Source: Reyranella massiliensis 521 (GTDB lineage Bacteria > Pseudomonadota > Alphaproteobacteria > Reyranellales > Reyranellaceae). Taken from it: a stretch of 64,000 nt of DNA. Shown here one piece after another: positions 1 to 64,000 of this stretch. The position numbers and the translations under genes are program-made. The stretch spans positions 1 through 64,000 of the forward strand of contig CAMARK010000004.1 in the NCBI GenBank assembly GCA_945860205.1. The letters run 5' to 3'. How positions within the stretch are numbered: the first letter of the stretch is position 1; each line of letters starts with the position of its first letter. The notes beneath the pieces are model-generated. The model did no database searches. It saw nothing but the letters and a program-made list of their open reading frames with translations, and was not told the DNA's origin.

Positions 1-1302
1 GCGCCGCCTCTCACGGCCGCCGAACTCAAGGGCAGCGCGTTCCAGGGCCTCGAACTCAAGGGTTTTCAGATGAAGCCGCCGGATCCGGCGGCCGAGCCCG
101 AGCCTCCCGCGAGCGATCGCTATGAGCTCACGCTGCGCCTGGAACGCGGCGATACCGTCGAGAAGATGCTGGCCGACATCGATGTTCCCGAAGCCGATCG
201 CAAGCAGGTCGCCGAAAAGCTGCAGACGCTTCTGAAGAAGAAAAAGCTCGCGACCGGCGAGACGATCGAACTGCTGATGCAGACGATGCCCGAACAGCCC
301 GACGCGCCGCGCGTGTTGTCGCTGTCGGTACGACCACAACCGGAACGAGAGTACGTCGTCAGCCGCAAGGACGATGGCACCTATGACGCCGAAGAGAAGA
401 CCTACAAGGTGAGCCCACGCATCGTTCGCGTCGAAGGTGAACGCGACGGCTCGCTGCAGCAAAGCGGCATCAAGGCCGGCGCGCCGTCGGCAGCGATGGT
501 CGAGTTCGTCCGCGCCATGTCCTACGATGTCGATTTCCAACGCGAGCTGAAGCAGGGACAGAAGTTCACCGTGCTGCTCGAGCAACTCGTGACCAGCGAC
601 GGGTTGGTCACGCATCCGGGCCGCCTGCTGGCCGGAGAGCTGCGCCTGCTGAAACGGACGGTCACGGTGATCCGCTTCCGCCCGCAAGGCGGCGCCGACG
701 GCTTCTACAATCCCCAGGGCGAAAGTGTCGTGCGCTCGTTCCTGCGCACGCCGATGGATGCCTCGAAACTCACCTCGCGCTTCGGCATGCGCGAGCATCC
801 GATCCTGGGCTTCAGTGCGCTTCATGCCGGCGTCGACTTCTCCGCCGCTTCCGGCACGCCGATCCTCGCCGCCGGCGCCGGTAAGGTCTCGATGGCCGGC
901 TACAACGGCGGCTATGGCCTCTACGTGAAGTTGCAACATACCCAGGACGTGGCCACGGCCTACGCCCACATGTCGCGGCTGGGACCGGGCATCAAGCCCG
1001 GCGTTTCCGTACGCCAGGGCCAGGTGATCGGCTTCGTCGGCTCGACCGGCATGTCGACCGGCCCGCACTTGCACTATGAATTCCATCGCGGCGGCAAGCC
1101 GGTCAATCCGCTGGCGCAGAAGTTCGCCATGCGCGCCACCGTAGGCGGCAAGGACCTCGCCCGTTTCCAGGCGCTCACGCGGCAGTATCTCAATCAGCTG
1201 AAGAGCGCGCCGGCGGCCACCGACATCAACACGCCGGCGCCGCAGAAGACGTCGCAGGCCCCGAAGGAGCCCGCGACGCCTCAGGTCGCACGCGGCGATT
1301 AG
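1..1302 (+). CDS. M23 family metallopeptidase (5' end outside window)
   Basis: Frame is open from base 1 upstream of the listed Met at 70. C-terminal LytM motifs 'HAGVDFSAASGTPILAAGAGKV' and 'GMSTGPHLHYEFHRGG'. Confidence 0.93.
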   Translation, partial: APPLTAAELKGSAFQGLELKGFQMKPPDPAAEPEPPASDRYELTLRLERGDTVEKMLADIDVPEADRKQVAEKLQTLLKKKKLATGETIELLMQTMPEQPDAPRVLSLSVRPQPEREYVVSRKDDGTYDAEEKTYKVSPRIVRVEGERDGSLQQSGIKAGAPSAAMVEFVRAMSYDVDFQRELKQGQKFTVLLEQLVTSDGLVTHPGRLLAGELRLLKRTVTVIRFRPQGGADGFYNPQGESVVRSFLRTPMDASKLTSRFGMREHPILGFSALHAGVDFSAASGTPILAAGAGKVSMAGYNGGYGLYVKLQHTQDVATAYAHMSRLGPGIKPGVSVRQGQVIGFVGSTGMSTGPHLHYEFHRGGKPVNPLAQKFAMRATVGGKDLARFQALTRQYLNQLKSAPAATDINTPAPQKTSQAPKEPATPQVARGD

Positions 1303-1334
1303 CGGCCGATAAGTAGCTAGTCGGCGGCCTCGCC

Positions 1335-3941
<2,607 letters not shown>

Positions 3942-4016
3942 TGCTCTACCCTTTCATTCACGCCCCCGTATGCGGCAGGCGAAAGAGCGGACCCCTATCC
4001 GGGCATCCTGTGATCG

Positions 4017-4044
4017 ATATGGGAAGGGATCGTGCAGGTGCAAG
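4017..4044 (-). promoter_or_regulatory. Putative sigma32 heat-shock promoter of clpB
   Basis: Minus strand reads CTTGCAC (4044-4038), 14-nt spacer, CCCATAT (4023-4017), close to the CTTGAAA-N11-16-CCCATnT consensus, about 75 bp upstream of the clpB start. Confidence 0.65.
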
Positions 4045-4131
4045 ACCGGATCGAAGGTGCGGCTTTTCCGCGTAACGATGCCGGTCTATGAGAAAGGCCG
4101 ACACGGATCAAGAAGTCGGGGGAGAAGAGCA

Positions 4132-4692
4132 ATGTCTGGTGGGCATGGACACGTCGATACCGCGAACAAGAAGATCGCCCTGCTGGTCGCCGTGCTGGCC
4201 GCCCTGCTGGCGGTCTCGGAAATGTCAGGCAAGAGTGCACAAACCAACGGCCTCTCCAGCCACATCGATGCGTCCAACCTGTGGTCGTTCTTCCAGGCCA
4301 AGACGATCCGCCAGACCACGCTGCGCACAGCCGCCGATGGCGCCGATGCCCAATTCAAGGACAGTCCTGCCACCATGCCGGCGGCGCTCAAGACACAATC
4401 GGAGCTGTGGCGGCGCACCGCCCAGCGCTACGACTCGGAACCCGAGACCAATGAAGGCCGCAAGGAATTGATGGCCCGGGCCAAGGCGAAGGAGGCATAC
4501 CGCGACCGATCGCTGGCGGCCTACCACATGTTCGAATACGCCTCGGCCTGCTTTCAACTGGCCATCGTGCTGGCCGGCGCGGCCGCGCTGACCGCGGTTG
4601 TCTGGCTCACCTTCGTCTCATTCGGCCTGGCGGCGGTCGGTATCGGCTTCACCGTGCTGGGGTTCGCGGCGCCGACCCTGCTTCATATCTAG
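4132..4692 (+). CDS. DUF4337-like membrane protein
   Basis: MSGGHGHVDTANKKIALLVAVLAALLAVSEMSGKSAQ... with N-terminal TM and C-terminal TM pair. Start chosen at the internal ATG 4132 rather than 3913. Confidence 0.75.
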   Translation: MSGGHGHVDTANKKIALLVAVLAALLAVSEMSGKSAQTNGLSSHIDASNLWSFFQAKTIRQTTLRTAADGADAQFKDSPATMPAALKTQSELWRRTAQRYDSEPETNEGRKELMARAKAKEAYRDRSLAAYHMFEYASACFQLAIVLAGAAALTAVVWLTFVSFGLAAVGIGFTVLGFAAPTLLHI

Positions 4693-4709
4693 GGCCCACG
4701 AAAACAGGG

Positions 4710-4746
4710 ACAAAAAAACACCCGATGGCGGCTGCCATCGGGTGTT
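4710..4746 (-). terminator. Intrinsic terminator downstream of the DUF4167 gene
   Basis: Perfect 13-bp stem 4717-4729/4734-4746 (aacacccgatggc/gccatcgggtgtt) with 4-nt loop. Overlapping A-tract 4712-4718 is a T-tract on the minus strand. Confidence 0.85.
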
Positions 4747-4769
4747 CCTGAAACTCTCTTCCGGATCGG

Positions 4770-5384
4770 CTATCCGCCGCGCCGACCGGCCGGTGGCGTG
4801 AAAGCCGGGACCTCAGGCTGATCGTCGACCGCCGGATCCTCCTCGGACGAGGTGCTACGCCCGTTTTGCAGGAATGCGACACCGCCCAAGCCGGGATCGG
4901 CTTCGTTGGCGTCATCCCCGCGACCGCCCATGCGCTCGCCCGGGGCATGGCCGTTGGCGTTGCTAGGTGGCGGGCCGGATTGCTGCCCCCCCGGCTGACC
5001 CTGCTGCTGCGGTTTGGGATTGGCCTGGCCGCCCTCTTCGTCGCCATAACCCACGTTGTTGCGCTGGCCGAAGCCGCCCATCGTCTGGATCATGCGGAAA
5101 TAGTGGTCGGCGTACTGCCAATAGGCCTCGGCCTGGATGCGATCGCCCGAAGCGGCCGCCTCCCGGGCCAGCGCCTGGTACTTGTCGAACACCTGATGCG
5201 CATTGCCGCGAACCCGAACGTCGGGGCCGCTGCTGTCGAACATCTGATTTCGATTGGGCGGGCGATTGGGATTGTGGTGCTGCTGCTTGTGGTGGTTGTT
5301 GTGGCCACCGCCACCTCCGCCACCACCACCGCCGCCACCACCATTGCGACCGCCGCGCGATCGCTGACGATTGTTTGGTCTCAT
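4770..5384 (-). CDS. DUF4167 domain-containing protein
   Basis: MRPNNRQRSRGGRNGGGG...NQMFDSSGPDVRVRGNAHQVFDKYQALAREAAASGDRIQAEAYWQYADHYFR, a conserved alphaproteobacterial family commonly near prmC/prfA. Confidence 0.9.
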   Translation of the reverse strand: MRPNNRQRSRGGRNGGGGGGGGGGGGGHNNHHKQQHHNPNRPPNRNQMFDSSGPDVRVRGNAHQVFDKYQALAREAAASGDRIQAEAYWQYADHYFRMIQTMGGFGQRNNVGYGDEEGGQANPKPQQQGQPGGQQSGPPPSNANGHAPGERMGGRGDDANEADPGLGGVAFLQNGRSTSSEEDPAVDDQPEVPAFTPPAGRRGG

Positions 5385-5567
5385 TAACCTAGGGCCAGTT
5401 ACACGCCGGACGGGGTTGTTGTTGTTAGCGACCCTCTGCCCTTCCTGGGCGCCGTCACGGCTATTTTTCAGAGGGATATAATTTGCCCACCGCCATCGAT
5501 CGGCACAGGCTAAGCCCCCTAAGGGACAGTTCGCAAGCTAGTCCTATTCCCTTCCCTTGCCAACTCT

Positions 5568-6440
5568 TTAATGCGTCGCCGACACGATCCGGTCGATCCC
5601 GCCGAGATCCTTCCAGGGATTGCCCACTGCAAATCCAGCAACCGACAAAAGCGCTGATATATCAGGGGCTTGGCCCTCTCCTGCCTCGATCAGCACACGA
5701 CCCCCGGAAACGACCAGCCCGGCTGCCTGGCCGGCGATGGCGCGATAGGCGGCAAGCCCATCCCCACCCCCGTCCAGGGCCAGTCGGGGCTCAAAGCGAG
5801 CGACTTCAGGCATCAGCGCGTCGATCGCGGCCGTCTCGATGTAGGGTGGGTTGGAAACCAGCAGGTCGAAAGGCCCGCCCAATTGCTCGGCCCAGCCTTG
5901 ATGCCGCCAGTCGCCGCCGACAAGGCGCGTGCGGGCAACGACACCCAACGCGTCGGCATTGCCCTGAGCGACTGAAAGAGCCTCCGCCGATGCGTCCATG
6001 CCGACACCCCGGGCGTTGGGAAATTCCCGAAGGAGCGTGAGAAGCAGACATCCCGAGCCGACGCCGAGATCGACAATGCGCCATGGCTCCGTCCTTCCCG
6101 GCATCAGCGCCAGCGCCGCTTCGATCACCGTTTCGCTGTCGGGCCGCGGCACGAGAACGGCCGACGACACCTTGAACGGCAATCCCCAGAATTCGCGCTC
6201 GCCCACGACATAGGCCATCGGCTCGCGCCGGATTCTCCGCGCGGTCAGTGCGCGTAACGCTTCTACCACCACGGGCGGCGGCGCCTCGTCGCCGTGGGCG
6301 ATCAACCATTCGATGGTGATTCCGCCGGCATGGGCCAGCAGCAGGCGGGCTTCGAAGCGGGCGTTGTCGATGCCGGCTGCTGTCAGCGCGACGGCGGTAT
6401 CGCGCAGCAGCGCGTCGTAGCGCGCGGCCCCGGCCACCAA
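5568..6440 (-). CDS. prmC: Peptide chain release factor N5-glutamine methyltransferase
   Basis: HemK-family protein with NPPY motif (LLVSNPPYIETAAI) and SAM-binding GVGSGCLLL. Adjacent to prfA. Confidence 0.95.
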   Translation of the reverse strand: MVAGAARYDALLRDTAVALTAAGIDNARFEARLLLAHAGGITIEWLIAHGDEAPPPVVVEALRALTARRIRREPMAYVVGEREFWGLPFKVSSAVLVPRPDSETVIEAALALMPGRTEPWRIVDLGVGSGCLLLTLLREFPNARGVGMDASAEALSVAQGNADALGVVARTRLVGGDWRHQGWAEQLGGPFDLLVSNPPYIETAAIDALMPEVARFEPRLALDGGGDGLAAYRAIAGQAAGLVVSGGRVLIEAGEGQAPDISALLSVAGFAVGNPWKDLGGIDRIVSATH

Positions 6441-7505
6441 CTAGGCCGCCAACTCCGCCAGACGGCTCGCCTCGTCGTCGGCGGTCAGCGCGTCGATCAA
6501 CTCGTCCAGCCCGCGGCCCTCGAGGACCTCGTCGAGCTTGTAGAGCGTGAGGTTAATGCGGTGATCGGTGACGCGGCTCTGCGGGAAATTGTAGGTGCGG
6601 ATGCGTTCGCTGCGATCGCCGCTGCCGACCTGACCCTTGCGGTCGGCTGAGCGAATGTCGTCGCGGCGCTGGCGCTCGGCGTCGTAGAGCCGGGCGCGCA
6701 AGATCTTCATCGCCTTGGCCTTGTTCTTGTGCTGGCTCTTCTCGTCCTGCTGGCTGACGACGGTATTGGTCGGGATATGGGTGATGCGCACCGCCGAATC
6801 GGTGGTGTTGACCGACTGGCCGCCCGGTCCGGAGGAGCGGAAGACATCGATCCTGAGGTCCTTCTCATCGATCTTGATGTCGAATTCCTCGGCCTCCGGC
6901 AGCACCGCGACGGTCGCCGCAGACGTATGGATGCGGCCCGAGCCTTCTGTGGCCGGCACACGCTGCACGCGATGCACGCCCGATTCGAACTTCAGCCGGG
7001 CGAATACGCTGCGGCCGGTCACGGTCGCGATCGCCTCCTTGTAGCCGCCGATGCCGGTATCGGAGAGCTCCATGATCTCGAACTTCCAGCCATGCTCGGC
7101 GGCGTAGCGCTGGTACATGCGAAAGAGGTCGGCCGCGAACAGGGCGGCCTCGTCGCCGCCCGTGCCGGCGCGGATTTCCAGGATGGCGTTCTTCTCGTCG
7201 GCCGCATCCTTGGGCAGCAGCATGCGCTTCACCGCATGCTCAAGTTCGGGCAGGCGCTTGCGCAGCGCCGACGCCTCTTCCTCGGCGATCGCCTTCATGT
7301 CGGGATCGGCCGCCATCGCCTCGGCGTCCTTCAGCTCCTGCTCGGCCTTGTGCCATGCGTTCACCGCCTCGACGAGCGGGCCGAGGTCAGCATATTCCTT
7401 CGAGGCCGCGACGAACTTCTGCGAATCGAGGGTGCCGGCGGAAAGTGCCGCCTGCAATTCGGCGTGGCGGGTCACGATCTGGTTGAGCTTGAGCAAAAGC
7501 GACAC
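6441..7505 (-). CDS. prfA: Peptide chain release factor 1
   Basis: GGQ motif in [21 protein letters not shown], 354 aa. Confidence 0.97.
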
Positions 7506-7510
7506 GAGGT

Positions 7511-8752
7511 TCAGCCCTTCAATGCGTCGGCGAGGGCGTCGAGTGCCACTTCACGCTGATCGCCACTATCAAAATCCTTGAGCTGGGCCACGCCCTTGGC
7601 CAGTTCGTCGTCGCCGATGATGATGGCGGCGCGCGCGTTGAGCTTGTTGGCCCGCTGCAGGCGCCGCTTCATGTTGCCGCGATAGTCCTGCTCCACCGTG
7701 ATGCCCTGGCGGCGAAGCGCCCGGGCAATCCCCAGCGCCTTGGCCTCGGCGGCGGCACCCAGAGGCGCGATCACCACCGCCCGCGGCTCGGCCGGCGGCT
7801 CGTTGCACAGCATCATCAGCCGTTCGATGCCGCCAGCCCAGCCGATGCCCGCCGTCGGCGGTCCGCCCAGCTCGGCGATCAGCCCATCATAGCGGCCGCC
7901 GCCCAGCACGGTGCCCTGCGCGCCGATGTGGGTGGTAACGAATTCGAAGGCGGTGTGGGTGTAGTAATCCAGCCCGCGCACCAAGGTGGGATCGACCTCG
8001 AAGGCGATGCCGGCGGCCGAAAGCCCGTCCTGTACCGCCGCGAAGAAGTCGCGGCTGGCCTGGTTGAGGTGGTCGGCAAAGGACGGCGCGCCGGCATTGA
8101 TCGCCTTGTCGCCCTCGTCCTTGCTGTCGAGGATGCGGAGCGGATTGCGCTGCAGGCGGCTCTTCGAATCTTCCGACAACTTCCCGATGTGGGCCGAGTA
8201 GTAGTCGACCAATACTTTGCGGTAGACGGCCCGACACTCCGGGTCGCCCAGCGAATTGATCTTGAGGACGCAGCGCTCGAGGATACCTAGCCGGTCGAGA
8301 ATGTCGGCGGCCACCGAGATCACTTCGATGTCGGCGCCAGGCTCCGGCGCGCCAAGCACCTCGATGTCGATCTGGTGGAACTGGCGCTGCCGGCCTTTCT
8401 GCGGCCGCTCGTAGCGAAACATCGGGCCGGCGGCGAAGACCTTGAGCGGCAGCTGCTGAGTGAGCTCGCCGTTGGACACGAAGGCGCGGCAGATGCCGGC
8501 GGTATATTCCGGCCGCAGGGTGAGCGATTCGTCGCCACGATCCTTGAACGTGTACATCTCCTTGGAGACGACGTCGGTGGTCTCGCCGATTCCGCGCGCG
8601 AAAAGCTCGGTGAACTCGAAGATCGGCGTCGCCATCTCGCGATAGCCGTAGAGCCGCGCCACATCGCGCGCCGTGCCGATCACGTGGGCGAAGCGCCTGT
8701 ATTCGTCGGGGAGAAGATCGTGCGTGCCACGCACGGGCTGAAGCTTGCTCAC
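7511..8752 (-). CDS. hisS: Histidine--tRNA ligase
   Basis: Class II motifs, including [16 protein letters not shown] and GGGRYDGLI. Confidence 0.97.
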
Positions 8753-8798
8753 GGGAAATCGCCTTGGGAAAAAGTCGACGGGAAGAGGTCGGAGGTCG

Positions 8799-9959
8799 CT
8801 ACTCGGCGGCGGCGCGATGTCGCTCCTGTTCGAGCTTGGCGGCTTCGGCGACCTTGGCGGCCTCGATCTCGGCCGCCTTCTTCTCGATCAATCCGACCAG
8901 GTGGTCGATGACGTTGCCGTCCTTCAGCCTGTGATGCGGGACGCCGGCGATGTAGACCTGATGGTTGTTGGCGCCGCCGCCGGTGAAGCCGATATCGGTT
9001 TCGCGCGCCTCGCCGGGGCCGTTCACGACGCAGCCGATCACCGACACCGTCATCGGCGTGGTGATGTGGCCGACGCGCTTCTCCAGCGCCTCGACGGTGC
9101 GGATCACGTCGTACTGCTGCCGCGCGCAGGACGGGCAGGAAATGATGTTAACGCCACGGTGGCGCAGGTTGAGCGCCTTTAGCATCTCGAAGCCGACGCG
9201 GACCTCTTCCTCGGGCTCGGCCGACAACGAGACGCGGATCGTGTCGCCGATGCCCGCCCACAGAAGCGAGCCCATGCCGATCGAAGATTTGACCGTGCCG
9301 GTGCGGGTGCCGCCCGCTTCGGTGACGCCGACATGCAGCGGGTAGTCGCAGGCGTCGGCGAGCTGCTGGTAGGCCGCGACTGCAAGGAAGACGTCGGAGG
9401 CCTTCACGCTGATCTTGAACTCGTGGAAGTCGTGGTCCTGCAGGATGCGTGCATGATCGAGCGCGCTCTCGACCATCGCCTCCGGGCAGGGCTCGCCGTA
9501 CTTGTCCAGCAGGTCCTTCTCGAGCGACCCGGCATTGACGCCGATGCGCATCGAGCAGCCGTGATCCTTGGCCGCCTTCACGACCTCGCGCACCCGATCG
9601 GCACTGCCGATGTTGCCGGGGTTGATCCGCAGGCAGGCAGCGCCCGCTTCGGCGGCCTCGATGGCGCGCTTGTAGTGAAAATGGATGTCGGCAACGATCG
9701 GCACCTTCGAGGCCCGCACGATCGTGGAGAGCGCCGCCGTCGACTCCTCATCAGGGCAGGAAACGCGCACGATATCGACGCCGGCTTCCTCGGAAAGGCG
9801 GATCTGCGCGATCGTCGCCTCGGCATCGGCCGTCAGCGTGTTGGTCATGGTCTGAACCGTGATCGGCGAATCGCCGCCGACCGGCACGGACCCAACCATG
9901 ATCCGCCGCGATTTGCGGCGAATGATGTCGCGATAGGGCCTGATGCTCATACCCTGCAA
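8799..9959 (-). CDS. ispG: (E)-4-hydroxy-3-methylbut-2-enyl-diphosphate synthase
   Basis: [18 protein letters not shown]-terminal [11 protein letters not shown] and [10 protein letters not shown] Fe-S motifs. Confidence 0.97.
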
Positions 9960-10007
9960 TGTAGCTGTGGGCGGGCGGCTTATCCAGCCGCCGGGGCGCC
10001 GTCCGGC

Positions 10008-11015
10008 CTAACGCGCGTCGATGACGCGGTAGGCGATTCCGGCCGGCACGACGTAGGTTTCGCCGGCACGAACGTAGGTCTGGGCCAGCACGTCGCCGCT
10101 GGGCGCCCGCAATTCCACCCAGCTGTTGACGCGCACGCTGACCGGCGTGTCGAATTTCACCGGCAGGCTCGGCATTGATTCGGTCGCCGGCGTGCGCGCC
10201 ACGGCTTCCTCGGTCGCCGGCGCGTTCGGCGCGGGCGCATTCGGAACGGGTGTCGCTGGTGTGGCGATGCGCGGCGGCGGCTCGACCTGTGCCGGCGGTT
10301 GTGCTGCCTGCGCCTGACCGATGGCGGGGACCGACATCACGATCGGCGGCGGCGGTGCGGGTACGGCAACGACGACGGGCGGCGCGAGCGGCGCGGGCTG
10401 GACGACGGTCTCTTGCCGCGGCGCGGGCCAGACTTCGGCGGGCAACCCGCCCGGCATGGTGCGGACTTCCTTGACCACAGGCGTAGCGGGTACGGCAGGA
10501 GCCGCAGCGGAGTCGGCTGCGGGCTGCGACAATGCAGCGGGGCGCGACGCCAACAGGCGATCCGGCACCGGCGGAACTTTTTCGGCGATCACCGACTGCT
10601 CACGCGGCAAATAATTCCACACGGCGTAGCCGGCACCGACGACGAGCAGGATGGTCAACACGGCGAGGCCGATCGGCGCGCGCCTCTCCACGATCGGGAA
10701 GTCGGCCGGCAGCGACAGAGGGCGCTTGATGGGAACCGGACCGGAGAGATGATAGGCGGTCAGCACCTTCTCGGGGTCGAGTCCGACATGCGCCGAATAG
10801 GCCCGCAGGAACGCCGGGATGTAGGCGGCGCCAGGCAGCTTGTCGAAGCGACCATCCTCGATCGCCTCGAGATGGCTACGCCGAATGCGCAAGCTCTTCT
10901 CGACCTCAGACAAGTCGAGACCACGCGCCTCGCGTTGATCGCGCAGCAACCGACCAACCGCGCGGCCCGGTGTGGCCTCGCGTTCAACCGCTCGCCAATC
11001 AACCTGATCCGGCAT
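10008..11015 (-). CDS. RodZ-like helix-turn-helix protein with C-terminal DUF4115
   Basis: N-terminal HTH (VGRLLRDQREARGLDLSEVEKSLRIRRSHLEAIEDGRFDKLPGAAYIPAFLRAYSAHVGLD), one TM, Pro/Ala-rich linker, DUF4115-like end. Confidence 0.87.
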   Translation of the reverse strand: MPDQVDWRAVEREATPGRAVGRLLRDQREARGLDLSEVEKSLRIRRSHLEAIEDGRFDKLPGAAYIPAFLRAYSAHVGLDPEKVLTAYHLSGPVPIKRPLSLPADFPIVERRAPIGLAVLTILLVVGAGYAVWNYLPREQSVIAEKVPPVPDRLLASRPAALSQPAADSAAAPAVPATPVVKEVRTMPGGLPAEVWPAPRQETVVQPAPLAPPVVVAVPAPPPPIVMSVPAIGQAQAAQPPAQVEPPPRIATPATPVPNAPAPNAPATEEAVARTPATESMPSLPVKFDTPVSVRVNSWVELRAPSGDVLAQTYVRAGETYVVPAGIAYRVIDAR

Positions 11016-11095
11016 GAATAGACCCTGCTTTCCCCTCGCGAGTGACTCTTAGCAGAGGCGCAATGACAGGGCAAAAGCGATTCGACTTCTCGTCG

Positions 11096-13360
11096 CTAAA
11101 TTTCGATCGCGTGATCGGCGGCGAAGAGGCGGAGCGTCTCGCGCATGGGTCGGTCCGGTTGTGAAAGCGCAGAGCCCATGAATCCAGTTGCCTCGGCAAG
11201 ATCGAGCGACCGGATCATCGCCTTCACCGGTCCGATGGAACCGGGCGACATCGAGAGTGACCGCACTCCAACAGCAAGAAGAGCCAGCGCCTCGACCGGC
11301 CGACCGGCCATCTCGCCGCAGACGGCAAGATCTACGCCGGCAGGCCGCACCTTCTCGACCACAAAATGTAGCAGTCTCAACAGCGCAGGAGACAAGCTAT
11401 CGTAGCGGCCAGACACCCGGCTGTTCCCCCGGTCGGCGGCGTAGAGGAACTGAAGGAGATCGTTCGTCCCGACCGAGAGGAAGTCGACCTGAGGCAACAG
11501 GCTGTCCAACTGCCACGCCAGGGCCGGCACCTCGAACATAACGCCAACACGCAACTGCTCGGGCATCGCCTGGCCGCGCCGCCGAGCCCGGTCGAGTTCG
11601 AGGTCGAGCAGCTGCCGGGCACTCAGAAGCTCGGCAACCTCCGCGATCATCGGGAACATGACCGACAGCGGCCGGCCGTTGGCGGCCTGGATCAAGGCGC
11701 GAAGCTGCCGCCGCAGCATCGCCGGCCGGTCGAGGCCGATCCGGATGGCCCGCCAGCCCATCGCCGGATTGTCGTCGCCGAAGGCCCCGACATAGGGAAG
11801 AACCTTGTCGCCGCCGACATCGAGGGTGCGGAAGGTCACCGGCCGGCCATCGGCAAGGTCGAGGACGCGGCCATAGAGCCAGGCCTGGGCATCGACGTCG
11901 GGAAACTCCGAACGCACCATGAACGGGATCTCGGTCCGGTAGAGGCCGACCCCGTCGGCGCCGGTGTCTTCGAGATGCTGCATGTCGATCAGCAGGCCCG
12001 CGTTCATTTGCAGCGAGATCCGCGCCTGGTCGCGCGTGGCCGACGGCAGGTCGCGGAGCGCTGCATACTTGCGCCGCCGTTCGATCCGCGCGTCGATCGC
12101 GGCATGGACCGTCTGCAGCACATCCTCGGCCGGCCGCACCAGCACCTGGGCATTGTCGCCGTCAACGACGATCGAATCGCCCGCCTCGACCCGCGACAGC
12201 ACATCGGGTGCACGGCCGACGACGGGGATGTCGAGCGCGCGCGCCACGATCGCCACATGGCTCAGCGCCGAGCCCTCCTCCAGCACGACGCCGCGCAGGC
12301 GTGTGCGGTCGTAGTCGAGCAGCTCGGCCGGCCCCATGTCGCGGGCGACGACGATCATATCGTCGGGCAGGGAACTCGGATCGATGGCGACGCGGCCGGT
12401 CAGACGCAGCAGCAGCCGGTTGCAGAGATCCTGCAGGTCGCTCAGCCGCTCGCGAATATAGGGATCGGTCGACTGGCCAAGCCTGGTGCGGACATCGTCG
12501 AAGGCGCGCTGCACACCCGCCTCGGCGGTAAGGCCCGAGGCCACGGCCTCGCGCACGCGCTCCATCCAGCCGCGGTCGTCGACGAACATGCGGAAGGTCT
12601 CGAGAATCTCGCGCTGCTCGCCCGACTGCATGTCGTGCGCCTCGAGCATGCGGTCGACGTCGGCCCGCACGCCGTGCAGCGCCTCCACGAAGCGCTCCTG
12701 CTCCAGCTCCACGTCCTCGGCCACGACCCGCGAGATCACGATGCGCGGCTCGTGCAGCACGGCATGGCCGATCGCGACGCCGGGCGTGAGCTGCACGCCG
12801 TCGATGCGCAGCGGCAACAGGCCGAGACCATCGACCTGCTGCATCTCATTAGGGCTCACGATGTGGCCAGCCGCGATCAGCTCGGCCAGCACCATGGCGA
12901 TGGTCTGCAGGGACTCGATTTCCTCCTCGTTGTACTGGCGGCGGGTGCGGTTCTGCACCACCAGGACGCCGAGCACGCGTCCGGCGCGCAGGATCGGCAC
13001 GCCGGCGAGCGAGTGATAGATTTCCTCACCCGTTTCAGGGCGATAGGCGAACTGCGGATGGGTCTGCGCGTCGTCCAGCGCCAGCGGCCGCTCGTGAGCC
13101 GCGATGTCGCCCACGAGACCCTCGCCGACGCGCAGCCGCGTGCGGTGCACGGCGTCGGGATTGAGACCCTGGGTGGCGAACAGTTCCAGGACCTCGCCGG
13201 CCCGCAGCAGGTAGATCGAGCAGACCTCGGCCACCATCTCGTTGGCGACCAGGCGCACGACTTCGCCCAGCGTATCCTCGACGGAACCGGCACGCGCCAT
13301 CGTGTCCCGGAGCCGCTTGAGGAGCATTCGCGGTCCGGCCAGTGGAGTTGCTCTCTCCAT
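11096..13360 (-). CDS. ptsP: Phosphoenolpyruvate-protein phosphotransferase PtsP (EI-Ntr)
   Basis: N-terminal GAF domain and PEP-utilizer domains (GSALSHVAIVARAL; GVGLYRTEIPFM). Start chosen at MERATPLAGPRM rather than 13489. Confidence 0.93.
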   Translation of the reverse strand: MERATPLAGPRMLLKRLRDTMARAGSVEDTLGEVVRLVANEMVAEVCSIYLLRAGEVLELFATQGLNPDAVHRTRLRVGEGLVGDIAAHERPLALDDAQTHPQFAYRPETGEEIYHSLAGVPILRAGRVLGVLVVQNRTRRQYNEEEIESLQTIAMVLAELIAAGHIVSPNEMQQVDGLGLLPLRIDGVQLTPGVAIGHAVLHEPRIVISRVVAEDVELEQERFVEALHGVRADVDRMLEAHDMQSGEQREILETFRMFVDDRGWMERVREAVASGLTAEAGVQRAFDDVRTRLGQSTDPYIRERLSDLQDLCNRLLLRLTGRVAIDPSSLPDDMIVVARDMGPAELLDYDRTRLRGVVLEEGSALSHVAIVARALDIPVVGRAPDVLSRVEAGDSIVVDGDNAQVLVRPAEDVLQTVHAAIDARIERRRKYAALRDLPSATRDQARISLQMNAGLLIDMQHLEDTGADGVGLYRTEIPFMVRSEFPDVDAQAWLYGRVLDLADGRPVTFRTLDVGGDKVLPYVGAFGDDNPAMGWRAIRIGLDRPAMLRRQLRALIQAANGRPLSVMFPMIAEVAELLSARQLLDLELDRARRRGQAMPEQLRVGVMFEVPALAWQLDSLLPQVDFLSVGTNDLLQFLYAADRGNSRVSGRYDSLSPALLRLLHFVVEKVRPAGVDLAVCGEMAGRPVEALALLAVGVRSLSMSPGSIGPVKAMIRSLDLAEATGFMGSALSQPDRPMRETLRLFAADHAIEI

Positions 13361-13589
13361 GGTCAGACCGCGGGATGCTTGAGTCGGATGACGACGAAGC
13401 TGCGATCGATGGCGCAGGCGCAAGCTCGCCATGCCGCCAACGCCCGCATTTTGACAGCGCGGGCGTTGAGGGGGCGGGCGTTGGGGCAAGCCTTGGAGGT
13501 GAGTGCCGCGCGCATGGCCCGTTTATAGCAAGACCCGCGCCGAACTGCCTACCGGCTTATTCGCATAAGCACCAAGGAAACTAATGCGA

Positions 13590-14837
13590 TCAGGCGGCGT
13601 CGAGGTCGTAAGCCGTATGTAATGCCCGCACCGCAAGCTCGGTGTATTCGGCCGCCACCAGGACGCTGATCTTGATCTCCGACGTCGAGATCACCTGGAT
13701 GTTTATGCCCTTGGCCGCGAGCGTCTCGAACATCTTCAGCGCCACGCCAGCATGGCTGCGCATGCCGACGCCGATCACCGAGACCTTGGCCACGTTGATG
13801 TCCGACTGGACTTCGGCGAACTTGAGGTCCGCCTTGGCCTGCTCGAGCTCCTGCACCGCGCGCACGAGGTCGGCCCGCGGCACCGTGAACGTGATGTCGG
13901 TCGAGCTGCCGTCGAGCGAGACGTTCTGCACGATCATGTCGACGTTGATGTTGGCCGCCGCCAGCGGCCCGAAGATCGCCGCCGCCACGCCCGGCCGGTC
14001 AGGCACATGGGTGACGGTGACCTTGGCCTCGTCCTTGGAGAAGGCGATGCCGCTCACGACGGATTTCTCGAGCCCCTGGGCCATGATTTCGTCCTCGTCC
14101 ACAACCAGCGTGCCAGGCAGATCGCTACCGAGTGCGGCGTCAAACGACGACAGCACCTGCACGCGCACATGATGATTCATCGCCAGCTCGACCGAGCGCG
14201 TCTGCAGGACCTTCGAGCCCTGCGAGGCCATTTCGAGCATCTCCTCGTAGGTCACGCGATCGATCTTCTGCGCCTTCTCGACGATCCGGGGATCGGTCGT
14301 GTAGACGCCGTCGACGTCGGTGTAGATGTCGCAGCGTTCGGCCTTGAGCGCCGCCGCCAGCGCCACCGCCGACGTGTCAGAACCGCCGCGGCCGAGCGTG
14401 GTGATGCGGCCCTCGGGCGAGAGGCCCTGGAAGCCCGGCACGATCGGCACTTCACCCGCCGTCATGGTCCGCGCCATTTCGGTGGTGTCGATGTCGATGA
14501 TGCGCGCCTTGGCATGCGCCCCATCGGTACGGATCGGGATCTGCCACGACACCCAGGAGCGCGCCTTCACGCCCTCCTGCTGCAGCACCAGCGCCAGCAG
14601 CCCCACCGTCACCTGCTCGCCCGTCGCCACGACGACATCGTACTCGCGCGGATCGGGCAGGTCGGACACTTCGCTGACCCACTTCACGAGCTGGTTGGTG
14701 GCGCCCGACATGGCCGAGACCACGACCGCAACCTCGTTGCCGCGCGCGACCTCGGCCTTGATCTTGCGCGCGGCATTCTTGATCCGCTCGATGTCGCCGA
14801 CCGAAGTCCCGCCGAATTTGAGAACGATGCGCGCCAT
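13590..14837 (-). CDS. lysC: Aspartate kinase
   Basis: MARIVLKFGGTSVGD, GRGGSDTSAVALAAAL, C-terminal ACT domains. Confidence 0.97.
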   Translation of the reverse strand: MARIVLKFGGTSVGDIERIKNAARKIKAEVARGNEVAVVVSAMSGATNQLVKWVSEVSDLPDPREYDVVVATGEQVTVGLLALVLQQEGVKARSWVSWQIPIRTDGAHAKARIIDIDTTEMARTMTAGEVPIVPGFQGLSPEGRITTLGRGGSDTSAVALAAALKAERCDIYTDVDGVYTTDPRIVEKAQKIDRVTYEEMLEMASQGSKVLQTRSVELAMNHHVRVQVLSSFDAALGSDLPGTLVVDEDEIMAQGLEKSVVSGIAFSKDEAKVTVTHVPDRPGVAAAIFGPLAAANINVDMIVQNVSLDGSSTDITFTVPRADLVRAVQELEQAKADLKFAEVQSDINVAKVSVIGVGMRSHAGVALKMFETLAAKGINIQVISTSEIKISVLVAAEYTELAVRALHTAYDLDAA

Positions 14838-14927
14838 TGCCTGCTCGAAGATCCTGCTCGAAGGGGAAGCCCCCGCCCGGAAAGCGCGGTATAGACACCG
14901 CCGACACCATATGGGTCAAGCGCAGCC

Positions 14928-15737
14928 ATGAGCCACCCTTCGCATAACCCGGCCCGATCGTCCGCTCCCTCGACCGTGGATCCGGCCGAGGTAGAGCGTT
15001 TTTCGCGCATCGCCGACGAGTGGTGGGACCCCAACGGCAAGTTCGCGCCGCTGCATCGCCTGGGCCCCGTCCGCATCGGCTACATCCGCGACCGCGCCGC
15101 CACCCATTTTAGCCGCGAGGCGCTGTCGGGCCAGCCTCTCAAGGGTCTTTCCGTGCTCGACATCGGCTGCGGCGGCGGCCTGCTGAGCGAGCCGATGGCC
15201 CGTCTCGGCGCCACGGTTACCGGCGTCGATGCCTCGGCCCGCAACATCGCCGTCGCCTCCCTCCATGCCGGCCGCCAGGGCCTGTCCATCGACTACCGCC
15301 AGGACACCGCCGAAGCCCTGGCCAGCAGCGCCGCCCAGTTCGATATCGTGCTGGCGCTCGAGATCGTCGAGCACGTGGCCGACGTCGACCTGTTCCTCAA
15401 ATCCTGCGCCCGGCTGGTGAAGCCCGGCGGGCTGATTTTCGTCTCCACCCTCAATCGCACCGCCAAGGCCTGGGCGCTGGCCATCGCCGGGGCCGAGTAC
15501 ATCCTGGGCTGGCTGCCGCGCGGCACGCACGACTGGAAGAAGTTCTTAAAGCCCTCCGAGGTCGTGCGTGGCCTCGAGGCTGGCGGCATCACCCCCAAGG
15601 AGATCGTGGGCGTGGTCTATAGCCCCCTCAGCCGTGTCTGGAGCCTCAACAAGACCGACCTCGACGTGAACTACATGCTGTTCGGGGTCGCCCCAGGTTT
15701 CCTATCTTGCGCGCCGGATTCGACCTCAAGTTCTTGA
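14928..15737 (+). CDS. ubiG: Ubiquinone biosynthesis O-methyltransferase
   Basis: SRIADEWWDPNGKFAPLHRLGPVRIGYIRD, LDIGCGGGLLSEPMARLGATVTGVDAS. Divergent from lysC. Confidence 0.94.
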   Translation: MSHPSHNPARSSAPSTVDPAEVERFSRIADEWWDPNGKFAPLHRLGPVRIGYIRDRAATHFSREALSGQPLKGLSVLDIGCGGGLLSEPMARLGATVTGVDASARNIAVASLHAGRQGLSIDYRQDTAEALASSAAQFDIVLALEIVEHVADVDLFLKSCARLVKPGGLIFVSTLNRTAKAWALAIAGAEYILGWLPRGTHDWKKFLKPSEVVRGLEAGGITPKEIVGVVYSPLSRVWSLNKTDLDVNYMLFGVAPGFLSCAPDSTSSS

Positions 15738-15835
15738 TTTCAAACAGATATCCCGGATGGGAATGGGAAACGAAATACTGAATTTTGCGCTTCTCGTCTC
15801 GATCGCAGAGACAATAGGATTTCGTGCTGGAAATC

Positions 15836-16363
15836 CTACTTATTCCTGCCGGCCGTGTCAAATGCCGAGCTTCCAGGCCATCCCCGGCGTGCTGCGCGTC
15901 GCAGGATCGACTTCACGACGAGACGGTGAAAGGGCGTGATCAGAGCGAGATAGGCTCGGCCCAGCAGATTGTGGCAGTGCACGGCCGTGGTGACGACGAT
16001 GTCGCTGGGTCGGCGCTGAACCGAGACCCTGAAGTCGAGATGCTTGTCGTCCTCGCCCAGGATCGCCTCGTCCCCGGTGATCTCGTACACGCGAAAGATA
16101 TAAATTCGCGCCACCCCGTCGGTGACCGATCCCTGGCGAAGCTCGCGCGATGTCTTGATGCCGAAGCCGGCCACCACCGCGTCCCGCACGCCCATGAGAA
16201 GGCGAAGCCCGGGCCCCTGCTCGCTCAGCATGAAGCGTGTGAGGGTCTCCACGTCGTGGCTGGTGCCCTGCGGCAGGCCGATCGCATAGGCATCCACCAG
16301 ATCGGCGCCCGCGAATCGATCGGCGATGCGGCTCCCGGTCGGCAGCGCCACCGCGCCGGCCAC
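15836..16363 (-). CDS. DUF2867-like protein
   Basis: GTG start at 16363 (VAGAVALPTGSRIADRFAGADLVDAYAIGLPQG), right after the DUF1178 stop. Sequence resembles DUF2867. The listed 416-aa ORF overextends into the DUF1178 gene. Confidence 0.7.
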   Translation of the reverse strand: MAGAVALPTGSRIADRFAGADLVDAYAIGLPQGTSHDVETLTRFMLSEQGPGLRLLMGVRDAVVAGFGIKTSRELRQGSVTDGVARIYIFRVYEITGDEAILGEDDKHLDFRVSVQRRPSDIVVTTAVHCHNLLGRAYLALITPFHRLVVKSILRRAARRGWPGSSAFDTAGRNK

Positions 16364-16365
16364 CG

Positions 16366-16848
16366 CTAGTTCCCCCGCGGGATCCAGGGCAGGCGGCCGA
16401 ATTCGATGCCCTCGTCGGCCAGCGCCTCGGCCTCTTCGTCGGTGGTCTGGCCGTAGATGCCGCGCTTGTCGCTCTCGCCGTAGTGGATCTTGCGCGCCTC
16501 CTCGGCGAACTTCTCGCCGACCGGCTCGAGGTTCTTCTCGACCTGCTCGCGGAGCTTCAGCAGCGTCTCGCGCATCTCCTTGGGCATCGCCTGGGCGAGT
16601 GCCGCCATCTGAGGATCGGGCGTCGCTGGCTGCTTTGGGGTCGTTTCGGCTGGCGCTTCGATGGGAGCCGGAGCGCTCTTGCTGCCTTTGCCGATGCGCG
16701 GCGCCATCGGCGCCCTCGTGATCTTCGCGCTTCCGCACGCCGGACAGCCGATCAGGGAACGCTTTTCCTGACGCTCGTAGGTCTTGCCGTCCTTGAACCA
16801 GCTGTCGAACTCGTGGCCCTTGGCGCAGCGCAGGCGATACAAAATCAT
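16366..16848 (-). CDS. DUF1178 family protein
   Basis: MILYRLRCAKGHEFDSWFKDGKTYERQEKRSLIGCPACGSAKITRAPMAPRI. Start chosen at 16848. Confidence 0.9.
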   Translation of the reverse strand: MILYRLRCAKGHEFDSWFKDGKTYERQEKRSLIGCPACGSAKITRAPMAPRIGKGSKSAPAPIEAPAETTPKQPATPDPQMAALAQAMPKEMRETLLKLREQVEKNLEPVGEKFAEEARKIHYGESDKRGIYGQTTDEEAEALADEGIEFGRLPWIPRGN

Positions 16849-16934
16849 GACAGTCCAAAAATGGTGGCTTGTCGCATAAGACGCAAGGCCCGATTGTCTC
16901 GCCCCCTCCTCCGTATTTCGCCGCACCCCGAGCC

Positions 16935-17801
16935 ATGGACCTCCAACCTTCCAACCTCAAAGCCGCCGCCTGGATGGCCGGATGGCTATCGGCAATGCTG
17001 GTCATGGCGATCGCCGGCCGCGAGGCCACGCGCGAGCTCGATGTCTTCCAGATCATGGAGATGCGCTCGATCCTGGGCCTCTTCATGCTCTACCCGCTGA
17101 TCTACCTGGGCAGCGGTTTCGCAGGCCTCAAGACGGCGCGGCCCTGGCAGCACATCGCGCGCAACGTGGCGCACTACGGCGCGCAGTTCGCCTGGTTCCT
17201 GGCGCTCACCCTGATCCCGCTCGCCCAGGTCATCTCGATCGAGTTCACCATGCCGATCTGGACGGCGATCCTGGCCGTCGCCTTCCTGGGCGAACGCATG
17301 GGCCTCTGGAAGAACCTGGCGGTCGTGCTGGGCGTGGTCGGCGTCGTCATCATCGTGCGGCCGGGGACCAACGAGATCGTGCCCGGCCAGTTGATCGCGC
17401 TCGCCGCCGCCGTCGGCTTCGCCATCTCCGTCACCATGGTGAAGTCGCTGACGCGCACCGACAGCGTCGTGGCCATCCTGTTCTGGATGCTGGTGATTCA
17501 ATCAGTGATCGGACTGTTGCCCGCTATCGCCGTCTGGCAGTGGCCCTCCCCCTACGTCTGGGTCTGGATCCTCGTGATCGCCTTCCTCGGCACCTACTCA
17601 CACTATTGCCTGACCCGCGCGATGCTCCACGCCGACGCGACCATCGTCGTGCCGATGGATTTCCTGCGCGTGCCGCTGGCGGCGCTCACGGGATGGCTGA
17701 TCTATGGCGAGCGGCTCGATACCTTCACGATCCTGGGTGCCGCCCTGATCCTGTCGGGCAATCTCTTGAACCTGAAGGGCGCGGGAGCTCGCAAGCCATG
17801 A
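16935..17801 (+). CDS. EamA/DMT family transporter
   Basis: Ten-TM pattern with two EamA halves. Start chosen at MDLQPSNLKAAAW. Confidence 0.88.
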   Translation: MDLQPSNLKAAAWMAGWLSAMLVMAIAGREATRELDVFQIMEMRSILGLFMLYPLIYLGSGFAGLKTARPWQHIARNVAHYGAQFAWFLALTLIPLAQVISIEFTMPIWTAILAVAFLGERMGLWKNLAVVLGVVGVVIIVRPGTNEIVPGQLIALAAAVGFAISVTMVKSLTRTDSVVAILFWMLVIQSVIGLLPAIAVWQWPSPYVWVWILVIAFLGTYSHYCLTRAMLHADATIVVPMDFLRVPLAALTGWLIYGERLDTFTILGAALILSGNLLNLKGAGARKP

Positions 17802-18295
17802 CGGCCTCGTCCTGGATCGCGGCCTGGGCCGGCCTCGTGCCGGCGGGCGCCGGCGTCCTCGACATCGCCGCGGGCAAGGGCCGGCACACGCGCTTCTTCG
17901 CCGAGCGCGGCCACCCAATCACCGCGGTCGACCGCGATGTGAGCGGCCTGGCCACCACCGACAATATCGAAGTCATCGCAGCCGACCTCGAGGACGGTTC
18001 GCCCTGGCCGCTGGCCGGCCGCACGTTCGGCGCGGTGGTCGTGACCAACTACCTGCACCGGCCGCTTTTTCCCGTGCTGCTCGACAGCGTCGGGCCGGGC
18101 GGCGTGCTGCTCTATGAGACGTTCATGATCGGCAACGAACGCTTCGGAAAGCCGAGCCGGCCCGAATTCCTGCTGAACGACGGCGAACTGCTGGAGCTGG
18201 TGCGCGGCCGCTTCTCGGTGATCGCCTACGAGGCGCGGATGATCAGCGAACCCGCGATGGCGATGGTCCAGCGGATCGCGGCGCGTCTTCTGTGA
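17798..18295 (+). CDS. Class I SAM-dependent methyltransferase
   Basis: MTASSWIAAWAGLVPAGAGVLDIAAGKGRHTRFFAERGHPITAVDRD. ATGA overlap with the preceding gene. Confidence 0.85.
   Translation: MTASSWIAAWAGLVPAGAGVLDIAAGKGRHTRFFAERGHPITAVDRDVSGLATTDNIEVIAADLEDGSPWPLAGRTFGAVVVTNYLHRPLFPVLLDSVGPGGVLLYETFMIGNERFGKPSRPEFLLNDGELLELVRGRFSVIAYEARMISEPAMAMVQRIAARLL
18269..18288 (+). repeat. 20-bp direct repeat, left copy (3' end of the methyltransferase CDS)
   Basis: cagcggatcgcggcgcgtct, identical to 20775-20794. Confidence 0.9.
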
Positions 18296-18336
18296 AAATT
18301 GCAGTATTGGCGGTTCGATTCCGTCTCGGGGCACCA
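18292..18336 (+). pseudogene. tRNA-Phe(GAA)-like 3' half remnant (anticodon region to encoded CCA)
   Basis: GTGAAAATTGCAGTATTGGCGGTTCGATTCCGTCTCGGGGCACCA: GAA anticodon context, 5-bp T stem GGCGG/CCGTC with TTCGATT loop, 7-nt acceptor strand TCGGGGC, then ACCA. No 5' half upstream (that sequence is CDS). Confidence 0.72.
18320..18336 (+). repeat. 17-bp tRNA-3'-end direct repeat, left copy
   Basis: tccgtctcggggcacca, identical to 20747-20763. Confidence 0.9.
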
Positions 18337-18627
18337 ACCACTTTTATTCTGTCAAAGGCATCAGGCACTTAGCGCCTGGTGCGACACGCCTGACGAAATT
18401 GGAACCACACTCCCGCAGGCTTGGTAGCCAATTCGCGACTCCTTGAACGCGTTACTCGCGTCCAGCAAACCCAGCGAACGAGGTCCGCTTTCCACCCGAT
18501 AGCGGACATGCGGCAGTCTTCTCGGCATGTCCGCTTAGTGCCATATGCCGACATGGACGACCCATGCCGGCCGCGTCATTGCCCAGCCGGTTAACCCCTT
18601 CTACGATCCGGGGTATGGGGAATTCCT

Positions 18628-20427
18628 TTGGCACGTGAGCAGCGCCGACTAGCAGCAATCGTTGCAGTCGATGTAGTCGGCTATTCCCGCCTGATGGGCC
18701 GGGACGAGAGCGGCACGGTGGCGCGCCTGCGAGAGCATCGCCAGCAGCGCTTGGAGCCGGTACTGACCCGGCACGGTGGCCGCCTGGTCAAGCTGACCGG
18801 CGATGGTGCTTTGGTCGAGTTCCCCAGTGCGGTCGATGCGCTTGGCGCTGCCATCGAGTTCCAGCAGGCCATGGCCGAGGTCAATCGAGACCAGCCTGAG
18901 GACACCGCCATCGTGTTCCGGGCCGGGCTTCATCTCGGCGACCTGATCGTGGACGGCGATGATCTCTACGGCGACGGTGTGAACGTGGCAGCCCGGCTTG
19001 AGGCGGAAGCATCCGCGGGTGGCATCGTCGTCTCGCGCGCCATTCGTGAAGCGGTCGAGGGCCGACTCAAGGCCAAGCTTCACGCGCTGGGCGAACTCAC
19101 GCTCAAAAATATCGAGCGTCCGATCAGAGCCTTCCGGGTGGAGTGGGATGCAACTGACTGGCAGGCGGCGGTTGCGCTCCCACCTGAACCTATAGGGCAA
19201 GCGGCGATCGTTGCGCCGGCCCTCGCCCTGCCCGACAAGCCGTCGATTGCCGTCCTGCCATTTCAGAACATGAGCGGTGACCCAGAGCAGGAGTACTTCG
19301 CTGACGGCATGGTCGAGGACATCATCACCGCGCTGTCGCGGTTCAAGTCCCTGTTCGTCATCGCGCGCAATTCGAGCTTCACCTACAAAGGACGCGCCAT
19401 CGACATCAAGCAGGTCGGACGGGAGCTGGGCGTGCGCTACGTCCTGGAAGGCAGCGTGCGCAAGGCCGCGAACAAGATACGCATCACCGGCCAGCTCATC
19501 GATGGCGAGAGCGGTGCTCACTTGTGGGCGGATCGCTTTGATGGATCGCTGGAGGATATCTTCGAGCTCCAGGATCAAGTGACGACAAGCGTTGTCGGTG
19601 CGATCGCTCCCAAGATAACGCAGGCGGAGATGGAGCGTGCCAGGCGCAAGTCGGCCGGGAACCTCGACGCCTACGACTGTTTCCTGCGCGGCATCGCACA
19701 GGGCGACATCATGACACGCGAAGCCCAGGAAAATGCCCTTGAGTTCCACCGCCACGCCATTGAACTCGATAAGGACTTTCCCACGCCCCATGGGATGATC
19801 GCCCGCATCTATTCATTCCGCGTGCAGCAGGGTTGGAGCGTCGACAAGGAGTGGGAACAGGCGGAGATCAGGCGCTTGGCCAACCGCGTCGCGGAAATCG
19901 GCCACGACGACGCCGAGGCCCTGTGTTGGGCCGGCCACTCGATTGCGGTCGTCTGCCGGGAGCTCGAGAGCGGAGCGGTTCTCATCGATCGGGCACTGGC
20001 AATCAACCCGAACCTGGCGGTCGGTTGGCAAACCCGAGGGTGGGTCAGCGTGCTGCTTGGCGAGCATCAAATGGCGCTCAACCAGATCGCGCGAGCGCAA
20101 CGTCTGAACCCGATGGATCCGGAAAGTTACCTTTCGGACGGAGGCATGGGGGCCGCCAACCTTGGCCTGCGCAAATATGACGAAGCGGTAAAATGGCTGG
20201 GCAAGGCCCTTGCGCGTCAACCCAACTGGATGATCCCCAAGCGACAGTTAGTGGTCGCGAACGCGCATGCCGGCAACATCGAGGAGGCACGCAGGCTTTT
20301 GCAGGAATTAAGGATTGCAGACCCGCTGTTGCGCCTGTCGAATTTCAGAAGCTACACGCTTTGGCGCAAGCCCGCGGATATTGAAATGATGCTCGAAGGC
20401 CTGCGCCTTGCAGGATTACCTGACTAG
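18628..20427 (+). CDS. Adenylate/guanylate cyclase domain protein with TolB-like and TPR regions
   Basis: Class III cyclase motifs (RLAAIVAVDVVGYSRLMGRDESGT, LTGDGALVEF), TolB-like KPSIAVLPFQNMSGDPEQEYFADGMVEDIITALSR, C-terminal TPRs. TTG start. Confidence 0.9.
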   Translation: MAREQRRLAAIVAVDVVGYSRLMGRDESGTVARLREHRQQRLEPVLTRHGGRLVKLTGDGALVEFPSAVDALGAAIEFQQAMAEVNRDQPEDTAIVFRAGLHLGDLIVDGDDLYGDGVNVAARLEAEASAGGIVVSRAIREAVEGRLKAKLHALGELTLKNIERPIRAFRVEWDATDWQAAVALPPEPIGQAAIVAPALALPDKPSIAVLPFQNMSGDPEQEYFADGMVEDIITALSRFKSLFVIARNSSFTYKGRAIDIKQVGRELGVRYVLEGSVRKAANKIRITGQLIDGESGAHLWADRFDGSLEDIFELQDQVTTSVVGAIAPKITQAEMERARRKSAGNLDAYDCFLRGIAQGDIMTREAQENALEFHRHAIELDKDFPTPHGMIARIYSFRVQQGWSVDKEWEQAEIRRLANRVAEIGHDDAEALCWAGHSIAVVCRELESGAVLIDRALAINPNLAVGWQTRGWVSVLLGEHQMALNQIARAQRLNPMDPESYLSDGGMGAANLGLRKYDEAVKWLGKALARQPNWMIPKRQLVVANAHAGNIEEARRLLQELRIADPLLRLSNFRSYTLWRKPADIEMMLEGLRLAGLPD

Positions 20428-20746
20428 CACATACCGGTCATGCGAGATTCACTAATCGCTCAAGACACGCATGCTTTGTAGGTGTAGGCAATCAAGGCTG
20501 CAGACTGATCGATCTCCGCAATGTTCACGCTTGCAAGTGTGCGAGGCAGCCATGTCGGCTGTGGGTCATTCGCGTCGTCCGGAGGGGGCGTCGATCACTT
20601 CTGGTCTGGCCCCATTAGCGGACGTCCGAGGATGGCCTAAGTGGGTCTGAAGGTGCGACACCTTTCCGTGGCATGCCCCGGAATGTTGTGGGAAGTTTCT
20701 CTGTCGCACCTGCCAGTAAGTGCTTGATCTAGTTGGTTTGCCGCAG

Positions 20747-20763
20747 TCCGTCTCGGGGCACCA
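20747..20763 (+). repeat. 17-bp tRNA-3'-end direct repeat, right copy
   Basis: tccgtctcggggcacca, identical to 18320-18336. The bases just upstream do not match the left copy. Confidence 0.9.
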
Positions 20764-20774
20764 TGCTCTTTCGG

Positions 20775-20794
20775 CAGCGGATCGCGGCGCGTCT
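20775..20794 (+). repeat. 20-bp direct repeat, right copy
   Basis: cagcggatcgcggcgcgtct, identical to 18269-18288. Confidence 0.9.
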
Positions 20795-20795
20795 C

Positions 20796-20826
20796 TTGTC
20801 ATCCTGAGCGAAGCGAAGGATGACAA
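20796..20826. repeat. Palindromic hairpin element (ttgtcatcct...aggatgacaa)
   Basis: Perfect 10-bp stem 20796-20805/20817-20826, loop gagcgaagcga. Lies between the 20-bp repeat and the stop of the nitrilase-family gene. Confidence 0.8.
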
Positions 20827-20845
20827 TATTGATGTAACAGCGCTT

Positions 20846-21727
20846 TTACTCGGCAGCTTTCGCCATCGCCGCCTTGTGCAGCACAGGCGCCGCGTATTTT
20901 CGATCGTGCTGCAGCGACGGCACCATCTTGCGCGCTTCCTCGACCTTGGCGAGGTCGATATCGGCCACGACGAAGCCCGCGGTCTCGCCGCCGGCATCGG
21001 CCAGCACCTCGCCCCACGGGGCGATGGCGATCGAGTGGCCGTAGGTCTTGCGGTTGGAACCCTTGTGCGTGCCGACCTGGGCCGGTGCAAAGACGAAGCA
21101 GCCGGTTTCGATGGCGCGCGACCTCAGGATCGTATGCCAATGCGCCTTGCCCGTCGGCACGGTGAAGGACGACGGGATCGCCAGCATCGTGGCGCCGGCA
21201 TGCGCCAGCTCGCGATAGAGATAGGGGAAGCGCAGGTCGTAGCAGATGGTCATGCCCAGCACGCCCCACGGTGTCTCGGCCAGCACCGCGCGGTCACCCG
21301 GCTTGAAGGTCGCCGACTCGAAATAGTTCTCACCGCCGGCCAGGCGGACATCGAACATATGGATCTTGTCGTAGCTCGCCACGATGCCGCCCGAGGAATC
21401 GATCAAGTAGGAGCGGTTGCGGATCTGCTCCTCACCCTCGATACGGACATGGATGCCGCCCAGCAGGAACCAGGCGCCCGTCTCGCGCGCCGACGCGCGG
21501 CAGGCCGCCAGCATGCCGTGGCTCTCTTCCGTCTGCGCCTTCTCCAGCGTCTCGGTACGGTTGGCGCCGATCAGGCCGGTGTTTTCCGGCGTCATGATGA
21601 AGTCGGCGCCGGCGTCGCGGGCAAGCCGTGCCTGGTCCTGCACAAAGGCCACGTTATCGGCCATTTCGTTGCTGACGTTGGTCTGGATCAGACCGGCCCT
21701 GAAAGTCCCGGCTTTGAACACGGTCAT
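20846..21727 (-). CDS. Carbon-nitrogen hydrolase (Nit/omega-amidase-like)
   Basis: Glu-Lys-Cys triad contexts: FIMTPENTG, YDKIHMFDV, TICYDLRFPYLYRELAHAG. Confidence 0.92.
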   Translation of the reverse strand: MTVFKAGTFRAGLIQTNVSNEMADNVAFVQDQARLARDAGADFIMTPENTGLIGANRTETLEKAQTEESHGMLAACRASARETGAWFLLGGIHVRIEGEEQIRNRSYLIDSSGGIVASYDKIHMFDVRLAGGENYFESATFKPGDRAVLAETPWGVLGMTICYDLRFPYLYRELAHAGATMLAIPSSFTVPTGKAHWHTILRSRAIETGCFVFAPAQVGTHKGSNRKTYGHSIAIAPWGEVLADAGGETAGFVVADIDLAKVEEARKMVPSLQHDRKYAAPVLHKAAMAKAAE

Positions 21728-21738
21728 GCTAAAGTTCC

Positions 21739-21999
21739 TCAGCCCGGCTGGGCGAGCAGCGCGTCAAGCTCGCCCGCACGATCGAGGGCGGCAAGTTCGT
21801 CGGAGCCGCCGATATGCCGGCCGTTGATGAAGATCTGCGGCACGCTCGTGCGCTTGGCGCGCTCGCGCATTTCCGTTCGCTTCTTGTCGTCCATCATGAC
21901 GTCCATCTCATCGTACGCGGCGCCCTTGCCGTCGAGCAGGCTCTTGGCGCGGGCGCAGTAGCCGCAGAACTGCGTGGTGTAGATTTCGATCTTGGCCAT
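21739..21999 (-). CDS. grxC: Glutaredoxin 3
   Basis: 86 aa, IYTTQFCGYCARAKSLLD, TSVPQIFINGRHIGGSDEL. Confidence 0.95.
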   Translation of the reverse strand: MAKIEIYTTQFCGYCARAKSLLDGKGAAYDEMDVMMDDKKRTEMRERAKRTSVPQIFINGRHIGGSDELAALDRAGELDALLAQPG

Positions 22000-22020
22000 C
22001 GTGATCTCCTGGGGCGCCGA

Positions 22021-22803
22021 CTATACCGCCGGCCGGACGACCCGCGCCAGCGTCAGCACATCGACGTGGCGGGCGCCGCCGCGTTGCAGAACGCGGGCAC
22101 AGGCCTCGGCCGTGGCGCCGGTGGTGAGGACATCGTCGACCAGCACCACCGTCTTGCCCGCGACCTCGGCGGCCCAGCGCGGATGGATCGCGAAGGCCTC
22201 GCGGACATTGCGCCGCCGCTCCTTGGCCCGAAGGCCCGCCTGCGATCCCGTCCATCTGTGCCGGCGCAGCAGATCCGGGACCAGGCGCGCGCTGGCCTCC
22301 TCTGGCTTCGCGCGGGAAACGGCACGGGCCAGTAGGAGCGCCTGATTGTAGCGGCGCGTCAGAAGCCGCCGCCAATGAAGCGGCACCGGCGCGATCAGAT
22401 CGGCTTCGGCCAGAAGCTCCGAACCGGCCCGCGCCATCCAGCCGCCACAAGCCCGGGCGATGTCGGTCCGGTCGCCATGCTTGAACGGCAGGACCAGACG
22501 TCGGCTTTGCGTGTCGTAGGCCAGCGCCGCGCGGGCCCTGCGAAATCTCGGCCGACGGGCGAGACAGCCGGCGCACAGTGCTTCGTCGCCGATATGTTCA
22601 ACGAAGGGATCGCCACAGCACGCGCACTGGGGTGATGAAATAAAAGAGAAACCCTGCCAGCAGCCGGCGCAGAGCGCGCCCGCGGCGCCGAGAGCGCCGG
22701 AGGCCCCCACGATCTCGCCGCAGCCGAGACAGAGCGGTGGCAGCACGGCGTCGAGCATCAACCGGCCGGCGTTCGCGCAGACACTCAGGGCCTGGGACAG
22801 CAT
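22021..22803 (-). CDS. ComF family protein (phosphoribosyltransferase-like)
   Basis: Zinc-ribbon Cys pairs, PRPP motif VVLVDDVLTTGATAEACA. Start chosen at MLSQALSV. Confidence 0.92.
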   Translation of the reverse strand: MLSQALSVCANAGRLMLDAVLPPLCLGCGEIVGASGALGAAGALCAGCWQGFSFISSPQCACCGDPFVEHIGDEALCAGCLARRPRFRRARAALAYDTQSRRLVLPFKHGDRTDIARACGGWMARAGSELLAEADLIAPVPLHWRRLLTRRYNQALLLARAVSRAKPEEASARLVPDLLRRHRWTGSQAGLRAKERRRNVREAFAIHPRWAAEVAGKTVVLVDDVLTTGATAEACARVLQRGGARHVDVLTLARVVRPAV

Positions 22804-22886
22804 CAAGCAATTGGGTGGGGTAATTGCGCCGACAGGATGGCGGCGCCCTACTACCGGCGCCGGCACTTTCGCCTTACATACGGGCC

Positions 22887-23801
22887 GTGGCTGCTCCCGA
22901 CCCCCTTCTGGTCTTCGACCGCGCCGTCCTTCGCTGGCGGCGTGACCGCGCGGCGCGTGGCTGGGCAAGTCAGGCCTTCCTCAAGCGCGAGATCGCCGAG
23001 CGCCTGGTCGAGCGGCTGGGCGACGTGCGCCGGGGCTTCGCGCTGGCGCTCGATCTCGGCTGTCACGGCGACGAGATCGCGACGGCGCTTGGCGAAGCAA
23101 CCACCGTCGGGCAGCTCGTGCGCAGCGACCTCGGCGAGGCCTTCGCCCGGCGGGCCGCCGGCCCGGCCGTGGTGGCCGACGAGGAGGCCCTGCCCTTTGC
23201 CCTCAAGAGCTTCGACCTGGTGATGAGTGCCATGGCGCTCCATTGGGTCAACGACCTTCCCGGCACGCTGATCCAGATCGGCCGCATCCTGAAGCCCGAC
23301 GGATTGTTCCTGGGCGCCATGCTGGGCGGCGGCACGCTGTGGCAGCTACGCCAGGCGCTGGCCGCGGCGGAGAGCGAGATCGAGGGTGGGCTGAGCCCGC
23401 GGGTGTCGCCGTTCGCCGACCTGCGCGACGCGGCGGGCCTGCTGCAGCGGGCGGGCTTCGCCCTGCCGGTGGCCGACGGCGAGACGATCGACGTCGAATA
23501 TGAAAGCGCGCTGGCGCTGATGCGCGACCTCGGCGCCATGGGCGAAGGCAATCTCGTCCTCGAGCGCCGTCGCGGGCTGGCGCGCCGCGCCACGTTCCTG
23601 CGGGCGGCCGAAATCTACGGCGAGCGCTTTGCCGGGCCATCCGGCCGGGTGATGGCGAGTTTCGAAGTGCTGTTCCTGCACGGCTGGGCGCCGCATGCCT
23701 CGCAGCCCAAGGCGCTGAAGCCGGGCAGCGCGGCACTGAGATTATCCGAGGCGCTCGGCACTGCCGAATACAGCGCCGGTGAAAAAGTGGAGCGGAGCTA
23801 G
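22887..23801 (+). CDS. SAM-dependent methyltransferase (NDUFAF5/BioC-like)
   Basis: VFDRAVLRWRRDRAARGWASQAFLKREIAERLVERL, DLVMSAMALHWVNDLPGTLIQIGRILKPDGLFLGAMLGGGTLWQLRQAL. GTG start. Confidence 0.88.
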   Translation: MAAPDPLLVFDRAVLRWRRDRAARGWASQAFLKREIAERLVERLGDVRRGFALALDLGCHGDEIATALGEATTVGQLVRSDLGEAFARRAAGPAVVADEEALPFALKSFDLVMSAMALHWVNDLPGTLIQIGRILKPDGLFLGAMLGGGTLWQLRQALAAAESEIEGGLSPRVSPFADLRDAAGLLQRAGFALPVADGETIDVEYESALALMRDLGAMGEGNLVLERRRGLARRATFLRAAEIYGERFAGPSGRVMASFEVLFLHGWAPHASQPKALKPGSAALRLSEALGTAEYSAGEKVERS

Positions 23802-23804
23802 ATC

Positions 23805-24623
23805 GTGCCTGTGATCAAACTGTCGTTCGGCGCCCTGTTGTCGGAGAGCTTCAGCTTCTTCTTCAACAACATCCGCCTCTTCTTCCATCTCGTGACGATC
23901 CCGTGGATCGTCTCGCTCGCCATCCGCCTGCTGGGCAGTGCGCTCAGCCAGGACTCGATGATGGCGGTGCTGGTCGAGAAGGCGCTCGATATCGTGCCGA
24001 CGGTGATGTTCATGCTGGCCTGGCAGCGCCTCGTGCTGCTGGGACCGAACCGCGTCGAGCGCCTGCCCGGCCTCGGCTGGTCGCCGCGCGAGACGGCGTA
24101 TCTCATCCACCTGATCAAGATCGGCGGCATCACCTTCGTGCTGATCGCCGCCTTTGTCCTCACGATCGGCACGATGGACTACGGAGCACTGACGACGCCA
24201 GGGGCGCCGATCGATCCCGCCCTCGCCCAGCGCCAGGCGCTGGCGGCACCGCTCGGCGCCGGCTTCATGGTGTCGGTGCTGCTGGCGCTGCGCGTAAGCT
24301 ATGGCCTTGCCGCCACGGCGGTCGACGTGCCGTTCTCGCCGCGCCTGTCGTGGGCCTGGGGCCGCGGCAACGGCTGGACCATCATCGGCACGCTGTTCCT
24401 GACCTTCTTCCTGAGCGCCATCGTCACCACGATGGCGACGCTGATCACGCTCAGCATCATGCGCGGCGCGCTGGGCGCCCAGGAGGCCGCCGTCGTCGTC
24501 ACCTGGACGGTGGCGCTGCTGGTCTCCTATGCCGGCGCCGCGGTGGCCGCCACGCTGCAGGCCATCATCTTCCGCACCCTTCTCGGCTGGCGCGAAGGCG
24601 CGCCGCTGCCGGCGACGACGTGA
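23805..24623 (+). CDS. Multi-pass membrane protein, function unknown
   Basis: 272 aa with several hydrophobic segments and alphaproteobacterial codon pattern. Confidence 0.8.
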   Translation: MPVIKLSFGALLSESFSFFFNNIRLFFHLVTIPWIVSLAIRLLGSALSQDSMMAVLVEKALDIVPTVMFMLAWQRLVLLGPNRVERLPGLGWSPRETAYLIHLIKIGGITFVLIAAFVLTIGTMDYGALTTPGAPIDPALAQRQALAAPLGAGFMVSVLLALRVSYGLAATAVDVPFSPRLSWAWGRGNGWTIIGTLFLTFFLSAIVTTMATLITLSIMRGALGAQEAAVVVTWTVALLVSYAGAAVAATLQAIIFRTLLGWREGAPLPATT

Positions 24624-24630
24624 GACGCGG

Positions 24631-25152
24631 CTAGAGCAAGTCGCGCAGCAGGCCGACCAGCGGCAGGTCAGCGGGCGGCATCGGGTATTGCGCGAGGTCG
24701 ATCGGCGCGACCCATTTCAGGGCCTGGCCCTCGCGCGGCTGCGGCACGCCGTTCCATTTACGACAAGCGAAGACCGGCATCAGCAGATGGAACGTCTCGT
24801 AGCCGTGGCTGGCAAAGGCGATGGGTGCCAGGCAGCTCGTGGCGGTTTCGATGCCGAGTTCCTCGTGCAGTTCGCGCACCAGTGCCTGCTCGGGAGTCTC
24901 GCCGGGGTCGACCTTGCCGCCGGGAAACTCCCAGAGGCCCGCCATCGATTTCCCCGCCGGCCGCTGGGCGATCAGGATGCGGCCGTCCGGATCGACCAGG
25001 GCGACGGCCGCCACCAGCACAAGAGGACGGGAACCCAGCGGCGGCGGGCCGCCCGGACATTCCCCCTCGAAGCTGGCCTCGGCCGGGGAACCGCTCAAGA
25101 GCGGTAGCTGCCGTTGATGTCGATGTAGCCGTGCGTCAGGTCGCAGGTCCAC
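24631..25152 (-). CDS. mutT: (Deoxy)nucleoside triphosphate pyrophosphohydrolase, MutT/Nudix
   Basis: Nudix box GGKVDPGETPEQALVRELHEELGI. Exact start uncertain because the listed ORF overlaps argJ. Confidence 0.88.
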   Translation of the reverse strand: MDLRPDARLHRHQRQLPLLSGSPAEASFEGECPGGPPPLGSRPLVLVAAVALVDPDGRILIAQRPAGKSMAGLWEFPGGKVDPGETPEQALVRELHEELGIETATSCLAPIAFASHGYETFHLLMPVFACRKWNGVPQPREGQALKWVAPIDLAQYPMPPADLPLVGLLRDLL

Positions 25153-26333
25153 ACGGTGGCGCGACCGCGGCCGATGCCGAGGTCGATGTCGATCACGACA
25201 TCGGTGCCCTTCATGTGCTTGGTCACCGGCGCCTCGTCGTAGTTGGCCACGACCTGGCCGCCGTCGGTGATGCGGACACCGCCGATCGAGATGCGGAGCT
25301 TGTCGCGATCGGCGCGCTCGCCCGACTTGCCGACCGCCATGACGACGCGGCCCCAGTTGGCGTCCTCGCCGGCGATGGCGGTCTTGACCAGCGGCGAGTT
25401 CGCCACCGCGAGGCCGATCTTGCGCGCCGCCCCGTTGGACGAGGCGCCGCCGACGTTGATGGTGACGAATTTCGTCGCGCCCTCGCCGTCGCGGGCGAGC
25501 AGCTGCGCCAGTTCGATCAGCACCTCGTCCAGCGCCCGCTTGAAGTCGACCAGGACGGGATCGTCAGCCTCCTCGATCGGCGCATGGCGGGCAGCACCCG
25601 TGGCGACCAGCAGCAGCGTGTCGCTGGTCGAGGTGTCGCCGTCGACGGTGACGCAGTTCAACGACTTGTCGGCGGCATCGGCCAGCAGTTTCTGCAGGAC
25701 GCCGGCCGGCACCTTGGCGTCGGTGAAGACGAAACCCAGCATGGTCGCCATGTCGGGGGCAATCATGCCCGAGCCCTTGAGGAAGCCGTTGATGGAGACG
25801 AGCTTCTCGCCGATCTTGGCCTGGCGCGTGGCGAGCTTGGGGAAAGTGTCGGTCGTCATCATGGCGGCGGCGGCGGCAGCCCAGCCGTCTTCCCGCGCCG
25901 ATTTGATCAGCGACGGCACGACCGAAACGATCTTCTCCCAGTCGAGCGGCTGGCCGATCACGCCGGTCGAGGCCATGAACACCTCGTTGCGCGGGCAGCC
26001 CAGCGCCTGGGCGATGGCGCGGGTGCTCTCCTCGACCGCCTTGTCGCCGGCCTTGCCGGTGAAGGCATTGGCGTTGCCGGCGTTGACGACGATGGCGCGG
26101 ACCTTGCCGCGGGCCAGGTTCTTACGGCACCAGTCGACCGGCGCCGAGCAGGTCTTGGACCGGGTCAGCACGCCCGCGATGGTGGCCCCGGCCGGCACCA
26201 GCGCCAGGAAGACGTCGTCACGGTCCTTGTAGCGTACGCCGGACTGCGCGGCCCCGAGCTTGACGCCGGCGATGCGGGGCAGCGTCGGCGTCGTCTTGGG
26301 CGCGAGCGGCGATAGGGCGTACGTGGCGGACAT
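25095..26333 (-). CDS. argJ: Bifunctional ornithine acetyltransferase/N-acetylglutamate synthase
   Basis: Self-cleavage/nucleophile region GMIAPDMATMLGFVFTDA; 412 aa. Confidence 0.96.
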   Translation of the reverse strand: MSATYALSPLAPKTTPTLPRIAGVKLGAAQSGVRYKDRDDVFLALVPAGATIAGVLTRSKTCSAPVDWCRKNLARGKVRAIVVNAGNANAFTGKAGDKAVEESTRAIAQALGCPRNEVFMASTGVIGQPLDWEKIVSVVPSLIKSAREDGWAAAAAAMMTTDTFPKLATRQAKIGEKLVSINGFLKGSGMIAPDMATMLGFVFTDAKVPAGVLQKLLADAADKSLNCVTVDGDTSTSDTLLLVATGAARHAPIEEADDPVLVDFKRALDEVLIELAQLLARDGEGATKFVTINVGGASSNGAARKIGLAVANSPLVKTAIAGEDANWGRVVMAVGKSGERADRDKLRISIGGVRITDGGQVVANYDEAPVTKHMKGTDVVIDIDLGIGRGRATVWTCDLTHGYIDINGSYRS

Positions 26334-26417
26334 AGGGCTCCCCTTTCGGCGGCCGGGCTTATCCCCGACCCATCCGAACGGGGGAGACTACACCAGAAAC
26401 GCCGGAAAACGTGAGTT

Positions 26418-27521
26418 CTACTTGGGAGGCGCAGCGGGCGTGGTGGGGGCAGCGGCCGGCGCCCGGGCGGGAGCGGCAGGCGCGGCCGGCGTGACCGCGA
26501 CGGGCTCGGGCTTGCTGCCGTCGATGTTGAACTTCTCGATCTTGGCGCGCGAACGCATCAGGTCGAGCTCGGCGGTCACGGCCTCGCGGGCCATTTCCTC
26601 GCGGAGCTGTTCGGCCAGTTCCTCGTAGGCCGGCGGCGGCGCCTTGCGGCGATCCTCGACCTGGATGACGTGGAAGCCGAACTGCGTCTTGATCGGCGTC
26701 TCGGTCAGCTGACCCTTCTTGAGGTCGAAGGCGGCGTCGGCGAATTCCTTCACCATGTCGCTCTTCTTGAACCAGCCGAGGTCGCCGCCTTCGGCGCCCG
26801 AGGCCTTGTCGGTCGACTTCTCCTTGGCGAGTTTGTCGAAAGCCGCACCCTTCTTGATCTCGGCGATCAGCGCCTTGGCCTCGTCCTCGGTCGTCACCAG
26901 GATGTGCTTGGCATGCACCTCTTCCTCGGCCGGCATCGACTTCAGCCGCTCCTCGTAGCGCTGGCGCAACTTGTCGGCGGTGACCTTGCGGGCGATCTCG
27001 CGCTGGATCCAGAAATCCTGCAGCACCTGCTCCTCGACGAAGGCGAGACGCTTCTTGTAGGCGGGATCTTCGGTGACCTTGTTCTTCTTGCCTTCCTGGA
27101 CGACGAGCTTGCTGTCGACGAGGCGGTCAAGCAGGGCCGGAAAGACGGCCTGGAGCGGCATGCTGCGATACTGCGGCGGCAGCGACTGTTGCGCGACCTC
27201 GAGCTCCGACAGCCGGACCGGCACGCCGTTGACCGTGGCAACGATGGGATCCTTGGGAGCGGCGGCGGGCGCCTGGGCGGCGGCCGGCGGCTTGGCGGCC
27301 GGCTTCGGAGCGGCCGGAGCCTGGGCCGCAGGTTGACCGGCGGGTGGCGTGGCGGGCTTGGCGGCAGGCGCCGGCGCCGCGGCCGGTGGCGCCGGATTCT
27401 GCAGTTGTGCCGGATTCTGAGGCTGTGCCGGATTCTGAGGCTGTGCCAGGGCCGGGCCCGCGATCGCGGCGGCTGCGCAACACAAGACGACGAGGCGCAG
27501 GGGGCGCAGAGAATGGCTCAT
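26418..27521 (-). CDS. Parvulin-type peptidylprolyl isomerase (periplasmic)
   Basis: Signal peptide, SurA-like N-domain, rotamase region HAKHILVTTEDEAKALIAEIKKGAAFDKLAKEKSTDKASGAEGGDLGWF. Start chosen at MSHSLRPLRL. Confidence 0.92.
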   Translation of the reverse strand: MSHSLRPLRLVVLCCAAAAIAGPALAQPQNPAQPQNPAQLQNPAPPAAAPAPAAKPATPPAGQPAAQAPAAPKPAAKPPAAAQAPAAAPKDPIVATVNGVPVRLSELEVAQQSLPPQYRSMPLQAVFPALLDRLVDSKLVVQEGKKNKVTEDPAYKKRLAFVEEQVLQDFWIQREIARKVTADKLRQRYEERLKSMPAEEEVHAKHILVTTEDEAKALIAEIKKGAAFDKLAKEKSTDKASGAEGGDLGWFKKSDMVKEFADAAFDLKKGQLTETPIKTQFGFHVIQVEDRRKAPPPAYEELAEQLREEMAREAVTAELDLMRSRAKIEKFNIDGSKPEPVAVTPAAPAAPARAPAAAPTTPAAPPK

Positions 27522-27724
27522 GACGGGCTCCGGGAACTTCTGTCTCGAGGATGGAAGGCAGCGCACAGGGTTTACACAAGCCCCCTCGGGCCAAGCAAGC
27601 ACCGCCTCCGCGACAAGGCCGTTGATGCCGGTCAATTGCGGCACTTTTCCGTGAGCCTGGATTAAATATCGTTCATCAAGACCGCCATGAAGATCGTAGT
27701 GGTCGCAGCCCGGCTGGCGGTGCG

Positions 27725-27753
27725 TTGACACTTGGGGACACGCTCTCTATCTC
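27725..27753 (+). promoter_or_regulatory. Putative sigma70 promoter upstream of secA
   Basis: TTGACA (27725-27730), 17-nt spacer, TATCTC (27748-27753). Confidence 0.45.
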
Positions 27754-27809
27754 TCCCTAGGACGGCGGGCCGAAGTGCCCGCCTAAGTCATTACAATATC
27801 GAGGTTTTC

Positions 27810-30578
<2,769 letters not shown>

Positions 30579-30802
30579 TTTCCCGGCTGCTCAAATCTGC
30601 AGCCTGTTGAAGATGAAGCGCGGCAGGTGCCGCACGATCAGCATGATCGCCCGCCATCTGGGACGGCGGAGACATGTGGCGTGATGAACCTGTCACTTGG
30701 TTTGGACCGCCTGAAGCCCTGGAGCCACGACCGACCCCGAGCCTTGGCAAGTATTTTGGGCGCGATTAGGCTCAATGCGATGAGATTCCGATTCTTGGCG
30801 CC

Positions 30803-32428
30803 ATGCCTCCGAAACCGACCCTGAGCCGGGGCTACGGTTCGATGCTCGCGAAGGCGCCAGTCGCGACGGCCATCCATGTCCTGACCGGATTGATCATCCT
30901 CGTCTATACGATCAGCATCGCCATCGTCGGGCCGTCGATGTACGCGGACCAGGGCACGGGCTTTCTCGTCCTCGAGGCGATGAAGCGCGGCGGCCCCTTC
31001 AACAGCATGCCGATGCCCGATCCCGCTGACATCGCGCGTGACCTGGATTTCTTCGTCGCCTGGTGGTCGCCCGGCCAGTACCTCGTGCCGGGGCTCTTCG
31101 AGGCGCTGGGCTTCAATCTCGGACAGGCGATCACCCTCACCGTTGCCTTGTGCTCGGCACTGGGCCTCGTCGGCCTGCACTTCCTGTATCGCAGCTGGGG
31201 ATTTCCGCCCCTCAGCATCGCGATCACGCTCCTGGTCGTATCCGGCGGCCGGCTGTTTTCCCATCAGTTCGCTTACTACGGCGGCGGCGAGATCATCCTC
31301 TTCGCCCTCACGCCGTGGTTCCTGCTGCTCCTTTTCCGGATGCGCGATTTTTCGCCCGGCCAGGCACTGTGCGTTTTCGCTGCCATAGCCGTCCTCACCG
31401 TCGCGAAGCTCTCTGGCCTCGTGCTGGCCGTCGCCTCCATAGCCGCCCTGCAGATCGTCGACCTGGGATCGGATCGCCCGGGCAAGCTGCGACGGCTGGT
31501 GACGGCAGGTGTCATGCTCGCCGTGTTCGGCATTGCCTTCAAACTTCTGTGGCTGTCACGCGGTGAAACGCCGACCACACATTCCCTGGCTGTCTTCTCG
31601 CCGGAACGTCTCCTGACGCATGCGATACCGTCCTTCGTCGCCCCCTTTACCAGCATTCTTTCCATCGGCGATTTCATGGCCGCTACCCTGATGCACCCCA
31701 AATACGGAGTCGGCATCGTCAACACGAGGGCTCCGTTCTATCTCGTGCTGGCGATACCCGTCGCGTTCCTTGCCTATTTCGTCGGGCGGCAAATCTGGCG
31801 CTCCCATCCCGACTATTTTCGGTTCACCGCGGCCCTGACGGTCGTCTTCGCGCTGATCATGACGGCGGTCTTCGTGCGCGGCGGCGAAGTCAGCATGGAA
31901 GATCGTCACTTCCGGCAGATCGGCGTGGTCCTTGCGATCGGCGTCGTTCATGCCGTCCTTGGCTGTCGGCCGCCGTTCAAGCTCGCCGCCGGCGGCTTGG
32001 CGCTGGTCCTGCTCGCCTATGGCGCCACCACCTTCGTCGTCAAGCTGCAGCGGCACATCGCCAGCGGAAAGAGCAGCCACGGCTTTCGCCACATGGTGGT
32101 GTCCCAGCAGGCGATGGACTTCATCCAGAAGAACCTGACCGTGCCCCCCAACGGCACTTCCCTGCTGGTGGTGCCTTCCGCCGAGATCGGCCTGGAGTTT
32201 CCCGGCCGCCGCATCGTCGAGATTCCCGCCAATTTCCGGTCGGCCGACGAGCTCCGCACCCGCTATTCCTTCCGGGGGCGTGTCGACAGTCTCGGCGTGC
32301 TGGTCCAGACTGAAGACGTCGACAATGGCAAGGCCGCGCTCGTCCTGACGGCTTTCAAGGACTATCCGTTGAATGGTTGGACCGTGACTCCGCTCGGCAA
32401 CATTACGTACTACTCCCAAGGTCGATAG
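30803..32428 (+). CDS. Multi-pass membrane protein, GT-C-like
   Basis: 541 aa, many TM segments, next to GT2 and flippase-like genes. Confidence 0.75.
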   Translation: MPPKPTLSRGYGSMLAKAPVATAIHVLTGLIILVYTISIAIVGPSMYADQGTGFLVLEAMKRGGPFNSMPMPDPADIARDLDFFVAWWSPGQYLVPGLFEALGFNLGQAITLTVALCSALGLVGLHFLYRSWGFPPLSIAITLLVVSGGRLFSHQFAYYGGGEIILFALTPWFLLLLFRMRDFSPGQALCVFAAIAVLTVAKLSGLVLAVASIAALQIVDLGSDRPGKLRRLVTAGVMLAVFGIAFKLLWLSRGETPTTHSLAVFSPERLLTHAIPSFVAPFTSILSIGDFMAATLMHPKYGVGIVNTRAPFYLVLAIPVAFLAYFVGRQIWRSHPDYFRFTAALTVVFALIMTAVFVRGGEVSMEDRHFRQIGVVLAIGVVHAVLGCRPPFKLAAGGLALVLLAYGATTFVVKLQRHIASGKSSHGFRHMVVSQQAMDFIQKNLTVPPNGTSLLVVPSAEIGLEFPGRRIVEIPANFRSADELRTRYSFRGRVDSLGVLVQTEDVDNGKAALVLTAFKDYPLNGWTVTPLGNITYYSQGR

Positions 32429-32439
32429 AGGTCTGAGCC

Positions 32440-33288
32440 GTGAGCCAGTCCGGCTTCGATGTACCTCCCCGTCACGATTTGCGGCTGTCGGTCGTCATCC
32501 CCGTCTACAACGAGCGCGAGACCCTGCCGCGAATCCTGCGCGCGGTCATGGCGGTGCTGCCGGGCATTGGCCGGGAGATCATCGTCGTCGACGATGGCTC
32601 GACCGATGGTACGCGCGAATGGATTTCGAAGGCTTTCCCGGCCGACTTCAACGAGATTGCCGGCGTTCGCCGCAACCACGACGGGACGATGGATTTCCTG
32701 TCCGCCGCCGCAGCGGTCGATGGCGACGGCTTCGAGAAAGTCGCGGGGCCGGTGACCGTGAGGCCGCGGTTGCAGGCGGCGAACGGTGGCAAGGGAAGCG
32801 CACTCCGCGCCGGACTAACCACCGCCACCGGCGACGTGCTGGTAATCCAGGACGCCGACCTGGAATACGATCCGTCCGACTGGGCTCCGATGTTCCGGCT
32901 CCTCCAGATCGGCGTTGCCGACGTGGTGTACGGCTCGCGCTTCTACGGCCGCCCGCATCGCGCCCTGTATTTCTACCACTACCTCGGCAATCGCACGATT
33001 TCGGCGCTGTTCAACATCCTCTACGACCAGACGCTGACCGATCTCGAAACATGCTACAAAATGTTCCGTCGCGAGGTGATCGAGGGCGCCGCCCTCGCCA
33101 GCAACGATTTCGGGATCGAGGTCGAGCTTTCCGCCGTGTTCGCGCGGCCCAGGCGCTGGCGGATATACGAATGCGCCATCAGCTACTACGGACGCACCTA
33201 TGACGAAGGCAAGAAGATCGGCTGGCGCGACGGATTGCTGGCGCTTTGGTACGTCGTGAAGTTCCGCTTCGCCCGGCTCACGCGCTAG
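32440..33288 (+). CDS. Family 2 glycosyltransferase (DPM1-like)
   Basis: LSVVIPVYNERETLPRIL, IIVVDDGSTDGTREW, GKGSALRAGLTTATGDVLVIQDADLEYDP. Confidence 0.92.
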   Translation: MSQSGFDVPPRHDLRLSVVIPVYNERETLPRILRAVMAVLPGIGREIIVVDDGSTDGTREWISKAFPADFNEIAGVRRNHDGTMDFLSAAAAVDGDGFEKVAGPVTVRPRLQAANGGKGSALRAGLTTATGDVLVIQDADLEYDPSDWAPMFRLLQIGVADVVYGSRFYGRPHRALYFYHYLGNRTISALFNILYDQTLTDLETCYKMFRREVIEGAALASNDFGIEVELSAVFARPRRWRIYECAISYYGRTYDEGKKIGWRDGLLALWYVVKFRFARLTR

Positions 33289-33300
33289 AGGCCGGACTTC

Positions 33301-34296
33301 ATGAGCATGCGCCGTGCCGCCCTGGTGGTTCTCGGCTTCGCACTGGGCGGATTTTGCCTCTGGCTGTCGACGCGTACCGTCGATTGGCCGGAAGCGGTAC
33401 GGATATTCCGCGCCGCCGATCCCGCCGACATCGTCATCGGCATCGCGCTGTTCAGCGTCGGCGCCCTCCTGCGGGCGCTGCGGTGGCGGACGATCCTGGC
33501 CTTCCGGGCGCGCGTCCCCCTGGGCAGGACGCTCCAGGCACTGCTTGCGGGCTATGCCGTCAACAGCATCCTGCCGGCGCGACTGGGTGAATTCTTCCGC
33601 GCTCACTACCTGGGGCAGCTCACCGGGATGTCCCGTTCCGGCGTGCTGGCCTCCATCGTGGTCGAACGATTGCTCGACCTCGTCACCGTCATCTGCGCAC
33701 TGGCCGCCGGCCTGGCGCTGGCCGGCGGCGGCGACACCGCCAGCCGGCACGTGCTGCTGGGCGGCGCCGCGATCGCGGCCGGCGCGGTGGTCGCGCTGCT
33801 GCTGGTCGTCCTGCTGCTGTCGCGTCACAGCGCCGAGGATCTGCTGTTGCTGCTCGTCGCCCGCGTGCCCGCAGGCGCCCGGATCGCGCGACGCGGAGGC
33901 GCCATGCTTGCCGACTTCACGCAGGCTCTCCAGGTCGTGCGGACGCGCTACTTCACTCTCGCGGTGCTGTGGACCTTGCCGATCTGGGTGGTCGAAGCCT
34001 GCGCCATGTGGTCGGTCTGCCGCGCCGTCGGCGCCGACCTCGACCTCACCGGCATGCTGTCGTTGCTGGGCGGCGCCAGCCTCAGCACCCTGGTGCCGAC
34101 GGCGCCGGGATATGTCGGCAGCTACCAGATGGCGTTCGTCGTCATCCTGGGCCAGTTCGGTATCGGCGCCACGTCCGCGATCGTCGCTTCCACAGCGGTG
34201 CAGATCTACCTGATCGGCACCCTCACGCTGGTCGGCCTGGCGATCCTGACAATCACCTTCCTCGTCTCGACGATCAGGTCCGCACGGCGCGGTTGA
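33301..34296 (+). CDS. Lysylphosphatidylglycerol synthase TM region/UPF0104 family membrane protein
   Basis: LLRALRWRTIL, VNSILPARLGEFFRAHYLG, SIVVERLLDLVTV, LSTLVPTAPGYVGSYQMAFV. Confidence 0.9.
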   Translation: MSMRRAALVVLGFALGGFCLWLSTRTVDWPEAVRIFRAADPADIVIGIALFSVGALLRALRWRTILAFRARVPLGRTLQALLAGYAVNSILPARLGEFFRAHYLGQLTGMSRSGVLASIVVERLLDLVTVICALAAGLALAGGGDTASRHVLLGGAAIAAGAVVALLLVVLLLSRHSAEDLLLLLVARVPAGARIARRGGAMLADFTQALQVVRTRYFTLAVLWTLPIWVVEACAMWSVCRAVGADLDLTGMLSLLGGASLSTLVPTAPGYVGSYQMAFVVILGQFGIGATSAIVASTAVQIYLIGTLTLVGLAILTITFLVSTIRSARRG

Positions 34297-34314
34297 GAGC
34301 GCGGCACAGACAGC

Positions 34315-36000
34315 TCATTGCGGAACCGGGGCCTTGCGGGTGGGCGTCGGTGCCGGACCGGTCTTCCTCTGCGACGGCGGCGCCCGCGGATCCCTGGTCG
34401 GGGAAATCTCGGTTCCGCCCGGCCCTTCGGCATACAGAACATATCCAGGAAATCCGTCGTGGAGGACTTTCAGCTGCATGATGCGACCGGCGTTCGGCCG
34501 GTCGATGGCCTTCAGCAGCTCACGGCCGGCCTCGGCGAGCTCTTCCTCTGTGATGAGATGGATTGACCAGGCCAGGATCGGGCAACCGTTGCCGTCAACG
34601 CGCCACTGGAGATATTCCTTCATTTCCTCAGACAGCTTGTGGGCAAGGATGTCCTCCTTGAAGACGACCTGGGGAAGAGCGAAGTCGCCCAGGTAGTTCG
34701 CATAGAAGTCGGCGTACAGGATCTCCGAGTAGCCAGGCTTGAACCATGCCCGGGGCTGGGCATTGATCACCATGATCGGGCGGCCCCGGCATTCCGGGAA
34801 TGTCCGGATCCAATCGGCGGATTCGCGGAACGGCTCGTTCCAGGGCCGCTCGCGGCCGAGCGTCATCGTAACGACCGACCACATGACGACGGCCGAGAGA
34901 GACAGGTTCGCGGCCATCCGGACCGGCCGTTCGGCGCCGGGAACACTTGCGTCATAGAGCTTGGCGCAGAATGCCCAGAGGAAAGGCGCGCAAATGAGCA
35001 GGTTCCTGTCCGTGAAATTCGGCGCAATCAGGAGCGAACTCGCGATGCCGCCGGCCAGCATGATAAGCGGCACGCCGGCGAACAGCGCCGTCTGCGAATC
35101 GAACGGAAACCGGCCGATAACGGCCGGTTTCGGTGCCGAGGCCGCAAGCTTCGACCGCGCGAAGAAGTGCCGCTGCGTGGCAAACGCTGCGGCGCAGATT
35201 GCCAGAGCGAGCATGGCCTTCTTGGTGAAGGAGTAGGTCATCGCGGCGCGGAGTTGGTCGAAATACCAGGACGGACTGCCGTGGATCCAGTTCGTGGTCG
35301 TCGAATACTGGGAAAATTCCTCGATGATGAGCTTCACGTACAAGCCCGTGGACGTCAGCAGGATGGCGGCGAACACGGCAAGCACGAGACGCTGACGCGG
35401 GCAGAAGAACCCGAGGACGATCAGGATCGCGAGACATTCGTACATGAGATAGAAATGGACGAACGACCCGACCAGCATCAGCACGGCCAGCCCGGCCAGC
35501 TCCGGCAGCATCCGCGTTTCCCGCCGCGCCCGCTTGGCCAGGATGGACAGGCTGATGGCGAGCATGGCGACGCCGATGAGGAACGCCAGCGAATAGCCGC
35601 GTGCGTTCTGCGCCTGGTAGAACCAAAAGAACGAGCCTGTCGCCAGCGCGGCACCGAACAGCCGGGCAGCTAGGCTGAAGTAGGCCCTGGTGGCGACAAT
35701 GAACAGAAAAATGGCGGCGACGGCGCATATGGCGCTGAAACTGCGCAGGGCGACTTCGTCGTCCCCAAACAGCTGGGCGTGGGCGAACGCCAACATGTAG
35801 TAAACCGGCGGGTGAACGTCGGTCACGATGCGGGCGATGAACTCATCGAGGCTGATGCCGACCTCGACGATCCATGCCGTGAAAAGCTCATCAATCCAAA
35901 AGCTGCTGACCTTGAGGCCGACGAACGCACCGACCAACCCGACGGCGCAGGCGATGCCGAAGCTGCCTACGGCGATCAACCCATCGAATTTGGCCCGCAT
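34315..36000 (-). CDS. Membrane glycosyltransferase-like protein (GT-C/PMT fold)
   Basis: Multi-TM; N-terminal SSFWIDELFTAWIVEVGISLDEFIARIVTDVHPPVYYMLAFAHAQLFGDDEVALRSFSA resembles the acidic first loop of GT39-like enzymes. Start chosen at MRAKFDGL. Confidence 0.75.
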   Translation of the reverse strand: MRAKFDGLIAVGSFGIACAVGLVGAFVGLKVSSFWIDELFTAWIVEVGISLDEFIARIVTDVHPPVYYMLAFAHAQLFGDDEVALRSFSAICAVAAIFLFIVATRAYFSLAARLFGAALATGSFFWFYQAQNARGYSLAFLIGVAMLAISLSILAKRARRETRMLPELAGLAVLMLVGSFVHFYLMYECLAILIVLGFFCPRQRLVLAVFAAILLTSTGLYVKLIIEEFSQYSTTTNWIHGSPSWYFDQLRAAMTYSFTKKAMLALAICAAAFATQRHFFARSKLAASAPKPAVIGRFPFDSQTALFAGVPLIMLAGGIASSLLIAPNFTDRNLLICAPFLWAFCAKLYDASVPGAERPVRMAANLSLSAVVMWSVVTMTLGRERPWNEPFRESADWIRTFPECRGRPIMVINAQPRAWFKPGYSEILYADFYANYLGDFALPQVVFKEDILAHKLSEEMKEYLQWRVDGNGCPILAWSIHLITEEELAEAGRELLKAIDRPNAGRIMQLKVLHDGFPGYVLYAEGPGGTEISPTRDPRAPPSQRKTGPAPTPTRKAPVPQ

Positions 36001-36111
36001 CCCATTTTCCCCAACCGGCGTGTCCTCAGCCGGATTGCCCCCGGATTGCCGAAGGATTTTCCATAGCATACCCGACGCGGCGGGCCATGGTTCGGAACGC
36101 CGGGGTACGCT

Positions 36112-36810
36112 TCAATCCCCGAGGCGGAAACGGATGCGCACCGTGCGTGTCGTCTCGGTCCCGGGTGCCGGCAACGTCGCTCCCTGCAGCAAGCGAAGCG
36201 CTGCGGCATCGAGCGCAGCGAATCCGCTTCCTTTCACCACGGCCGCTTCTAAGACCCGGCCATCGTGGTCAACCGTGAACCGAACGGTGACCTCGCCCTC
36301 CTCGCTCCGCCGCCGCGCGTCCTCCGGGTAACGTCGATTGGCGGCGAGCCAGGCCGCGAGCAGCGCACTCCATCCCGGCGCCACCGTCGCCGGTGCGCTC
36401 ACGGCCGGACCGCTCGCGGCCGGCGCTGGCGGCGCTCGCTCCGCCGGTGCCGACTGTGCGGCGGCGGGCGCGGCGCGCTTTGGCTCCGGTTTGGGCTGCG
36501 CGGGACGCGGCGCCGGTTGCGCGGGCTTGGGCGGCGGTGACGGCATGGAGAAGTCCGGCAGCGGCAATTCCTCCGGCGGCGATGGTGTGTAGTCGCGCAT
36601 CGACGCGGTGTTGGGTTCAGGCTCGGGTTCAGGATCAGGAACAGGCACAGGCGTAGGCGTGGCGATCGGCGCCACATCGGGTTCGACATAAATCGTAATC
36701 GCAGCCGAGTCGTCGGTCGCCAGTTGCATCGGGCCGAACGCCATCAAGGCTGCAGCCACCGCAAGCCCATGCAGGCCGAGCGACACGGCAACCGCCAGCG
36801 GCCGATCCAA
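36112..36810 (-). CDS. Energy transducer TonB
   Basis: N-terminal TM, Pro-rich PEPEPEPN/PPPKPAQPAPRP linker, C-terminal WSALLAAWLAANRRYPEDARRRSEEGEVTVRFTVDHDGRVLEAAVVKGSGFAALDAAALR. Start ambiguous (TTG 36810 or GTG 36843). Confidence 0.88.
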   Translation of the reverse strand: MDRPLAVAVSLGLHGLAVAAALMAFGPMQLATDDSAAITIYVEPDVAPIATPTPVPVPDPEPEPEPNTASMRDYTPSPPEELPLPDFSMPSPPPKPAQPAPRPAQPKPEPKRAAPAAAQSAPAERAPPAPAASGPAVSAPATVAPGWSALLAAWLAANRRYPEDARRRSEEGEVTVRFTVDHDGRVLEAAVVKGSGFAALDAAALRLLQGATLPAPGTETTRTVRIRFRLGD

Positions 36811-36820
36811 TTGACCATGA

Positions 36821-36843
36821 GTAATGTTATATTGTAACGTCAC
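36821..36843. promoter_or_regulatory. Zur-box-like palindrome between tonB and the receptor gene
   Basis: GTAATGTTATATTGTAACGTCAC; core GTTATATTGTAAC (36826-36838) differs from the gamma/alphaproteobacterial Zur core GTTATAWTATAAC at one position. Confidence 0.6.
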
Positions 36844-36889
36844 ATCCTCGACAGTACGCAACCAGCTCGTGGACAACAAGGGGAGAGCA

Positions 36890-39055
36890 ATGCGACGGAA
36901 GATCAGCGGGATCAGCGGGATCAGCGGGATCGGCGGATCGACACTGGGACTGGCGGTGGCCCTCGCGACAGCGGCGCCTGTGTCGGCGCAAACCACGCCG
37001 GATGCGACCACGATCGATCTCGACGTCACCGCCAAGCGGCTCGACCGCGAGCGCAGTTCGATCCTGCCGAGCCTGGGTGCGACCCGTTACGATTTCGGCA
37101 AGACCGCGATCCAGAACACTCCCCAGGGCGAAAACGCGCCGCTCAACCAGGTCCTGCTGCGCGCACCCGGCGTGGTGCAGGACGGCTTCGGCCAGATCCA
37201 TGTCCGCGGCGACCATGGCAGCCTGCAATACCGGCTCGACGGCGTGCAGCTTCCGGAAGGCCTCTCGCTGTTCAGCAACATCCTGTCGCCGCGCTTCGCC
37301 AACGAAATCTCTCTGCTCACCGGCGCGCTGCCGGCGCAGTACGGCCTGCGCACCGCGGGCGTGGTCGACATCGGCGTGAAGTCGGGTTCGACCAATCCGG
37401 GCGGCGAGGCCTCGGTCATGGGCGGCTCCTACAACTGGATCCAACCGGCGCTGCAATACGGCGGCCGCTCGGGCGCGGTCGACTACTTCGCGGTCGGCCA
37501 GTACGTCAGCAACGGCATCGGCGTCGAGAATCCGACGTCGTCCTACACGCCGCTCCACGACGACACCGCCCAGTGGTATGGGCTGGCCAAGGTCACCGGC
37601 ATCGTCGACGAGAACACGCGGTTGAGCTTCATCGCCGGCGGCGCCAGCGCGCGCTACCAGATCCCCAACGTGCCCGGCCAGACGCCGCAGTTCACGGTGA
37701 ATGGCATATCGGCCTGGAACAGCTCGCTCCTCGATCAGCGCCAGTGGGAGGACACCTACTTCGGCATCGCCTCGCTGCAGAAGAGCTACCAGGACTTCAA
37801 CATGCAGCTCTCGGGATTCACCCGCTATTCCAACCTCTCCTACCAGCCCGACGTCATCGGCGACCTGCTCTACAACGGCATCCAGCCATACGCCAACCGG
37901 ACGAGTCTCGCGACCGGCGTGCAAGGCGACGCCAGCCTGAAGGTCGCGCCCGCCCATACGCTGCGCGGCGGCTTCCTGGTCCAGCGCGAGCGCGTCACCA
38001 GCCTGACGAACGGCAACGTCATGACGACGATGGCAGATCCGGACGACCCCGACGGCGATCCCATCGCGTCCGGCCAGACCGCAGGCTTCACCCAGGGCTC
38101 CGACCTTGTCGGCTGGACCTACAGCCTCTACCTGCAGGACGAATGGAAGGTGGCCCCGACCGTGACGGTGAACTTCGGCGCGCGCTTCGATGCGATCTCC
38201 GGCGTCACCTCGGAGAACCAGCTCAGCCCCCGAGTCAACGTCGTCTGGGAGCCCGATCCGAAGATCACCCTGCGGGCCGGCTATGCCCGCTACTTCGTGC
38301 CGGCGCCGCTCAACCAGGTGAACCCCAACTCGATCGCGGTGCTGTCGGGGACGACGGCGGCGTCTGGGGTGGCTTTGAACGATCCCGTGAAGGCGGAACG
38401 CTCGGACAATTTCGACGTCGGCCTGACGTTGAAGCCGGTCGATGGGCTGACGCTGGGCTTCGCCGGCTTCTACAAGTTCGCCCAGAACTACCTGGACAAG
38501 GGGCAATTCGGCGCGCCAATCACCCTCGCCTCCTTCAACTACGCCAACGCGCAGGTGGCCGGCCTGGAACTGTTCACCAGTTACGACAAAGGTCCATGGT
38601 CGCTCTATGGCAACCTGGCCTGGATCCGCACCTCGGCAAGAAACATCAACTCCGCACAGTTTAATTTCGATCAAGCCGAACTCGACTATATCGCGAACAA
38701 CTGGATCTTCACCGACCACGACCAAAGCTGGACCGGCTCGGCAGGTGCCGCCTACGTGTTCAATTCCGGCTCTGATTGGGCAACACGCGTCTCGGCCGAC
38801 ATGCTGTTCGGCGCAGGGCTTCGCACCAGCGTTGTCACGCCCAACGACACCGCGCTGCTGGCCTACGCCACGTTCAACATGTCGCTCACCCAGAAGGTGC
38901 CGATCAGCGTCAGCAAGGGCACGCAGGCGCGGCTCGACGCCATCAACCTGTCCGACAGCACCTACCAAATACGCACTGGCGAGGGCGTCGGCGTCGGCGC
39001 ACCGCAGTTCGGAATGCGCCGGGCCTTCTTCGTGACCCTGTCGCAAAAATTCTGA
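36890..39055 (+). CDS. TonB-dependent outer-membrane receptor
   Basis: Signal peptide, plug domain (PLNQVLLRAPGVVQDGFGQIHVRGDHGSLQYRLDGVQLPEG), beta-barrel ending FFVTLSQKF. Confidence 0.93.
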   Translation: MRRKISGISGISGIGGSTLGLAVALATAAPVSAQTTPDATTIDLDVTAKRLDRERSSILPSLGATRYDFGKTAIQNTPQGENAPLNQVLLRAPGVVQDGFGQIHVRGDHGSLQYRLDGVQLPEGLSLFSNILSPRFANEISLLTGALPAQYGLRTAGVVDIGVKSGSTNPGGEASVMGGSYNWIQPALQYGGRSGAVDYFAVGQYVSNGIGVENPTSSYTPLHDDTAQWYGLAKVTGIVDENTRLSFIAGGASARYQIPNVPGQTPQFTVNGISAWNSSLLDQRQWEDTYFGIASLQKSYQDFNMQLSGFTRYSNLSYQPDVIGDLLYNGIQPYANRTSLATGVQGDASLKVAPAHTLRGGFLVQRERVTSLTNGNVMTTMADPDDPDGDPIASGQTAGFTQGSDLVGWTYSLYLQDEWKVAPTVTVNFGARFDAISGVTSENQLSPRVNVVWEPDPKITLRAGYARYFVPAPLNQVNPNSIAVLSGTTAASGVALNDPVKAERSDNFDVGLTLKPVDGLTLGFAGFYKFAQNYLDKGQFGAPITLASFNYANAQVAGLELFTSYDKGPWSLYGNLAWIRTSARNINSAQFNFDQAELDYIANNWIFTDHDQSWTGSAGAAYVFNSGSDWATRVSADMLFGAGLRTSVVTPNDTALLAYATFNMSLTQKVPISVSKGTQARLDAINLSDSTYQIRTGEGVGVGAPQFGMRRAFFVTLSQKF

Positions 39056-39098
39056 CGCCAATCCGACATGATTCGGCAGGGCTGGACGTGATAGACCT

Positions 39099-39890
39099 TT
39101 GGCCATGCCCGACCAGACCATTCCCCCCCAGGCCATTCCCCCCCAAGCTATTCCTCGTGTCGTGCCGCTCCAGGGCGGCTCCAACTTCCGCGACCTCGGC
39201 GGCTATCGCACCGCCGATGGCCGCGCCATGCGCCGCGGCGCGGTCTTCCGCTCCGCCCATCTCGGCAACCTGACCGACGAAGACCGCGCGGCGCTGAGCC
39301 GGATCGGCGTCCGCACCATCGTCGACCTGCGCGGCGTGAACGAGGCCGCCGAGACGCCGCATCGCATCGATGGCCTTTCCTGCCGAGTCGTCGGCGCCCA
39401 CATCGAGCCCGGTGTCGGCGAGAAAATAAGAGGCGCCGTCGCCGACGGCAGCGCCACGCCCTTCGTGATGATGGGTTTCCTGACCGATCACTACCGCGAC
39501 TATCCACGCCGCTGTGCGCCGGGCTTCCGCACCCTGTTCACGACCTTGAGCGACGGCACGCACCGCCCGCTGGTGTTCCACTGCACCGCCGGCAAGGACC
39601 GCACGGGCTTTGCCTCGGCGCTGCTGCTCACCCTGCTGGGCGTGCCGTGGGACGCCGTGATGGAGGATTACCTCCGCACCAACGAGTTGTGGACCGGCCA
39701 CATCGGCCGCTATCCCGAACTCGACATCGACACCCGCGCCGCCATCGTCGAGGCACGCACGCCCTACCTGGAAGCAGCCTTCGAGGTGGTCCGGGCCGAT
39801 TTCGGCGGGCCGGAGCAATTCGCCGAGCGCGCGCTGGGACTCGATGCATCGGCGCGTGAGCGCATCCGCGCGGATTTGCTGGAAGGGTGA
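39099..39890 (+). CDS. Tyrosine-protein phosphatase family protein
   Basis: GGSNFRDLGGYRTADGRAMRRGAVFRSAHL and P-loop VFHCTAGKDRTGFASALLL. Confidence 0.92.
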   Translation: MAMPDQTIPPQAIPPQAIPRVVPLQGGSNFRDLGGYRTADGRAMRRGAVFRSAHLGNLTDEDRAALSRIGVRTIVDLRGVNEAAETPHRIDGLSCRVVGAHIEPGVGEKIRGAVADGSATPFVMMGFLTDHYRDYPRRCAPGFRTLFTTLSDGTHRPLVFHCTAGKDRTGFASALLLTLLGVPWDAVMEDYLRTNELWTGHIGRYPELDIDTRAAIVEARTPYLEAAFEVVRADFGGPEQFAERALGLDASARERIRADLLEG

Positions 39891-39912
39891 CTTCCGCGCT
39901 AGGCCTAAAAGC

Positions 39913-41145
39913 ATGGCTGAGCGTTACGACACTCCCGAGCCCTTCAAGGTCGATATTCCCGAGCGGGCACTGATCGATCTCGACGAGCGCCTGCGCCGCT
40001 GGCGGCCGGCGCCCGCCATCGCCGACAACGGCAGCTGGGCCTCCGGCACCGATCCGGACTTCCTGGCCGAGCTGGTCGCGTATTGGCGCCACGGCTACGA
40101 CTGGCAGCGCTGCCAGGAGGCGATCAACCGCTGGCCTAACTACCTGGTCGATATCGGCCCGCAGCGCCTCCATTTCATCCGCGAGCCCGGCACTGAGGTC
40201 GAGGACGCGCCGCGGCCGCTGCCGCTCGTGATCACCCACGGCTGGCCGGGCTCGATCTTGGAATTCCTGCACATCATCGATGTGCTGGCCCATCCCGAGA
40301 ACCATGGCGGCGATCCGCTCGATGCCTTCGACGTCATTGCGCCGTCACTGCCCGGCTACGGCTTCTCCGCGCCACCAATCCGCGAAGACGGCACCATGGG
40401 CCCGATCGGACCGCGCGCCATCGCCGGCCTCTGGCACAAGCTCGTCACCGAGAAACTCAACTATGCGCGACCCTATGGCGTGCAGGGTGGCGACTGGGGT
40501 GCCGTCGTCTCATCGTGGCTCGCTTTCGATCATCCCAAGCACGATGAGTCGGGTGTACTCGGCCTGCACCTCAACATGGTGGGGCTGCGGCCCGGCATCG
40601 ATCTCAAGACGACCGTGTTCAGCGCCGACGAGAAGGCCTGGCTCGCCAGGATGCAGGCCGAGCTCGACGAGAAAACCGCCTACCAGCGCATCCAGGCGAC
40701 GCGACCGCAGACGCTGGGTGTGGCGTTGGCCGATTCGCCGGTCGGGCTCGCGGCATGGATCGTCGAGAAGTTCCAGGGCTGGAGCGATTGCGGCGGCGAC
40801 CCGCACAACCGCTTCTCGATGGACCTGCTGCTGGACAACATCATGGTCTATTGGCTGACCGGCACGGCCGGCACGGCGACCTGGCTTTATCGCGGCGTCA
40901 CCCAGCAGGTGCCGCGCGCGCTCCCCGCGGGCCAGCGTATCGAGATACCGACGGCGTTCGCCGCCTTCCCCGCCGATCTCGCTCCGGCTCCGCCCAGGGA
41001 ATGGATCGAACGCGCCTACAATCTGCGCCGCCACACGCAGATGCCGAGCGGCGGACACTTCGCGGCACTCGAGGAGCCCGACCTGCTGGTCGAGGACATC
41101 CGCGCCTTCTTCCGGCCGCTGCGCTACGGCGCGGCGAACGACTGA
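39913..41145 (+). CDS. Epoxide hydrolase family alpha/beta hydrolase
   Basis: N-terminal EHN region PFKVDIPERALIDLDERLRRWR, LVITHGWPGSILEFLHIIDVL, GGDWGAVVSSWLA, C-terminal GGHFAALEEPDLLVEDIRAFF. Confidence 0.92.
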   Translation: MAERYDTPEPFKVDIPERALIDLDERLRRWRPAPAIADNGSWASGTDPDFLAELVAYWRHGYDWQRCQEAINRWPNYLVDIGPQRLHFIREPGTEVEDAPRPLPLVITHGWPGSILEFLHIIDVLAHPENHGGDPLDAFDVIAPSLPGYGFSAPPIREDGTMGPIGPRAIAGLWHKLVTEKLNYARPYGVQGGDWGAVVSSWLAFDHPKHDESGVLGLHLNMVGLRPGIDLKTTVFSADEKAWLARMQAELDEKTAYQRIQATRPQTLGVALADSPVGLAAWIVEKFQGWSDCGGDPHNRFSMDLLLDNIMVYWLTGTAGTATWLYRGVTQQVPRALPAGQRIEIPTAFAAFPADLAPAPPREWIERAYNLRRHTQMPSGGHFAALEEPDLLVEDIRAFFRPLRYGAAND

Positions 41146-42419
41146 ACCGTGATCGTGTGCGGCCGCCGCGCCAGGAGTGCCGCCAACACCGCGAACGCCG
41201 CCAGGATGCCGAACAGGATCAGCGAGTCGGTGTAGGTGCCGCTCCAGTCGCGCAGCATGCCCGATCCCAACGGACCTGCCGCCTGCGCCAGCACTTGCAA
41301 CGACAGCGCCACGCCGCGGATCGCGCCGTAGCTCTCGCGGCCGAAATAGTCGGCCCATGCCATGGGCAGCAACATCATGACGCCGCCGATGCCGATGCCG
41401 AAGAGGCCGGCGGGCAACAACGCCATCTCGGCCGAGGAGACGTTGATCAGGCCGAAGGTGCCGACGCTGAGGCAGGCCGCCGACGCCGCCATCAGGAAAC
41501 GCACCGGCCATCCGCGCGGCAGGAAGCCGATGCCGAAGCTCGCCGCCGCCGACATGGTCGAGAAAAAGGCGATCACCGCAGCAGCCTGGATCGGCGGGAT
41601 ACCGCGCTCAATCAGATGCGGTGCCTGATGAAGGCTGACGCCGGCCTGCACCGGAAAGACCAGGACAGTGTAGAGCGAGAGCAGCCAGAAGGCCGGCGTA
41701 CGCATGGCCTCGGCCCGGCTCCAGCGCGGCTCCACCGGCGGCGGGCTCCTGCCGTCGGCAAGCCGGTCCGGCTGAAGGCCGACATCCTCGGGCCGCCGCA
41801 CAAGCAACAGCCAGCACGGCACGAAGCCCACGATCAGGACCGTCGCGCCGACCGCGATCCAGCCGGCCCGCCAGTCGGCCCTGCCCTCCGCCTGGCCCCC
41901 CATTTGGCCCATAGCGAACTGCGCGATCAGCGGGAGGGCAACCAGGCCCGACATCTGGGCAAGCGTCGCAATCGACGTGGCGATCGCTCGGCGGGAAACG
42001 AACCAGTTGTTGAGCGCGCCGTAGAGGCCGAGATCGAATGGCCCCGCCCAGGTCATGCGCGCAAAGCAGAACAGAAGATAGAAGACCAGAAGCGACTGCG
42101 TGAGCGACAGCGCCATGCAGGCGATGCCGATGCCGGCCACGGCGAGGCAGAGCACCAGCCGCGCGCCGCGGCGATCGACGAACGGGCCGATCATCGGCGA
42201 GATGATGGCCGCCAGCACGCCGCCCAGCGACACCGCCCCCGACATCTCCGTGCGCGACCATCCGAAGGCGTCGGTCATCGGCACGACGAAGATCGACAGC
42301 ACGGCCACGGCAGGCCCTTGCCGCGCGAAGCCCGCGAGGCAAATGCAGCCCAGCACCACCCACCCGTAGAAGAACGGCAGCCGCGGTATCAGGAACCGCG
42401 GCAGAGGCGGCGCTTGCAT
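41124..42419 (-). CDS. MFS transporter
   Basis: 12-TM pattern, GWSRTEMSGAVSLGGVLAAIISPMIGPFVDRRGAR. Confidence 0.92.
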   Translation of the reverse strand: MQAPPLPRFLIPRLPFFYGWVVLGCICLAGFARQGPAVAVLSIFVVPMTDAFGWSRTEMSGAVSLGGVLAAIISPMIGPFVDRRGARLVLCLAVAGIGIACMALSLTQSLLVFYLLFCFARMTWAGPFDLGLYGALNNWFVSRRAIATSIATLAQMSGLVALPLIAQFAMGQMGGQAEGRADWRAGWIAVGATVLIVGFVPCWLLLVRRPEDVGLQPDRLADGRSPPPVEPRWSRAEAMRTPAFWLLSLYTVLVFPVQAGVSLHQAPHLIERGIPPIQAAAVIAFFSTMSAAASFGIGFLPRGWPVRFLMAASAACLSVGTFGLINVSSAEMALLPAGLFGIGIGGVMMLLPMAWADYFGRESYGAIRGVALSLQVLAQAAGPLGSGMLRDWSGTYTDSLILFGILAAFAVLAALLARRPHTITVQSFAAP

Positions 42420-42433
42420 CCCCTGAACGCTTT

Positions 42434-43300
42434 CTAGCCTTGGGCGAACGTCGCCGTCGCTTGCGCGGCGATGGTGCCGTTGGGCGTCACGGTCCAGAGT
42501 TCCGCGCCTTTACCGTCGGCGGTCGGCCGGCCGATCGCGTCGAAGGGCTGCGTGTCGAACAACGGCGCGCGGGCGCGAATGGCGAAAGTCTTGATCCGTC
42601 GGCCCGGTGCCGAGTCGCGCAGCAGGTCGAGAAGGCACTGCTGGGCGAACGGGCCGTGCACCACCAGCCCGGGATAGCCCTCGGTCTCGATGCAATAGGT
42701 GCGGTCGTAGTGGATGCGATGAGGGTTGAAGGTAATCGCCGAGTAGCGGAACAGCATCACCGGATCGGCCTTGATGGTGCGGCGCCACGGCACGTCGGCC
42801 GGGGCAGCCTCGCGCACGGGGACGCCACTCTTGGTGCCGGCCTTGACCTCCTCACGAAACACGGTGCTCGCCACCTCGGTGACGGCAAGGCCGCGCGGCG
42901 TGTAGATGCGCCGGGTCTGGCTGGTGACGATCAGCGCCCCGGTGGCGCCGCCGCGGAGTTGAATGTCCGAGAACTCGGTCTCGCGCCGCAGCCTGTCGCC
43001 GACACGGATGTCGCCCTCGAAGGCGAAGGTCGAGCCGGCATACATGCGGCGCGGGAGCGGCATCGGCGGCAGCACGCCACCTTCGGTCGGCAGACCATCC
43101 TCTGCCAGCACGTTGCGGCGCGCATAGGAGTGGAGAAAGCAGAGATGCCAGCCGGGCGCGATCGGCTCGCCTTCGGCCGGCACCTTGTCGGCGCGGTCGA
43201 AGGTGGCGATCATCGCCTTGAGCGGCGCCTGGGTGACGACGTCCTCATCCTCGATCTTGCGGCCGAGTTGCTTCTTCAGCGGTTCGATATCGATCGTCAT
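42434..43300 (-). CDS. MaoC/FAS1-like dehydratase (mesaconyl-C4-CoA hydratase-like)
   Basis: [75 protein letters not shown]. Confidence 0.88.
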   Translation of the reverse strand: MTIDIEPLKKQLGRKIEDEDVVTQAPLKAMIATFDRADKVPAEGEPIAPGWHLCFLHSYARRNVLAEDGLPTEGGVLPPMPLPRRMYAGSTFAFEGDIRVGDRLRRETEFSDIQLRGGATGALIVTSQTRRIYTPRGLAVTEVASTVFREEVKAGTKSGVPVREAAPADVPWRRTIKADPVMLFRYSAITFNPHRIHYDRTYCIETEGYPGLVVHGPFAQQCLLDLLRDSAPGRRIKTFAIRARAPLFDTQPFDAIGRPTADGKGAELWTVTPNGTIAAQATATFAQG

Positions 43301-43344
43301 GGCACTTCCTCCAGGCTTGCTGGCAGCGTAACCAATCCCTTGCC

Positions 43345-43851
43345 ATGATTCGCCGCCCCCACCGCCACGAAATCAAGTTGTTGCCGCAGGTCGAAAACGC
43401 GGCCGACGCGCGCTATCGCCGCGTTGGCCTCGGCCGCGTCATCGCCATGCCGCCCGCCAGTCTCGCCTCGCTCACCGCCGGATTGCGCGAAGACCGGCTG
43501 TGGGTCGCCGTCTCGCGCTTCAATCAGCCGGTGGGATTCGCCCTGATGAAGTTCCCCGGCGGCACGGCGTGGCTCGACCAATTGTCGGTGCTCGACCGCT
43601 GGCAGGGCCGCGGCCTCGCCGCCGCCCTGATCGACCGCACGGCGGCCGCGGCCCGCGCGCGGGGCTTCGACACGCTCTATCTCTCGACCTATCGCGACGT
43701 GCCGTGGAACGCACCGTTCTACGCCAGACGCGGATTCGAAGAAGTACCGCGCGGGAACTGGCCGCGCGCGTTCCGCGCTCAATTCCTGGCCGAGAACCAT
43801 CCGCCGTGGCGGCGCACGATCATGCGTCGCTCACTCCGCGGCGACCGCTAG
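43345..43851 (+). CDS. GNAT family N-acetyltransferase
   Basis: AWLDQLSVLDRWQGRGLAAALIDRTAAAARARGFDTLYLSTYRDVPWNAPFYARRGFEEV. Confidence 0.92.
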   Translation: MIRRPHRHEIKLLPQVENAADARYRRVGLGRVIAMPPASLASLTAGLREDRLWVAVSRFNQPVGFALMKFPGGTAWLDQLSVLDRWQGRGLAAALIDRTAAAARARGFDTLYLSTYRDVPWNAPFYARRGFEEVPRGNWPRAFRAQFLAENHPPWRRTIMRRSLRGDR

Positions 43852-44730
43852 ACCCATCTGCTCGCAGGTCGGCGCGACGTCCGACACGGTGGCGCGGCGC
43901 ATGTCGCGGGCGTAGCGCTGGTCGTCGAACTCCAGGCCGCGATGCATGGTGCAGCGGTCGTCCCAGATCACCAGGTCGTTCACCCGCCAGCGATGGCTGT
44001 AGACGAACTGGCGCTGGGTGGCATGGGCCGTCAGCTCGTCGACCAGGACCTTCGCCTCGGCGTCGGCCATGCCGCGGATCGCGCCAATGTGGCTGGCGAT
44101 GTAGAGGCTCATGCGGCCGGAATCCTGCAGCCGGCGCACCATGACCTGCGGCACCGGCCTGAATGCCTCGCGCTCGCCCTCGTCGAAGTCGCCAAAGCCG
44201 AGCTTGGCGCGGGAGTGCATGATCGAATGCTCCGCGACCAGCCCGTCGATCCGGCGCTTGGTCGCGTCGGGCAGGGCATCGTAGGCCGCACGCATGTCGG
44301 CGAATTCGGTCTGGCCGCCCAGCGGCGGGATCGAGCGCGCATGCAACATGGAACAATAGGCCGGCAGCCGCTTGAAGGAGGAATCGGTGTGCCACAGCCG
44401 GTTGCCGAGGTTGTAGAGGCGCTGGCGGTCGTCGGCGGCGAGGATCCTGTTCTCGGCGTCGAGGTTGCCGACATCGGCCATGTTCTCGTGCAGGCGCAAC
44501 TTGTGCTCCTTGCGTGCCTTGAACACGGTGGTCTCGAGCGGGCCGAAGTTGCGTGCGAAATCGAGCTGGCTGTCGTCGTCGAACTGCTGGTCCGGGAACA
44601 CCAGGACGGCATATTTCGTGAACGCCGCGCGGATATCGGCGAGGTCGGCCGCGGCCAACGGCCTCGCAAGATCGACATCGCCGACTTCGGCGGCGAAACT
44701 CGGCGTGGTCGGCTGGACAGTGACAGTCAT
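43831..44730 (-). CDS. TauD/TfdA family 2-oxoglutarate-dependent dioxygenase
   Basis: WHTDSSFKRLPAYCSMLHARSIPPLGGQTEFADM and distal His/Arg region WDDRCTMHRGLEFDDQRYARDMRRATV. Start chosen at MTVTVQPTTP. Confidence 0.92.
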   Translation of the reverse strand: MTVTVQPTTPSFAAEVGDVDLARPLAAADLADIRAAFTKYAVLVFPDQQFDDDSQLDFARNFGPLETTVFKARKEHKLRLHENMADVGNLDAENRILAADDRQRLYNLGNRLWHTDSSFKRLPAYCSMLHARSIPPLGGQTEFADMRAAYDALPDATKRRIDGLVAEHSIMHSRAKLGFGDFDEGEREAFRPVPQVMVRRLQDSGRMSLYIASHIGAIRGMADAEAKVLVDELTAHATQRQFVYSHRWRVNDLVIWDDRCTMHRGLEFDDQRYARDMRRATVSDVAPTCEQMGLAVAAE

Positions 44731-44824
44731 GGGATTCTCCCGGTCCTGTGTATGAGCGTGATTGGACCACCGAATGGTCCTGCCTGCAAATGCGTTCGAC
44801 GCAATCCTGCCGGCGGAGACTTTC

Positions 44825-46558
44825 ATGATGCGGTTTTTCAGCATTCTGGCGGCCCTGGTGCTCGCCACCACCGTCGCCGCGGCCGGCCCACTCGACAATC
44901 GCGACGGTTTCTGGAGCGAATGGTCCGATGGCACGTTCGAACGTGCCGCCGTCGAAAAGAAGTTCGTGATCGTGTCGCTGCAGAGCTGGTGGTGCCCATG
45001 GTGCCACGTCATGAACCGCGACACCTGGGCCAACCCCGATGTGCGCGCCGTGCTGAAGGAGAAATTCATTCCAGTCCACGTCGACCAGGATAGCCGGCCC
45101 GACATCTCACAGCGTTACGAACGCTGGGGTTGGCCGGCAACCATAATCTTCGGATCCGATGGTACAGAGATCGTGAAGCTGCGCGGCTTCTATTCGCCGA
45201 AATTCCTCATTCCCATCCTTCAGGAGACGATCAAGGACCCCTCGCCGGTCGACTACGGCATCCCCGGCGGGCCGGAACGCGAACGCATGCTCGTGACCGG
45301 GCTCACCGACGCGCAACGTGCCGAGATCGTGACGTTCATCGACAAGGCCTACGACCACGCCAACGGCGGCTGGGGCAAGAGCAAGTTGGTGGACGGTCCG
45401 ACGCTCGCCTGGTTTCTCGACCGTGCCAAGGCTGGCGACAAAGAAGCGGAGACGCGGATTCGACGCAGCCTAACCGGCATGACCGCCATGATCGACGCCG
45501 AGGTGGGTGGCATCAGCCAGGTATCGCTGAAGCCCGACTGGTCGGCGCCGGCCCGCGAGTTCCCGATGTTCGCCCAGCAGGCAGCGCTCGGTGCCTATGC
45601 GCGCGCCTGGGCGATGTTCGGAGATGCAGCCTATCGCGACGCGGCCGATCGCCTGTTCGGCTTCTTCAGGAACACGCTGGCCGGGCCCGGCGGCGGCTTT
45701 TATGCCTCGATGGGACTGGCCGAAGGCCAGCCCGGCGTCGACAGGCGCCAGTACGCCCGGGAGACCGGTCAGGCGATCCAGGGCATTGTCGCCTACTACG
45801 ATGCTACTGGCGAAAAGACCGCAATTGTCTTGGCGATCGCCGCCGCGGAGTGGGCGTTGCGCGAGCGCAGCCTGCCGGGCGGCGGGTTTCGCCATGCCGA
45901 ACGGGACGCGAGCGGGCCCTATCTCGCCGACAATGTCGAGATGGCGGCGGCGCTGCTGGCGCTGCATCGCTCGACGGGGGAACGCAAATGGCTTGCCGCC
46001 GCGACGGCCACCGGCGGTTTCATTGCACGCACCTTCGCCGACCCCAAGACCGGCGGCTTTTTCGCATCGGCCGCGCGCGATGCCAGACATCTGCCCAAGC
46101 CGATCAAACAGCGCGAGGACAATGTCGCGGCGACGCGCTTCTTCGCGCTGCTCGCGGCCTACACCGGGCAGGCCCGCGACCGCGAGATCGCCGAGGCCGG
46201 CATGGGATATCTTGCCTCGCCGTCCGTGCTCGACGCCTTCGCGTTTCTGCCCGATGTGCTGCTGGCCGAGGAGGAACTGCGCAACGAACCTGTGCATGTC
46301 ACGATCGTCGGGCTCAGGGACGATGCGCGCAGCAGCGCCCTGTATGCCGCGGCGTTGCGCTATCCGCTGGCCTACAAACGCGCCGAATGGTGGGACAAGC
46401 GCGAAGGCCTCCTGCCCAACCACGATGTCGACTACCCGGATTTTCCGGAGGGGCCTGCGGCCTTCGCCTGCACGCGGAATTACTGTTCGCTGCCCGTCAC
46501 CGACCCTGCGGCAGTTCCCGCACAGCTCGACCGGCTCCAGCGCGCCCTCAGCCGCTGA
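44825..46558 (+). CDS. Thioredoxin-fold DUF255/YyaL-like protein with signal peptide
   Basis: SLQSWWCPWCHVMNRDTWANPDVRAVLKEKFIPVHVDQDSRPDISQRY plus six-hairpin-like C-terminus. Confidence 0.88.
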   Translation: MMRFFSILAALVLATTVAAAGPLDNRDGFWSEWSDGTFERAAVEKKFVIVSLQSWWCPWCHVMNRDTWANPDVRAVLKEKFIPVHVDQDSRPDISQRYERWGWPATIIFGSDGTEIVKLRGFYSPKFLIPILQETIKDPSPVDYGIPGGPERERMLVTGLTDAQRAEIVTFIDKAYDHANGGWGKSKLVDGPTLAWFLDRAKAGDKEAETRIRRSLTGMTAMIDAEVGGISQVSLKPDWSAPAREFPMFAQQAALGAYARAWAMFGDAAYRDAADRLFGFFRNTLAGPGGGFYASMGLAEGQPGVDRRQYARETGQAIQGIVAYYDATGEKTAIVLAIAAAEWALRERSLPGGGFRHAERDASGPYLADNVEMAAALLALHRSTGERKWLAAATATGGFIARTFADPKTGGFFASAARDARHLPKPIKQREDNVAATRFFALLAAYTGQARDREIAEAGMGYLASPSVLDAFAFLPDVLLAEEELRNEPVHVTIVGLRDDARSSALYAAALRYPLAYKRAEWWDKREGLLPNHDVDYPDFPEGPAAFACTRNYCSLPVTDPAAVPAQLDRLQRALSR

Positions 46559-46576
46559 ATTGGGCTATAGTGGGGT

Positions 46577-47227
46577 ATGATCGAGAAGCAGGAAGTTCAG
46601 GAAATCTTTCCGACGCCGTTGTGGGTCGTCGACCTGAAGCCCGCCGCCGCCGCGGCATTGAATACCGGGCTCAAGGCCGAAATCGAGCGTCTGATCGCCC
46701 CCCGCCCCGCCATTCCGGCCGGCAGCAACTGGCAGACCCCGCAGGACCTGCACACCCGGCCGGCCTTCGCGGAGTTCGTGAAGCTGGTCGGAACGGCGGC
46801 ACGCGGCGTCGCGCGCTTCCTTCAGGTCGACCAGTATCCGATGGACATCACCGGCTGCTGGGCGAACGTCAATCCGCCGGGTGCCTATCACCCGATGCAC
46901 CATCATCCGAACAACTACCTGAGCGGCGTCTACTATGTGGCGGTCCCGGCGACGGGCTCGCAGATCCTCTTCCAGGATCCGCGCGGACAGGCCTCGATGA
47001 TCATGCCCAAGCCGCGCCAGTACACGCGTCTCACCGCCAACGGTGCCAACGCCCAGAGCAAGGAGGGCCGGCTGCTGATCTTCCCGGCTTGGCTGAAGCA
47101 CACGGTCCCGGCCAACGACGGCAAGAGCGAACGCATCAGCATCTCGTTCAACCTCATGTTCAAGAACTTCAGCGAGACCATGGCGGCGCCCCTGTGGGAT
47201 GCGACCGCGGGCAAGGAAAAGGGCTGA
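46577..47227 (+). CDS. TIGR02466-like putative 2OG-Fe(II) oxygenase
   Basis: IFPTPLWVVDL, SWANVNPPGAYHPMHHHPNNYLSGVYYV-like HxH region (sequence: CWANVNPPGAYHPMHHHPNNYLSGVYYV), LLIFPAWLKHTVPAN. Confidence 0.88.
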   Translation: MIEKQEVQEIFPTPLWVVDLKPAAAAALNTGLKAEIERLIAPRPAIPAGSNWQTPQDLHTRPAFAEFVKLVGTAARGVARFLQVDQYPMDITGCWANVNPPGAYHPMHHHPNNYLSGVYYVAVPATGSQILFQDPRGQASMIMPKPRQYTRLTANGANAQSKEGRLLIFPAWLKHTVPANDGKSERISISFNLMFKNFSETMAAPLWDATAGKEKG

Positions 47228-47230
47228 CCC

Positions 47231-48511
47231 ATGCTGCAGGATCGCTACGGCAATGACCTGACCACGACATCGTCGGCCGCGCATGCGGCCTACCTCGCGG
47301 GTGTCGACAGCCTGATGGCGGCCACGCCCGGAATGGACACCGCCTTCCAGGCCGCGGTGACCGCCGACGAGGGCTTTGCGCTCGGCCACGTCTCGCTCGC
47401 CCGCGCCAAGCAGCTCCTGGGCCGCGGCCACGAAGCCAAGGCGCCGCTCGCGCGCGCGAAGGAGCTGGCGGCGGATGCCACGCCACGCGAACAGAGCCAG
47501 ATCGCCATCTTCGAGAAGATCCTGACCGGCCAAGGCGGCGCGGCACTCGAGGCGATCCACGAGCACATGAAGAGTTGGCCGCGCGACGCCATGGCGCTGG
47601 CGCCGGCGACCAGCGTGTTCGGCCTGATCGGCTTCTCGGGCAAGGTCGGCCGCGAAGTCGACCAGCTTGCGATCCTCACACCGTTCGAGAAGCACTATGG
47701 CGACGACTGGTGGTATCGGACCCAGCTCGCCTTTGCGCAGATCGAGCTGCAGATGTTCGACGAGGGCCACCGCAACATCGAGGCCGCACTTGCCGGCTAT
47801 CCGAAAAGCGCCCATGCCGCGCACATTCGCGGCCATCTGTTCTATGAGCTCGGCGAGCGCGAGGCGGGCCTCGCCTTCCTGGCGGACTGGATGAAGGACT
47901 ATCCGCGCGACGGCCTCATGCATTGCCACAACAGCTGGCATCTCGCGTTGTGGTCGCTGGAGACCGGACGGCTCGCCGACGCCTGGCGCATCTACGACGA
48001 GGCCCTCAGCCCCAGCGCCGCGTGGGGACCGCAGATCAATGTCGCCACCGATTGCGCTGCCTTCCTCGCCCGCGCCGAGATGGCGGGCGAGCCGCGCCGG
48101 CCCGAGCGCTGGCGCGAGCTCAGCGACTACGCCACCAAGTGGTTTTCCAGATCGGGCCTGGGCTTCGTCGACATGCACACCGCGCTCGCCTACGCCATGG
48201 CGGGCGATGGCGAGGTGCTGGCAAAGTTCGCCGAAAATCCGCGCGGCGCCACGGCGGACATGCTGCCGCCGATGGCCAGCGGCTTCGCGGCCTTCGCGCG
48301 GGGCGACTGGACCCGCGCCGCGGCGGAGATCGAGCCCCTGCTGGACACGCACGAGCGCCTGGGCGGCAGCCGCGCCCAGCGCGACCTGCTCGAATATCTG
48401 GTGACGTCGGCGATGCTGCAGTCCGGCCGCACCGAGGAGGCCCGCTCCTTCATCTCAAGACGCCGCCCGCAGAACGGCAAGTGCGGCGGCTTTCCGCTGG
48501 CGGGACTCTAG
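47231..48511 (+). CDS. Tetratricopeptide repeat protein (TTC38-like)
   Basis: 426 aa helical repeats; HNSWHLALWSLETGRLADAWRIYD matches the TTC38-type pattern. Confidence 0.78.
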   Translation: MLQDRYGNDLTTTSSAAHAAYLAGVDSLMAATPGMDTAFQAAVTADEGFALGHVSLARAKQLLGRGHEAKAPLARAKELAADATPREQSQIAIFEKILTGQGGAALEAIHEHMKSWPRDAMALAPATSVFGLIGFSGKVGREVDQLAILTPFEKHYGDDWWYRTQLAFAQIELQMFDEGHRNIEAALAGYPKSAHAAHIRGHLFYELGEREAGLAFLADWMKDYPRDGLMHCHNSWHLALWSLETGRLADAWRIYDEALSPSAAWGPQINVATDCAAFLARAEMAGEPRRPERWRELSDYATKWFSRSGLGFVDMHTALAYAMAGDGEVLAKFAENPRGATADMLPPMASGFAAFARGDWTRAAAEIEPLLDTHERLGGSRAQRDLLEYLVTSAMLQSGRTEEARSFISRRRPQNGKCGGFPLAGL

Positions 48512-49524
48512 CCGCCGATCCCGAATGCCTCGGCGATCAGCTCGTAGGAGCGTTTGCGCTTGGCGAAGTCGAAACAGATCGTGACGACCATGATCTCGTC
48601 GACCTGGTAACGGGCGGCGTGCTCCTCCAAGCCGGCCCGCACCGTCTTGGGCGAGCCGACCAGGGAACGGCGGCGCATCGAGGCGAGGAAAGTTTCCACG
48701 CGCGGATCCTTTGCAGCCTCCAGCGCTTCCTCGACGGAGGGTATCGGGCCGGGATTGCCGGTGGTGCGCAGACGCATCGCCCAGACGTCGCGGCTCTTGG
48801 CCAGGAGATCGGCTTCCTCGTCGGTCTCGGCGCACAGGACGCCCATCGCCATCAGCGGCATCGGCTCGGCGTGAAGCGCCGACGGCCGGAAATGCGCCCG
48901 GTAGGCGCGCGTCACGCCGTCGCCGCCGTCGGGATTGATGAAGTGGGCGAAGCAGAACGGCAGGCCGAAGTGGGCCGCCAGCGCCGCGCTGTCGTCGCTC
49001 GACCCCAGCAGCCAGACATCGGGCGCGCTTTCCCCCACCGGCTGCGCCGTGACGCCACTGGCGGCGTGATCGTCTGGCAATGCGTCGCTGAGCCAGGCCA
49101 CGAGATCGCGTACCTGCAGCGGATAGTTGTCCGCGCTGCTCCAGTTGGGCTTGCCGTCGGCCAGGATGCGCATGGTGCGCTGGTCGCTGCCCGGCGCGCG
49201 GCCGACGCCGAGATCGATGCGTCCGGGGAACAGCGTCTCCAACATGCGGAAATTCTCCGCCACCTTGTAGGCGCTGTAGTGCGGCAGCATCACGCCGCCC
49301 GACCCGACCCGGATGCGCTGGGTGAGCCCAGCCACGCGCGCGATCAGCACCTCTGGCGTGGAGCCGGCCAGCGCTTCGCTCCCGTGATGCTCGGCCAGCC
49401 AGTAGCGCACATAGCCCAGGCGGTCGCAGAGCTGCGCCAGCTCGAGCGTCTCATGCACGGCGTCGGCTGGCGTGCCACCTTTACGGATCGGCGACTGGTC
49501 GAGAACGCTGAGGCGCAGCGGCAA
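48508..49524 (-). CDS. LLM class flavin-dependent oxidoreductase (MsnO8-like)
   Basis: LPLRLSVLDQSPIRKGGTPADAVHETLELAQLCDRLGYVRYWLAEHHGSEALAGSTPEVLIARVA. TTG start at 49524. Confidence 0.92.
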   Translation of the reverse strand: MPLRLSVLDQSPIRKGGTPADAVHETLELAQLCDRLGYVRYWLAEHHGSEALAGSTPEVLIARVAGLTQRIRVGSGGVMLPHYSAYKVAENFRMLETLFPGRIDLGVGRAPGSDQRTMRILADGKPNWSSADNYPLQVRDLVAWLSDALPDDHAASGVTAQPVGESAPDVWLLGSSDDSAALAAHFGLPFCFAHFINPDGGDGVTRAYRAHFRPSALHAEPMPLMAMGVLCAETDEEADLLAKSRDVWAMRLRTTGNPGPIPSVEEALEAAKDPRVETFLASMRRRSLVGSPKTVRAGLEEHAARYQVDEIMVVTICFDFAKRKRSYELIAEAFGIGG

Positions 49525-49529
49525 AGGGA

Positions 49530-50483
49530 TCAGAGACCCTTCTTGCCCATGGCCAGGAACTTGTCCTGCCGGCGCCGGCGTAAGGTATCGGGATCGTATT
49601 GCGACAGATCGGTAATCGCCTCGGAGATCACCTTGCCCACGAGGTCGATGGTCTCGTCGGCGCCGCGATGGGCGCCGCCCATCGGCTCGGGGATGACCTC
49701 GTCGATCACCTCGAGCTTCTTGAGGTCGCCCGCCGTCACCTTCATCGCCTCGGCCGCGTCCTGGGCCTTGGCGCTGTCGCGCCACAGGATCGAGGCGCAG
49801 CCCTCCGGCGTGATCACCGAGTAGATGGAATTCTCCAGCATGTAGACGCGGTCGGCCGAGGCGATGGCGAGCGCACCTCCCGAGCCGCCCTCACCGATGA
49901 TCACGCTGACCAGCGGCACGCCGAGCGAGAGACACGTGTCGATGCTGCTGGCCACGGCTTCGGCCTGGCCACGGGCCTCGGCGTCGATGCCGGGATAGGC
50001 GCCGGGGGTATCGACCAGGGTCACCACCGGCATACTGAAGCGGTCGGCGAGCTTCATCAGGCGCTGCGCCTTGCGGTAACCCTCGGGCCGCGCCATGCCG
50101 AAATTGTGTTTGATGCGCGCTTCGGTGTCATCGCCCTTTTCCTGGCCGAGCACGACGATGCTGCGGCCACCCAGCCGGCCGATGCCGCCCACGATGGCGG
50201 CGTCCTCGCCGAAGGTGCGGTCGCCCGCCAGGGGCATGTAGCTGGTGAGCAGCCGGTCAATATAGCGCTGGGCGTGCGGCCGTTCGGCATGACGCGCTAC
50301 CTGGACCCGCTGCCACGGCGTCAGCTTGGCGTAGGTCGCGCGCAGCAGCTTGTCGACCTTGGACTGCAGGCGCATGACTTCCTCGGCGATGTCGACATCG
50401 CCGCTGTTGGGAAGGTGCCTGAGTTCGGAGATCTTGCTTTCGAGCTCCGCGATCGGCTTCTCGAATTCGAGATAAGTGGTCAT
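49530..50483 (-). CDS. accA: Acetyl-CoA carboxylase carboxyltransferase subunit alpha
   Basis: YLEFEKPIAELESKI, TLVDTPGAYPGIDAEARGQAEAVA, IGEGGSGGALAIASADRVYMLENSIYSVITPEGCASILW. Confidence 0.97.
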   Translation of the reverse strand: MTTYLEFEKPIAELESKISELRHLPNSGDVDIAEEVMRLQSKVDKLLRATYAKLTPWQRVQVARHAERPHAQRYIDRLLTSYMPLAGDRTFGEDAAIVGGIGRLGGRSIVVLGQEKGDDTEARIKHNFGMARPEGYRKAQRLMKLADRFSMPVVTLVDTPGAYPGIDAEARGQAEAVASSIDTCLSLGVPLVSVIIGEGGSGGALAIASADRVYMLENSIYSVITPEGCASILWRDSAKAQDAAEAMKVTAGDLKKLEVIDEVIPEPMGGAHRGADETIDLVGKVISEAITDLSQYDPDTLRRRRQDKFLAMGKKGL

Positions 50484-50556
50484 TGAATTTCAGGTGTCGC
50501 CCGGCATCCGAATCCTGTCAACCGGCCGCTTCAGCCTCCGACTTCAGCCGCCAAAC

Positions 50557-51498
50557 TCAGCTGGGGGGCCTGCGCTTCCGGCGGGCCAGCGGATGGTGGT
50601 CCTCCACCAGCGCCCGCAATTTCTCCGGCACGACGTGCGTATAGATCTGGGTCGTGGCGATGTCGGCGTGGCCCAGCATGAGCTGGACGCTGCGCAGGTC
50701 GGCGCCGGCTTCCAGCAGATGGCTGGCGAAGGCATGGCGCAACACATGCGGCGATACCCGCGCCGGATCGATGCCGGCTGCCAGCGCGGCTTCCTTCAGG
50801 AGCTGGGCGAAGCGCTGCCGCGTCAGATGCCCGGTACGGCCGCGCGACGGAAAGAGATAGCGCGAGGTCTCGCCCTCGGTGAGGGCGCCGGCGCGCATAT
50901 GCAGCCACTTGGCGATCGCCACGCGCGCCGGGTCCGACAGCGGCACCTGCCGGTCCTTGTCGCCCTTGCCGCGCACCACCAGCATGGTGGGATCGCGCTC
51001 GGCCGCGGCGAGCGGCAACGCCACCAGCTCCGAGACGCGCAGCCCCGAGCCGTAGAGGATCTCGAGCAGGGTCTCCATGCGGCCGCCATCCTCGCCGCCC
51101 CTGGCCTGCGTGGCCTCGATCAGCCGGTCGACCTCGACACGCGACATCACCTTGGGCAACGGCCGCCCCAGCCGCGGCGAGTCGAGGGTGCTGGCGGGAT
51201 CGTCCTCGCGCAGCCGCTCGGCCAGGAGGAAGCGGAAGAACTGGCGCATCACCGACAGACGGCGAGCCACGGTGCCCGGCGTCATACCGAGATAGTCGAG
51301 CGCCTTCAGGTAGGCTCGCAACGCCGCGGCGTCCGCATTCACCGGCCCCTGCTTGCGGCGGCCAAGAAAGGTCAGCAGGTCGCGGAGGTCGCTGCGATAG
51401 GCGGCCTCGGTATTCTTCGAGGCGCCGCGCTCCGCCGTCAGCATTTCGATGAACGCCTCGGCCTCGCGGGCCAGCGGCGGGGCGGGCTTCCGCTTCAC
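50557..51498 (-). CDS. xerD: Tyrosine recombinase XerD-like
   Basis: LYGSGLRVSELVALPL, GKGDKDRQVPLS, VSPHVLRHAFASHLLEAGADLRSVQLMLGHADIATTQIYTHV. GTG start at 51498. Confidence 0.92.
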   Translation of the reverse strand: MKRKPAPPLAREAEAFIEMLTAERGASKNTEAAYRSDLRDLLTFLGRRKQGPVNADAAALRAYLKALDYLGMTPGTVARRLSVMRQFFRFLLAERLREDDPASTLDSPRLGRPLPKVMSRVEVDRLIEATQARGGEDGGRMETLLEILYGSGLRVSELVALPLAAAERDPTMLVVRGKGDKDRQVPLSDPARVAIAKWLHMRAGALTEGETSRYLFPSRGRTGHLTRQRFAQLLKEAALAAGIDPARVSPHVLRHAFASHLLEAGADLRSVQLMLGHADIATTQIYTHVVPEKLRALVEDHHPLARRKRRPPS

Positions 51499-51508
51499 GA
51501 CCCGCGCT

Positions 51509-53131
51509 TCACAGCCCGTGGGCGATCGCCGTCTCGACCGCGAACAGCCGCCCGGCGTGATCCTCGCCGACCTGGCGCAGCGCCCGCACGATGGCGCCGA
51601 CCGCGGCAGGGTGCAGCTCGACCAGTGGCGTCTCGCCGATCGCGATCGAGGCCAGCAAAGCCGTCTCCGCGCGGCGCTTCCCCGAAGCCGCGGCCTGCAG
51701 GGCCTGCATCGTGGCGGCGGACGGCGAGACCAGGCGGGCGTTGGCCGGCGGCGTCTCGGGCAACTGGGTGGAGCCCTGCGGCACGTCGATGCCGGTGGCG
51801 CGGAACAGCTCGAGCAGGAGATTGCCGCGCAATGGCGCGCGCGCTGCATCGTCCTGGCGCATCACCTCGTACCAGCGGTTGACCTCCTCGGGTGGCAGCC
51901 GCTTGGGATCATCGACGCCGGCGATGGCAACCAGCGGCATCAGCCGGTCGAGCGCATTGGTGGCCCGGGCATTGTCGCGGGCGGCGCCGAGCGCAAGCGT
52001 CGTCCACGCCTTGGTCTGCTGCTTGTCGCCCAGCAGCAGGAAGCCGCGCATCGCTTCCTGGGCGATGTTGGCGAACTGCGGTTGCGCGGGAATATTGAGC
52101 AGCCCAATGGCACTGGCGCGCGCGATGGTGGGAAACAGCGAACTGCCGCGCGCCTCGCCATAGACGGCAATGATGGAGTTCACGACTTCCTGCGAGTTGG
52201 CAGCGCGGCGTGCGTCGTAGACCAGCTTGGCGCGACGGGCCATCGCTGGCGGCAGCACAACGCGGTCGCGCAGGGCCTCGATGTAGAGATCGCCCAGCTT
52301 CGTCGCCTCGATGATCGCCAGCGCCTCGCCACGCTCGGCGATGTCGAGGCGCATCGGCATCGGCAGGGTACGATGGGCGACCAGCGAGCGCATAAGCGGC
52401 GGCTGCGTCGTGCGGAGCGACGCGGCCGGCGGCTGCACGTAGGCGAGATCGAGCATGACCATCGCCGGACCATCGAGCTGAGTAGGAGGCGCCGCCGACG
52501 GCGGCAGGCCGCCGGCCGCGACCTCGACCAGCTTGGCCAGCAAAGGATCGTTGCCGCGCAACGCCGCGGCCGCGGCCATCGCCCCGGCATTGTCGCCGGC
52601 CACCACCATGCAGGCGACGTCGGCCCGGCGCTTGAACGGCTCGACCAGCGGGTGGGCGCGCGCGATCGCGCAGGCGCCTTCCTTTTCTCCGGCCATCATC
52701 AGGGAATCGACCACGACGGCGGCGATCGACGGATCGGCGTAGCCGCCGGCCGACCGCACCATCTCGTTCAGGCTCTCGGCCTCGCCCATCGCGGCCAGCC
52801 GATCGACCTTGCGGGCGAACAGGGTGGGCGGCGGGCTGCCGTCGGTCGCGGGGGGCGTGAGCTGGCTCACCAGCACCTTGAACTGCACATCGCGCAGCGC
52901 ACGGCTGCGCGGGGCGGCCGGCAGCGCCGAGACCAGGCGCTTCGCCGTGGCGAGCGAGGTGCCGGACCAGGCGTCGGGCGGCATGCCGCCGGTGCTGACC
53001 GAGAGAAAGCCCGTCGGGCGGCCGTCGAAATTGGGCGTTTGCGCCCAGGCCGCCACGGCGATCGAGACGAGGGCGACGGAGGCCAGACCGATCGCGACGG
53101 CGGACAGGAGGCTAGCGCGCAAAGCGTTCAT
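51509..53131 (-). CDS. Conserved hypothetical protein with N-terminal TM/signal segment
   Basis: 540 aa; N-terminal hydrophobic segment followed by an Ala-rich helical region. Confidence 0.75.
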   Translation of the reverse strand: MNALRASLLSAVAIGLASVALVSIAVAAWAQTPNFDGRPTGFLSVSTGGMPPDAWSGTSLATAKRLVSALPAAPRSRALRDVQFKVLVSQLTPPATDGSPPPTLFARKVDRLAAMGEAESLNEMVRSAGGYADPSIAAVVVDSLMMAGEKEGACAIARAHPLVEPFKRRADVACMVVAGDNAGAMAAAAALRGNDPLLAKLVEVAAGGLPPSAAPPTQLDGPAMVMLDLAYVQPPAASLRTTQPPLMRSLVAHRTLPMPMRLDIAERGEALAIIEATKLGDLYIEALRDRVVLPPAMARRAKLVYDARRAANSQEVVNSIIAVYGEARGSSLFPTIARASAIGLLNIPAQPQFANIAQEAMRGFLLLGDKQQTKAWTTLALGAARDNARATNALDRLMPLVAIAGVDDPKRLPPEEVNRWYEVMRQDDAARAPLRGNLLLELFRATGIDVPQGSTQLPETPPANARLVSPSAATMQALQAAASGKRRAETALLASIAIGETPLVELHPAAVGAIVRALRQVGEDHAGRLFAVETAIAHGL

Positions 53132-53291
53132 TGGAGACAGGCACCTCGAAATGCCGCAACGGCGGGCGGGGCTCGATGACGGCCAGCGCCACCAATCCGG
53201 CGATCAGCAGGCCGACAACGACGACCGCCACCACGGGGCCAAGCCTCAGGGTGGGGACGCGAAAATGGTTTCGAGAGCGGAACAGGGGCAC
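53112..53291 (-). CDS. Small single-pass membrane protein, 59 aa (absent from ORF track)
   Basis: Hand translation from GTG 53291: VPLFRSRNHFRVPTLRLGPVVAVVVVGLLIAGLVALAVIEPRPPLRHFEVPVSNERFAR*. Overlaps the 51509-53131 gene by 20 bp. Confidence 0.6.
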   Translation of the reverse strand: MPLFRSRNHFRVPTLRLGPVVAVVVVGLLIAGLVALAVIEPRPPLRHFEVPVSNERFAR

Positions 53292-53401
53292 GGCGCGGGC
53301 AAACTACCCGGCCGCCGGAGAAGGGGCAATCGCCGCGCACCCCAGGCCCAGTCGCTTGAAACCACGGGCGGAATGGGCGACATGCATGCTTGTAGTTCGC
53401 T

Positions 53402-53977
53402 ATGGACGCCTCTCCCCCCTTCTCCTTGCCGCGCACCGTCGCCCTCGTGGGCCTGATGGGCGCAGGCAAGAGTGCGATTGGCAGGCGCCTGGCCCAGCGC
53501 CTCGGCTTGGCGTTCGTCGATGCCGACGACGAAATCGAGCAGGCTGCTGGCTGTTCAATCGCCGAGTTCTTCGAAAAGTACGGGGAGGCCGAGTTCCGCG
53601 CCGGCGAGCGCCGCGTCATCGCCCGTCTGCTCGACGAGCCGCCGCACGTGCTATCGACCGGTGGCGGTGCCTATATAGACGCCGAAACACGCGCACTGAT
53701 GCGCACCAAGGCCATCACGGTCTGGCTCCGCGCCGAGCTCGACGTGCTATTCGACCGCGTGAAGAAGCGCGCTCACCGCCCGCTGTTGCGCCAGGGCGAT
53801 CCGAGAGAGATTCTCGACCGGCTAATGCAGCAGCGTCACCCGATCTATGCCGAGGCCGATCTAACGGTCGAATCGACAGCGCAACCAGCCGACCGGACCA
53901 CCGAACAGGTTCTAGAGGCTTTGCGACAGTACTTGGCGACCAGAAATTACCCAGGTTGGCAGGACTCGACAGCATGA
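53402..53977 (+). CDS. aroK: Shikimate kinase
   Basis: VALVGLMGAGKSAIGRRLAQRLGLAFVDADDEIE; followed by aroB. Confidence 0.95.
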   Translation: MDASPPFSLPRTVALVGLMGAGKSAIGRRLAQRLGLAFVDADDEIEQAAGCSIAEFFEKYGEAEFRAGERRVIARLLDEPPHVLSTGGGAYIDAETRALMRTKAITVWLRAELDVLFDRVKKRAHRPLLRQGDPREILDRLMQQRHPIYAEADLTVESTAQPADRTTEQVLEALRQYLATRNYPGWQDSTA

Positions 53978-55101
53978 GCCGCACTCGCACTGTCCACGTC
54001 GATCTCGCCGGACGCAGCTACGACATCGCGATCGGCCCCGGCCTGATCGACCGCGCCGGCGCCTTGAGCGCGGGCCTGCTCGCCGCGCCGCGGGTGACGA
54101 TCGTGAGCGACGAGACCGTGGCGCCACTCTACGGCGAACGTCTTGCCGCCTCGTTTCGCAGTGCCGGTGTCAAAGCCACCCTGGTCAGCGTGCCGGCCGG
54201 CGAGAGCAGCAAGGAGTTCGCCTCCTTCGCCCGCCTGATGAACGACTTGCTAGACAGCCGGCCCGACCGCAAGTCGACGCTGGTGGCCTTGGGCGGCGGC
54301 GTGGTCGGCGACCTCACGGGATTCGCCGCGTCAGTGCTGCTGCGCGGCGTCGATTTCATCCAGGTGCCGACGACACTGCTCGCCCAGGTCGATTCCTCGG
54401 TGGGCGGCAAGACCGGCATCAACACGCGCCACGGCAAGAACCTGGTGGGCACCTTCTATCAGCCACGGCTAGTGCTGGCCGATACCGGCGTGCTCGACAC
54501 CCTGCCTCGGCGCGAGCTGCTGGCCGGCTATGCCGAGGTGGCGAAGTACGGGCTGATCGACGATCCCGCATTCTTCGCCTGGTGCGAGAAGAACGGCGCC
54601 GCAGTGCTGGCTGGAGATGCGGCCGCCCGCACCTATGCGATCGAGCAGAGCTGCCTCTCCAAGGCGCGCATCGTGGCGGCCGACGAACGCGAGACCACCG
54701 ATCTGCGCGCACTCCTCAACCTCGGCCACACCTTCGGCCATGCGCTGGAGGCCGAGACCGGCTTCGGTTCCGACCTGTTGCACGGCGAGGCCGTGGCCGC
54801 CGGCATGGCGATGGCCTTCGACCTGTCGGCCCGGCTCGGGCTCTGTCCGGCGGCGGACGCCGGCCGCGTGCGTGCCCATCTGGCGGCGGTCGGGCTGCCG
54901 ATGCGGCTGCGGTCGATCGGCGGCGACAACCGGCGTATCTGGGATGCGGACCGCCTGATCGGCCACATGCGCGGCGACAAGAAGGCCGAGGGTGGCAAGC
55001 TCGCGTTCGTCCTGGCGCGCGGCATTGGTGGGGCGTTCGTGAGCCGCCAGGTCGACGAGGCCGTGCTGCACGGTCTTCTGACCGACGCCATCGCGGCCTG
55101 A
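53974..55101 (+). CDS. aroB: 3-dehydroquinate synthase
   Basis: MSRTRTVHVDLAGRSYDIAIGPGLI, LGGGVVGDLTGFAASVLLRGVDFIQVPTTLLAQVDSSVGGKTGINT. ATGA overlap with aroK. Confidence 0.96.
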   Translation: MSRTRTVHVDLAGRSYDIAIGPGLIDRAGALSAGLLAAPRVTIVSDETVAPLYGERLAASFRSAGVKATLVSVPAGESSKEFASFARLMNDLLDSRPDRKSTLVALGGGVVGDLTGFAASVLLRGVDFIQVPTTLLAQVDSSVGGKTGINTRHGKNLVGTFYQPRLVLADTGVLDTLPRRELLAGYAEVAKYGLIDDPAFFAWCEKNGAAVLAGDAAARTYAIEQSCLSKARIVAADERETTDLRALLNLGHTFGHALEAETGFGSDLLHGEAVAAGMAMAFDLSARLGLCPAADAGRVRAHLAAVGLPMRLRSIGGDNRRIWDADRLIGHMRGDKKAEGGKLAFVLARGIGGAFVSRQVDEAVLHGLLTDAIAA

Positions 55102-55108
55102 GGCCATC

Positions 55109-56410
55109 ATGGAAGCCGACCTTCAATTCGACGTACCGCTATACGTCGCCGGGCCGCTGGTCCTGTTCTGCCTGCTGTTGGCGGCCTACCTGTCGGCGGC
55201 GGAGACTGCGATCACCGGCGCCTCGCGCCAGCGCATGCACAGGCTCGCCCAGCAGGGCAACAAGCGCGCGGCGATGGTGAACGACCTGCTCGACCACAAG
55301 GACGAGACGGTGAGCGCCGTGCTGCTGGGCAACAACGTGGTCAACATCTTCTCAGCCTCGCTTACGACCGCGGTGCTCACCGCGCTGTTCGGGGCGGCGG
55401 GCGTCGTCTACGCCACGCTCGCGATCGGCGTGCTGGTCGTGATCTTCGCCGAAGTCATGCCCAAGACCTGGGCGCTGCTGCGGGCCGACCGGGTGGCGCT
55501 CATCCTGGCGCCGTCGATCGTGGTCACACTGGCGATCCTGGGGCCGATGGCGCGCGGTGTCGCCTGGATCTCCCGCTTCTTTCTCCGCCTGATGAGCGTG
55601 CGGACCGACCACACGCACGATGCCGGCGAACAGAACGAACTGCTGCGCGGCGCCATCGAGATGCATGGCGAGGGCCAGGTCGGCGATGCCGCGCCGGCTG
55701 AAAAGGCGATGCTGCGCTCGGTGCTCGACCTCGGCGACCAAACGGTGGGCGACGTCATGACCCATCGCGGCAATGTCACGCTGATCGACGCCGACCAGCC
55801 CACCGATTCGATCGTGACGCAGATGCTGGCGAAGCCGCACACGCGCATTCCGCTTTACCGTGGCCAGACCGACAATATCGTGGGCGTGCTGCACGCCAAG
55901 GACCTGTTCCGCGCCGTCGAAGCGGCCGGCGGTCCGGCGGGAGTCGACACCGATTCAGTCATGACGCCGCCCTGGTTCATTCCGGAATCGACGGTTCTGT
56001 TCGATCAGCTCCAGGCATTCCGCGCCCGCCACGAGCATTTCGCGATCGTCGTCGACGAATACGGCGCGCTGCGTGGCATCGTCACGCTCGAGGACATCAT
56101 CGAAGAGATCGTGGGCGACATCGAGGACGAGCACGACACCATCAAGCGCGGCGTGGTCCGCCGCGACGACGGCAGCATGATCTGCCAGGGCGACGTTCCG
56201 ATCCGCGATCTCAACCGCGAGTTCGGCTGGAACCTGCCGCAGGACGTCGCCATCACCATCGCCGGACTGGTCCTGCACGAGGCCCGCCGCATTCCGGAAG
56301 TGGGCCAGATGTATGCATTCTATGGATTCCGCTTCGAAATTCTGAAGCGCGAGGGCACGCGCATCGCCGAGTTGCGCATCTTTCCGCCCGCCTCCATACA
56401 GGCCGGGTAG
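55109..56410 (+). CDS. HlyC/CorC-type CNNM transporter with CBS domains
   Basis: N-terminal DUF21, LSAAETAITGASRQRMHRLAQQGNKRA, CBS pair, C-terminal CorC domain. Confidence 0.93.
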   Translation: MEADLQFDVPLYVAGPLVLFCLLLAAYLSAAETAITGASRQRMHRLAQQGNKRAAMVNDLLDHKDETVSAVLLGNNVVNIFSASLTTAVLTALFGAAGVVYATLAIGVLVVIFAEVMPKTWALLRADRVALILAPSIVVTLAILGPMARGVAWISRFFLRLMSVRTDHTHDAGEQNELLRGAIEMHGEGQVGDAAPAEKAMLRSVLDLGDQTVGDVMTHRGNVTLIDADQPTDSIVTQMLAKPHTRIPLYRGQTDNIVGVLHAKDLFRAVEAAGGPAGVDTDSVMTPPWFIPESTVLFDQLQAFRARHEHFAIVVDEYGALRGIVTLEDIIEEIVGDIEDEHDTIKRGVVRRDDGSMICQGDVPIRDLNREFGWNLPQDVAITIAGLVLHEARRIPEVGQMYAFYGFRFEILKREGTRIAELRIFPPASIQAG

Positions 56411-56442
56411 CAATCACACAGGTCATTCCGAGAGGTTCAACC

Positions 56443-57096
56443 ATGCCGCTTTCGCCACCGGTCGGGCGACAGCACCTGCATACGCGCCGCGTCGTCTGCC
56501 AGGGCTTTTTCCGCGACGACGGGCTGTGGGACATCGAAGGTCGCATCACCGACGAGAAGTCCTACGAACACTCCAACGAATGGCGCGGCACGCTGAAGCC
56601 CGGCGACTTCGTGCACGACATGTCGATCCGCCTCACCGTCGACGAGAGGTTCACCATTGTCGATGTCGAGGCAGTAACGGACAAGTCGCCGTATCGGATG
56701 TGCGGCGACATCACGCCCGATTTCAGGAAGCTGATCGGCCTCAGGATCGGCGGCGGCTTTCATCGCGCCGTCCGCGAGCGGCTGGGCGGCGTCCATGGCT
56801 GCACGCATATCGTCGAGCTGCTGGGGCCGGTTGCCACCACGACTTTCCAGACCGTGTCGTCGGGCAGGGCGCGTGAACTCGAACGCGCCCATCGCGCCAA
56901 GAAAGGCGATGCCAAACCTCGTGAGCCCGAGATAGCGGGCAAGCCCCGCCGCAAGCCCTATGTCATCGACACCTGCCACGCCTGGGCGGCCGACGGCGCC
57001 GTGGTGAAGCGCTGGGCGCCGGATTTCTACACCGGCCCCGACGCCGAGGCGGTGCGCACCGCGGCGGCCGGCAAGGAAATGGAGCTGGACGGCTAG
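56443..57096 (+). CDS. DUF2889 family protein
   Basis: GLWDIEGRITDEKSYEHSNEWRGTLKPGDFVHDMSIRLTVDERFTIVDVEAVTDKSPYRMCGDI. Confidence 0.9.
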   Translation: MPLSPPVGRQHLHTRRVVCQGFFRDDGLWDIEGRITDEKSYEHSNEWRGTLKPGDFVHDMSIRLTVDERFTIVDVEAVTDKSPYRMCGDITPDFRKLIGLRIGGGFHRAVRERLGGVHGCTHIVELLGPVATTTFQTVSSGRARELERAHRAKKGDAKPREPEIAGKPRRKPYVIDTCHAWAADGAVVKRWAPDFYTGPDAEAVRTAAAGKEMELDG

Positions 57097-57395
57097 CTGG
57101 CACCCCGTGCCGCGTCTTCCGCCGGCGTCAGCGTGACCAGCGCCAGCGCATGCAGGCCGGCGTCGAGTTCGTCCTTCAGCGCGGCATAGACCAGCCGCTG
57201 CCGTGCCACCCGGCCCTGACCCTCGAAGGCGGCCGAGACGATCTCGACGTTGAAATGGGTCTCGCCGCCCTCGCGGTAGCCGGCATGGCCGAGATGGCGT
57301 TGGGAGTCGTCCTCCACGGCAAGCCGCACCGGCTGGAAGCGCTGCCGGAGCTTGCTGTCAATTGCCATCGCCACCTTGCCCATCACGTCCCTCAC
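57093..57395 (-). CDS. BolA family protein
   Basis: GGETHFNVEIVSAAFEGQGRVARQRLVYAALKDELDAGLHALALVTLTP. Confidence 0.92.
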   Translation of the reverse strand: MRDVMGKVAMAIDSKLRQRFQPVRLAVEDDSQRHLGHAGYREGGETHFNVEIVSAAFEGQGRVARQRLVYAALKDELDAGLHALALVTLTPAEDAARGAS

Positions 57396-57444
57396 CTGCC
57401 CGGCCTCACTTGCCCGGCAAAACCGGAGAACACATATTAGCCCA

Positions 57445-58029
57445 ATGTCACGACGGCGAGCGAAACCCTTGATGGAGACCGATGGCGCGCAGCTGCATCA
57501 GCGCGTCTGCGAGGCGCCCGGCTGTCGGCTGCAGGGCGAATACCGTGCGCCCTGGGCCCGGGATCGGCTGAACGAATACCGCTGGTTCTGTCTCGAGCAT
57601 GTCCGCGAATACAACAAGAAATGGGACTATTTCGCCGGCCTGGGCGCCGACCAGATCGAGGCCCACATCCGGGCCGACACGACCTGGCGCCGCCCGGTGT
57701 GGCCGCTCGGCGCACGGCGCAGCGGCAATGGGACCTATACCCACGTCAACGACCCGTTCGGCCTGGCCGACGATGCCGGGCTGGGGGAAAAGCCGCCGCC
57801 GATCAACGACGGCAGCGAGCAATTGACCTCGGCCGAGCGCAGCGCTCTCGACGTTCTTGAACTTTCATGGCCGCTGACCCGGGCTGCGGTGAAATCTCGT
57901 TACAAGGAACTGGTGAAAATTCACCATCCCGATGCCAATGGCGGCGCCCGGGAGGCCGAGGAAAAACTGAAGGAAATCAACGCCGCCTATTCCACTCTGC
58001 GGGCCTCGGAAAACCTGCCAGCAGCGTGA
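57445..58029 (+). CDS. DnaJ domain-containing protein
   Basis: CEAPGCRLQGEYRAP zinc-like motif and C-terminal J domain with HHPDANGG (HPD motif). Confidence 0.92.
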   Translation: MSRRRAKPLMETDGAQLHQRVCEAPGCRLQGEYRAPWARDRLNEYRWFCLEHVREYNKKWDYFAGLGADQIEAHIRADTTWRRPVWPLGARRSGNGTYTHVNDPFGLADDAGLGEKPPPINDGSEQLTSAERSALDVLELSWPLTRAAVKSRYKELVKIHHPDANGGAREAEEKLKEINAAYSTLRASENLPAA

Positions 58030-58101
58030 TTCCGGCCCCCTGCGACCATCCTGCCAATTGGCCGCTTGCGGTGCACAAAATGGCCTGCGAGACTGACTTT
58101 G

Positions 58102-58125
58102 CCCGCACTTTGGCGGGTTTTGTTT
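58102..58125 (+). terminator. Possible intrinsic terminator after the DnaJ-domain gene
   Basis: Stem cccgc/gcggg (58102-58106/58113-58117), followed by ttttgtttt. Confidence 0.5.
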
Positions 58126-58141
58126 TGTAGGAATTCGAGTG

Positions 58142-59146
58142 ATGGCCTCTACGACGACCGCGGCCCAGCAGAATGTGTCGGGCGTGCCGGATATCAAGGT
58201 TTCCGCCCGCCAGCTCTTCGGCATCGACACCGACATGGAAGTGCCGGCGTTCAGCATGCAAACCGAGCATGTCCCGCAGATGGACGATTCCTACCTGTTC
58301 GACCACGACACGACGATGGCGATCCTCGCCGGCTTCGCGCACAACCGACGCGTCATGGTCCAGGGCTATCACGGCACCGGCAAGTCGACCCATATCGAGC
58401 AGGTCGCGGCGCGCCTCAACTGGCCCTGCATCCGCGTCAATCTCGACAGCCACATTTCCCGTATCGACCTGATCGGCAAGGACGCGATCGTGCTGCGAGA
58501 CGGCAAGCAGATCACCGAATTCCGCGAAGGCATCCTGCCGTGGGCGCTGCAGAACCCGGCCGCCCTGGTGTTCGACGAATACGACGCCGGCCGCGCCGAC
58601 GTGATGTTCGTGATCCAGCGCGTGCTCGAGGTCGAGGGCAAGCTCACCCTGCTCGACCAGAACAAGGTGATCCGCCCGCACCCGTCGTTCCGCCTGTTCT
58701 CGACCGCCAACACGGTCGGTCTCGGCGACACGACCGGCCTTTATCACGGCACGCAGCAGATCAACCAGGGCCAGATGGACCGCTGGTCGATCGTGACGAC
58801 GCTGAACTACCTGCCGCACGACCAGGAAGTGAACATCGTCATCGCCAAGACACCGACCTACGACAATGATGAAGGCCGCAAGATCGTCTCCGCCATGGTG
58901 GCGCTGGCCGATCTCACCCGTGCGGGCTTCATCGCCGGCGACATCTCGACCGTGATGTCGCCGCGCACCGTGATCACCTGGGCCGAGAACGCGCGCATCT
59001 TCAGCGGCGACATCGGCTTTGCCTTCCGTCTCACCTTCCTCAACAAGTGCGACGAGGTCGAGCGCACCACCTTGGCCGAGTACTACCAGCGCTGCTTCGG
59101 CAAGGAACTGCCGGCAAGCAGTGGCAAGGGCGGCAAGCTGCACTAG
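58142..59146 (+). CDS. cobS: Cobaltochelatase subunit CobS
   Basis: [47 protein letters not shown]; paired with cobT. Confidence 0.95.
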
Positions 59147-59164
59147 GACCGGGAAGAGGGCCGA

Positions 59165-61126
59165 ATGGCCAAGGATTCGACGCCACTCGAGGAATTCCGG
59201 CGCGTCACGGCTACCACCATGCGGGCGGTGGCGCGCAAGGAAGTGAATGTCTCGTTCGTGCCCGACGGCGGCTCGCTGCTGGGCAGCGAGGCGCGCATCA
59301 CCGTGCCGGCGCGCGACTTGCCGGTCGAGGACGTGAGCCGTGTCCGCGGCGAGGCCGATTCGATGGCCCTGAAGCTGCGCCACCACGACCGCAAGACACA
59401 TCTCCGCCGTGTGCCGCGCGGCGAGACGGCGCGCGCGATCTTCGAGGCGGTCGAGCAGGTCCGCGTCGAGGCCCTGGGGGCCCGCCGCATGACCGGCGTC
59501 GCCGACAATCTCTCGGCGCTGTGGCGCCAGCGCTCCGATCAGCGCGGCCATGCCCGCATCAAATCCAAGGACGATGCGCCGATCGCCGACGTGATCAGCC
59601 TGATCGCCCGAGAGCAGCTCCTGGGCGCCCAGCCGCCCGAATCGGCCAAGGCGATGGTCGACCTGTGGCGCGCCGACATCGAATCGGCGGCCGGACGCGA
59701 CTTCCAGAAGCTGAAGGAAGCGCTCGGCAACCAGGAAGCCTTCGCCCGGGCCGCGCGCCAGCTCATCCGCGACCTCAAGCTCGGCGACGAATCGGCCGAC
59801 CTGCAGGACGACGACAACGAGGACTCGCAGGACCAGGAGAACGCCGACGGCCAGTCGAACGAGACCGGCGACGACAACAGCGATTCCAGCGAGACCCAGG
59901 GCTACGGCGCCCAGGGCGAGGAAACCGAGGACGCCTCCGAGCAGGAAGACGCCTCCGAGACCGCCGCCGACCAGGCCCAGACCGAGATGCAGATGGGCTC
60001 GGGCGACGAGGAGGAGCCGGGCCGCGCCGAGCGTCCGTGGCTGCCGCCGGGTGCGCTCTCCAACGAGCCGCTGGGCCAGCAGTATCATGCCTACACGGTC
60101 AAGTTCGACGAGATCGTCGATGCCGACCAGCTCTGCGACGCCGAGGAACTGGGCCGCCTGCGCAACCATCTCGACCAGCAGCTCGCGCATCTCCAGGGCG
60201 TGATCGGCAAACTCGCCAACCGCCTGCAGCGCCGCCTGATGGCGCAGCAGAACCGCTCGTGGGAGTTCGACCTCGACGAGGGCACGCTCGATGCCGCGCG
60301 TCTCGCCCGCATCGTCGCCAACCCGATGCATTCGCTGTCCTTCAAGAAGGAAAAGGACACCAATTTCCGCGACACCGTGGTGTCGCTGCTGATCGACAAT
60401 TCAGGCTCGATGCGCGGGCGGCCGATCACGGTGGCGGCCATGAGCGCCGACATCCTCGCCCGCACGCTCGAGCGCTGCGGCGTCAAGGTCGAGATCCTGG
60501 GCTTCACGACGCGCGCCTGGAAGGGCGGCCAGAGCCGCGAGCAGTGGCTCGCCGCGGGCAAGCCCGCCAACCCGGGCCGCCTCAACGACCTGCGCCATAT
60601 CGTCTACAAGCCGGCAGATGCGCCGTGGCGGCGCGCCCGCAAGAACCTCGGCCTGATGCTGCGCGAGGGCATCCTCAAGGAGAACATCGACGGTGAGGCG
60701 CTGTTGTGGGCACACAACCGCCTGCTGCCGCGGCCCGAAGAGCGCAAGATCATGATGGTGATCTCCGACGGCGCGCCGGTCGACGATTCGACGCTGTCGG
60801 TCAACCCCGGCAACTATCTCGAGCGGCACCTGCGCGACGTCATCGACTGGATCGAGACGCGCTCGCCGGTCGAACTCGTCGCCATCGGCATCGGCCACGA
60901 CGTCACCCGCTATTACCGCAAGGCCGTCACCATCGTCGACGCCGACCAGCTCGGCGGCACGATGATGGAACAGCTCGCCTCGCTGTTCGACGAGGACGAC
61001 AAGAAGGAAGCCAGGGCCATGCGCGGTCGCGGCGGCGCCAAGGCTGCCGGCGGCGGCAAGGCCAGTGGTGGCAAGGCCAGCGGCGGCAAGACGGGCGGCA
61101 CCAAGACGGGCCGGCGCGCCGCCTGA
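59165..61126 (+). CDS. cobT: Cobaltochelatase subunit CobT
   Basis: Acidic middle region, C-terminal [44 protein letters not shown]. Confidence 0.95.
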
Positions 61127-61143
61127 TTCCGCGGCTGATTCCA

Positions 61144-62139
61144 GTGGCCGTCCGACTTCTTCTCTTCATCGGCTGCCTGCTCGTCGCATCCTGCGGCGGT
61201 GGTTCGCCACCGCCGGCCAGCGCGCAGGAACAATCGATCGAGATCAAGAACGTGTCGCAGCCATTCAAGCTCGACGAGCCCGCGGCCACGCGAATCGACC
61301 GTCTGATCTGGCGCGGCGGCATCATCATGACGGTCAATACGCCTCATTTCGGTGGCTGGTCGGATCTCCACGTGGCGGCCGACGGTCGCAGCCTGACGTC
61401 GATCTCCGACGAAGGCGCCTGGCTCACCGCGACCATCGACTACGATTCGAAAGGCGATCTGTTGGGCCTCAGCGCCGGCCGGATCGGCCAGCTCCGCGGC
61501 CTCGACGGCAAGCTGATCGCCACCAAGGCGGAAGCCGACGCCGAGGGCATGACCCGCCTGCCCGACGGCTCGTGGCTGGTGTCGTTCGAGCGCCGCCATC
61601 GGCTGTGGCGCTATCGGACGCTCCTCGACACACCCATGCCGGAGGAAGGTCCCGCCGACATCGGCCGGCAGCCCGCCAACGGCGGCATCGAGTCCTTGAT
61701 CGCGCTGGCCGATGGCCGCGTCATTGCCATCAGCGAGGAATACAGCCTGCGCCCGGGCTCGGTGGTGGGCTGGATCGGCGAGCCGGCGGCCGGCGGCTAT
61801 GTCTGGCATGCGTTCGACTATGCGACGACGCCGGATTTCAAGCCGACCGCGATCACGCTGCTGCCGGACGGATCGCTTGCCACGATCGAGCGGGCCTTCG
61901 ACATGGTGCGCGGCGTGCGTTGCCGCGTGATGCGGTTCGACGCCGCCCAGCTGAAGCCGGGCGCCACCGTGCGGGCCGAGGAACTGGCCCGGCTCGCGTC
62001 GCCCTATGCGGTCGACAATCTGGAAGGGATAGCCGCGACCAAGGGCGCGCGCGGCGAGACGCTGCTGTGGCTGATCTCGGACGACAACTTCAATCCGCTT
62101 CAGCGCAATATTCTGCTGCTGTTCGAACTGGCGCCGTAG
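61144..62139 (+). CDS. Esterase-like activity of phytase family lipoprotein
   Basis: Lipobox-like LLVASCGGG, HFGGWSDLHVAADGRSLTSISDEGAWLTATIDYDSKGDL, DNLEGIAATKGARGETLLWLISDDNFNPLQRNILLLFEL. Confidence 0.88.
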   Translation: MAVRLLLFIGCLLVASCGGGSPPPASAQEQSIEIKNVSQPFKLDEPAATRIDRLIWRGGIIMTVNTPHFGGWSDLHVAADGRSLTSISDEGAWLTATIDYDSKGDLLGLSAGRIGQLRGLDGKLIATKAEADAEGMTRLPDGSWLVSFERRHRLWRYRTLLDTPMPEEGPADIGRQPANGGIESLIALADGRVIAISEEYSLRPGSVVGWIGEPAAGGYVWHAFDYATTPDFKPTAITLLPDGSLATIERAFDMVRGVRCRVMRFDAAQLKPGATVRAEELARLASPYAVDNLEGIAATKGARGETLLWLISDDNFNPLQRNILLLFELAP

Positions 62140-62187
62140 GCGCCTCGACGAAGAAGGTCCCTCGCCTGTCGGCTCGGGATGGCGGCT

Positions 62188-62496
62188 TTAAGCCGCCAAC
62201 TTCTTCGCGTCCTTCTTGGCCTTGGCCGTAACGACCCGGCGCTTCAGCACCGTCATCTCGGGGCTGAGCTTGCTGTTGTTGGTGCCGAGCAGGTAGGCGT
62301 CGATGCCGCCATTGTGCTCGATGGTCTTGACGCCGCGCGGGGTCAGCCGCAGCCGCACCGTATGGCCGAGCACATCGGACAGGACCGAAGCGACCTGCAG
62401 GTTGGACATGAACCGGCGCCGGGTCTTGTTGTTGGCGTGGCTCACATTGTTGCCGTACTGCACGGACTTGCCCGAAAGGGCGCAACGACGGGGCAT
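62188..62496 (-). CDS. rpmB: 50S ribosomal protein L28
   Basis: MPRRCALSGKSVQYGNNVSHANNKTRRRFMSNLQ; start chosen at 62496. Confidence 0.97.
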   Translation of the reverse strand: MPRRCALSGKSVQYGNNVSHANNKTRRRFMSNLQVASVLSDVLGHTVRLRLTPRGVKTIEHNGGIDAYLLGTNNSKLSPEMTVLKRRVVTAKAKKDAKKLAA

Positions 62497-62509
62497 GGCG
62501 ACTTCCACT

Positions 62510-62536
62510 AAAAAACGATCCCGCCGGATAGGCGGG
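62510..62536 (-). terminator. Terminator-like hairpin directly upstream of rpmB
   Basis: Perfect 6-bp GC stem 62520-62525/62531-62536. Minus strand: CCCGCC-TATCC-GGCGGG-ATCG-TTTTTT, then AGTGGAAG and the rpmB ATG. Confidence 0.65.
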
Positions 62537-62571
62537 AAGGCCGGCTTTTTACGGGCCCGGAGGGGGCCGCG

Positions 62572-63054
62572 TCAAGCGAACCAGTCGACCACCCGGTCGC
62601 TGATATCCTCGACCATATCCTCGGAAATCACCCGTCCCCGGGCCGAAATGCCGGCCTGGTGCACGGTTTCGGGGTCACCGGAGATCAGGGGGTGCCACCA
62701 ATAGAGGTCCTGCCCCAGGTGGACCAGCCGGTAGCCACAGGTCTTGGGCAGCCAATCCATCTTCGCCACCACCTTTGGTGTGAGCTGGATGCAGTCCGGG
62801 ACGATCTTCTTGCGGTTCTTGTAGTCCTTGCAACGCGCCGTCTTGGGGTCGAGCAGCTTGCAGCAGGTATCGGTCTGGGCGAGTTCGCCGGTGCCCTCGT
62901 ATTCGAGCTTGTTGACGCAGCACATGCCGCAGCCGTCGCAGAGGGATTCCCACTCCTGTTTGGACATCCGGGCCAGCGACTTGCGCTTCCAGAACGGCAA
63001 TTCGCTGGCGGCAGCGGCCAGACGGGCCTGTTTGAGGAAGGATTTAGCGCCCAT
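62572..63054 (-). CDS. YcgN/UPF0260-like cysteine cluster protein
   Basis: [45 protein letters not shown]. Confidence 0.92.
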
Positions 63055-64000
63055 GGAAAGCTTCTAGCATCCGCCGTGCCGCCACGGCAGGGGTCGCCCG
63101 GCCGGCCTCGACCTCCCGCTCCAGCCCGCCGACCAGGCGCTTCACCTCGGGATGGCGGCGCAGCTCGGCCAGCAGGGTCTCGCCGACCTCACTCCACATC
63201 CAGGCGCGCGCCTGTTCGGCACGGCGCCGAAAGATGCCCTTTTCGCCCACCGCCACCCTGAAGCGTTCGACCGTTTCCCAGATCTCGATCACGCCCTCGC
63301 CGGTCTGCGCCGAGCAGGTCTGGACTTCGGGCGTCCAGCCGGCAGTCGGCGAGCGCAACATGCGTAGCGCGTGCTGATAGTCGGCGGCCGAGCGTTTGGC
63401 CATGGTCTTGAGGTCGCCGTCGGCCTTGTTGACCACGATCAGGTCGGCCAGTTCGATGACGCCGCGCTTGATGCCCTGCAGGTCGTCGCCGCCCCCCGGC
63501 AGCAGCAGCACGACGAACATGTCGACCATGTCGGACACCGCCGTCTCGGACTGGCCAACGCCCACCGTCTCGACGAGCACGGTGTCGAAGCCCGCGGCTT
63601 CGACCAGCAGCATCGCCTCGCGCGTGCGCCGCGCGACGCCGCCCAGGGTGGCGCCGGCCGGCGACGGCCGGATGAAGGCGGTATGCCGGCGCGAGAGCTC
63701 TTCCATGCGCGTCTTGTCACCCAGGATCGAGCCGCCGCCGCGCTTGGAGGACGGATCGATCGCCAGCACCGCCAGCGACCGGCCGCGTTCCAGCAGGGAG
63801 AGTCCAAAGCGCTCGATCAGGGTCGACTTGCCGACGCCGGGCACGCCGGTGATGCCGAGCCGCACCGACTTGCCGCTGTGCGGCAACACCGCTGCCAGAA
63901 GCGCATCGGCGCGCGTGCGATGGTCGCTGCGCGTCGATTCGATGAGGGTGATCGCCTGGGCGAGCGCCCTCCGATCGCCGGCCAGCAGGGGTGCCAGAAG
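63044..64000 (-). CDS. meaB: Methylmalonyl-CoA mutase-associated GTPase MeaB (5' end outside window)
   Basis: [51 protein letters not shown]. Frame stays open to base 64000. Confidence 0.93.

Follow-up and report, generated by a model that had tools for sequence, protein, structure and literature searches.

At the end of a methyltransferase gene of Reyranella massiliensis 521, a short stretch with one signalling gene and no recognisable integrase is enclosed by two nested pairs of direct repeats, which raises the question of what kind of unit this is and how it came to lie at the end of a protein-coding gene. The locus was analysed within a stretch of 64,000 nucleotides of this genome (hereafter referred to as the window, to which all coordinates refer) and was compared with 65 congener genomes; all the relatives named by number below are Reyranella.

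The junction and its empty counterpart

The outer repeat, CAGCGGATCGCGGCGCGTCT, occurs exactly at 18269-18288 and 20775-20794, as reported in the first-pass annotation, and a search allowing up to 3 mismatches finds no other copy in the window. In shuffled sequence a mean of 0.12 matches was obtained and two matches were never reached, while local alignment of the left flank against the right flank returned this 20-bp repeat with a result equalled in 0 of 2000 shuffles; the outer pair lies far beyond chance. The frames described there, QRIAARLL* on the left and QRIAARLLSS* on the right, were likewise confirmed. The inner repeat, TCCGTCTCGGGGCACCA, is exact at 18320-18336 and 20747-20763. Searched as a bare pattern with up to 3 mismatches, it reaches two matches in 6 of 100 shuffles and is modestly unusual, both copies being exact; the origin of this pair from tRNA-Thr(CGT), discussed below, explains it in spite of these modest statistics. 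Two features had been missed on first reading, namely a 27-nt imperfect inverted repeat (18360-18386 and 20702-20728) directly internal to the inner repeats, and conserved ends, of which the left one extends to about 18543 and the right one runs from about 20554. The absence of an integrase between the repeats held on homology search, and no transposase-like reading frame was seen there in the list of open reading frames, Pfam having been applied to the main one. The features of the locus are as follows.

17798 to 18295, plus strand: methyltransferase gene with interrupted 3' end, now ending QRIAARLL* (in-frame ORF; congener orthologues, 68-86% identical, adjoin the nitrilase gene)
18269 to 18288, plus strand: outer 20-bp repeat, left copy, the methyltransferase gene end (exact repeat, local alignment)
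18293 to 18308, plus strand: 16-nt stretch resembling tRNA-Phe in register from anticodon loop to T stem (the genome's own tRNA-Phe on contig C109 is 81% identical over 47 bp; common to G018)
18309 to 18336, plus strand: attL-type site, last 28 bp of tRNA-Thr(CGT), with the 17-bp core at 18320-18336 (identity to intact congener tRNA-Thr(CGT))
18337 to 18386, plus strand: P' arm, which contains 18360-18386 of the imperfect inverted repeat (arm comparison and alignment)
18387 to 18543, plus strand: remaining conserved left end, with perfect hairpin arms AGCGGACATGC and GCATGTCCGCT at 18501-18535 (blastn and alignment with G047, G044, G074 and G050)
18628 to 20427, plus strand: cargo gene for a protein of 599 aa that combines a class III cyclase-like domain with TPR repeats (Pfam PF00211 and TPR; G047 and G046 have homologues flanked by similar ends)
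20554 to 20697, plus strand: conserved right-end part before the P arm (comparison with congener ends)
20698 to 20746, plus strand: P arm, which contains 20702-20728 of the imperfect inverted repeat (alignment of 13 right ends; model R1)
20747 to 20763, plus strand: attR-type core, last 17 bp of tRNA-Thr(CGT) (exact repeat, 13-sequence alignment)
20764 to 20774, plus strand: TGCTCTTTCGG, perhaps the beginning of a further P' arm that is truncated (left-arm profile match, weak, E about 0.008)
20775 to 20794, plus strand: outer 20-bp repeat, right copy, displaced native gene end reading QRIAARLLSS* (exact repeat; native end in G047)
20846 to 21727, minus strand: nitrilase-type gene, native right-hand neighbour (92% identical in G021; convergent with the methyltransferase gene in most congeners)

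The methyltransferase and nitrilase genes are convergent neighbours separated by less than about 140 bp in most congeners that have both on one contig, the gap being about 80 bp in the near relative G021. Since the junction is empty in most congeners, the unit has been inserted in Reyranella massiliensis 521, as had been proposed, and on comparison of the orthologous junctions it is a 2.4 kb insertion with one signalling gene at the methyltransferase gene end. The right copy of the outer repeat had been taken for a leftover of the ancestral gene end; the methyltransferase gene of G047 ends CAGCGGATCGCGGCGCGCTTGTCATCCTGA, the same as that copy, which is therefore the displaced native end.

The junction between these convergent genes is an insertion hot spot in its own right. 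Other inserts of about 0.7-3.5 kb occupy it in several congeners (various inserts at L224, L225, L226, L227 and L228 in G044, G054, G047, G062 and G052, respectively), and the arm profiles of the element family described below gave no match in those examined. A REP-like palindrome, TGTCATCCTGAGCGAAGCGAAGGATGAC, lies at 20796-20821, immediately 3' of the right outer repeat, and has many near-identical copies genome-wide.

Attachment-type ends and the family integrase

The inner repeats had been described as tRNA-derived, and their source could be identified as the 3' end of tRNA-Thr(CGT), a gene found intact in many congeners, to which 18309-18336 is identical over 28 bp. The right copy comprises only the last 17 bp, preceded by the conserved P arm. 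Integration of an element at a tRNA 3' end leaves an asymmetry between attL and attR; on this alignment, the 28 bp on the left against 17 bp on the right is that asymmetry and the inner repeats are the attachment cores. The sequence thus presents an attL-type left end (tRNA 3' end and P' arm) and an attR-type right end (P arm and core) at a location which is a methyltransferase gene end and not a tRNA gene.

Similar ends are widespread in the genus. Thirteen right ends align well, the P arm being conserved in all 13, and a sequence-only model built from them matches 36 places in 25 of the 65 genomes at E<=0.01, of which about 12 are strong and the weakest uncertain. The first-pass annotation had regarded repeats at loci without the cyclase gene as an argument against insertion; the inner repeats do recur at many loci, which fits mobility and does not refute it. 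In G020 an element of about 9.2 kb with both arms as its flanks lies beside an intact tRNA-Thr. P arm, core and P' arm adjoin without a gap in G046:C245, G074:C221 and contig C116 of Reyranella massiliensis 521 itself, which is the order of a tandem array, and such junctions are compatible with mobilisation by accretion with a related element. No P arm, or core with P' arm, was found in the viral contigs searched.

Several further observations concern these sites. On C116 (L026:4219-4967) a second unit of about 0.75 kb has both ends and is followed directly by another P' arm, in tandem. Contig C120 (L027:3161-3243) carries a family right end with the host tRNA-Phe 3' end as the core instead of tRNA-Thr. 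On contig C6 (L028:3280-3370), the 3' end of an apparent hydrolase gene contains an ectopic tRNA-Thr 3' end with a short P'-like piece; a diverged gene with a similar C-terminus comes next, as though the body of the native gene had been exchanged. In the window, the tRNA-Phe-like stretch at 18293-18308 and the adjoining tRNA-Thr piece together form a chimeric tRNA 3' half. Right ends of other types (L270, L271, L273, L275, L277 and L278), in which identity to tRNA-Thr(CGT) begins at about TTCGATT, within the T loop or close to it, suggest that several unrelated integrases use this gene. A loss of tRNA-Thr(CGT) from Reyranella massiliensis 521, suspected as no intact copy was found, was discarded when its 5' part was located at a contig edge (G000:C89:1-41); an assembly break inside the gene is expected if its 3' half is repeated.

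The integrase of the family was found through the genes that adjoin the P' arm; a list of all the tyrosine recombinases of the genus did not point to a partner. A 384-aa phage-type tyrosine integrase in G022 ends beside the left (P') arm that the window unit also has, where tRNA-Thr(CGT) is intact, and its neighbourhood includes a RecT gene, which suggests a prophage-like relative. The integrase of G063, 49% identical to that of G022, is also at tRNA-Thr(CGT), and two right-end sites lie beyond it. In G020 the P' arm is adjoined by no more than a C-terminal, frameshifted remnant of an integrase, and G058 is similar. No integrase remnant or homology was found in the window unit, and no member of the G022/G063 integrase family in the Reyranella massiliensis 521 genome at E<=1e-15, in a fragmented assembly, broken among other places inside tRNA-Thr(CGT), from which a copy could be missed; contig C116 holds a possible integrase trace of 23 residues (E 0.06). 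A search of the literature on Reyranella integrases returned nothing relevant. Of the earlier suggestion that the unit was mobilised in trans via a tRNA-type site, the tRNA-type site and the integrase-less unit stand, joined now by a cognate integrase family in relatives, and the movement in trans itself is the inferred part: mobility of the unit, present or past, probably depends on an integrase encoded elsewhere.

Cargo, site reuse and the outer duplication

The cyclase/TPR gene is the only substantial gene inside the unit. Homologues in two other species lie between family ends, in G047 (55% identity; right end truncated at the core) and in G046 (47% identity; left-end DNA similarity confined to the P' arm), while G044 and G074 have the same left end followed by sequence without a cyclase match. 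Units without an integrase that differ in locus, species and cargo have about 220 bp of the left end in common. The cyclase region (18537-20559) recurs at 93% DNA identity on a short contig of another Reyranella MAG (L114:740-2763) with no recognisable arms, and hence cargo and ends can separate.

The left junction, including the bases from the gene end to the core, is the same in G018, of which only this junction is assembled. The left end in G018 is 61% identical to that of the window, whereas the left end in G047, at an unrelated locus, is 88% identical; the methyltransferase genes of the two genomes are similarly distant from that of the window (88% and 86%, respectively). With gene distances alike and the G018 end far less similar than an unlinked one, the ectopic att site is taken to be older than its present occupant, which is the simplest reading of one assembled G018 end, and it has apparently been reused, G018 holding a different element.

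The outer repeat duplicates the gene end by 20 bp. A comparable outer duplication was not established at the other ectopic sites tested, most of which have one assembled end, and these sites give no evidence for the 20-bp repeat as a signature of the element. A target duplication of about 20 bp as a general rule was considered on the basis of a candidate at C6 (2 of 300 shuffles) and dropped, as G021 shows the left copy at C6 to be native coding sequence; a SINE-like insertion of a tRNA fragment, conceived from tRNA-plus-trailer pieces at C4 and C6, was left unsupported once C6 had been explained. Of the insertion with target duplication proposed in the first-pass annotation, the insertion therefore stands, but G018, with the same left junction and another element, suggests that the duplication did not arise together with the present occupant. 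Uptake of a piece of an island while a staggered break was being repaired would agree with the incomplete tRNA on the left and, on the right, with TGCTCTTTCGG as what may be the beginning of a second P' arm.

Competing explanations and known systems

Taken together, the sequence comparisons make it probable that the unit belongs to a family of integrative elements of Reyranella directed to tRNA-Thr(CGT), of which it is a small, integrase-less and CIME-like representative residing at an ectopic att site. Part of a tRNA-Thr island array would have been captured into the gene end with the 20-bp duplication, and the resulting ectopic att site would date to the common ancestor with G018. The phage-type tyrosine integrase of the family, provided in trans or by a co-resident element, would act on the core and the arms, and could in this way remove or swap units at the ectopic site.

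An ordinary decayed remnant, that is, an autonomous tRNA-Thr-type element which had its integrase deleted after entering a secondary site and has since become fixed, without any mobile integrase-less lineage, appears unlikely. The integrases decaying beside the P' arm in G020 and G058, perhaps the C116 trace, and the lack of any sign of present mobility would agree with it; the window unit, however, retains no trace of an integrase, its left end of about 220 bp is shared by integrase-less units of differing locus, species and cargo, and the occupant of the junction site differs between Reyranella massiliensis 521 and G018. Both att-type ends in correct order and orientation, homologous to elements at tRNA-Thr, argue against simple gene capture at the hot spot by homologous or illegitimate recombination with a tRNA piece brought along by chance, which is improbable even though the other junction inserts examined lack family arms and the REP-like palindrome adjoins the right repeat. 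Least credible of all is a nested arrangement, in which the 20-bp gene-end sequence served as the core of an outer element that carried an inner tRNA-type unit: the new stop at the left gene end and the native end shifted to the right recall gene-end integrators, but the outer and inner repeats are spaced by only 31 and 11 bp, leaving no room for outer arms or genes.

The locus clearly exemplifies an island without an integrase at an ectopic site, for which the empty junctions of congeners serve as a control; relatives have a likely partner integrase, and stages of integrase decay can be seen. Provided that units of this kind are moved in trans, small islands of a single gene would be recognisable by their arms and core, not by an integrase, and the reuse of a displaced att site would be directly testable. 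A bolder and rather doubtful extension of the tRNA-Thr(CGT) family reading is that Reyranella harbours a lineage of non-autonomous single-gene cassettes with conserved ends of their own, spreading between species into ectopic tRNA-fragment sites at the ends of protein genes, sites that different cassettes would reuse; such a lineage would constitute a cassette system that relies on a phage-type integrase directed to tRNA.

The 17-bp core and conserved P and P' arms, by which the tRNA-Thr(CGT) family is defined here, are all present in the window unit; the phage-type tyrosine integrase beside the P' arm is present in G022 and G063 and absent from it. Its ends are att-like, unlike the terminal repeats of a transposon family, and the list of open reading frames shows no transposase-like frame between the repeats. 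CIMEs are cis-mobilizable elements derived from ICEs or IMEs (PMC5704250). Like them, the unit retains attL and attR, homologous to the ends of elements at tRNA-Thr(CGT), has a single cyclase/TPR gene with no integration or transfer genes and no integrase homology, and belongs with related elements that form tandem arrays. Unlike them, it lies at a protein-gene end, measures 2.4 kb and carries one cargo gene; integrase-bearing relatives exist, among them G022 with its RecT neighbourhood, and an ICE or IME parent is a candidate only.

Integron gene cassettes are also single-gene units with recombination sites and a tyrosine recombinase encoded elsewhere, whereas the arms of the window unit flank a tRNA-derived core and are split over both its ends, as in phage attP. 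The tycheposons of Prochlorococcus share the tRNA association, the tyrosine recombinase and the variable cargo, but measure 4-200 kb and are described at tRNA genes, whereas the window unit is integrase-less, 2.4 kb long and at a gene end (PMC10872708). The closest described parallel is found in the ssrA-specific islands of Dehalococcoides without an integration module (PMC3146451), which are tandem units bounded by a repeat of about 20 bp from the 3' end of an RNA gene, many of them lacking an integrase; they use a serine recombinase and all lie near ssrA, whereas the Reyranella family has a tyrosine integrase and dispersed ectopic sites.
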